Origin: an uncultured Gammaproteobacteria bacterium
GTDB lineage: Bacteria; Pseudomonadota; Gammaproteobacteria; Eutrophobiales; Eutrophobiaceae
NCBI GenBank assembly: GCA_938084745.1
Contig: CALKEZ010000005.1
Location: 124,001 to 188,000 of the forward strand
DNA: 64,000 bases
Direction: 5' to 3'
Shown: piece after piece, positions 1-64,000 of the stretch
How positions within the stretch are numbered: position 1 is the stretch's first letter
How the letters are laid out: each line of letters opens with the position of its first letter
Translations under genes and position numbers: made by a program
Notes under the pieces: generated by a model
Seen by the model: only the letters and a program-made list of their open reading frames with translations
Database searches by the model: none
What the model was told of the DNA's origin: nothing

Positions 1-1
1 G

Positions 2-112
2 GAACAACGATTACAAAAAGTACGCTCAAATCCGCTGCATTTCCTGAAATCACTTTTTATCCCCGCTGAAAAACCAAGCACAGTAGGCGGATTGTTGTTT
101 GCCAGTATTTAG
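2..112 (+). CDS. C-terminal end of an upstream gene (partial)
   Basis: An open frame enters from the left edge and ends at TAG. It encodes 36 residues ending in GGLLFASI, and a strong intrinsic terminator follows 27 bases later, so this is probably the true end of a gene read rightward. Too little protein is visible to assign a family. The other two forward frames stop earlier or lack this terminator-compatible ending. Confidence 0.5.
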   Translation, partial: EQRLQKVRSNPLHFLKSLFIPAEKPSTVGGLLFASI

Positions 113-139
113 ATAATAAATCTCAAAATTTTATAAAAC

Positions 140-173
140 AAGGCTGCCGAGCTTAAGCTTGGCAGCCTTTTTC
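140..173 (+). terminator. Rho-independent terminator
   Basis: A nearly perfect inverted repeat: the arms AAGGCTGCC and GGCAGCCTT flank an inner AGCTTAAGCT palindrome and lead into TTTTTC. It lies after the partial upstream frame and before the TVP38 gene, so it separates the two transcription units. Confidence 0.85.
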
Positions 174-237
174 GTTCTTAATCTTTCCTATTTAACGTAA
201 ACTGAACTAAGTTCAATAATTCCCTCTAAGCCAAGAC

Positions 238-957
238 ATGAAGAACAAAAAGATTATCCTCCTGCTCCTGTTCATTATCGCCATAGGCTTATTTTTATGG
301 CTGGATGTAGGTCAATATCTTAATCTCGCCTATATAAAATCCAGACAGGATGCCATTGATAATTATTATGCTCTGAATCCGTTTAAAACAGGTTTAATCT
401 TTTTTATCAGTTATATTCTAATAACCGGAATCTCTCTGCCCGGAGCGGGTATTTTAACTTTAGCCGGTGGTGCTGTTTTTGGCGTAGTGTGGGGAACGAT
501 ACTGGTTTCTTTTGGTTCAGTCTTTGGCGCAACCATGGCCTTCCTGATCGCGCGATATTTATTTCACGACTACATTCAAGCCCGATTTAGTAAACAACTC
601 GCGCCGATCAACCGGGGCATCAAGAAGGAAGGTGATTTATACCTGTTCACCATCCGCATAATTCCGATATTTCCGTTTTTTATAGTGAATACATTAATGG
701 CCTTAACACCCATTAAAACGCTTAATTTTGCTCTTGTCAGCCAAATAGGGATGTTATTACCGACCATCATCTTCGTGAACGCAGGTACTCAGTTAGCGCG
801 GATAGAATCACCTTCCGATGTCCTGTCACCTGAATTAATAGTTTCATTCGTTCTTCTCGGTCTATTCCCGTTATTAGCCAAAAAAACAATCGTTTTCATC
901 CGCCGTAAGCAACATAAAAGTCTGGATATTATCGAACCAGAGAACGATGGTTCATAA
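238..957 (+). CDS. TVP38/TMEM64 (SNARE-associated/DedA-like) membrane protein
   Basis: A 239-residue integral membrane protein of the VTT (PF09335) family. The N-terminus is a transmembrane segment after a Lys-rich start. The family core is visible around residues 75-110 (GGAVFGVVWG, then GSVFGATMAFLIARY), followed by further hydrophobic helices. Members are thought to handle lipids or act as membrane transporters or scramblases; the exact substrate is unknown. The end of the gene overlaps the start of the flavin disulfide oxidoreductase by 11 bases, so the two are translationally coupled. From memory, this pairing or fusion with a mercuric reductase-like enzyme recurs in many bacteria, which suggests linked work, but the job is not established. 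Confidence 0.85.
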   Translation: MKNKKIILLLLFIIAIGLFLWLDVGQYLNLAYIKSRQDAIDNYYALNPFKTGLIFFISYILITGISLPGAGILTLAGGAVFGVVWGTILVSFGSVFGATMAFLIARYLFHDYIQARFSKQLAPINRGIKKEGDLYLFTIRIIPIFPFFIVNTLMALTPIKTLNFALVSQIGMLLPTIIFVNAGTQLARIESPSDVLSPELIVSFVLLGLFPLLAKKTIVFIRRKQHKSLDIIEPENDGS

Positions 958-2398
958 GCCCAAAACGTTTGATCGTAATTTGATCGTCATTGGCGGTGGA
1001 TCCGCCGGGTTGGTCTCTGCCCTGATTGCTGCTGCTGTTAATGCGAAGGTCACCTTAATTGAAAAACACAAGATGGGTGGCGATTGTTTAAATACAGGTT
1101 GCGTCCCCTCCAAGGCATTCATCAAATCAGCCAAGGTTGCCTCGCTGATAAAACGATCCAGAGAATTCGGGATTAATGTGGCTGAATCCCATATCGATTT
1201 TGCCGCGGTCATGGAACGCGTTCAATCAATCATTGCCCGCATCGAGCCACATGACTCGGTAGAACGTTTTCAGGGCTTGGGGGTTGAGTGCCTGAACGGA
1301 GAGGCCAGGATTATCTCACCGTGGACGGTTGCAATAAATGGCCAAACACTGAGCACGCGTAATATTATTGTTGCGACAGGCGCGCGCCCTTTTGTGCCCC
1401 CGATTAAAAATATAGACCAGATTAAATACCTCACCTCGGATAACCTTTGGTCTATCCGTGAACTACCCAGGCGTCTGGTTGTGCTCGGTGGTGGTCCGAT
1501 CGGTTGCGAACTGACTCAGGCTTTTGCGCGTTTAGGCAGCCGGGTAACACAGGTAGAAATGTTACCACGTATCCTGGCACGGGAAGATGATGATATCGCA
1601 GCGATAATAAGTAAACGCTTTGAGGAAGAAGGGATTCATATACGCACTAACCACGTGGCGAAAGAAATTATTAACCATAATAATCAGAAAATTCTTGTTT
1701 GCGAAAATAACAAGAACACCGTTGAAATAGAATTTGATGAAATCCTGGTAGCAGTTGGTCGCGCGGCAAACAGCAGTGGCTTTGGTCTGGAAGAACTGGG
1801 TGTAGAACTCAATCCTAACAAGACCATCAGAGTAAACGATAAGTTACAAACCTCTATCTCCAATATCTACGCCTGTGGTGATGTTGCTGGTCCTTATCAG
1901 TTTACTCATACCGCCTCACATCAGGCCTGGTACGCCACGGTCAACGCCTTGTTCGGCAAATTCAAATCATTCAAGGTAGATTACTCTGTGATTCCCTGGG
2001 CTACCTTTACTGATCCGGAAGTCGCGCGCGTCGGATTGAATGAACAAGAGGCAAAAGAGAAAGGGATTGCCTGTGACATAACGTCATATGCCATTGATGA
2101 GCTTGACCGCGCTATCGCAGAAGGCGAAGCCCATGGGGTTGTAAAAGTCTTAACGGTACCAGGCAAAGATAAAATTCTGGGAGTAACGATCGTTGCAGAT
2201 CATGCCGGCGAATTGATTACTGAATATATCAGTGCCATGAAACACAAGTTCGGGATGAATAAGATACTGGGTACCATTCATATCTACCCTACGCTGTCGG
2301 AAGCCAATAAATTCGCGGCCGGTGTCTGGAAAAAAGCCCATGCCCCGGAGCTGTTACTGAAACTGGTCAAAAAATATCACCACTGGATGCGCGGCTAA
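947..2398 (+). CDS. FAD-dependent pyridine nucleotide-disulfide oxidoreductase (mercuric reductase/dihydrolipoamide dehydrogenase-like)
   Basis: A class I flavin disulfide reductase of 483 residues. The FAD Rossmann motif GGGSAG is at about 16-21, the redox pair CLNTGC at C47/C52, a second NAD(P) fold starts at GGGPIG near 182, the FAD-binding ACGDV is near 309, and the C-terminal dimer domain carries HIYPTLSE. It has no N-terminal HMA metal-binding domain and no C-terminal Cys-Cys pair, so mercuric reductase activity is unlikely despite the usual database label. It has no neighbouring 2-oxoacid dehydrogenase genes, so a role as the E3 subunit is not supported either. It is coupled to the TVP38 gene by overlap. 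The family is certain; the substrate is unknown. Confidence 0.85.
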   Translation: MVHKPKTFDRNLIVIGGGSAGLVSALIAAAVNAKVTLIEKHKMGGDCLNTGCVPSKAFIKSAKVASLIKRSREFGINVAESHIDFAAVMERVQSIIARIEPHDSVERFQGLGVECLNGEARIISPWTVAINGQTLSTRNIIVATGARPFVPPIKNIDQIKYLTSDNLWSIRELPRRLVVLGGGPIGCELTQAFARLGSRVTQVEMLPRILAREDDDIAAIISKRFEEEGIHIRTNHVAKEIINHNNQKILVCENNKNTVEIEFDEILVAVGRAANSSGFGLEELGVELNPNKTIRVNDKLQTSISNIYACGDVAGPYQFTHTASHQAWYATVNALFGKFKSFKVDYSVIPWATFTDPEVARVGLNEQEAKEKGIACDITSYAIDELDRAIAEGEAHGVVKVLTVPGKDKILGVTIVADHAGELITEYISAMKHKFGMNKILGTIHIYPTLSEANKFAAGVWKKAHAPELLLKLVKKYHHWMRG

Positions 2399-2401
2399 TT
2401 T

Positions 2402-3067
2402 TTAAATCACGAAATTTCGAATCACGTCCTCTTTTGATTTGCCCGTGCCAGCTTCCATCTCATCCGGTATATCTTTACCAATAATAACCGCCTCTCGTTT
2501 TCCTATCTGCTCAAACCAGCGTGATAAATGCGGTAAGTCTTCTATCGAGAGACCCGACCATTTATGCCCGCTAATCCATGGCCAGGTGGCCATATCAGCA
2601 ATTGAATAATCACCGGCGAGGTATTCATTATCTGTGAGTCGGGTATTCAAGACTTCATACAAACGTCGGCATTCTTTATGATAGCGATCGATAGCATAAG
2701 GGATCTTTTCTGGCGCATAGCGATGAAACACATTGGCCTGACCTTGCATAGGCCCTATTGCCCCCATCTGAAACATCAGCCATTGCATCACCAGTGATCG
2801 CCCTTTTGTATCCTGGGGCATAAATTGGCCGGTTTTTTCAGCAAGATAAATCAAAATTGCTCCCGATTCGAATACCACAAAATCATCCAATCCACGATCC
2901 ACAATCGTCGGAATGCGGCCATTCGGGTTTAGTTTAAGATACCAGTCTTCCTTTTGTTCCCATGCACCCAAGTCAATGCGATGTGTTGTATATTCCAGCG
3001 CCATTTCTTCCAGCGCAATGGTGACTTTGTGCCCATTCGGTGTGGCCGCCGTAAAAAGCTCTATCAT
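2402..3067 (-). CDS. Glutathione S-transferase, Nu class (YfcG-like)
   Basis: A cytosolic GST of 221 residues. The N-terminal thioredoxin-like domain begins with the TPNGHK segment and includes the glutathione-binding turn GRIPTIVD and [13 protein letters not shown]. The helical C-terminal domain carries [11 protein letters not shown]. The TPNGHK start and overall layout resemble E. coli YfcG, a Nu-class enzyme with disulfide-bond reductase activity towards glutathione conjugates. It lies convergent with the upstream oxidoreductase, 3 bases from its stop, and divergent from glutathione reductase, a sensible glutathione neighbourhood. A GAGGCG ribosome site lies about 13 bases upstream of the start. 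Confidence 0.88.
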
Positions 3068-3156
3068 ATTTAGCTATCGCCTCTATTAAAATATTCAACT
3101 ACAGAAGTTGACGCAATTACGTTACTCTTGATCAAAATAAATGAGAACACTATATC

Positions 3157-4512
3157 ATGAGTGACTATGACTTTGACTTGTTCGTAATCGGTGCAGGTTC
3201 CGGGGGTGTGCGGGCAGCACGCATGTCTGCATCCTATGGTGCCAAGGTTGGCATCGCTGAAGATCGCTATCTGGGTGGAACCTGTGTCAATGTCGGTTGT
3301 GTACCCAAAAAACTACTCGTCTATGCCTCACACGTTTCTGAAGAAATACACAATGCCAAAGGCTTTGGTTGGGATATAGCCCACACTAAATTCGATTGGA
3401 CCAAACTGATCAAGAACAAAAACGCCGAAATTAAACGTTTGAATGGCGTTTATAAAAATCTGCTCGACAACACCGGTGTAGAAACACTGTATGGACGAGC
3501 AACCATTGTTGACGAACATACCGTTGAAATTAAAGGAGAGTATTACACAGCAGAACGTCTGTTAGTCGCCACCGGTGGTTGGCCGATGGTGCCCGATATC
3601 CCGGGCAAGGAATATGTCATTTCGTCGAATGAAGCCTTCTTCCTTGAAACACTACCGGAAAAAATAATTATCGTTGGTGGTGGTTATATCGCTGTTGAGT
3701 TTGCCGGTATTTTTAATGGTTTGGGTGTTGATACCACCCTGCTCTATCGCGGCCCCTTGTTTTTACGGGGTTTTGATCAGGATTTACGAGTGACTCTGGC
3801 TGAAGAAATGCAAAAGAAAGGTATCAACATAAAATTTAATTCGAACATCAGTGATATAGAAAAAACTGATGATCATTTAATCGCTACCCTTGAAGATGGT
3901 GCACGACTTGAGGCAGATCAAATCATGTATGCCACCGGGCGTAAGCCAATGACTGCTAATCTGGGTCTGGAAAAAGTCGGCATAGAACTGAATGAGAAAA
4001 AGGCCATTAAAGTGAATCAACATTACCAAACCAATGTCCCCTCAATTTATGCTATCGGCGATGTCACTGATCGCGTCAATTTAACGCCTGTTGCACTGGC
4101 TGAAGGTATGGTGCTGGCAAAACGCTTTTTTGCGCATGAAGAAAAAACAGTTGATTATTTGGATATCCCTACCTGCGTATTTAGCCAACCGAATCTTGGT
4201 ACAGTCGGTTTAACCGAAGAACAAGCCAGAGAGAAATATAGCGATATTGATATCTATAAATCGAAGTTTACACCGATGAAATACTCTTTATCCGATAATG
4301 ATGAAAAAACATTGATGAAAATGATTGTTGATAAGACTACAGATCGCGTTATTGGGGTACACATGCTGGGCCCTGATGCAGGAGAAATTATTCAGGGTAT
4401 TGGTATAGCCATGAAGGCCGGCGCAACGAAAAAGGACTTTGATTCAACCATAGGAATACACCCGACGGCTGCTGAGGAATTTGTCACTATGCGTGAGCCT
4501 GTAGCTGACTAG
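3157..4512 (+). CDS. gor: Glutathione-disulfide reductase
   Basis: Regenerates reduced glutathione from the disulfide with NADPH, in the cytosol. The protein has 451 residues, the normal family length. FAD motif GAGSGG is at 12-17, the redox-active CVNVGC is at C43/C48 and followed by PKK, the NADPH fold GGGYIAVEF begins near 174, and the C-terminal GIHPTAAEE supplies the catalytic His435/Glu440 pair. The PKKLLVYA segment and the HPTAAEE ending fit glutathione reductase rather than trypanothione reductase or lipoamide dehydrogenase. The upstream gap is shared with the divergent GST gene, so one promoter region may serve both. Confidence 0.93.
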
Positions 4513-4579
4513 ACAATTGTTCCAGATGTCTTATACAAAAATCATTCTCTGTTGAGTTAACTCGTTTTGCATCACGTAT

Positions 4580-5167
4580 ATGTCTATGATGACCGCCGTT
4601 ATGAAACAAAAAAATCCTAATCCTCAAGGCAAAGGCCTATCAACAATCCTGGATGAGCTTAGCCGCAGTCAAGCCAGACATTCCCTTCCTCCAAAGAATA
4701 TTGATCAGGTCTCTAGTGAACTCTTTACTTCACTTTTTGTGTTAAATACAAACTTTCAGTTTCGTCCAGTTGCGGCTAAGAGCTATTGGCTTTATTACAC
4801 TAATAATAAATTCAAACTCTTTTTGACGGCACCAGATGATTGGGCCTGCGGACAACCGGGTGTGTTTATAGGTGAATGTGTATTACAAAATGATATCACC
4901 TGGACTATTAGTCTGGATCCTGAAATAGCCGATGCAACATGGTTCATTGAACACATTGAAGAACAAAAAAAACGGGTTCAGGATTCTTTGGAGAATTCAG
5001 CTTCGTTGGAGGATGCCATGCCTTATTATGTTTCCGGGATATCCTATTACAGTCGGCTTTTAGCCTATGGATTGGGTACATCATTAAAAACATCCATGGA
5101 AAAAGCGGGCATCAATACGCTCTGTTATGAACAGGCGAAAGGATTATTAGCCCACGAGCCGACATAG
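4580..5167 (+). CDS. Hypothetical protein, possibly DUF2452
   Basis: A soluble 195-residue protein with no signal peptide or membrane segment. It begins with an Asn/Pro/Gly-rich stretch (NPNPQGKGL) reminiscent of the DUF2452 family; I am not certain of that assignment. A core with several aromatic residues (SYWLYYTNN) follows and the C-terminal half is helical. Three in-frame Met codons lie at the start (residues 1, 3 and 8), and no strong ribosome site separates them. It follows gor on the same strand after 67 bases and may be co-transcribed. Function unknown. Confidence 0.6.
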   Translation: MSMMTAVMKQKNPNPQGKGLSTILDELSRSQARHSLPPKNIDQVSSELFTSLFVLNTNFQFRPVAAKSYWLYYTNNKFKLFLTAPDDWACGQPGVFIGECVLQNDITWTISLDPEIADATWFIEHIEEQKKRVQDSLENSASLEDAMPYYVSGISYYSRLLAYGLGTSLKTSMEKAGINTLCYEQAKGLLAHEPT

Positions 5168-5215
5168 GCTATCTAAAGCTCGCTACGTCTCTTATTTGCG
5201 GGGTATCTTTACTTA

Positions 5216-5539
5216 TTATTTGTTGAGCAACATTCCATCAGCGTAAACACTGTGACATTGCTTACATTCAAATTCTGCAGGTCGACATTGAAGTGTGAAC
5301 TTTTCCGTCAATTCTTGCGCATTACAAAGCGGGCAAACTACTTTGACTATTGCATTAACCAATGCAGTCATGATCCAACAGAGAATAGACGTTAGTACTA
5401 TGCCGATAACTATTCCGGCGACGGAATTAAATACAACCCCGGCCGCCAGACCAAAAGAAGTCGCGACTAGATAGGCTAATAACAGGTATCGCAGTCTTTT
5501 ATTTTCAGCGATTTGAAGGTTTTTAAAATAACGCTTCAT
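5216..5539 (-). CDS. Small membrane protein with C-terminal zinc ribbon
   Basis: 107 residues. Two hydrophobic segments (about 20-40 and 44-68) are followed by a cytosolic tail with the pairs CPLC and CKQC about 25 residues apart, a four-cysteine zinc-ribbon layout. I do not recognise the family. The ribosome site is weak. It lies convergent with the preceding hypothetical gene and next to the broken DUF805 gene. Confidence 0.55.
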   Translation of the reverse strand: MKRYFKNLQIAENKRLRYLLLAYLVATSFGLAAGVVFNSVAGIVIGIVLTSILCWIMTALVNAIVKVVCPLCNAQELTEKFTLQCRPAEFECKQCHSVYADGMLLNK

Positions 5540-5640
5540 AGAACCCGTAATGACAGCAGCGAAGCTCGTGGTTACAGTTCATACTGGCTCAATTACTTAT
5601 TGTTTTGATGTTAGAACAAGGATTTTAATGACCAGCCAAA

Positions 5641-5976
5641 CTATTTTGGACTCGGTCCATATTCATTATCGGCATGACTATCTTGTACAAGAAAGACCAG
5701 AAGCACGATGATACCAATCACTGGCAGAAAGAGTATTAACTGCCACCAGCCGCTTCAGCCCGTATCATGCAGTCGCCTCGTCGCAATACTGATACTGGGA
5801 AGTAGTAAGACCAGGTTGAATATCGCGGCCAAAAATATCGTGCCAAGAAAGGCATCCAGGGCAGCTAATGCAATATAAATGATCGTGAAGATCAATATAT
5901 ACATCCAATATTGTGTACGGGTCGCACGACCTGAAAAATCTGCGTACTTGGTAAATGCATCAATAAAATATTCCAT
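5641..5976 (-). pseudogene. DUF805 membrane protein interrupted by one in-frame TGA
   Basis: The first 73 codons encode a typical DUF805 start (FSGRATRTQYW, then hydrophobic helices and RRLHDTG). The conserved motif should continue RRLHDTGRSGWW, but the Arg codon is TGA (plus-strand 5755-5757). After it the same frame stays open for another 37 codons (SGWWQLILFLPVIG, a last hydrophobic segment, then QDS) to a TAG at 5641-5643. Total length, about 111 codons, is normal for the family. A CGA to TGA change explains it fully. A good AGGGG ribosome site precedes the start. It is either a recent pseudogene, a readthrough case or a sequencing error. Confidence 0.82.
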
Positions 5977-6030
5977 ATGAATTCCCCTTACTCTTTTTCG
6001 AAAATTTCGACTCTCACAGTCTAGCAGTGA

Positions 6031-6672
6031 TTAACAACTCGAGGATAGTGCCTCGCTGACGATAGCCAGCCAGGGTTGTTGATCGCATGGTTTCCCATCC
6101 GGACGATAGTAGTGGTGAATTATTTTAAAGCCCGATTGTTGAAGATAGGCCGCACTTATTTCAAGTTCCATATAATGACCATAACGTTCCCCTTGCCAGC
6201 CTTCTGCATTTCCTCTGGGATTCGAGGAAAATAATATGCCGCCGGGCCTTAAAGCACGGTGCAATTCGGCTAATACCCGAGGTAGTTCCTGACTGGGTAT
6301 ATGAAACAAGGAAGCATTAGCATAAATACCATCGAAGCTATCCTTTTTAAGGTCCAGCTTTAGAAACTGCTGGTGTAAGGTAATACAACCACTGTATTCA
6401 TACGCCATCTTACAAAAAGCTTTACTGCCATCAAGACCGACGGGCCTGTGCCCCAACGCTTTAAATGTATGAATGTCTCGTCCGGGACCACAACCAAAAT
6501 CCAGAATATCCAGCGGTTTATCTTCAGGTAACGCTTGTAAAAAAGCTTCGATATTCTGGCTGACATCGTGATCTCGCGTTCCTAACCAAAAGGATTCAGC
6601 ATTCTTCTCATAATGGTCAAGAGTAATGCTTTCAATTTCATCCAGAACAGCTTTATCGTTTTTAATAGACAT
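6031..6672 (-). CDS. Class I SAM-dependent methyltransferase
   Basis: 213 residues. Motif I, ILDFGCGPGRD, lies at about 56-66 and is followed by the acidic end of strand 2 (VGLDGS), by FDGIYANASLFHI, and by the post-motif LRPGGILFSSNPRG. This is the Methyltransf_11/25 fold that uses S-adenosylmethionine. The substrate cannot be read from sequence. It is transcribed in the same direction as the neighbouring darP gene but separated from it by 70 bases, with no obvious operon logic. Confidence 0.85.
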   Translation of the reverse strand: MSIKNDKAVLDEIESITLDHYEKNAESFWLGTRDHDVSQNIEAFLQALPEDKPLDILDFGCGPGRDIHTFKALGHRPVGLDGSKAFCKMAYEYSGCITLHQQFLKLDLKKDSFDGIYANASLFHIPSQELPRVLAELHRALRPGGILFSSNPRGNAEGWQGERYGHYMELEISAAYLQQSGFKIIHHYYRPDGKPCDQQPWLAIVSEALSSSC

Positions 6673-6742
6673 AAATTGTTATATTAAAGATATCAACATC
6701 ATAATTTTGCAAAAACTACAGTTGTAGAAGCTTTATACTTTT

Positions 6743-7240
6743 TTAATCTACCTGAATTTCTGATAAGTACTTAAACAATAGTCGCGCAGACTTTGGTGGT
6801 TTATTCAACGTCTGTTCTTTTTTAGCATTTCGAATTAATTGACTAACGTATTGGCGCTCAAACCTGGCAAACGTGCCTGCGAGTTCATCCAATAATGTCG
6901 TATTGCCTTGCAAGAGCTGGTCACGCCACTCTTCAATCTTATGAAAAGCATTTACTTCTTCTTTATGTGGCTTTTCAAGATTCTCCAGAGCTACGCGTAT
7001 TAATGCTTCATTTTCATCCTGCATTAGACCGCCGATATACTTTAATTGCCGACTTACTGCACCATGCTTGAAAGTCCTCGCCGCAACAATAGCATCACGA
7101 AGTCTTTCTGAAAGTGGTACCTTACGGAGCTGCTTCTCGGGTAGCGCGACCAGTTTTTTGCCTAGCGCTTGTAATTCCAGTAAATCGCGTTTGATTTGTG
7201 ATTTGCTTTTCGGCAGGTCTTCAAAATCTTCTTCTATCAT
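6743..7240 (-). CDS. darP: Ribosome-associated protein DarP/YjgA (DUF615)
   Basis: A 165-residue, charged, helical protein matching the YjgA/DUF615 family: acidic start EEDFEDLPKSKSQIKRD, then LGKKLVALPEKQL, and a C-terminal ARFERQYVSQLIRNA segment. E. coli YjgA (DarP) binds pre-50S particles and promotes late 50S assembly around the peptidyl-transferase centre. Length and layout fit the family. It is usually encoded next to pmbA, which is not present here. Confidence 0.88.
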   Translation of the reverse strand: MIEEDFEDLPKSKSQIKRDLLELQALGKKLVALPEKQLRKVPLSERLRDAIVAARTFKHGAVSRQLKYIGGLMQDENEALIRVALENLEKPHKEEVNAFHKIEEWRDQLLQGNTTLLDELAGTFARFERQYVSQLIRNAKKEQTLNKPPKSARLLFKYLSEIQVD

Positions 7241-7407
7241 TTTATTTATATGCTATTTTTTTATTGGTGCGCCAGTGAGAGTATGTTCCCACACTCTATT
7301 CCAAAAGAGAGATGCAAATTCATCGATCATTCGACGTAATAATTTAGTTGTAAAGCGCTATGTGGTTATGCCTTATTTATTAATGCGTAAATATTATCCG
7401 TTAATTC

Positions 7408-7800
7408 TTACTCTACAGTTTTATCACAACGTCTTTCTTTCATATTTTCCTGGTAGCCTTTTTCACAATACCAACTATGACCATCGGAAGATAAAAGTCC
7501 ATTTTCTGGTAGATGAATCTTATCGCAACTTTCTTTACGATTATTCCTGATATAACCTTTATCACAAACCCAACTAGCTCCATCGTAGGCGAGATAAACA
7601 TTCTCAGGCACATTAACTTTATCGCAACTCTTTGTTTTAATGTTTTTCCAATAGCCTTTATCACATACCCAGCTATGTCCGTTTCTGGATAACTGACTAT
7701 TTTCCGGTATAGCATCGGCGGCATAGATCTTACCTATATTCAAAAGTGTGATACTACAAACAACGAAAATCGGGAGTAATGTAATCTGATTATGCTTCAT
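7408..7800 (-). CDS. Secreted protein of three PEN/WxCxKGY cysteine repeats
   Basis: 130 residues. A signal peptide (to about residue 27, ending IYA) is followed by three tandem repeats of about 33 residues. Each follows the pattern PEN-x-x-L-x-x-(D/N)G-x-SW-x-C-(D/E)KGY, then about ten residues to CDK. Each repeat has two cysteines, so one disulfide per repeat in the periplasm or outside is likely. Similar PENA/W-C-G repeats occur at the ends of other gammaproteobacterial secreted proteins, but I know no function. The start is supported by a GAGG ribosome site. Confidence 0.65.
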   Translation of the reverse strand: MKHNQITLLPIFVVCSITLLNIGKIYAADAIPENSQLSRNGHSWVCDKGYWKNIKTKSCDKVNVPENVYLAYDGASWVCDKGYIRNNRKESCDKIHLPENGLLSSDGHSWYCEKGYQENMKERRCDKTVE

Positions 7801-7871
7801 TTCTTGCCTCTATCTTTAAATATGTTTGAGGGTCTGGTTAAGAAACCCAATCATATGAATTTTATATGATT

Positions 7872-9011
7872 TCAGCGGGCACGTGCTGCTTGCATCGCTT
7901 CTTGTAAATCATGCTCACTAATACCCAGTTTTTTTGCAGCGCTTTTAAAGTTCGGCGGTGGGGGTCCTAACGCATGTTGCAAGTCACGTTCTCTAACACC
8001 CAGTTTTTTCGCGACAATAGAGAGATCCACCGGGCCGCCTCTTCGATTATCACGACCACTCCCTTCTCCAGCTTCTGTTCCAATACGCCTGTCACCTTCT
8101 GCTGCGGGACGGCGTTCCAGCATTGAAGCATCAACTACACCTTTAAAACAACCAAGGGTATACGGAAATTCATTATTTATATGGTAATGGTATTCAGTAA
8201 TACGGTCACCCAATCTATCCAAGGCTGAACCTGTATGACCATGACATTCATCAAGCTCGTTGTTCGTTATAATCTTGCCGTCTTCACCACGCGCTCCATA
8301 GATTCCAAAACCATCTAAAGCATAGCCCAATAATGGCGAGTGCTCCCCTTCTATGCCCTGGTTGAAGCAGGGTGAATTATGGTGATAATGATATTGTCCA
8401 TGTTGTTGAGGATGCCCTTCACAGGCATCCAGAATTTCATTCGCTACTGCATCTCGTTTGTCGGCGTCAAGCGCATTAAAAAAAACGCTGCCGCTCAAGG
8501 CAATACCAATAGTACCCATAGGTAGACAACCGGGTTTGTTTGCAATTTCTGGATTAGTTGGTAGCGCATAACTTAAACGTTGTGCGCGAATCGAATTCGG
8601 ATTTCGATCATATTGGTATGCGGTTGAACCCGGTTTTATCGGAAAATCACCCGTCGCATGGTTTGGGAGGCCGTCACCAGTCACGGCAATGTTTGGTAAA
8701 CCATCCTCAAACCTGATGTTTGCATTCCATTCTTTATGGCCCTTGACGAGAGGCTTTTTTGAAAAAAAAATTACACCCTTATTATCCACCCATGGTCTAT
8801 CCAATGAACTACTCATTGCGCTGAAGTCACAGGAATATAGCGTGTTTCTTGCAGGCGCACTCACGGAACGATTACCAATCACCGTCTTCCCCTTGTCATA
8901 ACCAAGTGTTTTCCATTGCTGATCAGCAATCGAGAATGGCGATAAAATAGCTAGTATTAAGCAGACAATAAGTCTTGTAGAGATAACAGATTTGTTTATC
9001 GAAGGTGTCAT
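7872..9011 (-). CDS. Secreted YHYH-domain protein with C-terminal helical repeats
   Basis: About 380 residues, exported by an N-terminal signal peptide (hydrophobic stretch ending FSIADQ). The YHYH domain (PF14240) is marked by QYHYHHNSPC and EYHYHINNEFPY together with GYALDGFGIYG, a His-rich metal-binding-like layout. The C-terminus carries two similar units, AKKLGVRERDLQHAL and AKKLGISEHDLQEAM, separated by Pro-rich linkers. The start is set at the second ATG because AAAGGAGGT abuts the first ATG at 9017 with no spacing, while the second sits six bases downstream of GGAGGT. Function unknown. Confidence 0.8.
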   Translation of the reverse strand: MTPSINKSVISTRLIVCLILAILSPFSIADQQWKTLGYDKGKTVIGNRSVSAPARNTLYSCDFSAMSSSLDRPWVDNKGVIFFSKKPLVKGHKEWNANIRFEDGLPNIAVTGDGLPNHATGDFPIKPGSTAYQYDRNPNSIRAQRLSYALPTNPEIANKPGCLPMGTIGIALSGSVFFNALDADKRDAVANEILDACEGHPQQHGQYHYHHNSPCFNQGIEGEHSPLLGYALDGFGIYGARGEDGKIITNNELDECHGHTGSALDRLGDRITEYHYHINNEFPYTLGCFKGVVDASMLERRPAAEGDRRIGTEAGEGSGRDNRRGGPVDLSIVAKKLGVRERDLQHALGPPPPNFKSAAKKLGISEHDLQEAMQAARAR

Positions 9012-9033
9012 TTTCATACCTCCTTTAAAATAT

Positions 9034-10674
9034 TTAGTCAGAACCTGTCTTTTTTAATCGTGGTACAGCAGATAATAATTGTTTGGTATATTCGTTTTTT
9101 GGATGCATCAGTACTTGCTCTACATCACCCTGCTCAACAATCTTTCCCTGGTACATAACAGCAACATAATGTGCAATATATTCAACCACACTAATGTTGT
9201 GTGTAATGAACAAATAAGCAAGTTGATATTCTTTTTGTAATTTTCTTAACAACGCTAATATCTGCGCCTGTACCGACACATCAAGAGCACTGGTTGGTTC
9301 ATCACAAATGATCAGTTTCGGTCTTACTGCAAGTGCACGAGCGATACAAATACGTTGTCGTTGTCCACCGGAAAATTCATGTGGATACCGTAGCTGATGT
9401 TCGGGTAGTAGACCCACTTGCTCAAGCAACTCGGCACTCATTTGGTCGCGAATTTTCTGCGTTTCACCTATGCCTTGTGCCAACATACCTTCTTGTACGA
9501 TGTCCCTTATCATCATGCGTGGATTCATCGATGAATACGGATCTTGAAACACAATTTGTATTTCTGATCGTTTTTTTCGTAATGCAGCGGCATCAAGACG
9601 ACTCAAGTCTTCGCCTTCATACAGGACTTCACCTGCTGTTGTCTGTAACAGGCGTAAAATGCCCTTCCCCATTGTCGTTTTACCCGATCCTGATTCACCA
9701 ACAACAGCGACTGTTTCACCTGCATGCACATTTACACTCACCCCATCTACAGCTTTGACATGCCCGACGACCCGTTTAAAAATACCTTTTCGTATCGGGT
9801 AATGAACCTTGAAATCGCGCACTTTTAATAGACACTGTTCCTGATTTCTATCAACGTCGATATCGTTGTTTTCTGCTTGCCGTTTTTCCCAACTCGGTAT
9901 CGCATCAAATAATTGTAAGGTATACGGATGCTCTGGATGTGCAAACAAACTTTTTTTATCTTTTGCTTCAACAATTTTACCAGTTCGCATAACAGCAACG
10001 TGATCGGCCATTTGCGCCGTTACGCCGAGATCATGGGTAATAAACAATATCGCCATACCCGTTTCTTTTTGCAACTTGCGTAACAGTTGCAGAACCTGCG
10101 CCTGAATTGTCACATCAAGTGCCGTTGTCGGTTCATCTGCAATCAACAGATCCGGCTCACCAGCCAGAGCCATGGCAATCATAATGCGTTGTTTCATACC
10201 ACCAGAGAATTGATGCGGGTATTCATTGATTCGACGATCAGGCTCAGGAATTCCAACTGCATCCAATAGTTCAATACTGCGTTTAAGCGTGTCTTGTTTC
10301 GACATGTTCTGATGTCGAAACAATGTTTCGCTAATTTGTTGCCCTGCAGTCAACACCGGATTTAATGATGACTGTGGCTCCTGAAAAATCATCCCTATAT
10401 TGGCACCACGAACATCGCGCATTTTACTTTCCGGTAATTGAAATAAATTTTGTCCGTTTAATATTACCGAGCCACTTTTGATGTCTGCCGCAGGAGGTAG
10501 TAAACGCATGATGGAAAGTGCGGTAATGGATTTACCACTACCTGATTCACCCAATAACACAAAGGTTTCACCCTTGTTTATAGTAAAGCTGACATCATCT
10601 ACCACATTAACCTGGTTCACACCGGTGCCGATAGATGTCGTGAGTTGATTAACCTGAAGTAATGGCTCAGTCAT
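9034..10674 (-). CDS. yejF: Peptide ABC transporter, fused double ATPase (YejF-like)
   Basis: A 546-residue protein holding two complete ABC ATPase domains. The first has Walker A GESGSGKS near 42 with the signature SGGMKQR. The second has GESGSGKT near 325 with SGGQRQR. Each is followed by the oligopeptide-transporter C-terminal extension. It powers the importer formed with the two permeases and the lipoprotein receptor of the operon. The closest named relatives are E. coli YejF (microcin C/peptide uptake) and the ATPase of the Pseudomonas Npp system. It is the last gene of the operon, 5 bases after the thioesterase. Confidence 0.92.
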
Positions 10675-10679
10675 GTTGA

Positions 10680-11084
10680 TTATATTTCCAGCTCGGGTAA
10701 TTTTCGCGGTTTACGATTTTCGTCTAATGCAACATAAGTTAGTTCTGCCTGAGTCACTTTAATTGTTAGTCTGTCGATCGGATTACGTTCTGCATAGACT
10801 TCAACTTTTATCGTGATAGATGAATTTCCTGTTTTAATTACTTCAGCGAAATAACTTACAACATCACCGACAAGTACAGGCTCATGAAATTCAAAGGAGT
10901 TAACCGCAACTGTCGCAACACGACCCCGTGCACGCTCTACTGCCGGAATTGAACCCGCCATATCGACATTGGCCATAATCCAGCCACCAAATACGCTGCC
11001 ACCACCATTGGAATCTTTCGGCATCGCGACTAACTTTATTGCCGGGTGTCTATCATTGGGTAATGTTACATTTTGCTTGGTCAT
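10680..11084 (-). CDS. Acyl-CoA thioesterase, hotdog fold (YciA family)
   Basis: 134 residues of the YciA/BACH-type hotdog family: NDRHPAIKLVAMPKDSN, GGSVFGGWIMANVDMAG with the conserved Gly-Gly-Trp turn and catalytic-type Asp, and the strand VAVNSFEFHEPVLVGD. It hydrolyses acyl-CoA to acid and CoA in the cytosol. It is embedded between the permease and ATPase genes of a peptide importer, in the same direction with a 5-base gap to yejF, so it is co-transcribed. The biochemical reason for that placement is not obvious. Confidence 0.88.
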   Translation of the reverse strand: MTKQNVTLPNDRHPAIKLVAMPKDSNGGGSVFGGWIMANVDMAGSIPAVERARGRVATVAVNSFEFHEPVLVGDVVSYFAEVIKTGNSSITIKVEVYAERNPIDRLTIKVTQAELTYVALDENRKPRKLPELEI

Positions 11085-11123
11085 GTTTTTATTTGTTATC
11101 TTATAATTATGATTAATGATTTA

Positions 11124-12524
11124 TTAATGCCGTAACCTGGGATCAAATGCATCCCGTACTGCATCCGAAAAAAGATTTGCAGCAAGGACCAGAACAAACA
11201 TGAAAATAAATGCGGCTGCCAGCGACCACCAGACTATGGGTTCTCGCGCCATCTCCAAGCGCGCACCATTGATCATATTGCCCCAGCTATTCGTGCTCGG
11301 GTCAACACCAATATTGATGTATGACAATACGGCCTCTGCCAATACAAGACCACTAAAATCGATCACAATTGAGATCATGACGATATGCATAACGTTAGGT
11401 AACAAATGTCGCAACATAATACTGAGATTACTGACACCAAATGCCTGTGCTGCTTGCACATAGTCTATTTCGCGTAGTTTTAAAGTCTCTGCTCTTAATA
11501 GACGACATAAGCCGGTCCAACTGGTGATGCCCAGAATAATACAAAGGAACAGTAACCTTAGATCGGCTCTTTCTTCAATGCTGTTAAAATCATCGGCATG
11601 ATTACCGATATAGACCTGTAGTAACAATATAGAAGCGGCAATAAGTAAAACACCGGGGATAGAGTTTAAGGTTGTATACAGGTATTGAATAACGTCATCT
11701 ATCCAGCCGCGAAAATAGCCGGCCATCAATCCCATCATAATAGCAAAAGGTAGCATGACCAATGTGGTTAATGTACCGATAACCAAACCGGTACGTATAC
11801 TTTTGATAGATTGATAAAGTACATCCTGGCCTACTTTATCTGTACCAAACACATGGTAATGTTGTGCCAGGTTATAAATGCTACAGGCAACCGTGATAAT
11901 CAGACTGATAGTAATGATGATTGCAGTCCAGGCAACAACAAATTCATTACGACATAATTTAAGTGCCGCCTGTTTAAAAGAGAGCTCATGCCCCTTCGCT
12001 AGGAAAAGTACTAGCAAACTTGAAAGTAGCAGGCTGATCATCAAGCCACAAACCAGACCAACAACAACATGTTTACCAATATCTGCTATGCGCTCCGACT
12101 CAGGATCAGTCAGATGTGCGCCACCATATTTTAAGCGGGGATAATCCCTGACTTGCTTGCCATCTGCCAAGTCCAGCATCTCCTTGGAGAATGCATACGT
12201 TGCCAGCGGTGCAGAATAGGTACGCTCCGTATTATTACGCAAATCCTCAAGCATCAAATCCAGTATGCTGGATACTTCTGTCGAATATACCTCACCACTC
12301 GACTCAGTTGCTTCCAGCTTGGCGTGAAAATGAAATGAATCGAGCAGACCAATAACGATATACAAAATGAGAATAATTGCGGCAGACATGGCAAGCGGTC
12401 GGCATGCTACAGCACGCCAAGGCGCAGACAGGTGCTCATGACGTCTTGCATAAAAAATATAGCCACTCACCATCAGTACAAGCAAAAAAATGAAACCATC
12501 AGTAATGAAAATAACAGGCATCAT
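11124..12524 (-). CDS. yejE: Peptide ABC transporter permease (YejE-like) with periplasmic insertion
   Basis: 466 residues, longer than the roughly 340 of E. coli YejE. After a first transmembrane pair there is a hydrophilic stretch of about 90 residues (roughly 70-150) that is presumably periplasmic. Next come another membrane segment and the usual inner-membrane permease core, with the EAA-loop-like motif EIDYVQAAQAFGVSNLSIM near 360 and a YINIGVDPSTNSWG ending typical of DppC/OppC/YejE. It overlaps yejB by one base. It forms the importer pore with YejB. Confidence 0.88.
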   Translation of the reverse strand: MMPVIFITDGFIFLLVLMVSGYIFYARRHEHLSAPWRAVACRPLAMSAAIILILYIVIGLLDSFHFHAKLEATESSGEVYSTEVSSILDLMLEDLRNNTERTYSAPLATYAFSKEMLDLADGKQVRDYPRLKYGGAHLTDPESERIADIGKHVVVGLVCGLMISLLLSSLLVLFLAKGHELSFKQAALKLCRNEFVVAWTAIIITISLIITVACSIYNLAQHYHVFGTDKVGQDVLYQSIKSIRTGLVIGTLTTLVMLPFAIMMGLMAGYFRGWIDDVIQYLYTTLNSIPGVLLIAASILLLQVYIGNHADDFNSIEERADLRLLFLCIILGITSWTGLCRLLRAETLKLREIDYVQAAQAFGVSNLSIMLRHLLPNVMHIVMISIVIDFSGLVLAEAVLSYINIGVDPSTNSWGNMINGARLEMAREPIVWWSLAAAFIFMFVLVLAANLFSDAVRDAFDPRLRH

Positions 12525-13501
12525 TAGTTCAACCTGACTCTGGGATCAACCAGAGTGTAAGAGATGTCGGTCAAAATCAAACCAATGATGTACAACACTG
12601 ATCCCAAAAACACCATAGAACGCACTATGGCAAAATCCTGAGCACTTATCGCATCAATGGTATAACTGCCAAGCCCCGGTATCGCAAAGAATGATTCGAC
12701 AATCAAGCTACCGATAAACAGGCTCGGCAAGATCACCACAACACCGGTTAATATCGGGATTAAACCATTCATAAGAACATGCTGATATAAGACACGGGTT
12801 TCAGATAATCCTTTGGCTTTTGCTGTACGCACATAATCCTTACCCATCTCTTCGAGAAAAATCGTGCGGTACCAGCGTGTACTCGCACCAATTCCACCAA
12901 CAAGACCGACCAGCACGGGCAAGACGATAAATTTTACTGCGTTAAGACCGGTGTCATAACCGGATATAGGAACCAGATGGAGAAACTTTCCTATCAGATA
13001 TTGACCACCAATAATATAAAACAGACTCGAGATAGACATCATTACAACACACAACACAACCCCGGAAACATCAACATAACTGCCGCGAAAAAATGCGAGT
13101 GTAAGTCCGAACGTAATATAGGCTAACAAGCCGATTATTAAACTGGGCACGGTAATCGCCAGACTGGGCCACATACGTTGACTAATGTCATAGCCTATAT
13201 CACGACCACTATCCGAACGCCCGAAATCAAACACAAACAGTTTTACTGAATTTTGAAAAAAAATAGTATCTGTAATTCTTTCTACTGATCTGGCATTCGT
13301 ATTCCAGAGTATCGGCTTGTCATAGCCACGTTCTTCTTTCCATTTACTTATCGCGGCATCATCAACTCGTTTCATGCCAAGTTGCATGCGCGCCATATCA
13401 TCCGGCGTATTCACCACAAAAAACAAAACAAAAGTAATGATATTCACACCAACCAATATAGGGAAAGCATAGGCAATGCGTCGCAAGATATAACTAATCA
13501 T
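12524..13501 (-). CDS. yejB: Peptide ABC transporter permease (YejB-like)
   Basis: 325 residues of the DppB/OppB permease family: N-terminal MISYILRRIAYAFPILVGV membrane segment, periplasmic loop, several transmembrane helices, the coupling motif MGKDYVRTAKAKGLSETRV near 225-243, and the family ending DISYTLVDPRVRL. It works as the partner of YejE. Its start overlaps the receptor gene stop by four bases (ATGA), showing translational coupling. Confidence 0.92.
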   Translation of the reverse strand: MISYILRRIAYAFPILVGVNIITFVLFFVVNTPDDMARMQLGMKRVDDAAISKWKEERGYDKPILWNTNARSVERITDTIFFQNSVKLFVFDFGRSDSGRDIGYDISQRMWPSLAITVPSLIIGLLAYITFGLTLAFFRGSYVDVSGVVLCVVMMSISSLFYIIGGQYLIGKFLHLVPISGYDTGLNAVKFIVLPVLVGLVGGIGASTRWYRTIFLEEMGKDYVRTAKAKGLSETRVLYQHVLMNGLIPILTGVVVILPSLFIGSLIVESFFAIPGLGSYTIDAISAQDFAIVRSMVFLGSVLYIIGLILTDISYTLVDPRVRLN

Positions 13502-15693
13502 AGAATCGACTCGGTTTCTTTACGACGATACGAAACTATCGCGGGGAGTAACACTATGATCAATAATAGCAGCATCAACGCTATAGGCCACCATATCGGT
13601 TGATTCCAGGCTGTGCGTTTTTCCGCACGTAATCTCGGCTCAATCCGTGTGTATTTCAATGTATTGTTCGCCATTAAGTTAGGCTTGGCATTCTTGTACC
13701 AGGCATGATGCAATGAAAAACCAACCGGATGGAAACCCCATAACCAGGGTGCATCGCGTCTGACTATCTCGACCATTTTATTGATCACGTCCTGTCGCTC
13801 AAGACTATTGGACATGGTCTTCATTTGATTAAATAGCTCATCAAATTCTGTATTCTTATAATTCGATGCATTCTCACCGTTATGATCAATCTTTGCATTC
13901 GGACCATAGAGTAAGAAGAAGAAGTTTTCGGGATCAGGATAATCTGCATTCCACCCCCACTGAAAGATTTGAGCAGTGCCTTTTCTAATTTTTTCCTGGA
14001 AGCGGTTATAATCTGTTGCACGAACAACAAGGTTAATGCCAAGCTTTGCATATTGTTTGCGTAACCAGTCAAAGCTTGCCTTACTGCCCGGCCCAGCCGC
14101 CGGCGTATCCAGATTTAAAACCAGTTGCTTGCCATTGGTTTTATCGCGTCCATCAGGATAACCCGCCTTGGCTAATAATACCTTTGCTTCTTCGATAGGC
14201 CGTCTGACGGGTTTATCACCCTGCCACTGATATACATAAGGATTAATCCCGGCTTCACCAGAAAGATTGCCAAAGATACCCGGTGGTATAGGGCCTTGAG
14301 CGGGTTCGCCCCGACCATTGGCAAAAATAGAGATATATTCCTCATAATCAACGGCAATTGATATAGCGCGTCGCAGTAATCGTGCGCGTTCACTATTACC
14401 ACCAATGACATCATCGGCCATATTGAAACCCATGTAATAAGTTGACGTGGTAACTGCGGTTAATAGACGTATGCCTTTCTCACGCATTTCATCGGTTAAT
14501 TCTGCATCACCTTGCGTATTAAATTGTACTGCTTGATCAAAACTATCAGACACGATGCCTGATGTATCATAGTAGCCTTGTAGAAATTTATTCCAGGCAG
14601 GGATTGATTCTTTTTCCAGACTATAAATCGCTCTATCGATGAACGGCATTTTTTTACCTGCATCATCCAGTAAGCCTGCCAGGTGATCACCTTCATCCCC
14701 TGTTGACGGAAATGCTTCACCTCTAAAGTTCGGGTTTCGTTCAAGTACCATGCGCCGATTAGGATTATTCTCAGTCAACATAAAAGGACCTGTGCCGACC
14801 GGATACCAGTCCAGCGTTATGTTTTTTTCCGTCATCCCGTTTTGAGAATAAAAATAATCGGCTTCCCACGGCATGGGAGCAAAGAATGACATGGATAACC
14901 AATAAATAAATTGCGGATACTTTTGTTTAAGTGTTATTTCAAAGGTTGTGTCGTTGATAACTCTGGCACCGGGTAGCTTATAATCTTTCAGGTCAATATA
15001 GTTTGAACCGGCGTCACCATTTCCTATTTTTGCAAGTTCGTCGGCAAATTCGTCGAGTCCCAGAATATATTTTTCCATCAAGCCGGATATGGGCGAATGT
15101 ACTCTGGGATGGGCCATACGTTTTATCTGATAGACATAATCATTGGCTAACATTCTACGTGTGCCAACGGTTTTAAAATCCGACAAGGTATGAATGTTGG
15201 TCAGCTTTTCTGGATTAAGATCGTGATAAAGATATTTGCCACTCGCATTTTTTGCAAAGGCCGGGTGAGGTTGATATAAAATATCGGGCATGATGGATAT
15301 TGTATATTTGACCCTGTGAATAGCTGCCGTATCTGAATCCTCTGCGACTGACTGTCCTTCGTTATCAAAATACTCTGGCTCCGGCATTGCTGTCGCTGTC
15401 AGTGGGACTAACTCATAAGGGCGCTTCAGAAAATGGTACTGCAATGGAGGCTCATAGATTTGGCCCAGGAACACATATTCGTTAGCGCTATACGAACTCA
15501 CCGGGTCAAGATGCTTGGGACGCTCGGAAAATGAATCGTAATAGATATTCTTTGCTGAATCCTGGTTAGGATAAGGGTTATTCCAGGGGGAATTATCACA
15601 ACCGGTACACAGCAATAAGCAACAAATCAGCAGAGGCAGCATGTTAATGAAGCTTAAGATGTGTCGATTTATTATTTTTATAGGATTTGTCAT
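13498..15693 (-). CDS. yejA: Peptide ABC transporter substrate-binding lipoprotein with C-terminal membrane anchor
   Basis: About 731 residues of the SBP_bac_5 (DppA/OppA/YejA) family. The N-terminus is a lipoprotein signal ending LLLCTGC, with an unusual Cys at -3. The binding fold includes DWYPVGTGPFML and DYPDPENFFFLLYGP. After the fold comes a C-terminal hydrophobic segment (PIALMLLLLIIVLLPAI) and a basic tail, not usual for this family, so the protein may be anchored at both ends. The ATG at 15693 is preferred over the GTG just before it; neither has a clear ribosome site. First gene of the five-gene operon, divergent from fabI. Confidence 0.85.
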   Translation of the reverse strand: MTNPIKIINRHILSFINMLPLLICCLLLCTGCDNSPWNNPYPNQDSAKNIYYDSFSERPKHLDPVSSYSANEYVFLGQIYEPPLQYHFLKRPYELVPLTATAMPEPEYFDNEGQSVAEDSDTAAIHRVKYTISIMPDILYQPHPAFAKNASGKYLYHDLNPEKLTNIHTLSDFKTVGTRRMLANDYVYQIKRMAHPRVHSPISGLMEKYILGLDEFADELAKIGNGDAGSNYIDLKDYKLPGARVINDTTFEITLKQKYPQFIYWLSMSFFAPMPWEADYFYSQNGMTEKNITLDWYPVGTGPFMLTENNPNRRMVLERNPNFRGEAFPSTGDEGDHLAGLLDDAGKKMPFIDRAIYSLEKESIPAWNKFLQGYYDTSGIVSDSFDQAVQFNTQGDAELTDEMREKGIRLLTAVTTSTYYMGFNMADDVIGGNSERARLLRRAISIAVDYEEYISIFANGRGEPAQGPIPPGIFGNLSGEAGINPYVYQWQGDKPVRRPIEEAKVLLAKAGYPDGRDKTNGKQLVLNLDTPAAGPGSKASFDWLRKQYAKLGINLVVRATDYNRFQEKIRKGTAQIFQWGWNADYPDPENFFFLLYGPNAKIDHNGENASNYKNTEFDELFNQMKTMSNSLERQDVINKMVEIVRRDAPWLWGFHPVGFSLHHAWYKNAKPNLMANNTLKYTRIEPRLRAEKRTAWNQPIWWPIALMLLLLIIVLLPAIVSYRRKETESIL

Positions 15694-15786
15694 CACAGGT
15701 GCATTATAAACGTGAGCGTTTTTCTGTACACTTTGATATTAAACGAATAAAAAGATTCACATAACATATTCATAAAGGAAAAACAG

Positions 15787-16563
15787 ATGGGATTACTCGA
15801 TAATAAACGCGCTTTAATCGTTGGTGTTGCCAGCAATCGTTCAATTGCCTGGGGAATTGCACAGGCTATGCACCGTGAAGGCGCTGAATTGGCTTTTACT
15901 TACCAAAACGAAAGGTTACGCGGTAGAGTCGAAAAATACGCTGCCGAAGTTGATTCAGAGATAACCGTACCCTGTGATGTGGCAGATGATAAACAGATAC
16001 AGTCTGTTTTCGAGCATCTGGATGATTATTGGGATGGACTGGACATACTAATTCATTCCGTTGCTTATGCCCCAAAAGAGCAGTTGGAAGGCGAATATCT
16101 CGAGAATGTCACTCGCGAAGGCTTTCTACTGGCCCATGAGATCAGTTCTTACAGTTTTTCAGCGCTCGGTGATGCCGCCAGAGAAATGATGCAAGGCCGA
16201 AATGGTGCCATGTTAACGCTTAGCTATATTGGTGCGGTACGTGCTATGCCCAATTACAATGTGATGGGTGTTGCAAAAGCCAGCCTCGAAGCCAATGTGC
16301 GCTACATGGCGTCGAGTCTTGGCCCGGAAGGTATTCGGGTGAATGCCATTTCTGCGGGTCCTATCCGTACTTTAGCCTCTTCAGGCATCAGTGGCATGCG
16401 TGATTTTTTAAATCATGTCGAGAAAGTGTCCCCATTGAGACGCAACGTTAATATAGATGAAGTCGGCAATGCCGCGGCATTTCTCTGCTCTGATTATGCC
16501 TCCGCTATTACCGGAGAAATCACTTATGTGGATGGCGGGTTCAATTCTATAGGCATGGGATAA
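15787..16563 (+). CDS. fabI: Enoyl-[acyl-carrier-protein] reductase [NADH]
   Basis: Catalyses the last reduction in each cycle of fatty acid elongation. The protein has 258 residues, like E. coli FabI. It has the family N-terminus [20 protein letters not shown] with the modified NAD motif, and the Tyr-x6-Lys active site in [11 protein letters not shown], plus the ending [12 protein letters not shown]. An AAAGG ribosome site precedes the ATG. The next gene starts 9 bases after its stop. The position beside the yej-type operon and ppiD matches my memory of Pseudomonas. Confidence 0.95.
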
Positions 16564-16572
16564 AACCTGCTC

Positions 16573-17781
16573 GTGTCTATCAGTGAAAACAAGCTGATCA
16601 TTGCAATACTGATAGGTGCAATCGCTGGGATTGTCTGTGGCTGGTTGTTTGGGCCAGCCATGGTATCCATCGCCTGGATAGGTGATTTATTTCTGGATAC
16701 CCTGAAGATGATGATCATTCCCCTGATCGTTGCCGCTGTCATCAGCGGTGTCACTTCTTTGGGTGATATTCGTAAACTCGGCAAGGTGGGTGGCGCAACT
16801 CTACTTTATTATGCGGTCACAACAGCCTGTGCGGTACTCATAGGACTGTTAGTCGTTAATGTAATTCAACCTGGCAATGGTATCGAACAACTGACTAATA
16901 CCCTGCCTGAATCCGTTAGCAATAAAGCTGATACGGGTTTTGTGGATATCATAAGATCGTTAATTTCACCTAATATTCTCTCCGCCGCAGCCAACACCCA
17001 ATTACTTCCCGTCATTGTTTTTTGTCTTTTATTCGCTGCGGCGTTGACCACGATAGGTGAAAAAAATGTCACTCTGATACGTTTTTTCGATGGCTTAAAC
17101 GAAGTCATGATGAAGTTGGTGATATGGGTCATGGCATTTGCGCCTATCGGTATTTTTGCCCTCATTGCAGGCCAAATAGGACGGGCCGGTGGTGGACTCG
17201 CAATAAAGAACGAACTGCTCGCAGTAGGAAGCTATTGCTTTACCGTTATCCTCGGATTAACACTGCATTTTATTTTGTTATTTATCATCCTATTAATCTT
17301 CAGCAAAAGAGGAAAAGCATATTTATTTTCATTATTACGCGCTCTGTTCACTGCTTTTGGTACGGCCAGTTCCTCAGCAACATTACCCTTAACAATGGAA
17401 TGCGCCATTGAAGCTGGCGTGGATAAACGCTCGGTAAAATTTGTCTTGCCAATCGGCGCGACAGTAAACATGGATGGCACCGCACTGTATGAATCAGTAG
17501 CAGTGATGTATATCGCACAAGCTTATGGTTTAACTATGGGGTTGGGTGAACAAACGATTATATTTATTACAGCGACATTGGCTGCTATTGGCGCAGCAGG
17601 CATACCTCAGGCGGGTCTGGTTACCATGTTGATTGTTCTTAATGCCGTGAATCTACCGGTTGAAGGTATCGGGATGATACTTGCGGTTGACTGGTTTCTT
17701 GACCGGTTTAGAACAACGGTCAACGTCTGGGGTGATAGTGTTGGTGCCGCAGTGATTGAACGTTATTTACCCAGGGCTTAG
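16573..17781 (+). CDS. Dicarboxylate/amino acid:cation symporter (DAACS family)
   Basis: 402 residues and about eight to ten membrane segments of the GltP/DctA family. Family marks are the Ser-rich hairpin FGTASSSATLPLTM near 256-270, the cation-site motif NMDGTALYE near 297, and the C-terminal GIGMILAVDWFLDRFRTTVNVWGD. It takes up glutamate, aspartate or C4-dicarboxylates with Na+ or H+. The start is GTG. It lies 9 bases after fabI and is probably read from the fabI promoter, although the functions are unrelated. It is convergent with ppiD. Confidence 0.9.
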   Translation: MSISENKLIIAILIGAIAGIVCGWLFGPAMVSIAWIGDLFLDTLKMMIIPLIVAAVISGVTSLGDIRKLGKVGGATLLYYAVTTACAVLIGLLVVNVIQPGNGIEQLTNTLPESVSNKADTGFVDIIRSLISPNILSAAANTQLLPVIVFCLLFAAALTTIGEKNVTLIRFFDGLNEVMMKLVIWVMAFAPIGIFALIAGQIGRAGGGLAIKNELLAVGSYCFTVILGLTLHFILLFIILLIFSKRGKAYLFSLLRALFTAFGTASSSATLPLTMECAIEAGVDKRSVKFVLPIGATVNMDGTALYESVAVMYIAQAYGLTMGLGEQTIIFITATLAAIGAAGIPQAGLVTMLIVLNAVNLPVEGIGMILAVDWFLDRFRTTVNVWGDSVGAAVIERYLPRA

Positions 17782-17801
17782 AGTTTAATCCAGGCCCTGG
17801 G
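17770..17801. terminator. Inverted repeat between convergent genes, possible terminator
   Basis: Perfect 8-base arms CCCAGGGC and GCCCTGGG enclose a 16-base loop that contains the symporter stop codon. It lies exactly where the symporter and ppiD transcripts meet. There is no clear U-run on either side, so intrinsic termination is uncertain. Confidence 0.4.
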
Positions 17802-17808
17802 CTGTCAA

Positions 17809-19719
17809 TTAAATATTATCTTTAAACAGTTTAACGTCAGCACGACTTCTGGCATCTTTTATAAATTCTTGCCATTCAGTCGTTCCGCGGCTTCGACGTA
17901 ATTCGATATCATATTTTTTACTGGTCTCATCATCCGCAACAACTTCACCATCATGTGCCGCAGTTACAAGGATAATAGCGTAATCACCGCTACCAAGACG
18001 ATTGGTTAGAACGATAGGCTTATCATCCATAGGCTTACCTGCCTGGAATGCATTTCGAAGCACTGCCCTGTTCACATTCACATCGTCACGTTTAACTTTT
18101 TCGACAGTAGTCCATTCAATTTCTACATCACTGCTTATTGAATCGGGTTTAGCACCACTTTTAAGTTGTTCGGCGATATTTTCAGATGCTTTTTTGATTT
18201 TATCTTCTGCTTGTTGCAGCCAGATACTGGCAATAACGTCATCTCTAACATCTGCCAATGGTTTTATAGAAGCTGCTTTATGGTCTACCACCCTTAACAC
18301 AACAATATGATTATCACCGACTTCTATTGCCTCACTATTTTGTCCCGTATTCATTAATTCAGGATCAAAACTGGACGCGATGACTTTACTGTTTGAAAGA
18401 ATACCCTCAGGTGGATTTTCTTTACTAAAATAATCGCTTTCAATAACACTTCGACCTATTGCTTCAGAGGCCAGCTCCAGCGTATCTGAATGTTCATAAC
18501 TTAGATTTGTAAGTTGATCAGCTAATTCAAAGAACTGTAATTCCGCCTCCGATTTTTGATAATCCGCTTTCACTTGTTCGGCAACAGTTTCATAGACGTT
18601 TTTGGGTCCACCTCTTATTTCACCTACTTTTACAATATTGAAACCACTCTTTGTTTCAATAGGTTCACTGATAGCACCTTCATCGGAGGAGAAAAGAAAT
18701 TCATCAACTTCTTTATCCATAATACCTTTGGCCATGAACGCATGTTCACTAAATTCCAATGCCCCTTTACCTTCTTCGGTAAATGTCTTGATAACCGCTT
18801 CAAAGTCCTTGCCTTCCTTGATCATTAACATAGCTGCATCAATGACTTCTTTGGCTTTTGCTTTATCTTCTTCAGTAGACTTTTCATCTACTTTTACAAA
18901 CAGTTTGGTGACAGATCGTTGTTCGACAACATCATAGTTGTCTTTATTATCGTTATAGTAAGCTCTCAGACTTTCTTCATCATCAGTAGTAATAGTCTTA
19001 GCCAGTTCGTTGACATCGAGTTCAACATATTCGACTTTAACTTTTTCTGGATCTGCAAATTTCTCTGGGTGTGCTTTATAATATGCCTCTATCTCTGAAT
19101 CAGCGACGTCATCTTTGTCGATATAAGAGGTAAGGTTGAGGATACTGTAGGTTAGGTCACGTGTTTGTGACTGTATTTGCATGACTTCATTGAGCTCTGA
19201 TTCCAAAACGAACAGGCTTTCAGATAAACCGGCTTGTAATTGCTCTGATAATAAATCCATACGAAGTTGAGCTTCAAAAACAACTGGATCCATCCCCATG
19301 CTAATGATGGTTCGTTCATACTTATCTCGGTCGAAACCTTCATCACCCTTGAAATACTCAAGTTTTCTGATTGTTTCTACCAGCTTCTGATCGGTCACTC
19401 GTAAACCAGCATCTGCAATTACCTGATTAATAACTTCAGTTTCAACCAGTCTTTTTAATGTTTCTTCTTTTACAAATTGTTCTTCTTCCAGAGTAAGCGC
19501 ATCATCCTCTAACATGCTCTGCATCTGTTTTCTGAGCGTGTAGAAAGACCGTTGGAATGACTTAAGATTAATATCAGTACCATTAACAGTAGCGACATTA
19601 ACATCACCACCTTGTCCGAAATAAAAGCTGACGCCCCAAAAAGCAAAGGAAATGATTAATGCGCCAACGATGACACCGGCTATCCAACCTGTTGCTTTAT
19701 CTCTTATTGTTCCTAACAT
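17809..19719 (-). CDS. ppiD: Periplasmic folding chaperone PpiD (SurA_N/parvulin)
   Basis: 636 residues. A single N-terminal membrane anchor (about 12-32) is followed by the SurA_N chaperone domain (VNGTDINLKSFQRSF onward), a parvulin-like rotamase domain around 265-365 (GKDFEAVIKTF, then SGFNIVKVGEI), and a C-terminal chaperone part. PpiD is anchored in the inner membrane next to the Sec translocon and assists newly exported proteins. It follows hupB and two tRNA genes on the same strand, the same order as in E. coli and Pseudomonas. Confidence 0.93.
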   Translation of the reverse strand: MLGTIRDKATGWIAGVIVGALIISFAFWGVSFYFGQGGDVNVATVNGTDINLKSFQRSFYTLRKQMQSMLEDDALTLEEEQFVKEETLKRLVETEVINQVIADAGLRVTDQKLVETIRKLEYFKGDEGFDRDKYERTIISMGMDPVVFEAQLRMDLLSEQLQAGLSESLFVLESELNEVMQIQSQTRDLTYSILNLTSYIDKDDVADSEIEAYYKAHPEKFADPEKVKVEYVELDVNELAKTITTDDEESLRAYYNDNKDNYDVVEQRSVTKLFVKVDEKSTEEDKAKAKEVIDAAMLMIKEGKDFEAVIKTFTEEGKGALEFSEHAFMAKGIMDKEVDEFLFSSDEGAISEPIETKSGFNIVKVGEIRGGPKNVYETVAEQVKADYQKSEAELQFFELADQLTNLSYEHSDTLELASEAIGRSVIESDYFSKENPPEGILSNSKVIASSFDPELMNTGQNSEAIEVGDNHIVVLRVVDHKAASIKPLADVRDDVIASIWLQQAEDKIKKASENIAEQLKSGAKPDSISSDVEIEWTTVEKVKRDDVNVNRAVLRNAFQAGKPMDDKPIVLTNRLGSGDYAIILVTAAHDGEVVADDETSKKYDIELRRSRGTTEWQEFIKDARSRADVKLFKDNI

Positions 19720-19800
19720 GAGTTACTCGACTTTTCGTATTTGATAACTGAATACGGGCGTACCGTTTATTATGATACGCCCGTAAATCATTCAAAATAT

Positions 19801-19877
19801 TGGCGGAGTGGACGGGACTCGAACCCGCGACCCCCGGCGTGACAGGCCGGTATTCTAACCAACTGAACTACCACTCC
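19801..19877 (-). tRNA. tRNA-Asp (GTC)
   Basis: A 77-nt cloverleaf with CCA encoded. Acceptor arms GGAGTGG and CCACTCC pair perfectly, the anticodon loop reads CTGTCAC (anticodon GTC), and the T loop reads TTCGAGT. It lies between ppiD and tRNA-Val. Confidence 0.97.
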
Positions 19878-19891
19878 GGATGCAAATATAC

Positions 19892-19967
19892 TGGTGGGTG
19901 CTGAGGGGTTCGAACCCCCGACCTACGCCTTGTAAGGGCGTCGCTCTACCAACTGAGCTAAGCACCC
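19892..19967 (-). tRNA. tRNA-Val (TAC)
   Basis: A 76-nt cloverleaf with CCA encoded. Acceptor arms GGGTGCT and AGCACCC pair, the anticodon is TAC within CTTACAA, and the T loop is TTCGAAC. It sits 14 bases upstream of tRNA-Asp and just after hupB, so all may share a transcript. Confidence 0.97.
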
Positions 19968-19979
19968 CTAGGAGGCGCG

Positions 19980-20252
19980 CTAGTTTATGGCATCCTTGAG
20001 AGCTTTTCCAGCTTTAAAGCCAGGAACTTTTGATGCCTTGATTTTAATTGCTTCGCCCGTTCTTGGGTTACGACCAGTGCGTGCTGCGCGCTTACGAACT
20101 GAGAATGTTCCAAAACCGACTAAGGTTACAGTGTCTCCCTTTTTGAGAGCTTTGGTTACCGCTTCAATTGCGGAATCTAGTGCTCTACCGGCAGCAGCTT
20201 TTGATAAATCAGCAGAATCTGCAACAGCATCGATAAGTTCAGCTTTATTCAT
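19980..20252 (-). CDS. hupB: DNA-binding protein HU-beta
   Basis: A 90-residue nucleoid protein. It starts [19 protein letters not shown] and carries the HU/IHF signature [22 protein letters not shown], of which the beta-arm portion RTGRNPRTG binds the DNA minor groove. It bends and compacts DNA as a dimer. Length is exactly that of HU. It lies downstream of lon, as in enterobacteria and Pseudomonas. Confidence 0.96.
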
Positions 20253-20427
20253 AGTGATTATTCCCCTTCTATATTATTTGCCTCAACTGCTGTCATTATT
20301 AAAGACAGGTGAGGTTGATTTGGTTTGTTTGGCCTCGCAATTCTTAGCGCTGGATTTATACCAACTGCTGAAATACCCGTCAAGCAATGCTTTCGCAATA
20401 TTTATAAATAATTATGCCTATAGGTAT

Positions 20428-22836
20428 TTAATGCGGTCTGATTAGATCATTTTTATCCTTACTTCTGACTTCATCCTTTTTTACTATATCAGATTCTGCT
20501 CCCTTTTTTGCAAGTGGTTTTGGCACACGTTCCAAAGCAACCTCAAGCACTTCATCAATCCATCGAACCGGGCGAACATCAAGATTTTGTTGAATATTCT
20601 TCGGTATCTCTGATAATTCTCTGGCATTTTCGTACGGTATCAATACAGTCTCAATACCACCGCGCAAAGCGGCAAGTAATTTTTCCTTTAAACCACCGAT
20701 CGGTAAGACTTCTCCGCGCAGCGTAATTTCACCCGTCATGGCCACACTGGATTTTACCGGTATACCACATAACGCCGAGACCAGGGCGGTACACATGGCA
20801 ACACCTGCGCTAGGGCCATCCTTTGGTGTCGCGCCTTCCGGCACATGGATATGGAAATCATGTTCTTTATAGAACTCGTGTTCAATACCCAGGACTTCAC
20901 TTCGACTACGGACAACCGTCATGGCCGCTTCAATAGATTCCTGCATGACATCGCCCAGTTTACCCGTGCGCGTAATCTTGCCTTTACCATCGACGACAGC
21001 CGCTTCTATGGTCAATAATTCACCACCAACTTCAGTCCAGGCCAGACCGGTGACTTGACCAATGCGGTTTTCTTCTTCTGCTTTACCGTATCGGAAGCGT
21101 TTAACGCCCAATAAAGTTTCCAGCTTTTTAGGTGTAACAATAATGCATTTATGCGTAGGTTTGAGCAGAATCTGTTTAACTATTTTACGACAGATATTAG
21201 CTATTTCACGATCAAGACTACGTACGCCCGCTTCCCGAGTGTAATAACGAATAATGTCCCGTATCACACTTTCTCTAATTGATATTTCACCCTCTTTTAA
21301 ACCATTACGCTCAAGTTGCTTGGGAATAAGATAACGCTTGGCTATATTGATTTTTTCGTCTTCGGTATAACCCGATATGCGAATCACTTCCATTCGGTCT
21401 AGCAATGGTGCGGGAATATTCAGACTGTTTGCCGTTGTAACAAACATCACTTCTGATAAGTCATAATCCACTTCAAGATAGTGATCATTAAAGGTGTTGT
21501 TTTGTTCTGGATCCAAAACTTCCAATAATGCCGATGCCGGGTCACCACGAAAATCCATCGCCATCTTGTCTATTTCGTCCAATAAGAAAAGTGGATTCTT
21601 CTTACCAATTTTCGACATGCCCTGAACAATTTTTCCGGGCATAGATCCAATATAAGTTCTTCGATGGCCGCGTATTTCAGCCTCGTCACGTACCCCGCCA
21701 AGCGACATACGAACAAATTTGCGATTGGTTGCGCGTGCAATAGAACGACCTAATGAGGTTTTACCCACACCTGGCGGGCCAACCAGACATAGGATAGGGC
21801 CCTTCATTTTCTTAACACGGAGCTGTACAGCAAGATACTCAAGAATGCGTTCTTTTACTTTTTCCAAGCCATAATGATCTTCTTCGAGTATGGCTTCTGC
21901 TTTAACGATATCATCAGAGACCTTACTGCGTTTTTTCCAGGGTACGCCAACTAACCAATCTATATAATTGCGCACAACGGTTGCTTCGGCCGACATTGGC
22001 GACATCATTCTCAATTTATTTAATTCTGCTTCTGCCTTTTGCTTGGCGTCTTTGTGCATTCCGGCCTTTTCGATTTTATCTGCAAGCTCTTCAATTTCGT
22101 TGGGTACATCTTCCATCTCACCCAACTCTTTTTGTATCGCTTTCATCTGTTCATTCAGATAATACTCGCGTTGGCTTTTTTCCATTTGTGATTTAACACG
22201 ACCGCGAATTCGTTTTTCAACTTGCAGTAAATCTATTTCAGCATCTATTAAGTTGATAAGGTGTTCCAGACGCTCTTTGATATCGATGATTTCCAGCACC
22301 TGCTGTTTCTCTTCCAGCTTTATCGACATATGCGCTGCAATTGTGTCTGCCAGACGACTCGCATCATCAATACTGGCTAATGACGAGATTATTTCCGGTG
22401 GCACTTTTTTATTCAGTTTTACATACTGTTCAAATTGATTCATGGCTGAGCGAGCATGTACATCCATCTCTTGCTCATCAACCACCTTTGGCTCAAGCAA
22501 CTCGACATCAGCGACAAACATACCCTCGTTTTCTCTGTATTCTTTTATGCTTGCTCTGGCAGTACCCTCGACCAGCACTTTAATCGTACCGTCTGGTAAT
22601 TTAAGCAACTGGAGAATATTCGCCATTGTGCCAACATCGTAGGTTTCATCTCGGCCGGGATCATCTTCAGCCGCACTTTTCTGGGCAACAAGTATGATCT
22701 GTTTATTGCCTTCCATAGCCTTATCCAGAGCTTTTATGGATTTTTCGCGACCAACAAACAATGGGATAACCATGTGTGGATAGACCACGACGTCACGTAA
22801 TGGGAGTACCGGTAGTGATTCTGTTTCTTGTGTCAT
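20428..22836 (-). CDS. lon: ATP-dependent protease Lon
   Basis: 802 residues, normal for Lon. The N-terminal substrate-recognition domain starts [16 protein letters not shown]. The AAA+ module has Walker [10 protein letters not shown] near 353 and DEIDKM near 420. The C-terminal protease domain has the catalytic Ser in [11 protein letters not shown] (near 680) and Lys in [10 protein letters not shown] (near 722). It degrades misfolded and regulatory proteins in the cytosol. The 147-base gap upstream, after clpX, is AT-rich and contains a TATACT element that could be a -10 site. Confidence 0.97.
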
Positions 22837-22983
22837 TGGAGACCTTTATCGTTTAATTAATATTTAAGAGTTCAGTATAATTGTCTTCTTAATATTGTGA
22901 CTTAATAATCTTTTTTCAACAGGAACTGTTGTAATTTTAGAATATACAACGTGATAAGACAGGAAATACCTAATAAATACTCG

Positions 22984-24267
22984 CTATTGATCAGAGGCTA
23001 CTTTTGACATTTCAGATCCCTCATAGATCATTAACGGCTCAGATTCACCATTTATCACGCCTTCATCAATAACCACTTTTGTAACATTATCCATTGAGGG
23101 TAGATCATACATCGTATCCAGCAATACATTTTCCATAATTGAACGCAGTCCGCGTGCGCCTGTTTTACGTTCCATCGATTTTTTAGCTACAGCGCGCAGT
23201 GCATCTTCTCGAAACTCCAGTTCACAACCTTCCATTTCGAATAAACGAATGTATTGTTTGGTAATTGCATTTTTTGGTTCGAGCAAAATTTGCACTAGTT
23301 GTTCTTCATCAAGTTCACCCAGTGTCGCCGCTACCGGCAGTCGTCCAACAAACTCAGGAATCAAGCCGTACTTAATAAGATCCTCGGGCTCAACCGTTTG
23401 CAGAACTTCGCTAATGCTCTTTCTATCATCTTTGCTTTTCACTTCAGCAGAGAAACCAATTCCGCCTTTTTCGGATCGCTCGCGAATAATGCGATCCAGA
23501 CCTGCAAACGCACCACCACAGATAAACAATATATTGGCCGTGTTCACCTGCAAAAACTCTTGTTGTGGATGTTTACGTCCGCCTTGGGGAGGCACTGACG
23601 CAATGGTTCCTTCGATAAGTTTCAATAATGCCTGCTGTACGCCTTCACCGGACACATCCCGGGTAATAGAAGGGTTATCGGATTTACGTGAGATTTTGTC
23701 AATTTCATCGATATACACAATACCGGTCTGTGCCTTATCGACATCATAGTCACACTTTTGCAGTAACTTTTGAATGATGTTCTCAACATCCTCGCCCACA
23801 TAACCTGCTTCAGTCAATGTAGTCGCATCGGCAATGGTAAACGGCACATTCAATAATCGAGCCATGGTTTCAGCCAGTAATGTTTTGCCGCTACCGGTTG
23901 GACCGACCAAAAGCACATTGCTTTTTGATAATTCAATATCAGATTTTTTGATGCCTTGTTCCAGACGTTTATAATGGTTATAAACGGCTACAGAAAGAAT
24001 TTTCTTGGCATTTTCCTGGCCAATAACATATTCATCCAGAATTTTATTTATCTCATGCGGCGTAGGTAGCGCGGCACCGACACCGGCAACTGATTTTTCC
24101 TGGATTTCTTCCCGAATGATGTCATTACACAATTCGACACACTCATCACAGATGAAAACAGATGGACCTGCAATTAACTTCCGTACCTCGTGCTGACTTT
24201 TACCGCAAAAAGAACAATACAGTAATCGATCACCATCGCCGTTTTTACCCTGTTTTCTATCAGTCAT
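22984..24267 (-). CDS. clpX: ClpX, ATP-dependent unfoldase subunit of ClpXP
   Basis: 427 residues. The N-terminal zinc-binding domain has C18, C21, C40 and C43 (CSFC and CDEC). Walker A is GPTGSGKT near 121 and Walker B is IVYIDEIDK, and the GFSAEV segment carries the ClpP-docking IGF-type loop region (GGIGFSAEV). It recognises and unfolds tagged substrates and feeds them to ClpP. It follows clpP by 36 bases on the same strand. Confidence 0.97.
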
Positions 24268-24303
24268 AGGTCATTACCCCAGGCTTTTTTACGAAAAAAC
24301 ATT

Positions 24304-24963
24304 CTATTCTGAATCTGGTCCAGTCTCTATTTTTAATTTTTCAGGCAGAGCGCCCCTGCTGTGCAGCACGTCATCAATCAAACCATACTCTTTTGCTGTT
24401 TCTGCGCTCATAAAATTATCTCGTTCAGTGTCTTTCTGGATGGTTTCGATAGATTGCCCGGTATGATTCGAGAGTATCGTATTTAGACGCTCACGAATAT
24501 ATAAGATTTCCCGAGCGTGAATATCAATATCACTCGCTTGCCCCTGAAAACCACCCAAAGGCTGGTGGATCATGACGCGCGAATGAGGCAAGCAATAGCG
24601 TTTGCCCTTTTCCCCACCGGTTAATAATAACGCTCCCATACTGGCAGCCTGACCAACACACATAGTACTTACACTGGGTTTGATAAATTGCATGGTATCG
24701 TAGATAGCCATACCTGCTGTTACAGAACCACCGGGAGAATTGATATAGAAATGAATATCCTTGTCCGGATTTTCAGATTCAAGATAGAGTAATTGGGCTA
24801 CTATCAAATTGGCAACATTATCTTCCACAGGCCCTACCAGGAAGATGACGCGTTCTTTTAAGAGCCGAGAATAGATATCATAGGCGCGCTCACCTCTTGA
24901 CGTCTGCTCAACCACCATTGGCACCAAATTTAGTGCCTTAATTTCATTATTATTCATAGTCAT
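24304..24963 (-). CDS. clpP: ClpP, proteolytic subunit
   Basis: A 219-residue serine peptidase that assembles into two stacked heptamers. The catalytic Ser is in [11 protein letters not shown] near 110, the His is in [11 protein letters not shown] near 135, and the Asp follows in [18 protein letters not shown]. The N-terminal extension with [10 protein letters not shown] includes the usual propeptide and docking region. It lies 28 bases after trigger factor on the same strand. Confidence 0.97.
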
Positions 24964-24991
24964 CCGTTATCGGACAATAACTGCTATTTCT

Positions 24992-26308
24992 TTAACCAGC
25001 AGTCTGCCCTTTATTCATAATTTCGTCAAACGTGCATGCTTTATCAGTAACATTTGCATGCTCCAAAACCCAATTGACCACACTGTCTTCTAACGACAAT
25101 GATTCAACTTCTGCCAGGTTCTTCTGATCCGAATAATACCAGTTGAGAACTGCTGCTGGGTCTTCATAGCCTGAGGCTACTTGTTCTATCATTTCTCGCA
25201 CTTTTTCAGGGTTTGCTTTTAATTCATTCTGCTTGATTATTTCTCCCAGAATCAATTGTAATGAAACACGTTTTTTTGCCTGTTCGTTAAAAACCGAGGC
25301 ATCCAAAGAACCAATGGCATCTGCGTTGTGCCCCTGACGTTTGAGATTATTCTCAAAATCATGTTTTGCACGGTGCGATTCATTAGCCACCAGAGCCTGT
25401 GGCAAGTCAATTTCATTAGCCTGAAACAGGGCATCAAGAACCGTATCCTTCATTTGACGACGTATCGTCAGTTCGACCTCTCGCTCCATATTTCGTTTGA
25501 TTTCACTGCGTAAAGTTTCTTCCTTGCCATCTTTTACGCCAAACTCCAGCATAAAAGTCTCATCAATCTCAGGTAAAACCGTCTCATTTACCAGGTTTAC
25601 ATTCACTTTGAATTCCGCGTCTTTACCTTTCAGGGCTTCAGAAGCGTACTCTTCCGGAAACTTCAACTTAAGCGTGACTTCATCGCCTTCAGAAGTTCCG
25701 ATGAGGCCGTCTTCAAATCCCTCAATAAACTTCTTGGCGCCTATTTCAAGCTCGTAATCTTCGGCTTTGCCACCTTCAAATGCTTCACCATCGATAAAAC
25801 CTTCAAAATTAATATTGAGGACATCACCCGTTTGTGCAGCTCTTTCTGTAATTTTTAGCTCGCGTCGTTGATTGCGAAGCATATCAATCATGCTCGTAAT
25901 GTCTTCATCGGAAACAGTGCAGGTTTGTTTTTCAAACGTCAGACTCTCGACAGGCTTAAGCACAACCTCAGGATATATCTCAAAGGTAGCGGTATAAGCC
26001 AGATCCTTACCCGACTCATCATCAAACTCCTCAATCTGCGGTGGCCCGGCTGGTTTCAAATTTTCCTGGCTGATTGCTTCATAAAGACTGGATTGAATTA
26101 GTTCACCGACAACTTCCTTGCGTACTTGTTCGCCATAACGTCCCTGCACGACCTTCAACGGGACTTTACCTGGACGAAAACCTTGTACTTTCGTTGTCTT
26201 GGTTAACTTTTGGAGACGGTCGCTCACGGCCGTACTGATACGCTCTGCAGGCACCTCAACGCGAACTTTTCGCTCAAGTGTGCCGGTGCTCTCAACTGAT
26301 ACTTGCAT
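24992..26308 (-). CDS. tig: Trigger factor
   Basis: 438 residues. The N-terminal ribosome-binding domain has the FRPGKVPLKVV signature near 45-55. The central FKBP-type domain (TGDVLNINFEGFIDGEAFEGG near 160-180) is followed by the helical C-terminal arms. It is the first chaperone met by nascent chains at the ribosome exit tunnel. It heads the tig-clpP-clpX-lon-hupB-ppiD series, the conserved gammaproteobacterial order. Confidence 0.97.
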   Translation of the reverse strand: MQVSVESTGTLERKVRVEVPAERISTAVSDRLQKLTKTTKVQGFRPGKVPLKVVQGRYGEQVRKEVVGELIQSSLYEAISQENLKPAGPPQIEEFDDESGKDLAYTATFEIYPEVVLKPVESLTFEKQTCTVSDEDITSMIDMLRNQRRELKITERAAQTGDVLNINFEGFIDGEAFEGGKAEDYELEIGAKKFIEGFEDGLIGTSEGDEVTLKLKFPEEYASEALKGKDAEFKVNVNLVNETVLPEIDETFMLEFGVKDGKEETLRSEIKRNMEREVELTIRRQMKDTVLDALFQANEIDLPQALVANESHRAKHDFENNLKRQGHNADAIGSLDASVFNEQAKKRVSLQLILGEIIKQNELKANPEKVREMIEQVASGYEDPAAVLNWYYSDQKNLAEVESLSLEDSVVNWVLEHANVTDKACTFDEIMNKGQTAG

Positions 26309-26407
26309 TCTTTTTGAACCTCAAAAATTAAAACTTAATCACTGCGTTAATGCTTCTGTTTTTAATGACTAAAAAGCCGAGTAACATTAACTACAACTAC
26401 TAAAATT

Positions 26408-26492
26408 TGGTGCGAAAGGAGAGACTCGAACTCTCACGCCTTACGGCACTGGTACCTAAAACCAGGGCGTCTACCAATTCCGCCACTTTCGC
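26408..26492 (-). tRNA. tRNA-Leu (TAG)
   Basis: An 85-nt class II tRNA with CCA encoded. Acceptor arms GCGAAAG and CTTTCGC pair, the anticodon loop contains TTTTAGG (anticodon TAG), and a long variable arm TGCCGTAAGGCG is present. It lies just upstream of tig on the same strand. Confidence 0.96.
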
Positions 26493-26553
26493 AAAATATA
26501 TAACCTTGAAACCTTACGTTTTCAGGTCGCTTAACTTAAACAATCAATAGTAT

Positions 26554-26572
26554 AAAATAGATAATCTATTTT
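26554..26572. repeat. AT-rich perfect palindrome upstream of tRNA-Leu
   Basis: AAAATAGAT, one base, then ATCTATTTT: a 19-base perfect palindrome. It overlaps a possible promoter read towards tRNA-Leu (TTATCA, 17 bases, TATACT). Two copies of AATCAATAG flank it on the plus strand. It may be an operator or simply AT-rich intergenic DNA. Confidence 0.4.
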
Positions 26573-26736
26573 GATAATCAATAGCTTATTTTCTGTATCA
26601 CAAACAGCTTCTCTAGCCTAAAACAGAGCACAAATCATGCCTGTAATACCGCTTAAAGTACCACAATTCAGGATTTTAACGACTATATTCTGAATAAATT
26701 TGAATATAACTGGTGGGTTATTTCATGACTGTTTGT

Positions 26737-26997
26737 TTAGAAACACTCTTCAGTAAATGATTTACACACACGCCGACATTTTCTACTACCCGTTTTAGGA
26801 TTGATTATACAGTCTTCACCCCATTGGTCACAGACAGTCATGCATTTTTTTTCTGTCGATTTATCGTAATCATCTGGCAGCAGCAATTCTCCATCGAGAG
26901 GTTTAGCGTTCATATCATCCGTTTTTTCTTCCGCATAAACAGGTGACATGACTGACAAAGCCAGCAGCGTCAAAGTTGCGACTAATAAACTTTTCAT
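26737..26997 (-). CDS. Small cysteine-rich secreted protein
   Basis: About 86 residues. A clear signal peptide (MKSLLVATLTLLALSVMSPVYA) is followed by an acidic linker and a compact C-terminal domain with six cysteines in the pattern C-x3-C, C, C-x3-C, C (CMTVC, DC, KC, RVC, EC). Three disulfides are likely. The start is placed at MKSLL, because the in-frame Met six codons earlier would put an acidic, non-signal-like stretch in front; neither has a strong ribosome site. I do not recognise the family. Confidence 0.6.
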   Translation of the reverse strand: MKSLLVATLTLLALSVMSPVYAEEKTDDMNAKPLDGELLLPDDYDKSTEKKCMTVCDQWGEDCIINPKTGSRKCRRVCKSFTEECF

Positions 26998-27095
26998 TGA
27001 TGCATGATATTCCATATTTTTTTAGACCACTATCAGAGCGTATGTTCCGTTTAAACTGCCTGATTTAAGATTATAAATTATTTAGACGCTGATAT

Positions 27096-28136
27096 TTAAC
27101 CATTCTTGCAGGTAACATTATCTGAATTAGTTGCTAAAGTATGCACCAATATTGGCTCGCTAAAGCCTCGAAACATCACTGGATCAACCTGACTAAAACT
27201 AAAATCAGATTTACTATTAAGTTTATCAACAACTTGCTGGCTCATATCCACATGCATTGATTGCGCATGCTCACAAATGCGTGACGCGAGATTCACTGTT
27301 TCACCAAGTGCGGAATAATCAAGATGCTCATCAGAACCAATATTACCGATTAAAACAGGTCCATAATGCAGTCCTACACCTATGGGTAATGGCTCATCAG
27401 ACTCATGTTGTTCGGCCTTAACGATACTTTGTGCGCATCTAACGGCATTAATGACCGCTTTTTCACCATCGAAAATGGCCATTAAACCATCCCCTCCAAA
27501 TTTATCAATATAACCATTATATTTATGGATCTGATCAACCTGGCGACCTAAAGCGCGACTGATGCGGGTAAATAGTACTTCAAGATCAATTGTCCTACTG
27601 AGTTTTGTCGAACCACGAATATCGGTAAACATGACGCAAACATGATGTAACTCAGGAGTTGGTAATAATCCGGTCAGTGCATACGCTTCGACCATCCGTT
27701 GCGTCCTTAGGGATATATAACGATTAAGGTAATGCCTGACACGCTCAAGCTCATCATAATACTGTTTCTTGTCCAGGTGATTTTTTAATCTGGCCGCCAA
27801 TACGACGGCATTGACCGGCTTACTGATAAAATCACTCGCACCAACAGAAAACGCCTCGGTCAAACTTGACTCTTCATCCATAGAAGTGATGAAAATGATA
27901 GGAACCATCTTGTAAGCAGGAAGTTCTCGAAGACGTTTGCATAAATCAATTCCGCCGATACCGGGCATATTGATATCGATTAATACAGCGTCATAGGTAT
28001 TTTCAAGAGCTAAAAACAGACACTTTTCACCTCGATCAGCAGTTTCGATATTGTAACCCTGACTTTCGAGGATAGCTGACAAAACCATCCGTGTAGTTTG
28101 ATCATCATCAGCAAGTAATATGGCGGGTCTGGACAT
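27096..28136 (-). CDS. Response regulator with class III adenylate/guanylate cyclase domain
   Basis: 346 residues. The receiver domain has the acidic pair in LADDDQ, the phospho-acceptor Asp54 in LIDINMPG and the conserved Lys in FISKPVN. A short helical linker leads to a class III cyclase domain from about 165: metal Asp residues in FTDIRGST and FGGDG, purine-contacting Lys in IDKFGGDG and Asp in DYSALGE, and the transition-state Asn/Arg in VNLASRI. All catalytic residues are present, and the Lys/Asp pair favours ATP, so it should make cAMP under phosphorylation control. No partner kinase lies nearby. Confidence 0.9.
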   Translation of the reverse strand: MSRPAILLADDDQTTRMVLSAILESQGYNIETADRGEKCLFLALENTYDAVLIDINMPGIGGIDLCKRLRELPAYKMVPIIFITSMDEESSLTEAFSVGASDFISKPVNAVVLAARLKNHLDKKQYYDELERVRHYLNRYISLRTQRMVEAYALTGLLPTPELHHVCVMFTDIRGSTKLSRTIDLEVLFTRISRALGRQVDQIHKYNGYIDKFGGDGLMAIFDGEKAVINAVRCAQSIVKAEQHESDEPLPIGVGLHYGPVLIGNIGSDEHLDYSALGETVNLASRICEHAQSMHVDMSQQVVDKLNSKSDFSFSQVDPVMFRGFSEPILVHTLATNSDNVTCKNG

Positions 28137-28399
28137 TGAATTTCTTAAATTACCTAATTTATTTTGCAGCCTCCATATGCATTTTTTTATTATCTGTTAG
28201 AAAAATCTAAACGGATAATCTCCAATAGAAACCTAATATTAGCAGCAAATAAGTAGGAAAGCCCTTAAAGTATTTTAGTTGAATGTCGTTATACTACCAC
28301 CGATATAAGGCATTGTCGGATCAGAGTTTTCTTATTTCAAGTCGGTAGCTTCAGAACTAAAAAGAGTTACGTTATGCCTGTTTATTCGGGTACAAAATA
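28137..28399. other. Intergenic DNA without a recognised gene
   Basis: AT-rich, stop-rich in all frames. It may hold the promoter of the cyclase gene, but I see no convincing element. It merges on the right with the EAL-domain relic. Confidence 0.4.
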
Positions 28400-28755
28400 A
28401 AGAATACATTAAGTAAACCAGGAAAATCTGGCGATTAGGTATTCGATACGGCACTAACCCAGCTTCAGAAGCTGATTCATGATTATGATCCGGATTTCCA
28501 AATGAGTAGTAATAAATCTCATTTTCAGATTTCATTCTCTAAGAGCACGCTTAACTTATGGACAAATATGCTCACCGAGAAAGGGCTTTCAGGTAAAATA
28601 TTATTGTCGAAATCACTGAAAACATGTTGATGAACCAAACAAATTTAACTTGCGAATAATTAGAGGGTTATCGTACATCAGGAATTGATATCGCGATCGA
28701 TGGCTTTGCTGCAGGTTATTCTTCACTGTCTTATTTAAACTGGTTCGATTAATTT
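28400..28755 (+). pseudogene. Decayed EAL-domain (c-di-GMP phosphodiesterase) gene fragment
   Basis: Translating the plus strand in two frames reproduces a run of EAL-domain motifs in the right order. From 28427: SGD, a stop at the usual Trp of GDWVF, then VFDTALTQLQKLIHDY, a degraded substrate-binding strand FQISFSKSTL, and NMLTEKGLSGK. After a shift near 28597, the frame from 28600 reads IIVEITENMLMN, an in-frame TAA, then TSGIDIAIDGFAAGYSSLSYL. The last matches the family motif IDDFGTGYSSLSYL with DD and T lost. A further stop follows WFD. No start and no active-site set survive, so this is a relic. Confidence 0.78.
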
Positions 28756-28785
28756 GTTGCGGACGTCAATCAGAAGATAAATAAA

Positions 28786-28861
28786 TGGTGGGCCGTGTAG
28801 GGGTCGAACCTACGACAAATGGATTAAGAGTCCACTGCTCTACCAACTGAGCTAACGGCCC
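28786..28861 (-). tRNA. tRNA-Lys (CTT)
   Basis: A 76-nt cloverleaf with CCA encoded. Acceptor arms GGGCCGT and ACGGCCC pair, and the anticodon loop CTCTTAA gives anticodon CTT. It is the last tRNA in the direction of transcription of the four-gene tRNA operon. Confidence 0.95.
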
Positions 28862-28881
28862 AAATATCAGAAGCGATTAAA

Positions 28882-28958
28882 TGGGGTGAACGATGGGACT
28901 CGAACCCACGACGACCGGAATCACAATCCGGGGCTCTACCAACTGAGCTACGCTCACC
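28882..28958 (-). tRNA. tRNA-His (GTG)
   Basis: A 77-nt cloverleaf including the encoded extra 5' G (position -1) opposite C73, the histidine identity mark. Acceptor stem GTGAGCG pairs with CGTTCAC through one G-U. The anticodon is GTG in TTGTGAT. CCA is encoded. Confidence 0.96.
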
Positions 28959-29020
28959 ATAACGAAACTATTATCTCTATAAAAAAGCAGACATCAAACA
29001 ATGATTTGGTTTTCATTGAG

Positions 29021-29343
29021 TGGCGCGCCTGAGAGGACTTGAACCTCTAACCCCCGGCTTAGCTTACCATCTACGCCTTTCGACGCCCTGTATTCACAGG
29101 TTTGTGGTCTGGACTATCTCTTCACCATCACAGGTGTCACACGTATAGTCTCTACGGATCCCCAATATTCAAGGTTTCCTCGGGATTGCCATCAGCCCAG
29201 AACTCAATGTCTGGCCGTTAAGGTTTCCCCGATACAGTGCGATCCACTTTATGGATTCTGTTTCCCCATAAAGGCTCCTAATAACAAACATCGAAATGTT
29301 TGTGCCTAAAGGCCGGTGCTCTATCCGGTTGAGCTACAGGCGC
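29021..29343 (-). tRNA. tRNA-Arg (TCT) interrupted by a group I intron
   Basis: Exon 1 is 29309-29343 (35 nt) and exon 2 is 29021-29062 (42 nt). Joined, they give a canonical 77-nt tRNA: acceptor GCGCCTG/CAGGCGC with G73 and CCA, D arm GCTC/GAGC, anticodon stem CCGGC/GCCGG, loop CTTCTAA (anticodon TCT), T arm AGAGG/CCTCT with TTCAAGT. It closely resembles E. coli argU. The 246-nt insert falls inside the anticodon, after U34, so the gene cannot work without splicing. It is the second gene of the operon Pro-Arg-His-Lys. Confidence 0.93.
29063..29308 (-). ncRNA. Group I intron (IC3-like) in the tRNA-Arg(UCU) anticodon
   Basis: 246 nt, no reading frame. P1: exon CTT pairs with guide GAG (29277-29275), giving the U-G pair at the 5' splice site. 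The loop is extended by an 8-bp hairpin closed by TTCG (29303-29284). P10: TTAG just before the guide pairs with exon 2 CTAA. P2: CTTTATGG/CCATAAAG. Likely P3 CGCAC/GTGTG. P7: GACTA (29150-29146) with TAGTC (29116-29112). P8: CACC/GGTG. P9: CCTGT/ACAGG, then a GAAA-capped hairpin. The last base is G. Guide and P2 layout match cyanobacterial tRNA-Leu and Azoarcus tRNA-Ile introns, so self-splicing is expected. Confidence 0.92.
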
Positions 29344-29382
29344 ATTCAAAACTTCACACAAGTATCATTTATTAAAGTTAAA

Positions 29383-29459
29383 TGGTCGGGGCAGAGGGAT
29401 TCGAACCCCCGACCCTCTGCTCCCAAAGCAGATGCGCTACCAGGCTGCGCTATGCCCCG
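29383..29459 (-). tRNA. tRNA-Pro (TGG)
   Basis: A 77-nt cloverleaf with CCA encoded. Acceptor arms CGGGGCA and TGCCCCG pair, and the anticodon loop TTTGGGA gives TGG. First gene of the tRNA operon, directly downstream of a strong promoter. Confidence 0.96.
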
Positions 29460-29488
29460 ATTCTTTAACTCTACCTGCCTCAACAGGA

Positions 29489-29523
29489 CGTGGGATGATA
29501 CGCAGTCCACTGTATCGCGTCAA
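29489..29523 (-). promoter_or_regulatory. Sigma-70 promoter of the tRNA operon
   Basis: Reading leftward: TTGACG (29523-29518), 17 bases, TATCAT (29500-29495), then the GC-rich discriminator CCCACG. The -35 box and spacing are ideal. A GC-rich discriminator is the known mark of stable-RNA promoters under stringent (ppGpp) control. tRNA-Pro starts about 36 bases past the -10 box. Confidence 0.78.
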
Positions 29524-29559
29524 TTCCAAAAACTAAATTAAGTAATACAAAAAAATCAA

Positions 29560-30951
29560 CTAGTTACGTCGCCAGATCGTGCCTTGCGGTGTATCTTCAA
29601 GACTAATACCTAAGGATTGTAGATGATCCCGTATTTGATCCGCTTTTTCATAGTCTTTAGCGCTTTTAGCAGCAACGCGCTCATCGATGAAATTTTGTAT
29701 CGCAACTTCATCCAGATCATCTGTGCTGGAATCCGATTTTGCTTGTAGAAAAGTTTGTGGGTCATCCTGAAGCAACCCTAAAACAGTTCCAAGATATCTT
29801 AATGTTACTGTCAGTTCTGCTGCTTCTTTTGAGGATTTATCTGAATTTTTATTTAAATCACGTGCCAATTCATGCAATAAGGAAATAGCTTTCGGCGTAT
29901 TGAAATCATCATCCATGCAGGCATTAAATTCATCGACGTATTTTTTAAGCGGTTCGTCAACCGCATTGCTGGATGCATGTCTTAATGAAGTATACAAGCC
30001 ACTGAGTGCTGACTTGGCTTCTTCCAGATTAGTAATTGAATAGTTTAATGGACTGCGATAATGGCTGGAGAGTATAAAGAAACGAATCACCTCGGGCTGA
30101 AATTTTTGCAATACTTCTCTGACAGTAAAAAAATTACCCAGGGATTTTGACATTTTTTCTTCGTCAACCCTGACAAAACCATTGTGCATCCAGATATTGG
30201 CAAACTCTTCACCCGTCGAACAAACGGATTGAGCAATTTCATTCTCATGATGTGGAAACTGCAGATCCTGACCGCCACCGTGAATATCAAAATGGTTGCC
30301 AAGACAATACGTCGACATGGCCGAACACTCAATATGCCAACCGGGACGTCCGTCTCCCCAAGGCGAAGGCCAACTGGGTTCGCCGGGTTTAGCTGCTTTC
30401 CAAAGCACAAAGTCTAACGGATCATGCTTTTCTAGCTGGACTTCAACACGCTCTCCTGCGCGTAACTCGTCGGTATTTTTTCCAGACAAACGCCCATAGT
30501 TTTCATATGAACTGACATCAAAATAGACATCATTATTGTTGCCTACATACGCATGTTGCTTGTCAATCAGGGTCGAAATCATCTCGATGATTTGCGACAT
30601 ATGCAACGTTGCCTTAGGTTCGCTATCGGGTGATAAAACACCCAATGCATCAGAATCCTCATTCATTGCTGCAATAAAACGTTCGGTTAAATCGGTGATT
30701 GATTCATTATTCTCTCTGGCACGAGTAATAATCTTATCGTCAATATCAGTAATGTTTCGCACATAGGTCACCTCGAAACCGCTATGCCGAAAATAACGCG
30801 CAACCATATCGAACACCACCATGACTCGAGCATGACCGATATGACAAAAGTCATACACCGTCATACCACAGACATACATACTCACCTTGCCTGCTTCGAT
30901 CGGCGTAAAATTATCCTTTTTCCTGCTTAGACTGTTATAAATTTTTAACAC
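29560..30951 (-). CDS. cysS: Cysteinyl-tRNA synthetase
   Basis: 463 residues, class I aminoacyl-tRNA synthetase that charges tRNA-Cys. The HIGH motif is HIGHARV after FC near residue 36, and [10 protein letters not shown] carries the KMSKS signature near 268. Zinc ligands are expected from [18 protein letters not shown] and FPHHENE. The C-terminal helical domain ends [14 protein letters not shown]. The start is GTG. In Pseudomonas folD lies between cysS and the tRNA block, from memory; here nothing lies between them. Confidence 0.96.
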
Positions 30952-31210
30952 GTATTTTTATTCTTGCCAGATAGTACTAGATTAAAGAAACGAGAAACCC
31001 TGATCGTGGCGACAACCCAGTTATGGCCACTAGACTGGTCTTATAAGCTTTTTTTGCTGCTAGCGATAGTCACTGCTTCCCGTAAATAGCCGCGCATCTT
31101 ATCTGAAAGGCGCATTTGCGACAAAAGGAATTTGTCATTCATGACGAACCACGGGCATAATCCAGACATTAAAATCGTAACCTTATAAATATATATCGCG
31201 GAGATACACC

Positions 31211-31717
31211 ATGAAAGTACAGTTGACGACAACGGCAGGCCCCATAACAATCGAACTTAATTCAGAAAAAGCACCAAAAACCGTTGAGAATTTTCTAGCC
31301 TATGTTGAGAGCGGTCATTATGACGGTACTATCTTTCATCGTGTCATCAAGGACTTTATGATTCAGGGCGGCGGCATGGACAAGGACATGTCTTCCAAAT
31401 CGACCCGTGCTTCCATTCAGAATGAAGCAAATAATGGCCTGGCGAATGAATATGGCACCGTTGCCATGGCCAGAACGTCGGATCCTCATTCTGCTTCAGC
31501 GCAATTTTTCATCAATACGAATGACAATGCTTTTCTGGACTTCAAGTCTGAATCTCAGGATGGCTGGGGTTATTGTGTATTCGGAAAAGTGGTTGAGGGA
31601 ATTGAAGTCGTTAACAGCATTGAAGAAAAGCACACAACCACACGAAATGGACATCAGGATGTGCCTGAAGAGACTATCGAGATTGAAAAGGCAACCGTAC
31701 TCGGGGAAGAAGATTAA
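31211..31717 (+). CDS. ppiB: Cyclophilin-type peptidyl-prolyl isomerase B
   Basis: A cytosolic 168-residue cyclophilin that speeds proline isomerisation. It has FHRVIKDFMIQGGG with catalytic Arg, MARTSDPHSASAQFFIN, and the GWGYCVFGKVVEGIEVV ending, all characteristic of PpiB. No signal peptide. A GGAG ribosome site precedes the ATG. lpxH follows 42 bases later in the same direction, an order shared with Pseudomonas. Confidence 0.95.
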   Translation: MKVQLTTTAGPITIELNSEKAPKTVENFLAYVESGHYDGTIFHRVIKDFMIQGGGMDKDMSSKSTRASIQNEANNGLANEYGTVAMARTSDPHSASAQFFINTNDNAFLDFKSESQDGWGYCVFGKVVEGIEVVNSIEEKHTTTRNGHQDVPEETIEIEKATVLGEED

Positions 31718-31759
31718 ACTCAATACCAAATTCTTCCCTGCTTTGAATGATATTAAGTA

Positions 31760-32503
31760 ATGGCAACACTCTTCGTCTCTGATTTGCACCTAAGTAGTAA
31801 GCGACCTGAAAAACTTGCTTTATTTAAAAAATTAATGACCGGGCCTGCTAAAAAGGCAGCGGCATTCTATATTCTTGGTGATTTATTTGATGACTTCTGG
31901 ATAGGTTGTGATGATCAACATCCACCTAATTCAGAGGTCATCTCAATATTGCACGATTATTCAAACTGCGGTTCAACACAGTTATTCATAATGCGTGGTA
32001 ATCGCGATTTTCATCTCAATAAAGCGTTTGCGAGTGCCACCGCTTGCACATTAATCAATGATCCCAGCGTAATCATACTCGATGGTAAAAAAGTACTCCT
32101 GATGCATGGTGATACCTTGTGTACCGATGATGTGAAATATCAAAAATGGCGACGCTTTATTACAAACCCGATAATTAAATGGATTTATTTCAACATGCCA
32201 TTGAAGTTGCGAAAACGTATTTCACATGATGTCCGTGGCTACACCGCAGAAGCCGTACAAAGAAAAGCACCTGACATAATTGATGTGACTGAAAAAGCTG
32301 TTATTGAGATTATGCAATCTTTTGCTGTTGAAACATTGATACATGGACATACCCACCGACAGGCAAAACATGACGTTACCGTGCAGGGAAGAAAAGCAAC
32401 TCGCTATGTTTTGGGTGACTGGTTTGAACGTGACTGTGTATTAGTTCACGACAATGGCCGTTTCAGGTTTGAACGTGTTGCAGATTATATAGCGAATAAT
32501 TAA
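31760..32503 (+). CDS. lpxH: UDP-2,3-diacylglucosamine diphosphatase (lipid A biosynthesis)
   Basis: 247 residues, calcineurin-like phosphoesterase that makes lipid X from UDP-2,3-diacylglucosamine at the cytosolic face of the inner membrane. Metal ligands are visible in SDLHLS (near 8-13), GDLFDDFW, RGNRDFHL, HGDTL and HGHTHRQ. Its stop overlaps the stop of the convergent ampE gene by four bases. Presence of LpxH confirms a Gram-negative cell with lipid A. Confidence 0.95.
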   Translation: MATLFVSDLHLSSKRPEKLALFKKLMTGPAKKAAAFYILGDLFDDFWIGCDDQHPPNSEVISILHDYSNCGSTQLFIMRGNRDFHLNKAFASATACTLINDPSVIILDGKKVLLMHGDTLCTDDVKYQKWRRFITNPIIKWIYFNMPLKLRKRISHDVRGYTAEAVQRKAPDIIDVTEKAVIEIMQSFAVETLIHGHTHRQAKHDVTVQGRKATRYVLGDWFERDCVLVHDNGRFRFERVADYIANN

Positions 32504-33363
32504 CCCAGAGTCCCGGATAAAGTCATGACACCCAATATAGCGAGCCAGATAATCAGGGTTCGATTAAGTAATGATTTGAGTTCGCTTATCCAGTAATATT
32601 TTTCTCGACCAGAACTTTTTATTTGTGCCGTATATTGCAAGGCACCCATGCCCGCAGTAGTTAATACCTGATTATTCACTTCCAGTGAAAGATGTTCAGA
32701 TTTCCCCCAGCCCGGCATGGCATCAACCAGATTCCCACCCAGAGCCAGCCCTAACACCATTAACCTTGATGATGGCCATTCGAGAATATTCAGGAGGATG
32801 GTTGTGCTGTCCGAAAAACCGCTACGGATGTCGTTCAATTCATCGTGTAACTCACTCACCAGCCGATAAAGAAAGGCACCAACAATACCCAGCGTTAAAA
32901 ACCAAAAGATAACAGCAAAGGTACGTTTGTGTGATTCAACCAAGGCTGATTTAATAACAGCAACTTCATTTGAATCATTTTCACTGATGACACGTTCATC
33001 AATTAATTCTTCGGTCAAAGCGGTAGCAGTACTAGTATCATCGTCATCAAGTGCCGTAATGTAATCGGCTAATCGGTTATCAAGATCCGCCGGCGCAAGA
33101 CAATAGATCAGGACCAGCAATGCGATGATTGACTTAACAATCCATGACCAGGAACCGATAAGCGCTAACCCAATCAGCAGACCAGATAGTGAGATAGACA
33201 AGACGAGCAATAAACCAATTGTGCCATTCCAGAACCCGTATTGCGCCAAACGTTTCTCTAACCAGTAAAACAAGCCAATAAACCAGTTAAAGTTTCGAAA
33301 ACGTTCGAGACCACCCAGAAAAAAATCCAGACCTAAAGCAATTAGAATAATTATTAATGTCAT
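32500..33363 (-). CDS. ampE: AmpE-like inner-membrane protein
   Basis: 287 residues with four or more membrane segments and the AmpE/CobD-like layout (SHKRTFAVIFWFLTLGIVGAF in the middle, LDFFLGGLERFRN near the start). AmpE is a proposed sensor or signal transducer linked to AmpD and beta-lactamase induction; its biochemical role is unclear. It overlaps ampD by four bases (ATGA), the classic ampDE operon. Confidence 0.88.
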   Translation of the reverse strand: MTLIIILIALGLDFFLGGLERFRNFNWFIGLFYWLEKRLAQYGFWNGTIGLLLVLSISLSGLLIGLALIGSWSWIVKSIIALLVLIYCLAPADLDNRLADYITALDDDDTSTATALTEELIDERVISENDSNEVAVIKSALVESHKRTFAVIFWFLTLGIVGAFLYRLVSELHDELNDIRSGFSDSTTILLNILEWPSSRLMVLGLALGGNLVDAMPGWGKSEHLSLEVNNQVLTTAGMGALQYTAQIKSSGREKYYWISELKSLLNRTLIIWLAILGVMTLSGTLG

Positions 33364-33932
33364 AATGTTAGTAACGAAAAGTAGTAGTCCTTGTCAAAAG
33401 CAGGCCCGGGATCGGTTTTTCTGCCAGGTGCAATTTCACTGTGCCCCACAATACGATCTTTTGTGATCTTGTTCCAGCGCTGGCAGATTAAATCTGTCGC
33501 CATTGCCAAAGTATAGTATTGAATATCACAATACGCTTCGTCATCACACCCTTCAAGTTCAATACCAATAGCAAAATCATTACATTGACGACGTCCGGCA
33601 AACGCGGATTCGCCAGCATGCCAGGCACGCTTCGTAAAAGGGACGTATTGCGTGATTTGTCCTTTGCGGTCTATGAACAAATGTGACGATACACGTAAGT
33701 GATGAATATCGGCAAAATAAGGATGTCTCTCAGGCACGAGAGTATTGGTAAATAACTGGTCAATAAAACCACCACCATATTCTTTCGGCGGCAAACTAAT
33801 ACCATGAATCACGAGCAGATCTATATCGGAGGTATCCGGACGCTCATCACAATTTGGTGACGCGACAACACGAGCGCCAATCAACCATCCGTCTTTGTCA
33901 TCTATTTGGTAATCCACGTTCTGCAATTTCAA
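33360..33932 (-). CDS. ampD: 1,6-anhydro-N-acetylmuramyl-L-alanine amidase AmpD
   Basis: 190 residues of the amidase_2 family, cytosolic, acting in muropeptide recycling. Zinc ligands are the His in LVIHGISLPP and the His and Asp in VGHSEIAPGRKTDPGP; the catalytic Glu is in IGIELEGCD. It removes the stem peptide from anhydro-muropeptides and so limits AmpR-driven beta-lactamase induction. No ampR or ampC is in this window. Confidence 0.95.
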   Translation of the reverse strand: MKLQNVDYQIDDKDGWLIGARVVASPNCDERPDTSDIDLLVIHGISLPPKEYGGGFIDQLFTNTLVPERHPYFADIHHLRVSSHLFIDRKGQITQYVPFTKRAWHAGESAFAGRRQCNDFAIGIELEGCDDEAYCDIQYYTLAMATDLICQRWNKITKDRIVGHSEIAPGRKTDPGPAFDKDYYFSLLTL

Positions 33933-34003
33933 TACCTTTGTTGGCCTGCTAAGCTTAGCCTTTAAAATAACATAACCGTGTTGAATCTAAAGAGAGAATT
34001 TTA

Positions 34004-34768
34004 ATGTGTCGTTTAGCCGCTTATCTTGGGACCGAAATAACGCTGTCCCTGTTCCTGCAAGAACACGAACACAGTCTTGTGAAACAATCATGGGCACCGC
34101 AAGAAATGCAAGGCGGCACGCTCAACGCTGACGGTTATGGTATCGCCTGGCTATCCGATAAAAACATTGCCTGTACTTATAAAAATATCTTGCCCATCTG
34201 GTCGGATAACAACCTGGACAGCCTGGGACGCTCATTAAGCAGCGGCATGTGGCTGGCAAATGTACGCAGTGCGACAACGGGTCAGGCAATCAGTCCTGCC
34301 AACACGCAACCCTTCATTAAAGATAAACTCGTATTTACCCACAATGGTAGTCTTAAACCGTTCACCAGCGATATTAAAGCGCGTTTACTGGATCTCATCC
34401 CGAGCATGATTAGCGCCGATATTAATGGCGACTCAGATTCACTCTATATGTTTGCCTTGTTACAGCATCATTTACAGCATCAAAATTCAATTGCTGAAGC
34501 GATCATTAAATCCATGACAGACTTGAAAACAATCTGTCATGACAATGTTCTGGCCTTATTAAATTTCGTTATCAGTGATGGCGAAACGCTCTATGCTTGC
34601 CGTCATGCATTGAATAGCAATTGCCCCAGCCTTTACTATCTTCTAAAACAAGACAGCCTCTGGATTGCGTCAGAACCACTGTCACCTGCTGATGACTGGG
34701 TTCCCTTCCCGGAACACAAACTGATGCGCTTCAATCGCTCCGCGGTAATTGAAAATTATAATTTATGA
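34004..34768 (+). CDS. egtC: EgtC-like class II glutamine amidotransferase (ergothioneine biosynthesis)
   Basis: 254 residues. The nucleophile Cys2 directly follows Met1 (MCRLAAYLG), and ADGYGIAW, NVRSATTG and FTHNGSL make up the glutaminase pocket. EgtC removes the gamma-glutamyl group from the hercynyl-gamma-glutamylcysteine sulfoxide made by EgtB. It overlaps the egtB-like gene by four bases, which supports this role. An AAAGAGAG ribosome site precedes the start. Confidence 0.88.
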   Translation: MCRLAAYLGTEITLSLFLQEHEHSLVKQSWAPQEMQGGTLNADGYGIAWLSDKNIACTYKNILPIWSDNNLDSLGRSLSSGMWLANVRSATTGQAISPANTQPFIKDKLVFTHNGSLKPFTSDIKARLLDLIPSMISADINGDSDSLYMFALLQHHLQHQNSIAEAIIKSMTDLKTICHDNVLALLNFVISDGETLYACRHALNSNCPSLYYLLKQDSLWIASEPLSPADDWVPFPEHKLMRFNRSAVIENYNL

Positions 34769-35916
34769 TGGAACTGCTAGAGAACTTACGCTTATTACAA
34801 AATGAAACCATAGCGATTGTCAGTGCTGTTGCTGAGAAAGATTATCACCGTCAATTTCATCCAGACTTAAGCCCCATCGGCTGGCACCTGGGCCATTGCG
34901 TTTATACTGAAAGCTACTGGGTAAGAGAACAACTGCTCGAGCAACGTGATGTTACTGCAGCGTTAAAATCGCTCTATGTTCCCGAATTATGTTTAAAAAA
35001 AGCCCGTAGTGCGGCACTACCAAACAGACAGGAATTAATTGATTGGGCCCGAAACACCCAAGTCGAAAACTGTGCCTTACTCGAATCGGCTATTGCTCAA
35101 AATAGATCGCATAAACTATTGCATAAAGATTATCTATTTCATTTCCTGATCCAGCATTATTCCCAACATATTGAAACCATGATGATGGTGCTTAATGAAA
35201 TACAGATTCACTACTCAAAATCTGAAGACACGCCGGCCAGACAATTGAATCCAAAACCAGACAAAAACAGTCTCATCCTTATTGAAGCCGGAGATTACAG
35301 TATTGGTTCGGATGAAAGCTTCATTGCTTATGATAATGAACAACCGGCACACATAATAAAACTCGATAGTTTCAAGATAGCGAACTACCCCGTATCAAAC
35401 AGCGATTATCTGGATTTCATGAAATCCGGTGGATACTCAACCCGAGAATTTTGGTCTACATCAGGATGGATTTGGTGCACCGATAACAGGATTACTTATC
35501 CACACCACTGGCAATGTGATAATGATCGTTGGTATGAAATAGATCATCGGGGTCCGCATGCACTGGATTATTCAACTCCTGTCTATGGCTTGAACTATTT
35601 TGAGGCAGCGGCCTATGCGAAATGGGCTGGAGCAAGATTACCGCACGAGTATGAGTGGGAAGTAGCGGACAAGATAAATAAACTACAACAGACAGCGATG
35701 GTGTGGGAGTGGTGTAATAATACATTCCATTCATACGAGGGGTTTTTGCCCTACCCGTATGATGGTTATTCAGTGCCCTACTTTGATGAACAACATTATG
35801 TTTTAAAGGGAGGCAGTCGCTATACAAAAAAACATATAAAACGATCCGCTTTCCGAAATTATTACATGCCTGATAAGCGCCATATATTTGCTGGCCTGCG
35901 CCTGGCCTATAATTAA
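34765..35916 (+). CDS. egtB: EgtB-like non-haem iron sulfoxide synthase
   Basis: 383 residues, somewhat shorter than the roughly 430 of characterised EgtB. The N-terminal DinB-like helical domain supplies iron ligands in GWHLGH (41-44) and in the H-x3-H-x-E motif HYSQHIE near 133. The C-terminal formylglycine-enzyme-like domain has GARLPHEYEWE and the ending RNYYMPDKRHIFAGLRLA. It joins a thiol donor to hercynine with O2. Unlike OvoA it has no C-terminal methyltransferase. No EgtD-type histidine methyltransferase lies beside it. Ergothioneine is the best guess; another histidine-derived thiol is possible. Confidence 0.85.
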   Translation: MMELLENLRLLQNETIAIVSAVAEKDYHRQFHPDLSPIGWHLGHCVYTESYWVREQLLEQRDVTAALKSLYVPELCLKKARSAALPNRQELIDWARNTQVENCALLESAIAQNRSHKLLHKDYLFHFLIQHYSQHIETMMMVLNEIQIHYSKSEDTPARQLNPKPDKNSLILIEAGDYSIGSDESFIAYDNEQPAHIIKLDSFKIANYPVSNSDYLDFMKSGGYSTREFWSTSGWIWCTDNRITYPHHWQCDNDRWYEIDHRGPHALDYSTPVYGLNYFEAAAYAKWAGARLPHEYEWEVADKINKLQQTAMVWEWCNNTFHSYEGFLPYPYDGYSVPYFDEQHYVLKGGSRYTKKHIKRSAFRNYYMPDKRHIFAGLRLAYN

Positions 35917-35922
35917 CTGATT

Positions 35923-36393
35923 TTATTCTGTTGCCGATTCCAGCAATTTCAGCAGCTGCTTGTTTTTTGTTTTTTCTGCCATGCTAAGCGCCGTTTTTTC
36001 CTTCTTATCGGTAAGTGTCGCATCGGCTCCGGCATTAAGTAATACTTCTACGATTGCCAGACGTTGGTTTACGACCGCCAACATCAGTGCCGTCTTCCCC
36101 TGTTCATCAACCAGATTGACATCAACGCCCTCAACCACCAGTTCCTGAACAATACTCTTATTACCATTATAAGCAGCACCCATTAACGCTGTGCGTCCCG
36201 ATTTATTCTTGGCATTAACATCATATCCGTTCGACAACATGACTTTCACCTGACCAAGACGCCCTTCCTTGGCTGCTGTATAAAATTTTAGTTCATTGTT
36301 TTTTTCATCTGTCGCTTCTTCCGCGGTGCATGTGAACGATGAAAATAAAACCAGATAAAACACAATCACGTATTTATAAATTAATCGATGCAT
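35923..36393 (-). CDS. Secreted ankyrin-repeat protein
   Basis: 156 residues. A signal peptide (to about 24, ending TCTAEE) precedes three to four ankyrin repeats: AAKEGRLGQVKVMLSNGYDV, SGRTALMGAAYNG, QGKTALMLAVVNQ and KEKTALSMAEKT. It is probably periplasmic and binds another protein; the partner is unknown. It is convergent with egtB, 6 bases away. Confidence 0.82.
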   Translation of the reverse strand: MHRLIYKYVIVFYLVLFSSFTCTAEEATDEKNNELKFYTAAKEGRLGQVKVMLSNGYDVNAKNKSGRTALMGAAYNGNKSIVQELVVEGVDVNLVDEQGKTALMLAVVNQRLAIVEVLLNAGADATLTDKKEKTALSMAEKTKNKQLLKLLESATE

Positions 36394-36463
36394 ATTGGTG
36401 TCACCTGTTTAACTTTGTTGTTGCCCTAGTGCTGATAGCGGCATTTATGACAGAATCTGAAGT

Positions 36464-36979
36464 ATGAATGAACATAATTTTCAAAAACGTATTGGTAAAG
36501 GCATGACCATTATGGGCTGGATCGTCGTCCTTGGATTACTCACATTTTATTTTTCCCGGTTTCTTGAGCAAGAAAACAACCCAAATCAGAATTTATCTGT
36601 TTCTCAAACAGGGAACTCCAGACAGGTACAATTGCAACGAAATCGCTATGGACATTATGTTTCCAACGGCATGATTAATAATAAAACGGTGGTCTTCATA
36701 CTGGATACCGGCGCGACTAACATTAGTATCCCGGAGAAAATAGCGCAGAAATTAAAACTGAGAGCCGGTATCAGCATGCCCGTCAATACTGCCAATGGAC
36801 AAATACAGGTGTATGCGACTACATTGGATAGCGTCAAGCTGGGTGCAATAGAATTACACAATATCAGTGCCAATATAAATCCCTATATGCAGGGCGAAGA
36901 GGTTCTGCTGGGTATGAGTTTTCTGAAACATCTGGATTTTTCACAACAGGGAGATCAACTCCTCATTCGACAATATTGA
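36464..36979 (+). CDS. Membrane-anchored retropepsin-like aspartic protease
   Basis: 171 residues. One N-terminal membrane segment (about 17-34) puts the rest in the periplasm. The single aspartic-protease half-domain has the catalytic FILDTGATNISIP near 76-88 and the hydrophobic LLGMSFLKHL flap-side motif near 148. This is the TIGR02281-type family of clan AA proteases that should act as dimers. Substrate unknown. It precedes the symporter gene by 62 bases. Confidence 0.85.
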   Translation: MNEHNFQKRIGKGMTIMGWIVVLGLLTFYFSRFLEQENNPNQNLSVSQTGNSRQVQLQRNRYGHYVSNGMINNKTVVFILDTGATNISIPEKIAQKLKLRAGISMPVNTANGQIQVYATTLDSVKLGAIELHNISANINPYMQGEEVLLGMSFLKHLDFSQQGDQLLIRQY

Positions 36980-37041
36980 TCAATAACGATTAAACTATTC
37001 TTTTTTACAAACCTTAACCAAGCGAATGAGAACAATAATAT

Positions 37042-38418
37042 ATGCCCTGGTTACAGGAAAAGCTTAATACAATCAGTAGTGTTATCTGGGGAGAGTATTT
37101 ACTCATTCCCCTGCTCGCCATTGTAGGCATCTACCTGACGATTGGCCTGCACGCTATTCCGTGGCGAAAAATACCACTTGCGTTTCAAACCTTGTGGCAT
37201 GGCCGTAAAACATCACCAGGAAATAAAGGTGATATCAGTCCTTTTCAGGCCTTGATGACGGCTCTTTCCGCAACTATTGGCACCGGTAACATTGCCGGTG
37301 TGGCCACTGCTATCTATTTTGGTGGCCCAGGGGCAATCTTCTGGATGTGGATTATCGCCCTGTTTGGTATGGCCACAAAATATGCAGAGGCGGTTCTCGC
37401 AGTCAGTTACAGGGAAACTGACGCACTGGGTAATTATGTCGGTGGTCCTATGTATTACATTCGTAATGGATTGGGTGAAAACTGGCGTTGGATGGCCTGG
37501 TCATTTGCTTTTTTTGCCATGATAGCCGCATTTGGTATTGGCAATATGGTGCAATCTAATTCTGTTGCCGATGTGATCCATTCCAGTTTTAATATACCGA
37601 CATGGATTACCGGTTTGATTATGGCCACATTGGCCTCGCTGGTCATTATTGGCGGCGTGAAACGGATTGCCCAGGTTGCCTCAAAGCTCGTCCCTTTCAT
37701 GGCATCAATTTATATTGTCTCTGCACTGGTGATCATATTATTAAACATTGACAAGCTACCCGCTGCGTTTTTGCTTATTATCAGTAGCGCCTTTACAGGC
37801 TCAGCTGCCAGTGGTGGTTTCCTCGGTGCCAGCATCTGGATGGCTGTGCGTTGGGGTTTCGCCAGAGGTATTTTCTCTAATGAGGCAGGTCTCGGTAGTG
37901 CACCAATTGCCCATGCTGCAGCCCAAACAAATGATCCCGTCAAACAGGGAATGGTTGCAATGCTGGGGACATTTATTGATACACTCGTGCTCTGTAGCCT
38001 GACCGCTTTTGTTATCATCATCACTGGCGCATGGGACAGCGGTTTGAAAGGTGCGCCCATGTCATCGCTCGCATTTTCAACCGGACTCTATGGTTATGGT
38101 AGTTATGTAGTGAGCTTTGGTCTGGTATTATTCGCCTTCACCACGATACTGGGCTGGAGCTATTATGGTGAGCGATGTGCAAGTTATCTGTTTGGTACAA
38201 TCATTATAATTTACTATCGTCTATTATGGATAATTGCCATATTCATCGGTGCTGTAATCAAACTGGAACTTGTCTGGACCTTCGCCGATGTATTCAACGG
38301 ATTAATGGCGCTGCCTAATCTTCTGGCATTACTATTACTGAGTCCCATTGTGTTTAGTAAAACACGACATTACTTTAATAATAAAAATTCAACATGGTCA
38401 TTAACCAGAAACAAATAA
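37042..38418 (+). CDS. Alanine/glycine:cation symporter (AgcS family)
   Basis: 458 residues with about ten to eleven membrane segments. AGCS family marks are ALSATIGTGNIAGVATAI near 75-92, GGPMYYI near 133, and FSNEAGLGSAPIAHAAA near 278. It imports alanine or glycine with Na+. Its end overlaps the start of nadC by 25 bases, so the two are translated from one message. No glycine riboswitch can be recognised in the short leader. Confidence 0.92.
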   Translation: MPWLQEKLNTISSVIWGEYLLIPLLAIVGIYLTIGLHAIPWRKIPLAFQTLWHGRKTSPGNKGDISPFQALMTALSATIGTGNIAGVATAIYFGGPGAIFWMWIIALFGMATKYAEAVLAVSYRETDALGNYVGGPMYYIRNGLGENWRWMAWSFAFFAMIAAFGIGNMVQSNSVADVIHSSFNIPTWITGLIMATLASLVIIGGVKRIAQVASKLVPFMASIYIVSALVIILLNIDKLPAAFLLIISSAFTGSAASGGFLGASIWMAVRWGFARGIFSNEAGLGSAPIAHAAAQTNDPVKQGMVAMLGTFIDTLVLCSLTAFVIIITGAWDSGLKGAPMSSLAFSTGLYGYGSYVVSFGLVLFAFTTILGWSYYGERCASYLFGTIIIIYYRLLWIIAIFIGAVIKLELVWTFADVFNGLMALPNLLALLLLSPIVFSKTRHYFNNKNSTWSLTRNK

Positions 38419-39236
38419 GTACGAATGTAAGCGCGGCATTAGCCGAGGATGTGGGTGATGGCGATGTCACAGCCGAGCTGATTCCCGCCGGAGCGCGTGC
38501 TTCGGCGACATTAGTCACACGTGATCATGCTATTTTAGCCGGTTGTGCCTGGTTTAACGAAGTATTCAACCAATTGGATGCGACTGTCACGATAACCTGG
38601 ACGGCAGCGGATGGTGACGTGATTTCTCCGAAACAAGAATTATGTAGTATTGAAGGTTCCGCCCGTTCACTCTTGACCGGGGAACGTACTGCTATCAATT
38701 TTTTGCAAACACTCTCCGGCACGGCAACAACGGTAGCAAGCTACGTCGACATCATAAAGAAAACCAGGACGAAAATACTCGACACACGTAAAACGATTCC
38801 CGGTTTAAGACTCGCACAAAAATATGCGGTAGGCTGCGGCGGCGGTATAAACCATCGCCTGGGTCTCTATGATGCTATCTTGATTAAAGAAAATCATATT
38901 GCAGCGGCCGGTAGTATTACCGAAGCTATCAGACAGGCTAAAAGCAAGAATGTGCCGGTAGAAGTTGAGGTAGAAACCCTGCATGAACTCGAAGAAGCAT
39001 TAATTGCAAAAGCTGATCAAGTCTTATTGGACAACTTCAATCTCGCAAAACTGGTAAAAGCCGTTAACATTAATCAGGGACGCGCCAAACTCGAAGCGTC
39101 GGGGAATATTGATAAAGAGAACATACTCGCTATCGCTAAAACAGGCGTCGATTACATCTCCATCGGTGCCTTGACCAAAAATATTCACGCAATTGATTAT
39201 TCGATGCGAATTACGACAATGTTAGAGGCCAGCTAG
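38394..39236 (+). CDS. nadC: Nicotinate-nucleotide pyrophosphorylase (carboxylating)
   Basis: A 280-residue quinolinate phosphoribosyltransferase that makes nicotinate mononucleotide, the step joining quinolinate to NAD synthesis. It has RTAINFLQTLSGTAT, the KILDTRKTIPGLR motif near 127, NHRLGLYDAILIKENH, and the barrel ending EASGNID and DYISIGALTK. Length is standard. It is translationally coupled to the AgcS gene. Confidence 0.95.
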   Translation: MVINQKQISTNVSAALAEDVGDGDVTAELIPAGARASATLVTRDHAILAGCAWFNEVFNQLDATVTITWTAADGDVISPKQELCSIEGSARSLLTGERTAINFLQTLSGTATTVASYVDIIKKTRTKILDTRKTIPGLRLAQKYAVGCGGGINHRLGLYDAILIKENHIAAAGSITEAIRQAKSKNVPVEVEVETLHELEEALIAKADQVLLDNFNLAKLVKAVNINQGRAKLEASGNIDKENILAIAKTGVDYISIGALTKNIHAIDYSMRITTMLEAS

Positions 39237-39279
39237 GTAGAGCCTGGCCAGACTTTCGAGACAGACTTTTATTTTTTGA

Positions 39280-39903
39280 CTATAGTTTGCTTTTGACCAA
39301 TCCATAGATTTCTTCTTTCAAGCCGTCCATCCCGTCAAGTAATGATTCCAGTTGCTTGCGTCTATCGTCTGCGAATTCTTTATCCTTAATGCCGCCAATA
39401 TTAATATACACATTCAAGGCAGCGCTTCTCAGTCCGGCATAACCGGCTAAGACAGCTACACCAGCATCACTGATCACATTATTCTTTCCCTTCTCGGCAA
39501 TCGGCTGACTGAGGTTGATAACTTCCCGACACAGACGCGCACATTGCAACGGCACATCGGTGGCCTCTTTCAAGGCCGCTTGTATTTCAGCAGAACGAAC
39601 TGATTTTTCTTCATCCGTTTCTTTAGGCATGCCATAAGACGCCATAACACGATCAAAGACATCAACATCATCCTTAATTGCATCCGTTAATTTCAGCCTT
39701 AAAACTTCGGACTTGGCAAGTATTTCCTTGGCTTCATCTTCGACAGCTTCGTAGCCTTTTTTACCAATAGTAAAATTTGCAACCATGCTGATGAGCGCAG
39801 CGCCCATCGCGCCCGAAACTGCGGCTGCACCACCACCACCCGGTGTCGATGTCTTACTCGCAAGTCCGTCCAGGAATGCCTGAATTGTCATATCTTTAAT
39901 CAT
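39280..39903 (-). CDS. fchA: Methenyltetrahydrofolate cyclohydrolase (FchA/FTCD cyclodeaminase family)
   Basis: 207 residues, all-helical. The family start IQAFLDGLASKTSTPGGGGAAA carries the Gly-rich turn, followed by AGYAGLRSAALNVYIN. It opens the ring of methenyl-tetrahydrofolate to 10-formyl-tetrahydrofolate. A strong GGAGGGG ribosome site precedes the ATG. It is divergent from mtdA across 276 bases; in Methylobacterium MtdA and Fch catalyse consecutive steps, so the pairing supports both calls. The alternative, formiminotransferase cyclodeaminase, is unlikely because no transferase partner is present. Confidence 0.87.
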   Translation of the reverse strand: MIKDMTIQAFLDGLASKTSTPGGGGAAAVSGAMGAALISMVANFTIGKKGYEAVEDEAKEILAKSEVLRLKLTDAIKDDVDVFDRVMASYGMPKETDEEKSVRSAEIQAALKEATDVPLQCARLCREVINLSQPIAEKGKNNVISDAGVAVLAGYAGLRSAALNVYINIGGIKDKEFADDRRKQLESLLDGMDGLKEEIYGLVKSKL

Positions 39904-40179
39904 AATTCCCCTCCGGAATTTAAAAAAAAACGGCGATTATATGCCAGAACTATAAAAATCAGTATGTTTTAGTCGGCCCTGGATCTAAATGAAAGACCTT
40001 GTTTTTGACCTAATCGTAAGCAAGTTAATCAATTCGCTAGTTGTCGCATGATCCAGCATCGGGTAACTTATGCGCTTTTATTTGGGCTGTCCGAAGGGGA
40101 ATGAGTCCATTACCTATGTATCTAATTGATTACAAATGCATTATTTGATTTAGAACACTACTCAGAGGAATTATCCATC

Positions 40180-41040
40180 ATGAAAAAATTACTTTTTCAG
40201 CTTGATACTGATGCTCATCCTGCCGTATTTGATACTGTTGTTGCCTATGACGGCGGTGCGGATCATGTCATCGGCCATGGTAACGTTACACCTGACAACG
40301 TCACGCCTTTGGTTGAAGGTGCCATTTTTACACGGGCACCAAAAGAAAAAAAATACACGGCATTATTTGTTGGTGGAAGTGATATGGTCGCTGGTGAAAG
40401 ATTATTTAAGGCCGTTCAAAAAAACTTCTTCGCCAATTTCCGAGTCTCCGTCATGCTGGATAGTAATGGCAGTAACACAACCGCCGCTGCCGGCGTTGCA
40501 AAATTACTCAGTAGTGGCGCTATTAAAGGCAAGAAGGCAGTCGTTCTTGCCGGAACCGGACCAGTAGGAATGCGTGCTGCCATTATGTTGGCAAAAGAAG
40601 GCGCCAGTGAAGTCATTATCAGTTCTCGTCAATTAAAGCGCGCTGAGCAAGCCTGTACAGACATTAAGAACAGTTTTGATGTCGATATTATTCCTGCAGA
40701 AGCAAGTGATTGTGCTGCACGAGGCACGTTGATTGAAGAGGCCAATATTGTATTTGCAACGGGCGCAGCCGGAGTAGAATTACTCAAAGCAGAACATTGG
40801 GAAAACAATAACAACATAGAATTAATGGCAGACGCAAACGCAACACCACCTATTGGTATTGGTGGAACTGACATGATGGACAAAGGACAGGATCGACACG
40901 GAAAAATTATATGGGGCGCGATAGGATTTGGTACGTTAAAATTAGCATTGCATCGCGCATGTATAGCAAAACTGTTCGAAAGTAATGAACAAGTACTCGA
41001 TGCAGAAGAAATTTTCAGCCTTGCCAAAACAATGGCATAG
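40180..41040 (+). CDS. mtdA: NADP-dependent methylene-tetrahydromethanopterin/tetrahydrofolate dehydrogenase MtdA
   Basis: 286 residues, matching MtdA length (about 288). It begins KKLLFQLDTDAHPAVFD with the pterin-binding YDGGADH, continues MLDSNGSNTTAAAGV, has the NADP fold VVLAGTGPVGMRAA near 132, and ends LHRACIAKLFES, then FDAEEI-like residues. From memory these segments match Methylobacterium MtdA more than MtdB. The start is the ATG with AGAGGAA nine bases upstream; an in-frame ATG 54 bases earlier has no such site. It oxidises methylene-H4F or methylene-H4MPT. Confidence 0.87.
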   Translation: MKKLLFQLDTDAHPAVFDTVVAYDGGADHVIGHGNVTPDNVTPLVEGAIFTRAPKEKKYTALFVGGSDMVAGERLFKAVQKNFFANFRVSVMLDSNGSNTTAAAGVAKLLSSGAIKGKKAVVLAGTGPVGMRAAIMLAKEGASEVIISSRQLKRAEQACTDIKNSFDVDIIPAEASDCAARGTLIEEANIVFATGAAGVELLKAEHWENNNNIELMADANATPPIGIGGTDMMDKGQDRHGKIIWGAIGFGTLKLALHRACIAKLFESNEQVLDAEEIFSLAKTMA

Positions 41041-41085
41041 CATATGATTCGACCCCTAATTTATCGTGATAATAATAAAATATAA

Positions 41086-42276
41086 ATGAACACGAATTTG
41101 CAACAGATGATCAGCGACAAACTATCAAGGATGGCTCTACGGTCATTTTTCTTATTCGTATTCTTTGTATTTTCTGCATCACTTTATGCCGCAACTTATG
41201 AAGATGGCAAACAGGCCTATCTTAATAAGGAATACGATCGGGCTTTAAGCATACTCAAACCGCTGGCTCAAGCAGGTGATTCCCAGGCTCAAATCACTAT
41301 GGGTCTGATGTATGATTATGGTCATGGCGTAGAAAAAAATCCCTCAGAATCAATAAAATGGTACCGCATGGCAGCAGAGCAAGGCGTGCCGTTGGTTCAG
41401 CATGATCTCGGGGTGAAGTATTTTCAGGGTCAGGGCGTAGAACAAAATTACCTTGAAGCTGCTAAATGGTGGGAGCTATCGGCGAATGCCGGCATTGCTG
41501 ATTCGCAATTCAATCTCGGCTTGATGCATTATCGTGGAATAGGCATCCCTAAAGATTATGTGAAAGCAGCACAATTGTTCGAGGCTGCTGCCGAGCAGGG
41601 ACATGGCAACGCGCAATACAGTCTCGCGGTGATGTACGCTTTTGGTCAAAGTAAACCAAAGGACTATGCCACTGCGTTGACGTGGTTTAACAAATCTGCG
41701 GAACAAAATATTGCCCAGGCACAATTCAATCTCGGTGTGTTTCACGAGAACGGATATGGCGTGGCGAAAGACCTTAATAAAGCACGAGAGTGGTACCAAC
41801 TTGCCGCTGAACAGGGTTTGCAGGAAGCCATCCAAAAATTACAAACATTGGGCAGTGAGAAATCGGTGATTGCAGGCAAATCACCAACTGTAAGCCCTAA
41901 ATCAAGTACGCCTGCTTTATCAACAGCAAAAACACCGGGTTCAGCTTCAGCCGCTATAAACCCACCGGTGACATCTCAAAACCGTTTGAATATAAGTGAC
42001 TGGCTCAGACAGCGAGCACCTGATAATTACACCTTACAATTAGCCAGCGTCATAAATGAAAATGATATTATTAACTATCTAAAACAATCCGGTCTCGACT
42101 CCAAAGCAGGCTATATCGTCGTTATTGTTAACGGGATCACCCGCTATACTGCTATCTATGGCCTGTATGATACATATCAAAATGCAGAGCTCGCCGTAAG
42201 TGAATTACCTCCAACAATTCAGAGATCAAAACCATGGATTCGGAACACCGGCATACTGCAAGGTTTGTTACAATAA
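41086..42276 (+). CDS. Sel1-repeat protein with C-terminal SPOR domain
   Basis: 396 residues. A short leader and signal segment (FFLFVFFVFSASLYA, ending near 35) precede about six Sel1/TPR-like repeats (each with A-x-x-G-x-x-x-A-Q and Y-x-x-G-x-G-V, residues 40-255). A Ser/Thr/Pro-rich linker leads to a SPOR-like domain (DNYTLQLASV onward, near 313-396). SPOR domains bind septal, denuded peptidoglycan, so a periplasmic scaffold at the division site or cell pole is likely. Met17 is an alternative start. Confidence 0.85.
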   Translation: MNTNLQQMISDKLSRMALRSFFLFVFFVFSASLYAATYEDGKQAYLNKEYDRALSILKPLAQAGDSQAQITMGLMYDYGHGVEKNPSESIKWYRMAAEQGVPLVQHDLGVKYFQGQGVEQNYLEAAKWWELSANAGIADSQFNLGLMHYRGIGIPKDYVKAAQLFEAAAEQGHGNAQYSLAVMYAFGQSKPKDYATALTWFNKSAEQNIAQAQFNLGVFHENGYGVAKDLNKAREWYQLAAEQGLQEAIQKLQTLGSEKSVIAGKSPTVSPKSSTPALSTAKTPGSASAAINPPVTSQNRLNISDWLRQRAPDNYTLQLASVINENDIINYLKQSGLDSKAGYIVVIVNGITRYTAIYGLYDTYQNAELAVSELPPTIQRSKPWIRNTGILQGLLQ

Positions 42277-42299
42277 TTACTAAACGGGGATGAATAGTA

Positions 42300-43028
42300 A
42301 TGGCCTCGTTTAAAGAAATTCTAAATTCAAGTGAAGAAGAACTTCTTCAACTTCTTTATAAATTCAACGTTTCCACAGAAAATAATGCAGAAAAAGCTGA
42401 AGCCATCGCAATGAAATTAAAATTGCGCGAGGCTCAGTTAATTTGCGCGATAGGTTTCAATACCTCGGTCAGGGACTTGCCTGAAATACCTCCCATTCTT
42501 GGCTTTGATAGTCTTGATAAATTGTTAAACGCGCGTAATGAGTACTTCACAACAGACATCTATAAGCTAATCAGTCTGGATAATATCCTGTCAATTTACG
42601 CAGTTGTAAAACACGATGTTGGCAATAAACAAATCATGGAATATTTACTGTCAAACAGGCTTAAATCAATAGAAAAACGAATCGATGAAACAGTAAATTC
42701 GTTGATAATTGATAAGTACAAGGAAGAAATGCGTGCCATTTATTCCGATGGTATTGTCGGCATAGATTTTGTTGAGAACCGATTAGAACTTTCAGATAGC
42801 GGCTTCCGTGCCTTGTTAAATGAAGTAACATTAATCGTGGAAAACAAGATTATTCCAGTTGGCGAACTTTTTTTTCGTGATACGATTTTGCCTCAGGAAA
42901 AAAGGAAGCTGCTTCACAAAGGACTGATTCCAAGGCCCTTAATCGAAACACGACTCGAAGACCCAAATATTTCGGATGTTGAGAAAAAGATCCTTTATGA
43001 TTACCTGAAATTACATCGTGAGAGTTAA
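42300..43028 (+). CDS. Hypothetical protein, tandem paralogue 1
   Basis: 242 residues, soluble, strongly helical, no signal. It aligns along its whole length with the next gene: FKEILNSSEEELLQLLYKFNV at the start, then FTTDIYK, DNILSIY, EEMRAIYSDGI, RLELSDSGFRALLNEV, GELFFRDTILPQEKRKLL and a final ISDVEKKILYDYL. I do not recognise the family. It starts 23 bases after the Sel1-SPOR gene and 10 bases before its paralogue. Confidence 0.7.
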   Translation: MASFKEILNSSEEELLQLLYKFNVSTENNAEKAEAIAMKLKLREAQLICAIGFNTSVRDLPEIPPILGFDSLDKLLNARNEYFTTDIYKLISLDNILSIYAVVKHDVGNKQIMEYLLSNRLKSIEKRIDETVNSLIIDKYKEEMRAIYSDGIVGIDFVENRLELSDSGFRALLNEVTLIVENKIIPVGELFFRDTILPQEKRKLLHKGLIPRPLIETRLEDPNISDVEKKILYDYLKLHRES

Positions 43029-43038
43029 TTAAACCGCT

Positions 43039-43752
43039 ATGACCAGTTTCACAGAATTATTAACCGCTTCAGACGATGAGCTCGTCCGCTTATTTTACAA
43101 AACCAATGTCGGTGAAGAAAAAGATTTCATTAAACGTATTAACGCTGCTGCAGCTCAACTCGGACTTAACCATACACAACTCGTATGTGCTTTGGGCTTC
43201 AATAAACACATACGAGAATTAACAGATATCCAGCAGCAGCTTGGGTTTCGTTCGCACAAGCTATTAACCTATCGACAAAACGAGTTGTTCACCACCGATA
43301 CCTATACCCAGTTACCGATAGATAATATTCTGGATATCTATTCCCAACGACTTGAAGATCAAGAAGTTCTCAACACTTTGCGCGAATTACTACAACCACG
43401 ACTTGAGCATATCGAAACCGTGATCGAAAAAACGGACGACCCTGGTCATATCATCAGTTATAGAATGGAAATACACGCCATATACACAGCCGGTATAGCA
43501 GATAAAGCCTTTGCCGACGAACGCCTTAAAAAAGATATTGGCAAATTTCGATTAATGGCTAATGAGGCGAATGTCATTATCGAAGCCGGCTACCACCCTC
43601 CCAGCAATCTGTTTTTCATGGACTCACTGTCACCGGAAGAAAAAAAGAATTTGATAGAGGGAGGACATATCAATAAGGATATGATCAAAAATCGCCTGCA
43701 AAATGCAAAGATTAGTGAAGAAGAAAGAGATATTCTGGAAGAATATATCTAA
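43039..43752 (+). CDS. Hypothetical protein, tandem paralogue 2
   Basis: 237 residues, the diverged twin of the gene before it: FTELLTASDDELVRLFYKTNV, FTTDTYTQ, DNILDIY, YRMEIHAIYTAGI, KFRLMANEANVIIEAG, NLFFMDSLSPEEKKNL and ISEEERDILEEYI occupy equivalent positions. Identity is partial, so the duplication is old and both copies are maintained. Soluble, charged, helical. A weak CAGGA/TCCTG hairpin follows the stop at 43774-43788. Confidence 0.7.
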   Translation: MTSFTELLTASDDELVRLFYKTNVGEEKDFIKRINAAAAQLGLNHTQLVCALGFNKHIRELTDIQQQLGFRSHKLLTYRQNELFTTDTYTQLPIDNILDIYSQRLEDQEVLNTLRELLQPRLEHIETVIEKTDDPGHIISYRMEIHAIYTAGIADKAFADERLKKDIGKFRLMANEANVIIEAGYHPPSNLFFMDSLSPEEKKNLIEGGHINKDMIKNRLQNAKISEEERDILEEYI

Positions 43753-43890
43753 TAACTGCGCAGTAGAAATATTCAGGAAATTTTCCTGTTATTTTGATTA
43801 GTATTACCCTTTAATTAATTTTAGTAGCCCGCTAAGCTTGCCTTGCTCGTGAAATAACAAATAAAAACTAATCAATGAGGGTAGAACAGA

Positions 43891-46272
43891 ATGACTGCTA
43901 TTCGTATCGCAGCCTATACAATCTCTATTATTGCAATAAGCTCTGGACAAATTTGTTTAGCTGAAGCAACCACTGATAAAAAGAATGCTATTGAAGTTAT
44001 TGGAATAACGCCGACACATGGCATCGGTTTACCAAAGCAGTTAATTCCATATAATGTTCAATCAGCAAACTCAGAAGATTTAGAAAAAAGCCAGACTCTT
44101 GATTTAACAGACTTTATGAACCGTAATCTGGGGAGCGTCTCTATTAATGATGCACAAAACAATCCTCTACAGGCCGATGTGCAATATCGAGGCTATACAC
44201 TATCGCCTTTATTAGGATTACCTCAGGGTCTGGCCGTATTTCAAAATGGCGTGCGAATTAATGAGCCCTTCGGCGATTCGATGAATTGGGATTTACTCCC
44301 AGAATCATCTATCGCCAGTATCAACTTGAACGGCGGTGCAAATCCGATTTTTGGTTTAAATACATTAGGTGGCTCGCTCTCAATTACTACAAAAAACGGG
44401 TTTTCTCACCCTGGCCATAGTGTTGAAACCTATGGGGGTTCATTTGAACGCATAGTTACTACATTGGAATCAGGCGGTAACAACGGTACTTGGGGTTATT
44501 ATGCGACGGCTAATTATTTTAACGAAGATGGTTGGCGTGATGCATCGCCCTCTGATGCCTTGAATTTATTCGGTGCTATAAGTTATCGTGGTGAAAGAAC
44601 AACACTTGATTTAACACTGAATCAGGCTCATACAGATTTGATAGGTAACGGTTCATCGCCGGCAGAGTTACTCGAACTGGATAGATCGGCAGTATTCACA
44701 TCTCCTGATCAAACCAAGAATGAGATGACCATGTTTAATCTCGAAGGTACTTATTGGGCAGCCAATACAATACTAATAAGTGGTAATGGTTTTTATCGAA
44801 GAAACCGAACAGAGAGTTTTAATGGGGACGGTTCTGAATATGAGGGCGCAGGTGGTTTTTTGCAAGAGAATGGTGCGAATATACAAGACCAAAATGGTAA
44901 TTTTATTGCCGATACCAACGCTGATGGTTCTAAACGTAATGCGATAAATAATTTAAGTAATCGCGATCAAGAAGGATTTGGAGCAAACTTACAGACAACT
45001 TTTTTAAATAATCTATTTGGTCATAAGAATCAATTCATCTTCGGCTCTGGTTATCAACAAGGTCTGATTGATTTCTCATCGGCGGTAGAAATTGCATCGT
45101 TAAACTGCACGGTGAGTGGCACAGATTGCACATTAGCTAGTGCCGACAGAGGGACAGCCGGAACCGCCTTCTTTGTTCCTGAAGAGGGTAATAACATAAA
45201 AGCACACAATCGCGTTTGGTCACTTTACGCAACAAATACACTTTCAGTCACCGATAAACTTGCATTGACTGCATCAGTTCGTTACAACAACTCGCATATT
45301 GTTGTTGGTGACAGGTCAACTGATTTTGTTTTTGCAAATCCTGATGATCCTGCTGCGCTGAATGGTGAACATGATTTTGATCGGATTAACCCTGCATTTG
45401 GTATTAACTATAATTTCAATGATTCAACCGGTATTTATGGCAGTTACAGCGAATCATCAAGGGCTCCCACACCAATAGAATTACTGTGCGCAAGAGAAGA
45501 TGCTCCATGTAACTTACCGAATGCTTTTCTTGCTGACCCACCTTTGGAACAAGTCGTCACAAAAAGTTTTGAGGGCGGTATAAGAGGCCTCTTTGCAAAC
45601 GACATTACATACACGGTTAGTGCATTTCACAGCACCAATAATGACGATATTATTTTTGGTTCAACTGGTGGGACCACCTCCAGTCAGGGATTCTTCAGAA
45701 ATGTGGGAGATACTGAACGTGTAGGTACTGAACTAGGCTTGTCCGGCGTTTTAAATAAAAAACTCAGTTGGAATTTGAACTACAGTTTTGTTGATGCCAC
45801 TTTTCAGGATGCATTTGTTGGGGTAAGTGCCAATCACCCTAAAGCAAGAGATCTAAACGGTGATGGCAATGCCGCTGAGATTCAGGTTAATCCCGGAGAT
45901 AGAATACCTGGCATTCCAGAGCACTCATTCAAACTAGGAGGTCTATATTCTTTTACCGAGAAACTATCTGTCGGTGTCAATATGATCTATAACTCAACCC
46001 AGATACTCAGAGGCGACGAGAGCAATGAACTTGGCACAGTAGATGGATATGCCATCGTCAATATAAATAGTACTTATAAAATCAATAAAACATTCACGCT
46101 GTTTGGTCGAGTAAATAATTTATTCGATTCAGATTACGAAACCTTCGGGCTGTTAGGCGAAGCTGATGAAATATTTGATGGTTCCGGTTCTACTCAGACA
46201 TTCTCTGACGCCACATTTTTAGGCTCAGGCGCACCGATTAGCGGTTTTATTGGTATATCGGCAAGCTTTTAA
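43891..46272 (+). CDS. TonB-dependent outer-membrane receptor
   Basis: 793 residues. A signal peptide (ending near residue 27) is followed by a TonB-box-like IEVIGIT near 36, a plug domain (TLDLTDFMNRNLGSVSIND, DVQYRGYTLSPLLG, GANPIFGLNTLGGSLSI), and a 22-strand-type barrel that ends in the outer-membrane signature GFIGISASF with terminal Phe. Extracellular loops contain DQNGNFIADTNADG and other Asp/Asn-rich turns. It imports a ligand across the outer membrane with TonB energy; the ligand cannot be told from sequence and no transporter or synthesis genes flank it. A terminator closes the unit. Confidence 0.92.
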   Translation: MTAIRIAAYTISIIAISSGQICLAEATTDKKNAIEVIGITPTHGIGLPKQLIPYNVQSANSEDLEKSQTLDLTDFMNRNLGSVSINDAQNNPLQADVQYRGYTLSPLLGLPQGLAVFQNGVRINEPFGDSMNWDLLPESSIASINLNGGANPIFGLNTLGGSLSITTKNGFSHPGHSVETYGGSFERIVTTLESGGNNGTWGYYATANYFNEDGWRDASPSDALNLFGAISYRGERTTLDLTLNQAHTDLIGNGSSPAELLELDRSAVFTSPDQTKNEMTMFNLEGTYWAANTILISGNGFYRRNRTESFNGDGSEYEGAGGFLQENGANIQDQNGNFIADTNADGSKRNAINNLSNRDQEGFGANLQTTFLNNLFGHKNQFIFGSGYQQGLIDFSSAVEIASLNCTVSGTDCTLASADRGTAGTAFFVPEEGNNIKAHNRVWSLYATNTLSVTDKLALTASVRYNNSHIVVGDRSTDFVFANPDDPAALNGEHDFDRINPAFGINYNFNDSTGIYGSYSESSRAPTPIELLCAREDAPCNLPNAFLADPPLEQVVTKSFEGGIRGLFANDITYTVSAFHSTNNDDIIFGSTGGTTSSQGFFRNVGDTERVGTELGLSGVLNKKLSWNLNYSFVDATFQDAFVGVSANHPKARDLNGDGNAAEIQVNPGDRIPGIPEHSFKLGGLYSFTEKLSVGVNMIYNSTQILRGDESNELGTVDGYAIVNINSTYKINKTFTLFGRVNNLFDSDYETFGLLGEADEIFDGSGSTQTFSDATFLGSGAPISGFIGISASF

Positions 46273-46296
46273 CTGCTGTCACTCTAAGCTCCGTAT

Positions 46297-46329
46297 AGGC
46301 GGTTTCTATTTTCAGAAACCGCCTTTTTT
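46297..46329 (+). terminator. Rho-independent terminator of the receptor gene
   Basis: A perfect 11-bp stem, AGGCGGTTTCT and AGAAACCGCCT, with a 6-base loop ATTTTC, runs into a six-base T tract. It lies 25 bases after the TonB-dependent receptor stop. Confidence 0.93.
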
Positions 46330-46426
46330 ATTGTAGAATAAGAAGTTACACACCGATTAAATACGTAGTATTAGATTAATCATGAAGAACACTGTATCTA
46401 CAACATAAAATTAATCAAAAATAATT

Positions 46427-47968
46427 ATGAGTAATTTATACGCTCTTTTTGAAGAACGATTCCCACAAGATCTCACACAATATTTTATCGAAACTAAAGC
46501 TGGAAAGCGCTACAGTTACAAAAACCTGGATGACATGACTTCTGCTATAGCTCATACCATGCAGAATGCAGGTGTTGGTCTCGGTGACCGGGTAATCATG
46601 CAAGTGCATAAATCTCCAGAAGCGGTTTTTTTATATCTTGCTTGCCTGAAGATTGGTGCTATAGCTGTTCCTTTAAATATTTCTTATACCGCGTCTGAAC
46701 TAACTTATTTTTTAGATGATATTGAACCGGTATTGGTTGTCTGTGATCCTGCTTCACCAATAATCAGCGAAAACCTTTTAGCGTCACATAGTAAAACAAG
46801 CTTATTAACATTGGATAATGAAGGCCATGGCTCGTTAATTGAGCAGCTAAATACCGGCACTAAAATTAGCTCTGTCGCAAATGTAGAAGCAGATGACATT
46901 GCTTGCATATTATATACAAGTGGCACGACAGGAAAACCCAAAGGTGCCATGATTACACATGGGAACCTCTCTTCGAATGCTTTAACGGTCCATCAAAGTT
47001 GGGGCTTTAATAAAGATGATATCTTATTGCATGCCTTACCCATATTTCATGTGCATGGCCTTTTTGTTGCGTTGAACTGTGTTTTACTAAGCGGCAATCC
47101 GATGATATTTTTATCTCATTTTGATGTTAATGATGTCGTTGCCTGCTTGCCAAAATCGACCGTCCTGATGGGTGTCCCTACTTTTTATACTCGTTTACTC
47201 GCACATTCGGAATTCAATAAGCAGTCACTCAAGAAGATGCGTCTGTTTATATCTGGATCCGCACCCTTATTAAAAGAAGTCTCCGATAAATTTTACGCGC
47301 AAACGGGTTATAGAATCCTGGAACGTTATGGCATGACTGAAACCGTCATGATCGCATCAAACCCGTTAAACGATAAACGGCTACCTGGAACTGTCGGACA
47401 AGCATTACCGGGTATTACCATCAGGATTACTGCTGATGACGGCAACAATCTAAATCACAATGAAACAGGCAATATCCAAGTCTCCGGCCCCAACGTATTC
47501 AAAGGCTACTGGCGTAAAGCGGATAAAACAAAAGAAGAGTTTACAGAAGATGGTTTTTTTAAAACGGGTGATGTCGGTTTTCTCGATGACCAGGGTTACT
47601 TGACCATAGTTGGTCGTTCAAAGGATCTTATTATTTCTGGCGGTTACAATGTTTATCCGAAAGAAATTGAAAAAATCATCAACGACTTAGATGAGATAAA
47701 TGAGTCGGCCGTTATTGGTGTGCCACACCCCGATTTTGGTGAAGCGGTCATCGCTATTATCGTTCTTGAAAAAAACAGCGAAGAAAGTATTGTGGAGTCG
47801 AATACAATCAGTTTTCTAAAACAGCACCTTGCCAGCTATAAATTACCAAAAAGAATTTTTGTTATAGATGAATTACCGCTTAACGTTATGGGTAAAGTTC
47901 AAAAAAATATTTTGCGTGAAAAGTATAAAAGTTTATTTGAAGAAACTGCTAATGCGCAATTAGCTTGA
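46427..47968 (+). CDS. Malonyl-CoA synthetase-like acyl-CoA ligase (MatB family)
   Basis: 513 residues of the AMP-forming ligase family: P-loop YTSGTTGKPKGAM near 163-175, ERYGMTET near 303, FFKTGDVGFLDDQGY, the hinge GRSKDLIISGGYNVYP, and the catalytic Lys in NVMGKVQKN. The stretch LPIFHVHGLFVALN and MGVPTFYTRLL is typical of MatB/ACSF3 malonyl-CoA synthetases. The likely reaction is malonate + CoA + ATP to malonyl-CoA, feeding fatty acid synthesis; a medium or long-chain substrate is the alternative. Confidence 0.8.
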   Translation: MSNLYALFEERFPQDLTQYFIETKAGKRYSYKNLDDMTSAIAHTMQNAGVGLGDRVIMQVHKSPEAVFLYLACLKIGAIAVPLNISYTASELTYFLDDIEPVLVVCDPASPIISENLLASHSKTSLLTLDNEGHGSLIEQLNTGTKISSVANVEADDIACILYTSGTTGKPKGAMITHGNLSSNALTVHQSWGFNKDDILLHALPIFHVHGLFVALNCVLLSGNPMIFLSHFDVNDVVACLPKSTVLMGVPTFYTRLLAHSEFNKQSLKKMRLFISGSAPLLKEVSDKFYAQTGYRILERYGMTETVMIASNPLNDKRLPGTVGQALPGITIRITADDGNNLNHNETGNIQVSGPNVFKGYWRKADKTKEEFTEDGFFKTGDVGFLDDQGYLTIVGRSKDLIISGGYNVYPKEIEKIINDLDEINESAVIGVPHPDFGEAVIAIIVLEKNSEESIVESNTISFLKQHLASYKLPKRIFVIDELPLNVMGKVQKNILREKYKSLFEETANAQLA

Positions 47969-47993
47969 ACGATGTTGAACCGGGCCAATGACC

Positions 47994-49868
47994 TTATTTG
48001 AATGCTTCGGCAATCTCATCAAGAATAGTGACATCGTCAATTGTCGCCGGAATATTATAGGTTTCACCGTCCGCAATTTTTTTCATCGTACCGCGCAATA
48101 TTTTTCCCGAGCGAGTCTTGGGCAATCGGTTTAATATAATGACTCTCTTGAAGGCAGCAACAGGTCCGATATTATTTCGTACTCGCGCTATCAATTCGTT
48201 AATAATCGTCTCGTGATTATTAGATACGCCACTATTTAATATAACCAGTCCAACCGGAACCTGCCCTTTTAATTCATCATTCGCACCTATCACAGCACAC
48301 TCGGCAACATCCGGATGTGCAGCCAGAACTTCTTCCATGGCACCTGTTGATAAACGATGTCCTGCTACATTAATCACATCACCCAGGCGGCTCATTACCC
48401 AGACATCACCGTCTTCATCAATATAACCCGCGTCCCAGGTTATATAATAGCCATCATAAACGGAAAGGTAAGCATCAATGTATCCTTGATCATTTTTCCA
48501 CAATGTCTGTAAACAACCCGGCGGTAAGGGTAACTTCAGGGCCATTTTTCCCATTTTACCTGCAGCTAAGGCATGTCCTTTTTCATCAAGCACCTGTAAA
48601 TTATAGCCAGGCATTGGCCTTGCAGCAGACCCATGCTTAACCGGAAATTTTTCAAGTCCGATACAATTAGCCGTTATCGCCCAGCCCGTTTCAGTTTGCC
48701 ACCAGTGGTCAATGACCGGAACATTTAGTTTAAGCTCAGCCCATTCTATCGTTGTAGGATCACATCGCTCACCGGCAAGAAACAATGATTGTAATGATGA
48801 CAGGTCATAGTTTTTAATTAATTTGCCGTCAGGATCATCACGCTTGATTGCCCTGAACGCGGTAGGAGCGGTAAACAGCAGATTCACTTTATGTTGTTCA
48901 ATCACTCGCCAAAAAGCACCTGCATCCGGTGTTCCAACGGGCTTACCTTCATAAAGTACCGAAGTACAACCATGTAAAAGCGGTGCATAGACAATATACG
49001 AATGACCTACAACCCAACCCACATCGGATGCACACCAATACACGTCACCCGGCTTGATATCATATATATTGCTCATGCTCCACTTTAACGCGACAGCATG
49101 GCCACCATTATCCCGCATGACCCCTTTAGGTGTGCCCGTCGTACCGGAAGTATAAAGAATGTATAAGGGATCCGTCGCTGCTAGTGAAACGCAGTCAACG
49201 GCTTTCGCAGCGGCACTAGCTTTTTGCCAGTCAACATCTCTCCCCTCAATCATCTGTGCTTTAGATTGAGGGCGCTGTAAAATAATACACGCATCAGGTT
49301 TGTGACTAGCAATTGCAATAGCTGCATCGAGTAGCGGTTTATACTCAATTACACGATTGATCTCGATACCACAGGAAGCAGAAACGATTACTTTAGGTTG
49401 AGCATCATTGATACGCGTGGCCAATTCATTCGAGGCAAAACCACCAAACACAACTGAATGAATAGCGCCGATACGGGCACAGGCCAACATGGCAATCACC
49501 GCTTCTGGTACCATTGGCATATAAATGATCACCGTATCGCCCTTGACTACACCCTGATCGTTTAATACCCCGGCAAAGATAGCAGTAAGATCGCGTAATT
49601 CTCTATAGGTGAATCGCTTTATAGTTTCGGTAACAGGACTGTCATAGATAAGTGCAACTTGATCAGCACGCCCATTTTCAACATGTCGATCAAGGGCATT
49701 AAAGCAGGTATTTAATTTTCCATCGGGATACCATTTATAAAATGGCGGGTTTTCATTATCAAGCACCCGGGTGAAGGGCTTGTCCCAGACGATATCCATT
49801 GCCACATCAGACCAAAAAGCTTCCGGATGTTCCAATGACCGTTGATACGTTTCTAGATAATCAGACAT
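47994..49868 (-). CDS. prpE: Propionyl-CoA synthetase
   Basis: About 624 residues, AMP-forming acyl-CoA synthetase of the acetate/propionate group. It has the N-terminal cap (ETYQRSLEHPEAFWSD), P-loop YTSGTTGTPKGVMRD near 245-260, WWQTETGWAI, GDVINVAGHRLSTG, and the catalytic Lys in KTRSGKILRGTMK. The N-terminus and length favour PrpE over AcsA, and prpB/prpC lie upstream on the same strand. The ATG at 49868 is chosen over an upstream TTG. Confidence 0.87.
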   Translation of the reverse strand: MSDYLETYQRSLEHPEAFWSDVAMDIVWDKPFTRVLDNENPPFYKWYPDGKLNTCFNALDRHVENGRADQVALIYDSPVTETIKRFTYRELRDLTAIFAGVLNDQGVVKGDTVIIYMPMVPEAVIAMLACARIGAIHSVVFGGFASNELATRINDAQPKVIVSASCGIEINRVIEYKPLLDAAIAIASHKPDACIILQRPQSKAQMIEGRDVDWQKASAAAKAVDCVSLAATDPLYILYTSGTTGTPKGVMRDNGGHAVALKWSMSNIYDIKPGDVYWCASDVGWVVGHSYIVYAPLLHGCTSVLYEGKPVGTPDAGAFWRVIEQHKVNLLFTAPTAFRAIKRDDPDGKLIKNYDLSSLQSLFLAGERCDPTTIEWAELKLNVPVIDHWWQTETGWAITANCIGLEKFPVKHGSAARPMPGYNLQVLDEKGHALAAGKMGKMALKLPLPPGCLQTLWKNDQGYIDAYLSVYDGYYITWDAGYIDEDGDVWVMSRLGDVINVAGHRLSTGAMEEVLAAHPDVAECAVIGANDELKGQVPVGLVILNSGVSNNHETIINELIARVRNNIGPVAAFKRVIILNRLPKTRSGKILRGTMKKIADGETYNIPATIDDVTILDEIAEAFK

Positions 49869-50014
49869 GATACTCAAACACTGTTTATTCTAATTTTATG
49901 AAACAAACTAATTCATTTCGGCTTGTGAAACAATACAATTACAGCAAGAAATAGTATTCGGTACACGATTATGACCATAGCGCGAGGTATCAATAAATCA
50001 CCTCGGGTAATAAT

Positions 50015-52414
50015 CTACACTTGAGCCTTAACACCCGCTATATATAGCCAGGTATCAATCACTGTATCAGGATTAAGTGAAATACTTTCTATACCTTCAT
50101 CCACCAACCATTTGGCAAGATCAGGATGATCAGACGGCCCCTGACCACAAATACCTACATACTTGCCCGCTTTCTTACAGGCCTGTATGGCACGACTCAG
50201 CATGAACTTAACGGCCTCATCACGTTCATCAAACAGATCCGAAACCAATCCTGAATCTCGATCCAGTGCCAGAGTTAACTGGGTCATGTCATTCGAACCA
50301 ATCGAAAATCCATCAAAGTATTCAAGGAACTGATCGGCCAAAATTGCATTACTGGGTACCTCGCACATCATGATCAATTTTAATCCATCTTTACCTCTGG
50401 CCAAACCATATTTGGCTAGAAGCGCGACGACATCTTTCGCCTGTCCCAATGTTCGCACGAAAGGTACCATTACCCAGATATTTGCCAGCCCCATTTCTTC
50501 ACGGACATAACGTAATGCCCGACATTCGAGCTCAAAACAGGCTTCAAACTCATCGGACAAATAGCGAGAGGTACCACGGTAGCCAATCATCGGATTTTCC
50601 TCTTTGGGTTCGTAACGATCACCACCAAGTAAATTTGCATATTCATTGGATTTGAAATCCGACAAACGCACAATCACAGGGCTTGGGGCAAAAGCTGCTC
50701 CCAATGTGGAAATACCTTCTGCCAGATTCTTCACATAAAAGTCTATTGGATCCGCATACGCCCTGATGCGTTCATCGATAATCGTTTTTATCTCTTCTTC
50801 TTGATCTGCATACTCAAGTAACGCACGTGGATGTATACCAATCTTGTTGTTAATAATAAATTCGAGGCGTGCAAGTCCAACGCCGGAATTTGGAATAGAC
50901 GCGAATGACATAGCCTTACCGGGGTTACCCACATTCATCATGATTTTCACCGGTGCTGGTGGCATATTATTCAGTTCTGCGCGGTTAACTTTAAAATTCA
51001 ACAAGCCTTCATAAACGTGGCCGTTCTCGCCTTCTGAACAAACCACAGTAACCAGGTCGCCATACTTAATCTGCTTCGTTGCATCACCACAGCCAACGAC
51101 AGCGGGAACGCCTAATTCTCGTGCAATAATGGCGGCATGACAGGTTCGTCCACCACGATTAGTCACTATTGCTGATGCGCGTTTCATAATCGGTTCCCAA
51201 TCAGGATCGGTCATCTCAGTAACCAGAACATCACCGTCTTGTAAATCATCCATATCTTCCAGCTTTTCGATAACTCTGGCTTTGCCAGCACCTATCTTCT
51301 GACCTATCGCAGCACCGCTGATGATTAATTTACCTTTTTCGTTTAACTGATAGCGCTCAATAACATTTGTATTTTCACGACTCTGTACTGTTTCGGGTCG
51401 TGCCTGAACGATATAAATCTTTCCATTTACACCATCCAATGCCCATTCAATATCCATTGGGCGTTTATAATGTTGTTCTACAATTACAGCCTGACGTGCA
51501 AGGTCTTCCAATTGCGCATCAGTAAGACAAAAAACGGTTGATTCTTCGGGTGATACATTAACTGTTTTTACTAAATCAGCGGAGTCCGGATCCTCGTTAT
51601 AAATCATCTTAATCGCTTTGCTACCAATACTACGGCTGATGACAGCAGGCTTACCTGTTGCTAATGATTTTTTGTAAACATAATACTCATCAGGGTTTAC
51701 TGAACCTTGAACGACGGTCTCACCCAATCCATAGCTACCCGTAATAAATACAACTTCTTCAAAACCGGACTCGGTATCCAGCGTAAACATGACACCACTG
51801 ACACCGATATCACTACGTACCATCTGTTGTAGTCCGGCTGACAAGGCGACCTCTTCATGTGCAAAATTTTTGTGTACTCGATAAGCAATGGCACGGTCGT
51901 TATATAAGGAAGAAAACACTTCTTTAACTTTTAATAAAACGTCATCAATACCACGCACATTAAGAAATGTTTCCTGCTGTCCGGCAAAAGAAGCATCCGG
52001 CAGGTCTTCAGCCGTCGCAGACGAGCGAACTGCAATAGACATATCTTTATTATCAGTACCGCACATTGATTGGTATGCATCAATTATTGATTGTTCGAGT
52101 TCAGCCTGAAATGGTGCCTCAATCATCCACAAGCGGATTTCTTTACCTGCCGTGGTTAATTGTTTGACATCATTCACATCCAGGCCCTTGAGTCTTGTCT
52201 CTATACGTTCGCGTAACTGATTATGGTCAAGGTAATCCCAGAATGCTTTGGCAGTCGTCGCATAGCCATCCGGTACGCTGACACCAGCACCAGCCAGATT
52301 ACTAATCATTTCGCCTAGAGAGGCATTTTTACCACCGACAAGGACCACATCATTCATGCTCAATTCGCGTAGCGGCATGATATATTGATTTGAAATCTGT
52401 TTATTCATAGACAT
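50015..52414 (-). CDS. ppsA: Phosphoenolpyruvate synthase
   Basis: 799 residues, normal length. The N-terminal ATP-grasp domain ([26 protein letters not shown]) is followed by the swivelling phosphohistidine domain with [17 protein letters not shown] near 420, and the PEP-binding C-terminal barrel ending with [15 protein letters not shown] and its catalytic Cys. It converts pyruvate and ATP to PEP, AMP and phosphate for gluconeogenesis. It follows its regulator ppsR by 33 bases on the same strand. Confidence 0.96.
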
Positions 52415-52447
52415 AGTTACTCTGCTAAATATTTAAAGATAAATTCG

Positions 52448-53278
52448 CTATTTATTTTTTAATAGTTCTTTTTCTTTCACGATATTAACAGCGAGCTCTT
52501 CGATAGACATCGCTGTTGAATCAAGAATAAAAATACCCGCTTTTTCCATCATCGTTTCAGCACGTTTAACTTCATACTGACATTTTTTCAATGTGGCATA
52601 AATTGTATTAGGACGACGCTGCTGACGAATAGCACTAAGTTGATCCGCACGTATCGTCAAACCAACAACCTTGTCTACGTAAGGCAATAGAAAATGTGGT
52701 AACTCATCGGTCTCAAGATCATCGTCCGTCAGGGGATAATTGGCCGCCTTGATTGAAAAATTCATTGCCAGATAAAGACAGGTTGGAGTCTTGGCCGAAC
52801 GCGACACCCCTAACAAAATAATATCGGCTTTACTAAACAGATTTGTCCTGATGCCATCATCATTTTTCAGCGTAAAATCGATAGCATCCATCTGATTCTT
52901 ATAATCTTCATTACCAAATTCTTCATGTGCCTTACCAATAGTATGCGATGACTTGACCTGCAAGCTTTTTTCCAATGGTTCAATAAAGGCATTAAAGAGA
53001 CTAATTACACAGGCGTCGGTGGCTGAAATAAACGCCTGTATCTCATCATTAACCAAAGTGCTGAAGACAATAGGTTGTTGTCCTGTTGTCTCTGCATTCC
53101 TGTTTATTTCACTCGCGACGAAATGAGCTTCGATTTCTGTACTGACAAAAGCGTAGGTTTTGTCAGTAAACTCAATCCCGTCGAACTGAGATAGCAATGA
53201 TTGTCCGAGAGATTCTGCCGTCTTGCCTGTTCTATCAGACACGTAAAATACCGAACGTTTTTGTGACTTAATGTTCAT
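52448..53278 (-). CDS. ppsR: PEP synthase regulatory kinase/pyrophosphorylase
   Basis: 276 residues of the DUF299/kinase-PPPase family. The P-loop-like GVSRSAKTPTCLYLA lies near 154-168, with FYVSDRTGKTAESLG at the start and VGLTIRADQLSAIRQQR later. It uses ADP to phosphorylate a Thr next to the active His of PpsA, inactivating it, and reverses this with phosphate. It is read in the same direction as ppsA, whereas the two are usually divergent in Pseudomonas and E. coli, as I recall. Confidence 0.93.
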   Translation of the reverse strand: MNIKSQKRSVFYVSDRTGKTAESLGQSLLSQFDGIEFTDKTYAFVSTEIEAHFVASEINRNAETTGQQPIVFSTLVNDEIQAFISATDACVISLFNAFIEPLEKSLQVKSSHTIGKAHEEFGNEDYKNQMDAIDFTLKNDDGIRTNLFSKADIILLGVSRSAKTPTCLYLAMNFSIKAANYPLTDDDLETDELPHFLLPYVDKVVGLTIRADQLSAIRQQRRPNTIYATLKKCQYEVKRAETMMEKAGIFILDSTAMSIEELAVNIVKEKELLKNK

Positions 53279-53316
53279 TTTCTATCGGGTATTTTATTAC
53301 AGAAAATAATTGAGTA

Positions 53317-53355
53317 TAAAAACAAAGGCCACCATTATCGAAATTCTGGTGGCCT
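53317..53355 (-). terminator. Rho-independent terminator after prpC
   Basis: Arms AGGCCACCA and TGGTGGCCT (9 bp) lead, reading leftward, into TTTGTTTTTA. It separates the gntR-prpB-prpC unit from the ppsR-ppsA genes downstream on the same strand. Confidence 0.88.
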
Positions 53356-53402
53356 GTATTATTTATAGTCTTAAACACTTATTAAGGATTAAGTTAATTC
53401 TT

Positions 53403-54557
53403 TTATTTACGTTTACTGATGGGCACAAACTTTTGATTTTCCGGGCCAACATAATTTGCACTCGGCCGTATAATCTTCCCATCTTCACGTTGTTCAATCA
53501 CATGTGCAGCCCAACCGGATGTGCGTGCAATAACAAACAAGGGCGTAAACATAGCCGTCGGCACATTCATCAATGAATATGAGACCGCTGAATACCAATC
53601 AAGATTAGGAAACATTTTCTTCTCTGCCCACATCACTTTTTCAAGTCGTTCTGCAATTTTGAACATTTTCAGGTTCTTGGCTTCTGTGCCCAAACGCTTG
53701 GCAACGTCACGTATCATTTTATTACGCGGATCACCCGTAGTATAAACGGGGTGTCCAAAACCGATCACGATTTCCTTGCGTGCCATACGTTCTTTAATAT
53801 CGGCTTCTGCTTCATCCGGATTTGAATAGCGCTGCTGTATATCAAACGCAACTTCATTCGCGCCACCATGTTTTGGCCCGCGCAAAGCGCCAATAGCACC
53901 AGTGATACTGGAAAACATATCAGAACCGGTGCCGGCAATCACTCGACCGGTAAATGTCGACGCGTTGTACTCATGTTCTGCATACAGGTTTAATGATGTA
54001 TGCATTGCTCTGACCCATGACGCCGAAGGTTTCTCGCCATGTAAAAGATGTAAAAAATGTCCGCCGATAGAATCATCTTCTGTCTCAACGTCTATACGTT
54101 TACCATTTACTGCATAGTGATACCAATAGAGCAACATGGAACCAAAACAGGCCATTAATTTATCGGCGATATCGCGCGCACCGGCAGAGTTATGATCATC
54201 TTTTTCTGGCATAACGGCACCCAATACTGAACAGCCGGTTCGTAATACATCCATCGGATGCGCAGATGGCGACAGTTGTTCCAAAGAATTCTTTACTGGC
54301 ATAGGTAAACCACGCAAAGATTGCAGTTTACTTTTATACGCATTTAATTCAGATATTGTTGGCAATTTTCCATGCACCAGCAAGTATGCAATTTCCTCAA
54401 ATTCACAAGTATCTGCAATATCAAGAATATCGTAGCCTCGGTAATGGAGATCATTCCCCGTTAAACCAACCGTACATAAAGCGGTGTTGCCGGCTGCTGT
54501 ACCACTTAATGCAACCGATTTTTTTGGTTTCGGTTTTTGTATTGTTTTCTCAGTCAT
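53403..54557 (-). CDS. prpC: 2-methylcitrate synthase
   Basis: 384 residues, citrate synthase family, short PrpC type. It starts with the PrpC-like [17 protein letters not shown], has the catalytic His in [25 protein letters not shown], and the signature [14 protein letters not shown] near 260. It condenses propionyl-CoA with oxaloacetate. The start overlaps prpB by four bases and has a GGAG ribosome site. Context rather than motif alone separates it from citrate synthase GltA. Confidence 0.95.
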
Positions 54558-55444
54558 GGATTGTCTCCTGAAAATAATTCATCCAGTTTTTGTTCATAAT
54601 CGTGATAGGCAAGATAGTCGTAGAGCTCTGCTCGACTTTGCATCATATCGACTACATTTTTTTGAGTGCCTTCTTCGCGCAGACTTGAATATACTTTCAA
54701 TGCTGCGGCATTCATTGCGCGAAAAGCAGATAAGGGATACAGCGCCATACTGATACCTACCGAACCTAGCTCTTCTGTAGTAAATAAAGGTGTGGAACCA
54801 AACTCGGTAATATTCGCTAGCACCGGTACGCCGACTGCATCAACAAATTTTTGATACATGGCTAATTCTGTCATTGCCTCCGGGAAAATCATGTCCGCAC
54901 CCGCCTCAACACAGGCACAGGCCCGGTCAATTGCAGCATCAAGACCTTCCACTGCCAGGGCATCTGTTCTGGCCATGATAACGAAATCCGGATCTGTTTT
55001 TGCGTCAACAGCGGCTTTTATTCGATCGACCATTTCGGCTTGTGAAACAACTGCTTTATTGGGTCGATGACCACAACGTTTTTGCTGTACCTGGTCTTCA
55101 ATATGTACAGCACCCGCGCCAGCTTTGATCATGGAACGAATCGTTCTGGCAATATTAAATGCCCCACCCCACCCGGTATCAATATCAACTAACACAGGCA
55201 GTTCAGTCACATCCGTAATGCGGCGCAAATCAATCAAAACATCTTCCAATGTCGTGATACCCAGATCAGGAATCCCACATGATCCGGCAGCTACACCACC
55301 GCCTGAAATATACAATGCTCTAAACCCGGTAGCATCTGCCAGACGGGCATGATACGCATTAATTGCCCCGACAACTTGTAACGGCTTTTCTTCTTCAACA
55401 GCGAGCCGAAAACGAGCTCCTGGTGATACCAATTTATTACTCAT
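54554..55444 (-). CDS. prpB: 2-methylisocitrate lyase
   Basis: 296 residues of the PEP mutase/isocitrate lyase family. The family signature KRCGHRPNK with catalytic Cys lies near 123-131, [11 protein letters not shown] near 87 binds Mg2+, and [11 protein letters not shown] follows. It cleaves 2-methylisocitrate to pyruvate and succinate. It is 20 bases after gntR and coupled to prpC. The genes for the intermediate dehydration steps (prpD or acnD/prpF) are not in this window. Confidence 0.95.
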
Positions 55445-55464
55445 TAAAGTATTTTCCTGTTTGA

Positions 55465-56154
55465 CTAGTCTGTTATAGCGAGATGTTCATCAAGCATTTT
55501 CTCGACATTCCTACGAGAGCTACTGATATGCCGAGTCATTAGAAACTGTGCTAACTCACCATCTCGTTGTCGAATAGCATCGACGATTTGCTCGTGCTCA
55601 ACAAAAGCTCGTGGAACGCGTTTACTGACCATTCCAAATTGATATCGATAAAGACGAATCAAGTGGTAGAGATCATTTGAAAACATGTCGATCAAATGAG
55701 AATTTTTGCTGCCCTTAATAATTCGAAAATGAAAATCCATATCACCTTCTTTTTGATAGTAACTTTGATCTTGTTTAATTTGTTGTTTATGTTTTTCTAG
55801 TAAGGCATCAAGTTCAAAAATATCCTTATCACTCATCTTTTCTGCAGCCAATCGTGCGGCCAGCCCCTCTAAAGATTCACGAATAAGATAGATTTCGACC
55901 AGGTGTTCGCGGGTTAGCGTAACGACACGTGCGCCTACATTCGGCGTCCGTTCGATTAAGTTACATGCTTCCAAACGGCTGAGTGCTTCGCGTAAGGGAC
56001 CGCGACTAATACCAAACTCACTTGCGAGGGCTGGTTCACTGATTTTGGAGCCGGCTGGAATAACGCCTTCTACAATCGCATTTTGAAGTTTATTACATAC
56101 TTTATCGGCGATGGTAGAGATAACCATGGGTTCATTTTCTTGCGTATCAGACAC
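55465..56154 (-). CDS. GntR-family regulator, FadR/FCD subfamily
   Basis: 229 residues. The N-terminal winged helix ([28 protein letters not shown], near 37-64) is followed by an all-helical FCD ligand-binding domain ([21 protein letters not shown] onward). It is the first gene before prpB-prpC and very likely controls them in response to a propionate-derived metabolite such as 2-methylcitrate. Two palindromes upstream fit as its operators, which implies autoregulation. Confidence 0.92.
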
Positions 56155-56168
56155 TGATTTCCAATCTC

Positions 56169-56184
56169 ATATTGTTGACAATAT
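56169..56184. promoter_or_regulatory. Palindromic operator 1 for the GntR regulator
   Basis: ATATTGTTGACAATAT, an imperfect palindrome with seven-base arms (only the central T/G pair breaks symmetry). It lies 15 bases upstream of the gntR start. It shares the core ATATTGTYRACAATA with a second site 62 bases away, centre to centre. Confidence 0.65.
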
Positions 56185-56231
56185 TACTATTTATTCAGTT
56201 TTAACTGCTTCATTTTAACATTTAATATCAA

Positions 56232-56245
56232 TATTGTCGACAATA
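56232..56245. promoter_or_regulatory. Palindromic operator 2 for the GntR regulator
   Basis: TATTGTCGACAATA, a perfect 14-base palindrome, 26 bases inside the gap after the atoE stop. It matches operator 1 except at the two central positions. The pair suggests binding by two dimers over the gntR-prpB-prpC promoter. Confidence 0.65.
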
Positions 56246-56270
56246 CACTGCCATGACCCAATTAAACATC

Positions 56271-57599
56271 CTAAAACAAAAACAACATCCCCAGTCCCAT
56301 CACCACGCCAGACCATAACAATACTACGGTGCAATAACCCATAATATCCTTGATCCCTAAACCGGCTATGCCTAATAACGGCAATGCCCAGAAGGGTTGA
56401 ACCATATTCGTCCAGGCATCGCCGAAAGCCACAGCCATGGCAGCATGGTTCAATGGCACACCTAGTGATTCTGCAGCAGGCATGACTATGGGTGCTTGTA
56501 CGGCCCATTGACCACCACCGGAAGGCACAAAAAAATTGACTATACCTGCACTCAAAAAGGTAAAGAGACAGAATGTATCTGCTGTAGATATATCAACAAA
56601 CCATTCACTGATAGAAACCGCTAAACCAGAGTTCACCATCATACCCATAATCCCGGCATACAAGGGAAACTGCAGAACAATACCGGAAGTACTCCGAATC
56701 GCATTGTCAAGGGCACCTAAATAATTGGCAGGCGTTTTCTGTAATAAAAGACCTAACACTAAAAAGATCAGATTAAGGCTATTAAGACCAAGTTTACCCC
56801 CTGCCATAAAGTAACCCACCAGATAATAAAGCCCCATGCCACCGAGTAATAACGATAAGACCATACTGTTTTCCAGCTTTTCGGCTGGCGTCATGTTGCC
56901 AGATAGCAATGGTTTCACTTTCACTTCTATTTTTGCAGCAGCATGAATTTCAGTCACATCAGCAGCAGCGGGCATCATCAATCGGAACACAATAGGAACC
57001 GTCAGTAATAACAAAGCACTTATCATCAGCACTGGCGTACTAAAGATGGTCTCACTAACTGGAATCGTCCGTCCTCCCATCAATTCAGCCAGAGTATCGC
57101 CATCTGCAACTGCAATCTTTAGCGGGATTGTGCCAGACAGTCCTGCATGCCAAATCAGCATCCCGGAATAGGCTGCTGCCACCAACAACGGGTAATGCAC
57201 TCCTTTAACTCGCTGGGCCAGTTCTCTGGCGAATAAGCCACTGGCGATCAAACCAAAGCCCCAATTTATCCAGCCACAAATTAAAGCGATAACGGTCATC
57301 AACACTATCGCTTGTCCTGGCGTACTGGCTAATCCGCCAATGAAACGCAAGCCGCGTTTAACCAGAGCAGTCTGTGCCAATACATGCCCCGTCACCAACG
57401 TGAGTAACGCTTGCATCGAGAACGTCAATAAATTCCAGACACCATCGCCCCAAAACCCAACCATCTGATTCGGAGAATTTTGCTCTACAGCAACACCACC
57501 GATTAATACGACGAAAGTGAGAATTATCGCGAATAAAAATGCGTCGGGTAACCAACGCTGCATGATACGGGTAAAGAAATTAGCCAATGATTGAATCAT
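56271..57599 (-). CDS. atoE: Short-chain fatty acid transporter (AtoE family)
   Basis: 442 residues with about ten or more membrane segments, matching the SCFA transporter family (PF02667): start QSLANFFTRIMQRWLPDAFLFA, YSGMLIWHAGLSGTIPLK, and FFVPSGGGQWAVQAPIVMPA near 365-385, ending DIMGYCTVVLLWSG. It imports butyrate, acetoacetate or similar acids. A strong AGGGGGG ribosome site precedes the ATG. It lies upstream of gntR-prpB-prpC in the same direction, which makes propionate a possible substrate too. Confidence 0.9.
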   Translation of the reverse strand: MIQSLANFFTRIMQRWLPDAFLFAIILTFVVLIGGVAVEQNSPNQMVGFWGDGVWNLLTFSMQALLTLVTGHVLAQTALVKRGLRFIGGLASTPGQAIVLMTVIALICGWINWGFGLIASGLFARELAQRVKGVHYPLLVAAAYSGMLIWHAGLSGTIPLKIAVADGDTLAELMGGRTIPVSETIFSTPVLMISALLLLTVPIVFRLMMPAAADVTEIHAAAKIEVKVKPLLSGNMTPAEKLENSMVLSLLLGGMGLYYLVGYFMAGGKLGLNSLNLIFLVLGLLLQKTPANYLGALDNAIRSTSGIVLQFPLYAGIMGMMVNSGLAVSISEWFVDISTADTFCLFTFLSAGIVNFFVPSGGGQWAVQAPIVMPAAESLGVPLNHAAMAVAFGDAWTNMVQPFWALPLLGIAGLGIKDIMGYCTVVLLWSGVVMGLGMLFLF

Positions 57600-57652
57600 G
57601 GCATCCCCCCTAAGGATGGAAAGTATTTTGGGTTTCTGTTTTATATGACTTT

Positions 57653-57706
57653 ATTGTAAAAACCGGGCTAACCTAACCTGAATTATCGAACAGGTTATTT
57701 AGCCCG
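57653..57706 (-). terminator. Rho-independent terminator after the GST gene
   Basis: A long imperfect hairpin: CGGGCTAA and TAACCTG pair with CAGGTTA and TTAGCCCG, with small internal loops. Reading leftward it ends in GTTTTTAC. It closes the GST transcript before atoE. Confidence 0.8.
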
Positions 57707-57731
57707 CATGTTATTCATGCAACAATTTTAT

Positions 57732-58367
57732 TTAAGCCTTTGCGCTTGGTCTTGCTGACACCTCTGCATACCACTTTTTAGTACGGAGATTTGCTTCTGG
57801 AATATGAATATCAGACCAGGCAGCAAAATCAATCGCGCAGACGGCGGTAATATCAACCATGGAAAAGTTTTCTCCCGCCAGATAAGCGTCCTCTTCCAGA
57901 TATGTCTCCAGCCACCAGAAAAAACGATCCAGAGTCTGCCTTCCTCTCTCAACCAAACCGGGAATAGCCGGGACAACATCCTTACCACACCCCGGAATAC
58001 TTCGTTTTAAAAACTGCTCATGTTGATTACGAAATACTTCCGAAGAAGCGATCATGCCGTCGAATTCCATCTTGCGTTGTCGGCTGGTGATAATGGCTTT
58101 TTCGCGTAAATCATGTCCGAGTAAGACAGGTTCTGGCTGGACTTCTTCGAAGTAGCGGCAGATAGCCATAGCTTCATCGATACGAGTGCCGTCATCGAGT
58201 TCAAGTACCGGTAACAAACCGCGTGGGTTAATAGACAGGAATTTATCCTCCAGATTTTCACCACCCAGAATATCGACTTCAATCTTTTCTATTTCGATAC
58301 CTTTTTCAGCTAAGAACATACGTGCGCGACGTGGGTTAGGCGCTACATGACAGTCATATAATTTCAT
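57732..58367 (-). CDS. Glutathione S-transferase
   Basis: 211 residues. The N-terminal thioredoxin-like domain (MKLYDCHVAPNPRRARMFL, then NPRGLLPVLELDDG with the cis-Pro, and IDEAMAICRYFEE) is followed by a helical domain with YLAGENFSMVDITAV. The Pro-Asn-Pro-Arg-Arg start resembles bacterial GSTs acting on small electrophiles; substrate unknown. It is distinct from the YfcG-like GST at the start of the window. Confidence 0.9.
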   Translation of the reverse strand: MKLYDCHVAPNPRRARMFLAEKGIEIEKIEVDILGGENLEDKFLSINPRGLLPVLELDDGTRIDEAMAICRYFEEVQPEPVLLGHDLREKAIITSRQRKMEFDGMIASSEVFRNQHEQFLKRSIPGCGKDVVPAIPGLVERGRQTLDRFFWWLETYLEEDAYLAGENFSMVDITAVCAIDFAAWSDIHIPEANLRTKKWYAEVSARPSAKA

Positions 58368-58521
58368 CTAAATTCCTCAATGATTTCAATTTTAATTATT
58401 TGAACGGTGCTATCAAAAGCTATTCTCGATCAAGAATGAATTTATGATTAACGCGAATTGTAATTAAATTGCATTACTAAACATATCTAATTGATTATAT
58501 TTTCAGGTCGATTACCAAGAC

Positions 58522-58557
58522 CTTTTTTATATCCTGAATATACAGGAATATAAAAAG
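58522..58557 (-). terminator. AT-rich hairpin, probable terminator of the NTF2-like gene
   Basis: Arms CTTTTTTATATCCTG and CAGGAATATAAAAAG pair almost fully around AATATA. The stem's own T-rich arm provides the U tract on either strand. It lies 50 bases after the stop of the leftward NTF2-like gene. Confidence 0.45.
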
Positions 58558-58606
58558 TGGCCAGTCTAAACTGTACTCAATAAATCCTAATCTCAAACAG
58601 GAAAGA

Positions 58607-59059
58607 TTATTCCGTTGGAATTTCAGTAACTTCTTCCATCAGCACTTCAGTTACGTCAAGTTTCCAGACACCGTCAACAAAGATCAAATGGTCAATCTCT
58701 TTTTCAATAATCCCAAAGACATTAAAAACATCACTGGCCTTGCTCCAGACATTCACACGTGCCTTATCACCATTGATTTCAGTAGAGGTAATGCCGCTAT
58801 CAATAATTTCAACCTGACCAAGCTTGATAACATTTTCCCAATCAGCCACATACTGTTCCCGTGTGCGATCATCCTTCATATTGTCGGAGACCATGTCATA
58901 CATGCTACTGAAATCATTTGCCTTCATGGCTTTAAAATATTCGAGCATGATAGCTTCTGGCGAAGTATTTTCTGAATTACCGCCGCACCAGCCAACCTTT
59001 GCAAAAGACAGGAGTAATAACAACGAGATAAACATCATTTTTGTTATATTCATAATCAT
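58607..59059 (-). CDS. Secreted NTF2/DUF4878-like protein
   Basis: 150 residues. A signal peptide (ISLLLLLSFAKVGWCGG, cleavage near 27) is followed by a small alpha+beta domain: SPEAIMLEYFKAMKANDFSSM, then strands ending DHLIFVDGVWKLDVTEV. This is the cone-shaped NTF2-like layout seen in DUF4878-type lipoproteins, here without a clear lipobox (WCGG might serve). An AAGGAAA ribosome site supports the first ATG. Function unknown. Confidence 0.65.
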   Translation of the reverse strand: MIMNITKMMFISLLLLLSFAKVGWCGGNSENTSPEAIMLEYFKAMKANDFSSMYDMVSDNMKDDRTREQYVADWENVIKLGQVEIIDSGITSTEINGDKARVNVWSKASDVFNVFGIIEKEIDHLIFVDGVWKLDVTEVLMEEVTEIPTE

Positions 59060-59085
59060 CTTAGATTTCCTTAGTTAATTAGACT

Positions 59086-59538
59086 TCAATTTGCTGTCTG
59101 CGTTGAAAGAATCATTTGCATCTGCTCGCCAGAGGGGGCGTGCTCATATTTATCTAGCCCCTCTTGCAGGCAAGTCCATGTATTAGCGCTACTGGTCCAG
59201 ACTTCGACTTGAGGTGTAAAACGATTTGGATCATCCAGACTTGCTGCCCAAAGACCCATTAATTCGGGAACGAGCTCTGCATCGATAAACATTGGACAGC
59301 CGCATTCTGCACAAAAGCCTCGACGAACAGCGTTACCACTCTCCGCTTTAACTTCATAAAATTTTGCTGGCGCTGAAATTGTTAGTGCCGTCTTCGGTAC
59401 ATACATCACTGGACACAACATACTGCCACTGGCACGTTGGCAATCGCGACAATGACACTTCCAGGAAAACACAGGTGCGGCATTGCATTCATACTGAATT
59501 TTTCCGCACGCACATGCCCCTGTATAGATGTCATTCAT
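59086..59538 (-). CDS. GFA-family zinc protein (CENP-V/GFA domain)
   Basis: 150 residues. Zinc-binding cysteines appear in GACACGKI, KCHCRDCQRASGS and CAECGCPMF, the GFA domain pattern (PF04828). The family is named after glutathione-dependent formaldehyde-activating enzyme Gfa, but that activity has been questioned and most members are of unknown function. The presence of formaldehyde-linked genes elsewhere (mtdA, fchA) makes a link worth considering, though only by inference. Confidence 0.88.
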   Translation of the reverse strand: MNDIYTGACACGKIQYECNAAPVFSWKCHCRDCQRASGSMLCPVMYVPKTALTISAPAKFYEVKAESGNAVRRGFCAECGCPMFIDAELVPELMGLWAASLDDPNRFTPQVEVWTSSANTWTCLQEGLDKYEHAPSGEQMQMILSTQTAN

Positions 59539-59646
59539 TACTTATATCACCATGCTGTAAATAGTAAATTTTACGGTTTGATTTAAATAAAAAGCCACTC
59601 TATGCATTTCACAGTTAGATTAGCTCTATTCTTTTCAAACTTAATC

Positions 59647-60309
59647 TCATTGAACGTGTAAATGTCTTTTAAGTTTTGGACACACAGTAAACTCAGCTTC
59701 TGTCTTTTCCTTGATTTCTTCAAGATCAACACCCGGAGCCAATTCCGTCAATAGCGGCAATTCATTCTGAAAATCAAATACAGCAAGATTCGTAATCAAC
59801 AAATCTGTCACACCTGAGCCAGTTAAAGGAAGATCACATGCCTTAAGAAGTTTTGGTGTCCCGTCCTTGGCAACATGATCCATAATCACCACGACCTTGT
59901 TTACGCCAGCGACCAAGTCCATGGCGCCACCCATTCCCTTAATCATTTTGCCCGGGATCATCCAATTCGCTAAATCACCATTTTGTGCAACTTGCATAGC
60001 GCCTAATATCGCCAGATTTATATGACCACCACGAATCATGGCAAAGCTATCTGCACTGGAAAAATAACTTGATTGAGGTAATTCGGTGATAGTTTGTTTA
60101 CCTGCATTAATTAGATCAGGGTCAACCTGATCCGGATAAGGAAACGGACCCATACCAAGCATGCCGTTTTCGCTTTCTAATGTAACTTGAACATTTTCGG
60201 GAATATAGTTTGCAACTAATGTTGGTATCCCAATACCTAGATTGACATAAAAACCATCTTTCAATTCTTGCGCAGCACGTTGTGCTATTTCTTCTCTAGA
60301 CCATGACAT
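59647..60309 (-). CDS. scoB: 3-oxoacid CoA-transferase, subunit B
   Basis: 220 residues. The catalytic Glu is in LESENGMLGMG near 43-53; GGHINLAILGAMQV and GKMIKGMGGAMDLVAG are conserved CoA-transferase segments. With subunit A it moves CoA between succinyl-CoA (or acetyl-CoA) and acetoacetate or similar acids. The gene follows subunit A by 15 bases. Succinyl-CoA:3-ketoacid (Sco) and acetate CoA-transferase (AtoA) cannot be fully separated from sequence alone. Confidence 0.9.
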   Translation of the reverse strand: MSWSREEIAQRAAQELKDGFYVNLGIGIPTLVANYIPENVQVTLESENGMLGMGPFPYPDQVDPDLINAGKQTITELPQSSYFSSADSFAMIRGGHINLAILGAMQVAQNGDLANWMIPGKMIKGMGGAMDLVAGVNKVVVIMDHVAKDGTPKLLKACDLPLTGSGVTDLLITNLAVFDFQNELPLLTELAPGVDLEEIKEKTEAEFTVCPKLKRHLHVQ

Positions 60310-60324
60310 GTTATTAATCCCCTA

Positions 60325-61029
60325 CTATGCTACGTATTCGCGTGTAGTCAGTATTTCTACCGGCTTCTTATAATCTGTACCGACAATGAAACTACTCACA
60401 TAGATACCTGGCGTATGGATATGGTCAGGGTCAAAATCACCTAGAGACACATGTTCCTCTACCTCTGCAATGGTTACTTTTCCTGCAGTCGCCATCACAG
60501 GATTGAAATTTCGGGCTGTTTTTCGGTAGACCAGATTACCTTCATCGTCGGCCTTCCAGGCTTTCACCAATGATAGATCAGCTACCAGGCCGGTTTCCAT
60601 AACGTAAGTCTCACCATTAAATTCTTTATGCTCTTTACCTTCGGCTATGATCGTACCAACGCCGGTCTTGGTATAAAAAGCTGCAATACCTGCTCCACCA
60701 GCGCGACACCGTTCAGCCAATGTGCCTTGTGGGTTAAATTCCAGTTCCAGTTCGCCACTCATATACTGCTTCTCGAAAGTTTTATTTTCACCGACGTACG
60801 ATGAAAGCATCTTTTTTATCTGTCGGGTTTGCAGCAATATGCCCAAACCAAAATCATCTATCCCGCAATTATTGGATATGACTGTAATGTCTTTTACGCC
60901 TGAATCACGCAAGGCAACGATTAAATTCTCTGGAATACCGCATAGCCCAAAGCCACCAGCCATAATCGTCATCCCGTCAAACAAAACGCCTTCCAGCGCA
61001 TTTGCTGCATTCTTTTTTAATTTTTTCAT
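60325..61029 (-). CDS. scoA: 3-oxoacid CoA-transferase, subunit A
   Basis: 234 residues. The CoA-binding motif GGFGLCGIPENLI lies near 22-34, with SNNCGIDDFGLG, YTKTGVGTIIAEGKE and TARNFNPVMATAGKVTI following. It forms the other half of the transferase encoded downstream. Together with atoE and the prp genes it points to growth on short-chain acids or ketone bodies. Confidence 0.91.
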   Translation of the reverse strand: MKKLKKNAANALEGVLFDGMTIMAGGFGLCGIPENLIVALRDSGVKDITVISNNCGIDDFGLGILLQTRQIKKMLSSYVGENKTFEKQYMSGELELEFNPQGTLAERCRAGGAGIAAFYTKTGVGTIIAEGKEHKEFNGETYVMETGLVADLSLVKAWKADDEGNLVYRKTARNFNPVMATAGKVTIAEVEEHVSLGDFDPDHIHTPGIYVSSFIVGTDYKKPVEILTTREYVA

Positions 61030-61431
61030 TTATAAACCCTTATCACTTTTTATAACTGACTCTAATGAATTGAAATATCAACTGTCTTACTACCATTGAA
61101 CCATTCTTTCTAGCGCATGATTTTTATTCAAAAAATATATCCTGCGTTGTGCAATTTTATGCTGTTCACCATACCTGTTTCAGGTCGATGATACTGCCAG
61201 CTAACTCAATATTGAATCAACAATTATGCCAATGAATTTCAGTCGGCGACCTATCTGATAACCAGTTGTTTTATATAGGTTTATTATTTTGATTATAAAA
61301 ACAGAAAATCTTAACGTCCTATATTCGAACGACAAGTCATCAACTTCATACGTTTATCATGTAATGTGTTAATTGAAATATTTTTATATATCAAATTTAA
61401 ACTATTACATAATAAACATTGTTTTGAGAAA
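61030..61431. other. Intergenic DNA without a recognised gene
   Basis: About 400 AT-rich bases between the scoAB pair and the exporter. No frame looks coding. The part next to scoA should hold its promoter; TTGAATCAACAA near 61212 loosely resembles the GntR site but has a longer centre, so I do not call it. Confidence 0.4.
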
Positions 61432-61466
61432 CCTCCTCCTGAACAGCAACGCTGTGCAAGAGGAGG
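61432..61466 (-). terminator. Hairpin after the RND exporter gene, probable terminator
   Basis: Arms CCTCCTC and GAGGAGG enclose a second pairing CAGC/GCTG with AAC loop. Reading leftward it is followed by only TTTCTC, so the U tract is weak. It lies 25 bases after the exporter stop. Confidence 0.55.
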
Positions 61467-61490
61467 CAAAGTTCACACTACTTATTTAGA

Positions 61491-63917
61491 TTATGCTGGT
61501 GCACTATCTGGTAACGCTTCCTCATTCGCAACGCTAGCGAGATTTCGTTCATCATCAAAAATAAATTTTGGTTTAAATATATATGCCATAGCAGGCATCA
61601 AGAACAACGCTGATAGTGCTGATACCGTTAACCACATACCGATTAACATACCCATTTCTGCCTGAAATCGCAGTGATGAGAATAACCAAACACCGACACT
61701 AACGATCAACACTAATGCGGTTACCAATACACCCCGACCCGCGCAATGGAGTGAAATTGCGATTGCCTCCATATGTGTTTTGCCCTGGTCATATTCGCCT
61801 TTAATACGATCACAAATGTACAGCGTATAATCAACACCCAAACCGATACCCAGCGCGGCAACCGGGACAGTATTAATGTTCATGCCGATATTTTGCCAGG
61901 ACATGAATGCAAAGGTAACCAGATTCGCTAATACTACCGGTACCATAAAGAACATACCGGCTATACTGGAACGGTATACGATAATACACATCATCACCAG
62001 GATGAATAATGCTAGCGCAATCGACTGAATTTGGCCGGACAATATGACCTCGTTAACCGCTGCAATCACACCGATAATACCACCGGCCAATCTGAAATTA
62101 GCCATTTCCTGAAGGTGAGGATTGTCTTCAATAAATTGCTTTACTCGAGCTATTGCTGTCTGGATAGTTACACCTTTTCTATCGGAAAAGTACAAAAGTA
62201 CTGATGCATAATTTATGTCGACATCGGTGAAGCGCAATAAATCGCCCGGCTCTGCAGCACGTTCAAACATAAACAGCAATTCACCATTCTGATCAGTATT
62301 AGTTCCCAATTCAGAATATCTGAAGTTACCTTCACGTAAGGTCTGGTTAACTGATGGCAGTACATCTGCTACTGATATCGTAGCGCCGATCTCATGTTGT
62401 TGTTCCATGTATTGCTGAAAACGCAACATACCATCAAGAATCTCAACATCTTTTATCTTACCTGTAACCTTACCACCAAACTCATTTTTAGCGCCTTCTT
62501 CAACACCACCGACCACGACAAACATTCTGTCTGCGCCAGGGAATTGGGTATTGATTTTAGCTGAATCTACATTGTAACGACCATCAGGCCATAGAATCGG
62601 TGAACCTGGGTTCGCATCACCCACTTTTAAATCGACAGCATAAATACCACTGACAACGAATAATAAAACTGCTAACGCAACAACGAAATACCTGGCCTTG
62701 GTTGCAACAATTCTGACGCAGAACTCTAAAAATGGTCGTATTACTAACTTATCAAGATTCAATGGATGCGCATATGACTTAGGATTTTTAACCCAAGATA
62801 GTAATACCGGCGTTACAATAATTGAACTAATCGCAACAGTACCTACCCAAACTACCGCGAGGACAACCAACTTTTGTAGTAAGGGGATCGGACTTATCGC
62901 TACCACTGTCACACAACCCGCATCTGTTGCAATACCTAATAAGCCAGGTCTCAACAAATCTTTCATGGTGGCAGTCGCAGCATCCAATGAGTTGAGATCT
63001 TGCTCGTGCCCTTCTACCTTATCAATCTCTTCGTGAAAACGTGTCATCATCTGCACGGAATGTGAAACTGCTCTAGCAGTGATCAACATCGCAACAACAA
63101 CAACTAATGGGTCAAAATGGATACCGCACAATTGAGCTACCCCTAGCGCCCAGATGGCACTAATTGCACCTGATAACAGTGGCAAAATGGTCCCTCGCCA
63201 TGTTCTGTTTATAACGAATAGTAAAACAAGAAATATCATCGCAGCTATACCGATAAGATTCATGGTCTCTGGAAGAAAATGGTCTACCCAGCCATAAAGA
63301 ATTGGATTACCGACAAGACTGATATCGACGCTATCATCATCCAGTTTCTCTACCAGTTCATACGCTTGTTTATAGGCTAGATTGAAATCCAATAAATTAT
63401 CAAAAAAGTCGACTGTTATAAGTGTTGCGGTGAGGTCTTTTGAAACAAATGGGCCATAAACTAAAGGACTACGTAATATAGCCTCTTTCATATAATCTAT
63501 ATCGGCCTGTGTCTCAGGTAAATCCGGCCACATATAAGGAAAACTCTCGATACCTACAGTAGAAGCACGAGTTTCTTTAAGTTTTTTCCCCGCTATAGAA
63601 TAGATCTGGAACTCGTTAATCGCATCTATTTTATAAAGCCCCTGCGTAAGGTCACGAATCTTGGTCAAGACAGGCATTTGGAAGATGTCACCTTTTGTAG
63701 ACTGAATCATAAAGGTGATGATGCTGGTGCCACCAAACGTGTCTTTAAATTGTTCGTGAACCTTGATGTATGGATGTGTGCTGGGCTGCAAATCTTCAAA
63801 TACGGTTTTTACATCGATACGATAGGCAAAGTTTGCCAGAACAGCAGTAACAACAATGACAAGTGCAAGTACAGCTTTTCTGTTTCTCATGCAAAATAAT
63901 GCAAAATTCTCTAACAT
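61491..63917 (-). CDS. RND/MMPL-family exporter
   Basis: About 808 residues with the RND layout: one membrane segment at the N-terminus, a large periplasmic loop (about 35-215), a block of five to six membrane helices including GVAQLCGIHFDPLVVVVAML, a second loop, and a second helical block with AALGIGLGVDYTLYICDRI. This is the single-subunit MMPL/hydrophobe exporter branch (sterol-sensing-like), rather than AcrB. Substrate unknown, possibly lipids or hydrophobic compounds. The ATG at 63917 is chosen because GGAG sits six bases upstream; that GGAG overlaps a TTG that would otherwise add four residues. Confidence 0.87.
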   Translation of the reverse strand: MLENFALFCMRNRKAVLALVIVVTAVLANFAYRIDVKTVFEDLQPSTHPYIKVHEQFKDTFGGTSIITFMIQSTKGDIFQMPVLTKIRDLTQGLYKIDAINEFQIYSIAGKKLKETRASTVGIESFPYMWPDLPETQADIDYMKEAILRSPLVYGPFVSKDLTATLITVDFFDNLLDFNLAYKQAYELVEKLDDDSVDISLVGNPILYGWVDHFLPETMNLIGIAAMIFLVLLFVINRTWRGTILPLLSGAISAIWALGVAQLCGIHFDPLVVVVAMLITARAVSHSVQMMTRFHEEIDKVEGHEQDLNSLDAATATMKDLLRPGLLGIATDAGCVTVVAISPIPLLQKLVVLAVVWVGTVAISSIIVTPVLLSWVKNPKSYAHPLNLDKLVIRPFLEFCVRIVATKARYFVVALAVLLFVVSGIYAVDLKVGDANPGSPILWPDGRYNVDSAKINTQFPGADRMFVVVGGVEEGAKNEFGGKVTGKIKDVEILDGMLRFQQYMEQQHEIGATISVADVLPSVNQTLREGNFRYSELGTNTDQNGELLFMFERAAEPGDLLRFTDVDINYASVLLYFSDRKGVTIQTAIARVKQFIEDNPHLQEMANFRLAGGIIGVIAAVNEVILSGQIQSIALALFILVMMCIIVYRSSIAGMFFMVPVVLANLVTFAFMSWQNIGMNINTVPVAALGIGLGVDYTLYICDRIKGEYDQGKTHMEAIAISLHCAGRGVLVTALVLIVSVGVWLFSSLRFQAEMGMLIGMWLTVSALSALFLMPAMAYIFKPKFIFDDERNLASVANEEALPDSAPA

Positions 63918-64000
63918 TTTATTCTCCAACGAGTCGGCAACTAAATGCTTCGACTTCCCCTAAATTAAATTATTATTATTTGGATTTAAAATCTAATCTG

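Follow-up and report, generated by a model that had tools for sequence, protein, structure and literature searches.

Small, endonuclease-free group I introns are found in proteobacterial tRNA genes, namely the tRNA-Ile(CAU) gene of Azoarcus and the tRNA-Arg(CCU) gene of Agrobacterium. Likened by description to the intron analysed here, they differ from it in their host tRNAs or anticodons. Another known group I intron, also in a different host tRNA, shares with it the position after U34, the exon sequence CUU paired with a guide GAG and the terminal G, whereas its sequences, in the relatives that we examined, separate from those of tRNA-Arg(UCU) introns. The Synechocystis tRNA-fMet intron, of about 650 nt, carries the PD-(D/E)XK homing endonuclease I-Ssp6803I (PMC1995217). 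Group I introns have also been reported in the tRNA-Arg-TCT genes of the gammaproteobacteria Beggiatoa BOGUAY and Candidatus Thiomargarita nelsonii (PMC4853749, citing MacGregor 2013a). Compared by description, these have in common with our intron the host gene, the bacterial class and the recognition of a group I intron from an interrupted tRNA annotation; that report did not determine their structure, subtype, endonuclease or distribution. Here we describe a tRNA-Arg(UCU) gene of an uncultured gammaproteobacterium, contained in a 64,000-nt stretch of DNA (hereafter referred to as the window). Our analysis makes it very probable that this gene is interrupted by a bacterial-tRNA-type group I intron, which would splice by the group I mechanism to give tRNA-Arg(UCU), is mobile in origin and, in the window copy, has no endonuclease gene. 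As an intron, it is ordinary for its kind and in its mechanism.

On the minus strand of the window, ARAGORN with its intron option detected a tRNA-Arg(tct) gene at 29343-29021 with 77 joined bases and a 246-nt intron, the junction falling between gcctt and ctaag (Table 1); without that option, ARAGORN did not report this tRNA-Arg(UCU). The gene belongs to a cluster with the order Pro-Arg-His-Lys, between genes that we take, from recognition of their translations, to be cysS and tig-clpP-clpX-lon. In intron-free tRNAs of congeners, the bases matching positions 1-35 of the window gene directly abut those matching positions 282-323. The intron starts with T where exon 2 starts with C, and ends with G where exon 1 ends with T; neither junction can therefore be slid, and the exon-intron borders are fixed. 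A cmscan search matched the insert to the Rfam group I family RF00028 at 29297-29093 of the minus strand, over the full model length, with a score of 37.6 bits and E values of 3.7e-8 (short stretch) and 4.3e-8 (whole-genome scale); RF00028 has no other match in this genome. Because the curated gathering cut-off of RF00028 is 50 bits, a default Rfam scan misses the window intron, and the authors of tRNAscan-SE 2.0 state that their program was not designed for tRNAs with group I introns (PMC8450103). As default tRNA and Rfam scans miss tRNA genes interrupted by group I introns, genomes may seem to be without an AGA tRNA although they have one.

These results agree with most of the initial annotation, which had read the letters as a 246-nt insert after U34 of a gammaproteobacterial tRNA-Arg(UCU): the insert is delimited alike by the ARAGORN junction and by the congener empty sites, the joined exons form the expected 77-nt, fully paired tRNA, the assignment to group I is backed by RF00028 and by the covarying P1-P9 structure described below, and the host class is supported. 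It had also proposed an Rfam group I scan, which gave the match under the 50-bit cut-off, and a search of related genomes for intron-less copies, which were found in seven congeners.

Table 1. Positions of the interrupted tRNA gene, its intron elements and neighbours in the window, and of related loci in other sequences (named in the position column).
Feature	Position	Strand	Basis
5′ exon of tRNA-Arg(UCU), G1 to U34, 35 nt	29309..29343	-	ARAGORN intron mode; identical or nearly identical to nt 1-35 of intron-free congener copies
Group I intron, 246 nt, between U34 and C35	29063..29308	-	RF00028; covarying structure; congener empty sites
3′ exon of tRNA-Arg(UCU), C35 to encoded CCA, 42 nt	29021..29062	-	ARAGORN; empty-site match 282-323
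P1 guide GGAG; GAG pairs exon C32-U33-U34, with U34.G at the 5′ splice site; first G pairs intron base 1	29275..29278	-	P1 paired in 27/27 distinct sequences
P2 hairpin	29247..29273	-	Compensatory changes at 7/8 pairs
P3 5′ strand (3′ strand 29138-29144)	29234..29241	-	3 pairs with compensatory changes; 97% paired
P4 (29227-29232 with 29180-29185), P5 inside	29180..29232	-	U-A/A-U and G-C/U-A swaps; 100% paired
P6; loop 29162-29172 is the endonuclease gene site in relatives	29156..29179	-	Alignment; congener blastn matches split 1-171 / 182-323; insert read
P7 (29146-29152 with 29111-29116), expected guanosine-binding helix, around P3 3′ strand and P8	29111..29152	-	6/6 P7 pairs invariant, 27 sequences
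P9.0, P9.1 and P9.2 (GAAA tetraloop)	29066..29108	-	Compensatory changes in P9.1 and P9.2
Omega G, terminal intron G	29063..29063	-	G in 77/77 introns
tRNA-Pro(UGG), upstream neighbour	29383..29459	-	Cluster order kept in occupied and empty genomes
tRNA-His(GUG), downstream neighbour	28882..28957	-	Cluster order kept in occupied and empty genomes
tRNA-Lys(CUU), downstream neighbour	28786..28861	-	Cluster order kept in occupied and empty genomes
Second-type intron, Enterovibrio nigricans	L130 6974-7306
Second-type intron, Aeromonas veronii	L176 772-1107
Second-type introns, other loci	L138, L158, L181
Free-standing endonuclease, phage Sf-FR1	L251 2351-2926
Free-standing endonuclease, phage Herod	L252 1906-2441
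Free-standing endonucleases, viral contigs	L253-L268, L270, L271

Helices P1 to P9 were placed manually on the sequence of the window gene, and pairing was counted over an alignment of 28 endonuclease-free tRNA-Arg(UCU) precursors (27 distinct sequences), whose sources are the family, the class and the phyla Bacillota and Bacteroidota. Across the 28 homologues, standard pairs fill 97.1% of cells, against 85.3% in shuffles and 33-41% in slid controls, and two-sided changes occur at 42 pairs, against 26.9 in shuffles, counts that include the tRNA stems, to which part of the covariation signal belongs. On every measure, 0 of 500 shuffles reached the observed values. The two-sided changes are located in P2, P3, P4, P5, P8, P9.1 and P9.2, and P7 is invariant. 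The U.G pair at the splice site is unchanged in all 27 distinct sequences, and among 77 introns a GGAG-like guide is present in 76 and the exon CUU in every one. We rejected a different register of P1, in which the GG of the anticodon stem would take part, as GGAG is retained by introns whose host tRNAs have another stem (CUGCCUU). The window copy has a full P10 (UUAG with CUAA); overall, P10 is paired in 70% of cells, with no covariation. Beyond the splicing core, little is conserved. The GAAA loop on P9.2 is suggestive of subgroup IC3, that of bacterial tRNA introns. A minimum-free-energy fold of the precursor (z = -2.6) was not used as evidence; it did not reproduce the pseudoknotted P3/P7 core, which is beyond such folds.

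The anatomy of the precursor is thus observed, and we infer its catalysis and splicing from the family to which it belongs. Following the mechanism common to group I introns, a P7-bound guanosine would cut after U34, and the freed U34 would then attack after the terminal G and be joined to C35. The predicted product, with the loop CUUCUAA, would be a normal tRNA-Arg(UCU) that reads AGA.

Genomes of the same genus contain three states of this locus. In four of them (G001, G003, G006 and G007), P6 of the intron is enlarged by about 430 bases, and in seven the orthologous tRNA-Arg(UCU) is intact and intron-free; wherever the contig reaches far enough, occupied and empty genes are both in the Pro-Arg-His-Lys setting. 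The P6 insert encodes a PD-(D/E)XK protein of about 136 residues (PF11645, E ~1e-40), which also matches PDB 2OST (E = 2e-5), the structure of I-Ssp6803I. The D and QVK residues of the two proteins are aligned, with the consensus fDl...QVK over 33 homologues, and correspond to the D...QxK residues of 2OST that we take to be catalytic. The endonuclease of the congener introns is of the same PD-(D/E)XK kind as that of the Synechocystis tRNA-fMet intron, to which it is only distantly similar at the E value given; the host tRNA is a different one. The endonuclease gene is present, with intact frames, in the introns of five relatives (the four congeners and G013), and it is absent from the window intron and from the window genome.

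A mobile origin would account for this distribution among congeners, four with the endonuclease gene in P6 and seven with empty sites, and the window copy is an endonuclease-free member of the mobile intron family. In a clpX tree, the window host is sister to the endonuclease-bearing G007 (support 98/96). An intron-core tree, built with the P6 insert removed, places the window copy with the G007, G006 and G003 introns, and the endonuclease-bearing congener introns are nearest to its core (95% identity to G007 over the columns kept for the tree; 92-93% pairwise). On these sequence comparisons, the endonuclease gene was likely lost in the window lineage rather than originally absent; since the core-tree node is weak (91/47), we put this no more firmly. 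After such a loss, the window copy would persist only by vertical descent or with an endonuclease made elsewhere.

The family might instead be old and stationary at this site, its patchiness produced by repeated loss during vertical descent and not by homing. The locus is orthologous throughout, and the endonuclease tree mostly tracks host phylum, with the gammaproteobacterial sequences in one clade and two Bacillota members among those of Bacteroidota, as a stationary family would have it. However, on the clpX tree of 24 genomes, intron presence needs eight changes, no fewer than with shuffled labels, and the endonuclease frames are intact in the five relatives. Moreover, the intron cores of the window host and of G031, which belongs to another genus, share 91% identity and their clpX genes 74%, whereas other pairs at that clpX distance have cores 73-79% identical; this points to a transfer of the intron between the two genera. 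We therefore regard a stationary family as unlikely, although it retains some weight.

The mobile group I intron that we favour, if it splices, has a consequence for decoding. The assembly (87% complete, 57 contigs) contains 33 tRNA genes, 30 of them typed; its arginine anticodons are CCU (two genes), UCG and ACG, besides the interrupted UCU gene, and the three untyped genes, at 84-88 nt, are as long as Leu or Ser tRNA genes. A second tRNA-Arg(UCU) was not found in the assembly, and an exon search of the genome yielded one copy; within an assembly of this completeness, the interrupted gene is the sole UCU tRNA, the case that the initial annotation had considered. AGA accounts for 7.3 per 1000 codons and is present in 29 of the 31 long ORFs of the window. 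As the assembly has no other UCU tRNA that we could find, AGA decoding likely depends on splicing of the interrupted gene, with the proviso that a second UCU tRNA could be missing from an assembly that is 87% complete.

That proviso also bears on whether the gene is a dead copy, with an intron that no longer splices and with a further UCU tRNA, absent from the assembled contigs, reading AGA; the assembly is incomplete, and several of its tRNA genes are at contig ends. Such a dead copy is very improbable, given that the exons form a fully paired tRNA, the core helices keep their pairing through compensatory changes, the exon search revealed no other copy and the congeners keep tRNA-Arg(UCU) at the same locus. 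It is just as improbable that the intron is kept because its splicing regulates AGA decoding, for example by the GTP level: although the tRNA is the only UCU tRNA detected and AGA is in most genes, the locus is intron-free in seven congeners, our analysis revealed no regulatory element and little is conserved outside the splicing core.

Many other hosts have an intron at the same site of tRNA-Arg(UCU). A pattern made of the intron 3′ half joined to the exon matched ten of 369 gammaproteobacterial species genomes, nine of them with a tRNA-Arg(UCU) parse; the remaining one (L101) had no tRNA parse and was taken as a chance match. In named genomes, the pattern scan returned at least 117 stretches. 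Of the loci that we examined, at least 66, from five phyla, give a clean tRNA-Arg(tct) with an intron; a few of these loci are one genome in two collections. Among the matches listed, 42 are gammaproteobacterial (three by title only), 14 are from Bacillota, 7 from Bacteroidota, 2 from Omnitrophota and 1 from Desulfobulbia, and the endonuclease gene is recognizable in 31 of 89 loci. Plasmid-encoded relatives of the endonuclease were searched for and none were found. In addition, Enterovibrio, Aeromonas veronii, Marinomonas, Halothiobacillus and Desulfogranum have, at this same tRNA-Arg(UCU) site, group I introns of a second sequence type (59-78 bits, above the Rfam cut-off). The initial annotation had considered a UCU arginine host a new or rarely noted niche; this claim fails because such introns had already been reported from Beggiatoa and Thiomargarita (PMC4853749), and many gammaproteobacteria and members of other phyla have an intron at this site. 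The kind of intron was known before; what our analysis adds is the occupation of the same site in several phyla, the endonuclease-bearing introns and empty sites of congeners, and the phage relatives of the endonuclease beside the same tRNA gene.

Relatives also have group I introns or matches in what appear to be other tRNA and RNA genes. Ten loci (L032, L033, L035, L036, L038, L041-L043, L046 and L047) have them in an apparent tRNA-Ile(CAU), whose joined anticodon ARAGORN mislabels as Gln-ctg, and six (L045, L048, L050, L052, L055 and L059) apparently in tRNA-Leu(UAA), of which ARAGORN labels L050 as Phe and leaves L055 unparsed. By eye, group I matches near 1501-1790 of L051, L060 and L061 apparently split a tmRNA gene near its 3′ end, with GGGTTCGA before and CCGCCTCCACCA after the intron, and those in L039, L040, L044, L054, L056 and L058 are in apparent 23S rRNA, some of the loci having two introns near each other.

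A protein search of phage records identified free-standing relatives of the endonuclease in Synechococcus phage Sf-FR1 (61% identical) and Acinetobacter phage Herod (38% identical), and in both phages the gene directly follows an intact tRNA-Arg(UCU). A search of viral contigs with the phage protein retrieved 21 that encode relatives, and one with the gammaproteobacterial endonuclease gave no match. At 18 of the 21 viral loci, the first tRNA gene upstream of the endonuclease gene is tRNA-Arg(UCU), which is intact, on the same strand and at a distance of 39-77 bp, although the independent cases are fewer than 18 because many of the contigs are near-relatives; the most distant are Herod and L270. 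The tRNA gene downstream of the endonuclease gene varies (Thr, Leu, Asn, Gly, Ala or Lys). None of the 20 viral contigs scanned gave a group I match that reaches the Rfam cut-off. According to PMC3984707, the phage introns known by 2014 were all in protein-coding genes, which the phage loci do not contradict, as the endonuclease gene adjoins the tRNA gene and no intron is inside. These arrangements suggest that the endonuclease lineage is tied to tRNA-Arg(UCU), with an intron or without. In Salmonella phage vB_SenA_SM5 (L274 1402-1989), a distant relative of the endonuclease, nearer to I-Ssp6803I (E = 6e-8), starts 24 bp after tRNA-Met(CAT). Our reading is that these endonucleases, including the vB_SenA_SM5 relative, are addressed to particular tRNA genes whether or not an intron is present. 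Phage Herod (L252) also has a strong group I intron match, flanked by the genes for an HNH endonuclease and the terminase (3770-4039; 78.8 bits), and a GOLLD RNA ahead of its tRNA array (62-430).

In a broader model, which we consider about evenly balanced between right and wrong, the anticodon loop of tRNA-Arg(UCU) would be a homing site across several phyla. One PD-(D/E)XK lineage would be addressed to it in two forms, within bacterial group I introns and free-standing 3′ of the intact phage gene, and phages may carry it between hosts; the window intron would be an endonuclease-free descendant.

Collectively, one genus offers an empty site, an endonuclease-bearing intron and an endonuclease-free intron at a single orthologous locus, a ready set for tests of the homing cycle, and, as this endonuclease lineage is linked to tRNA-Arg(UCU) in phages, the carriage of tRNA introns by phages can be tested directly.
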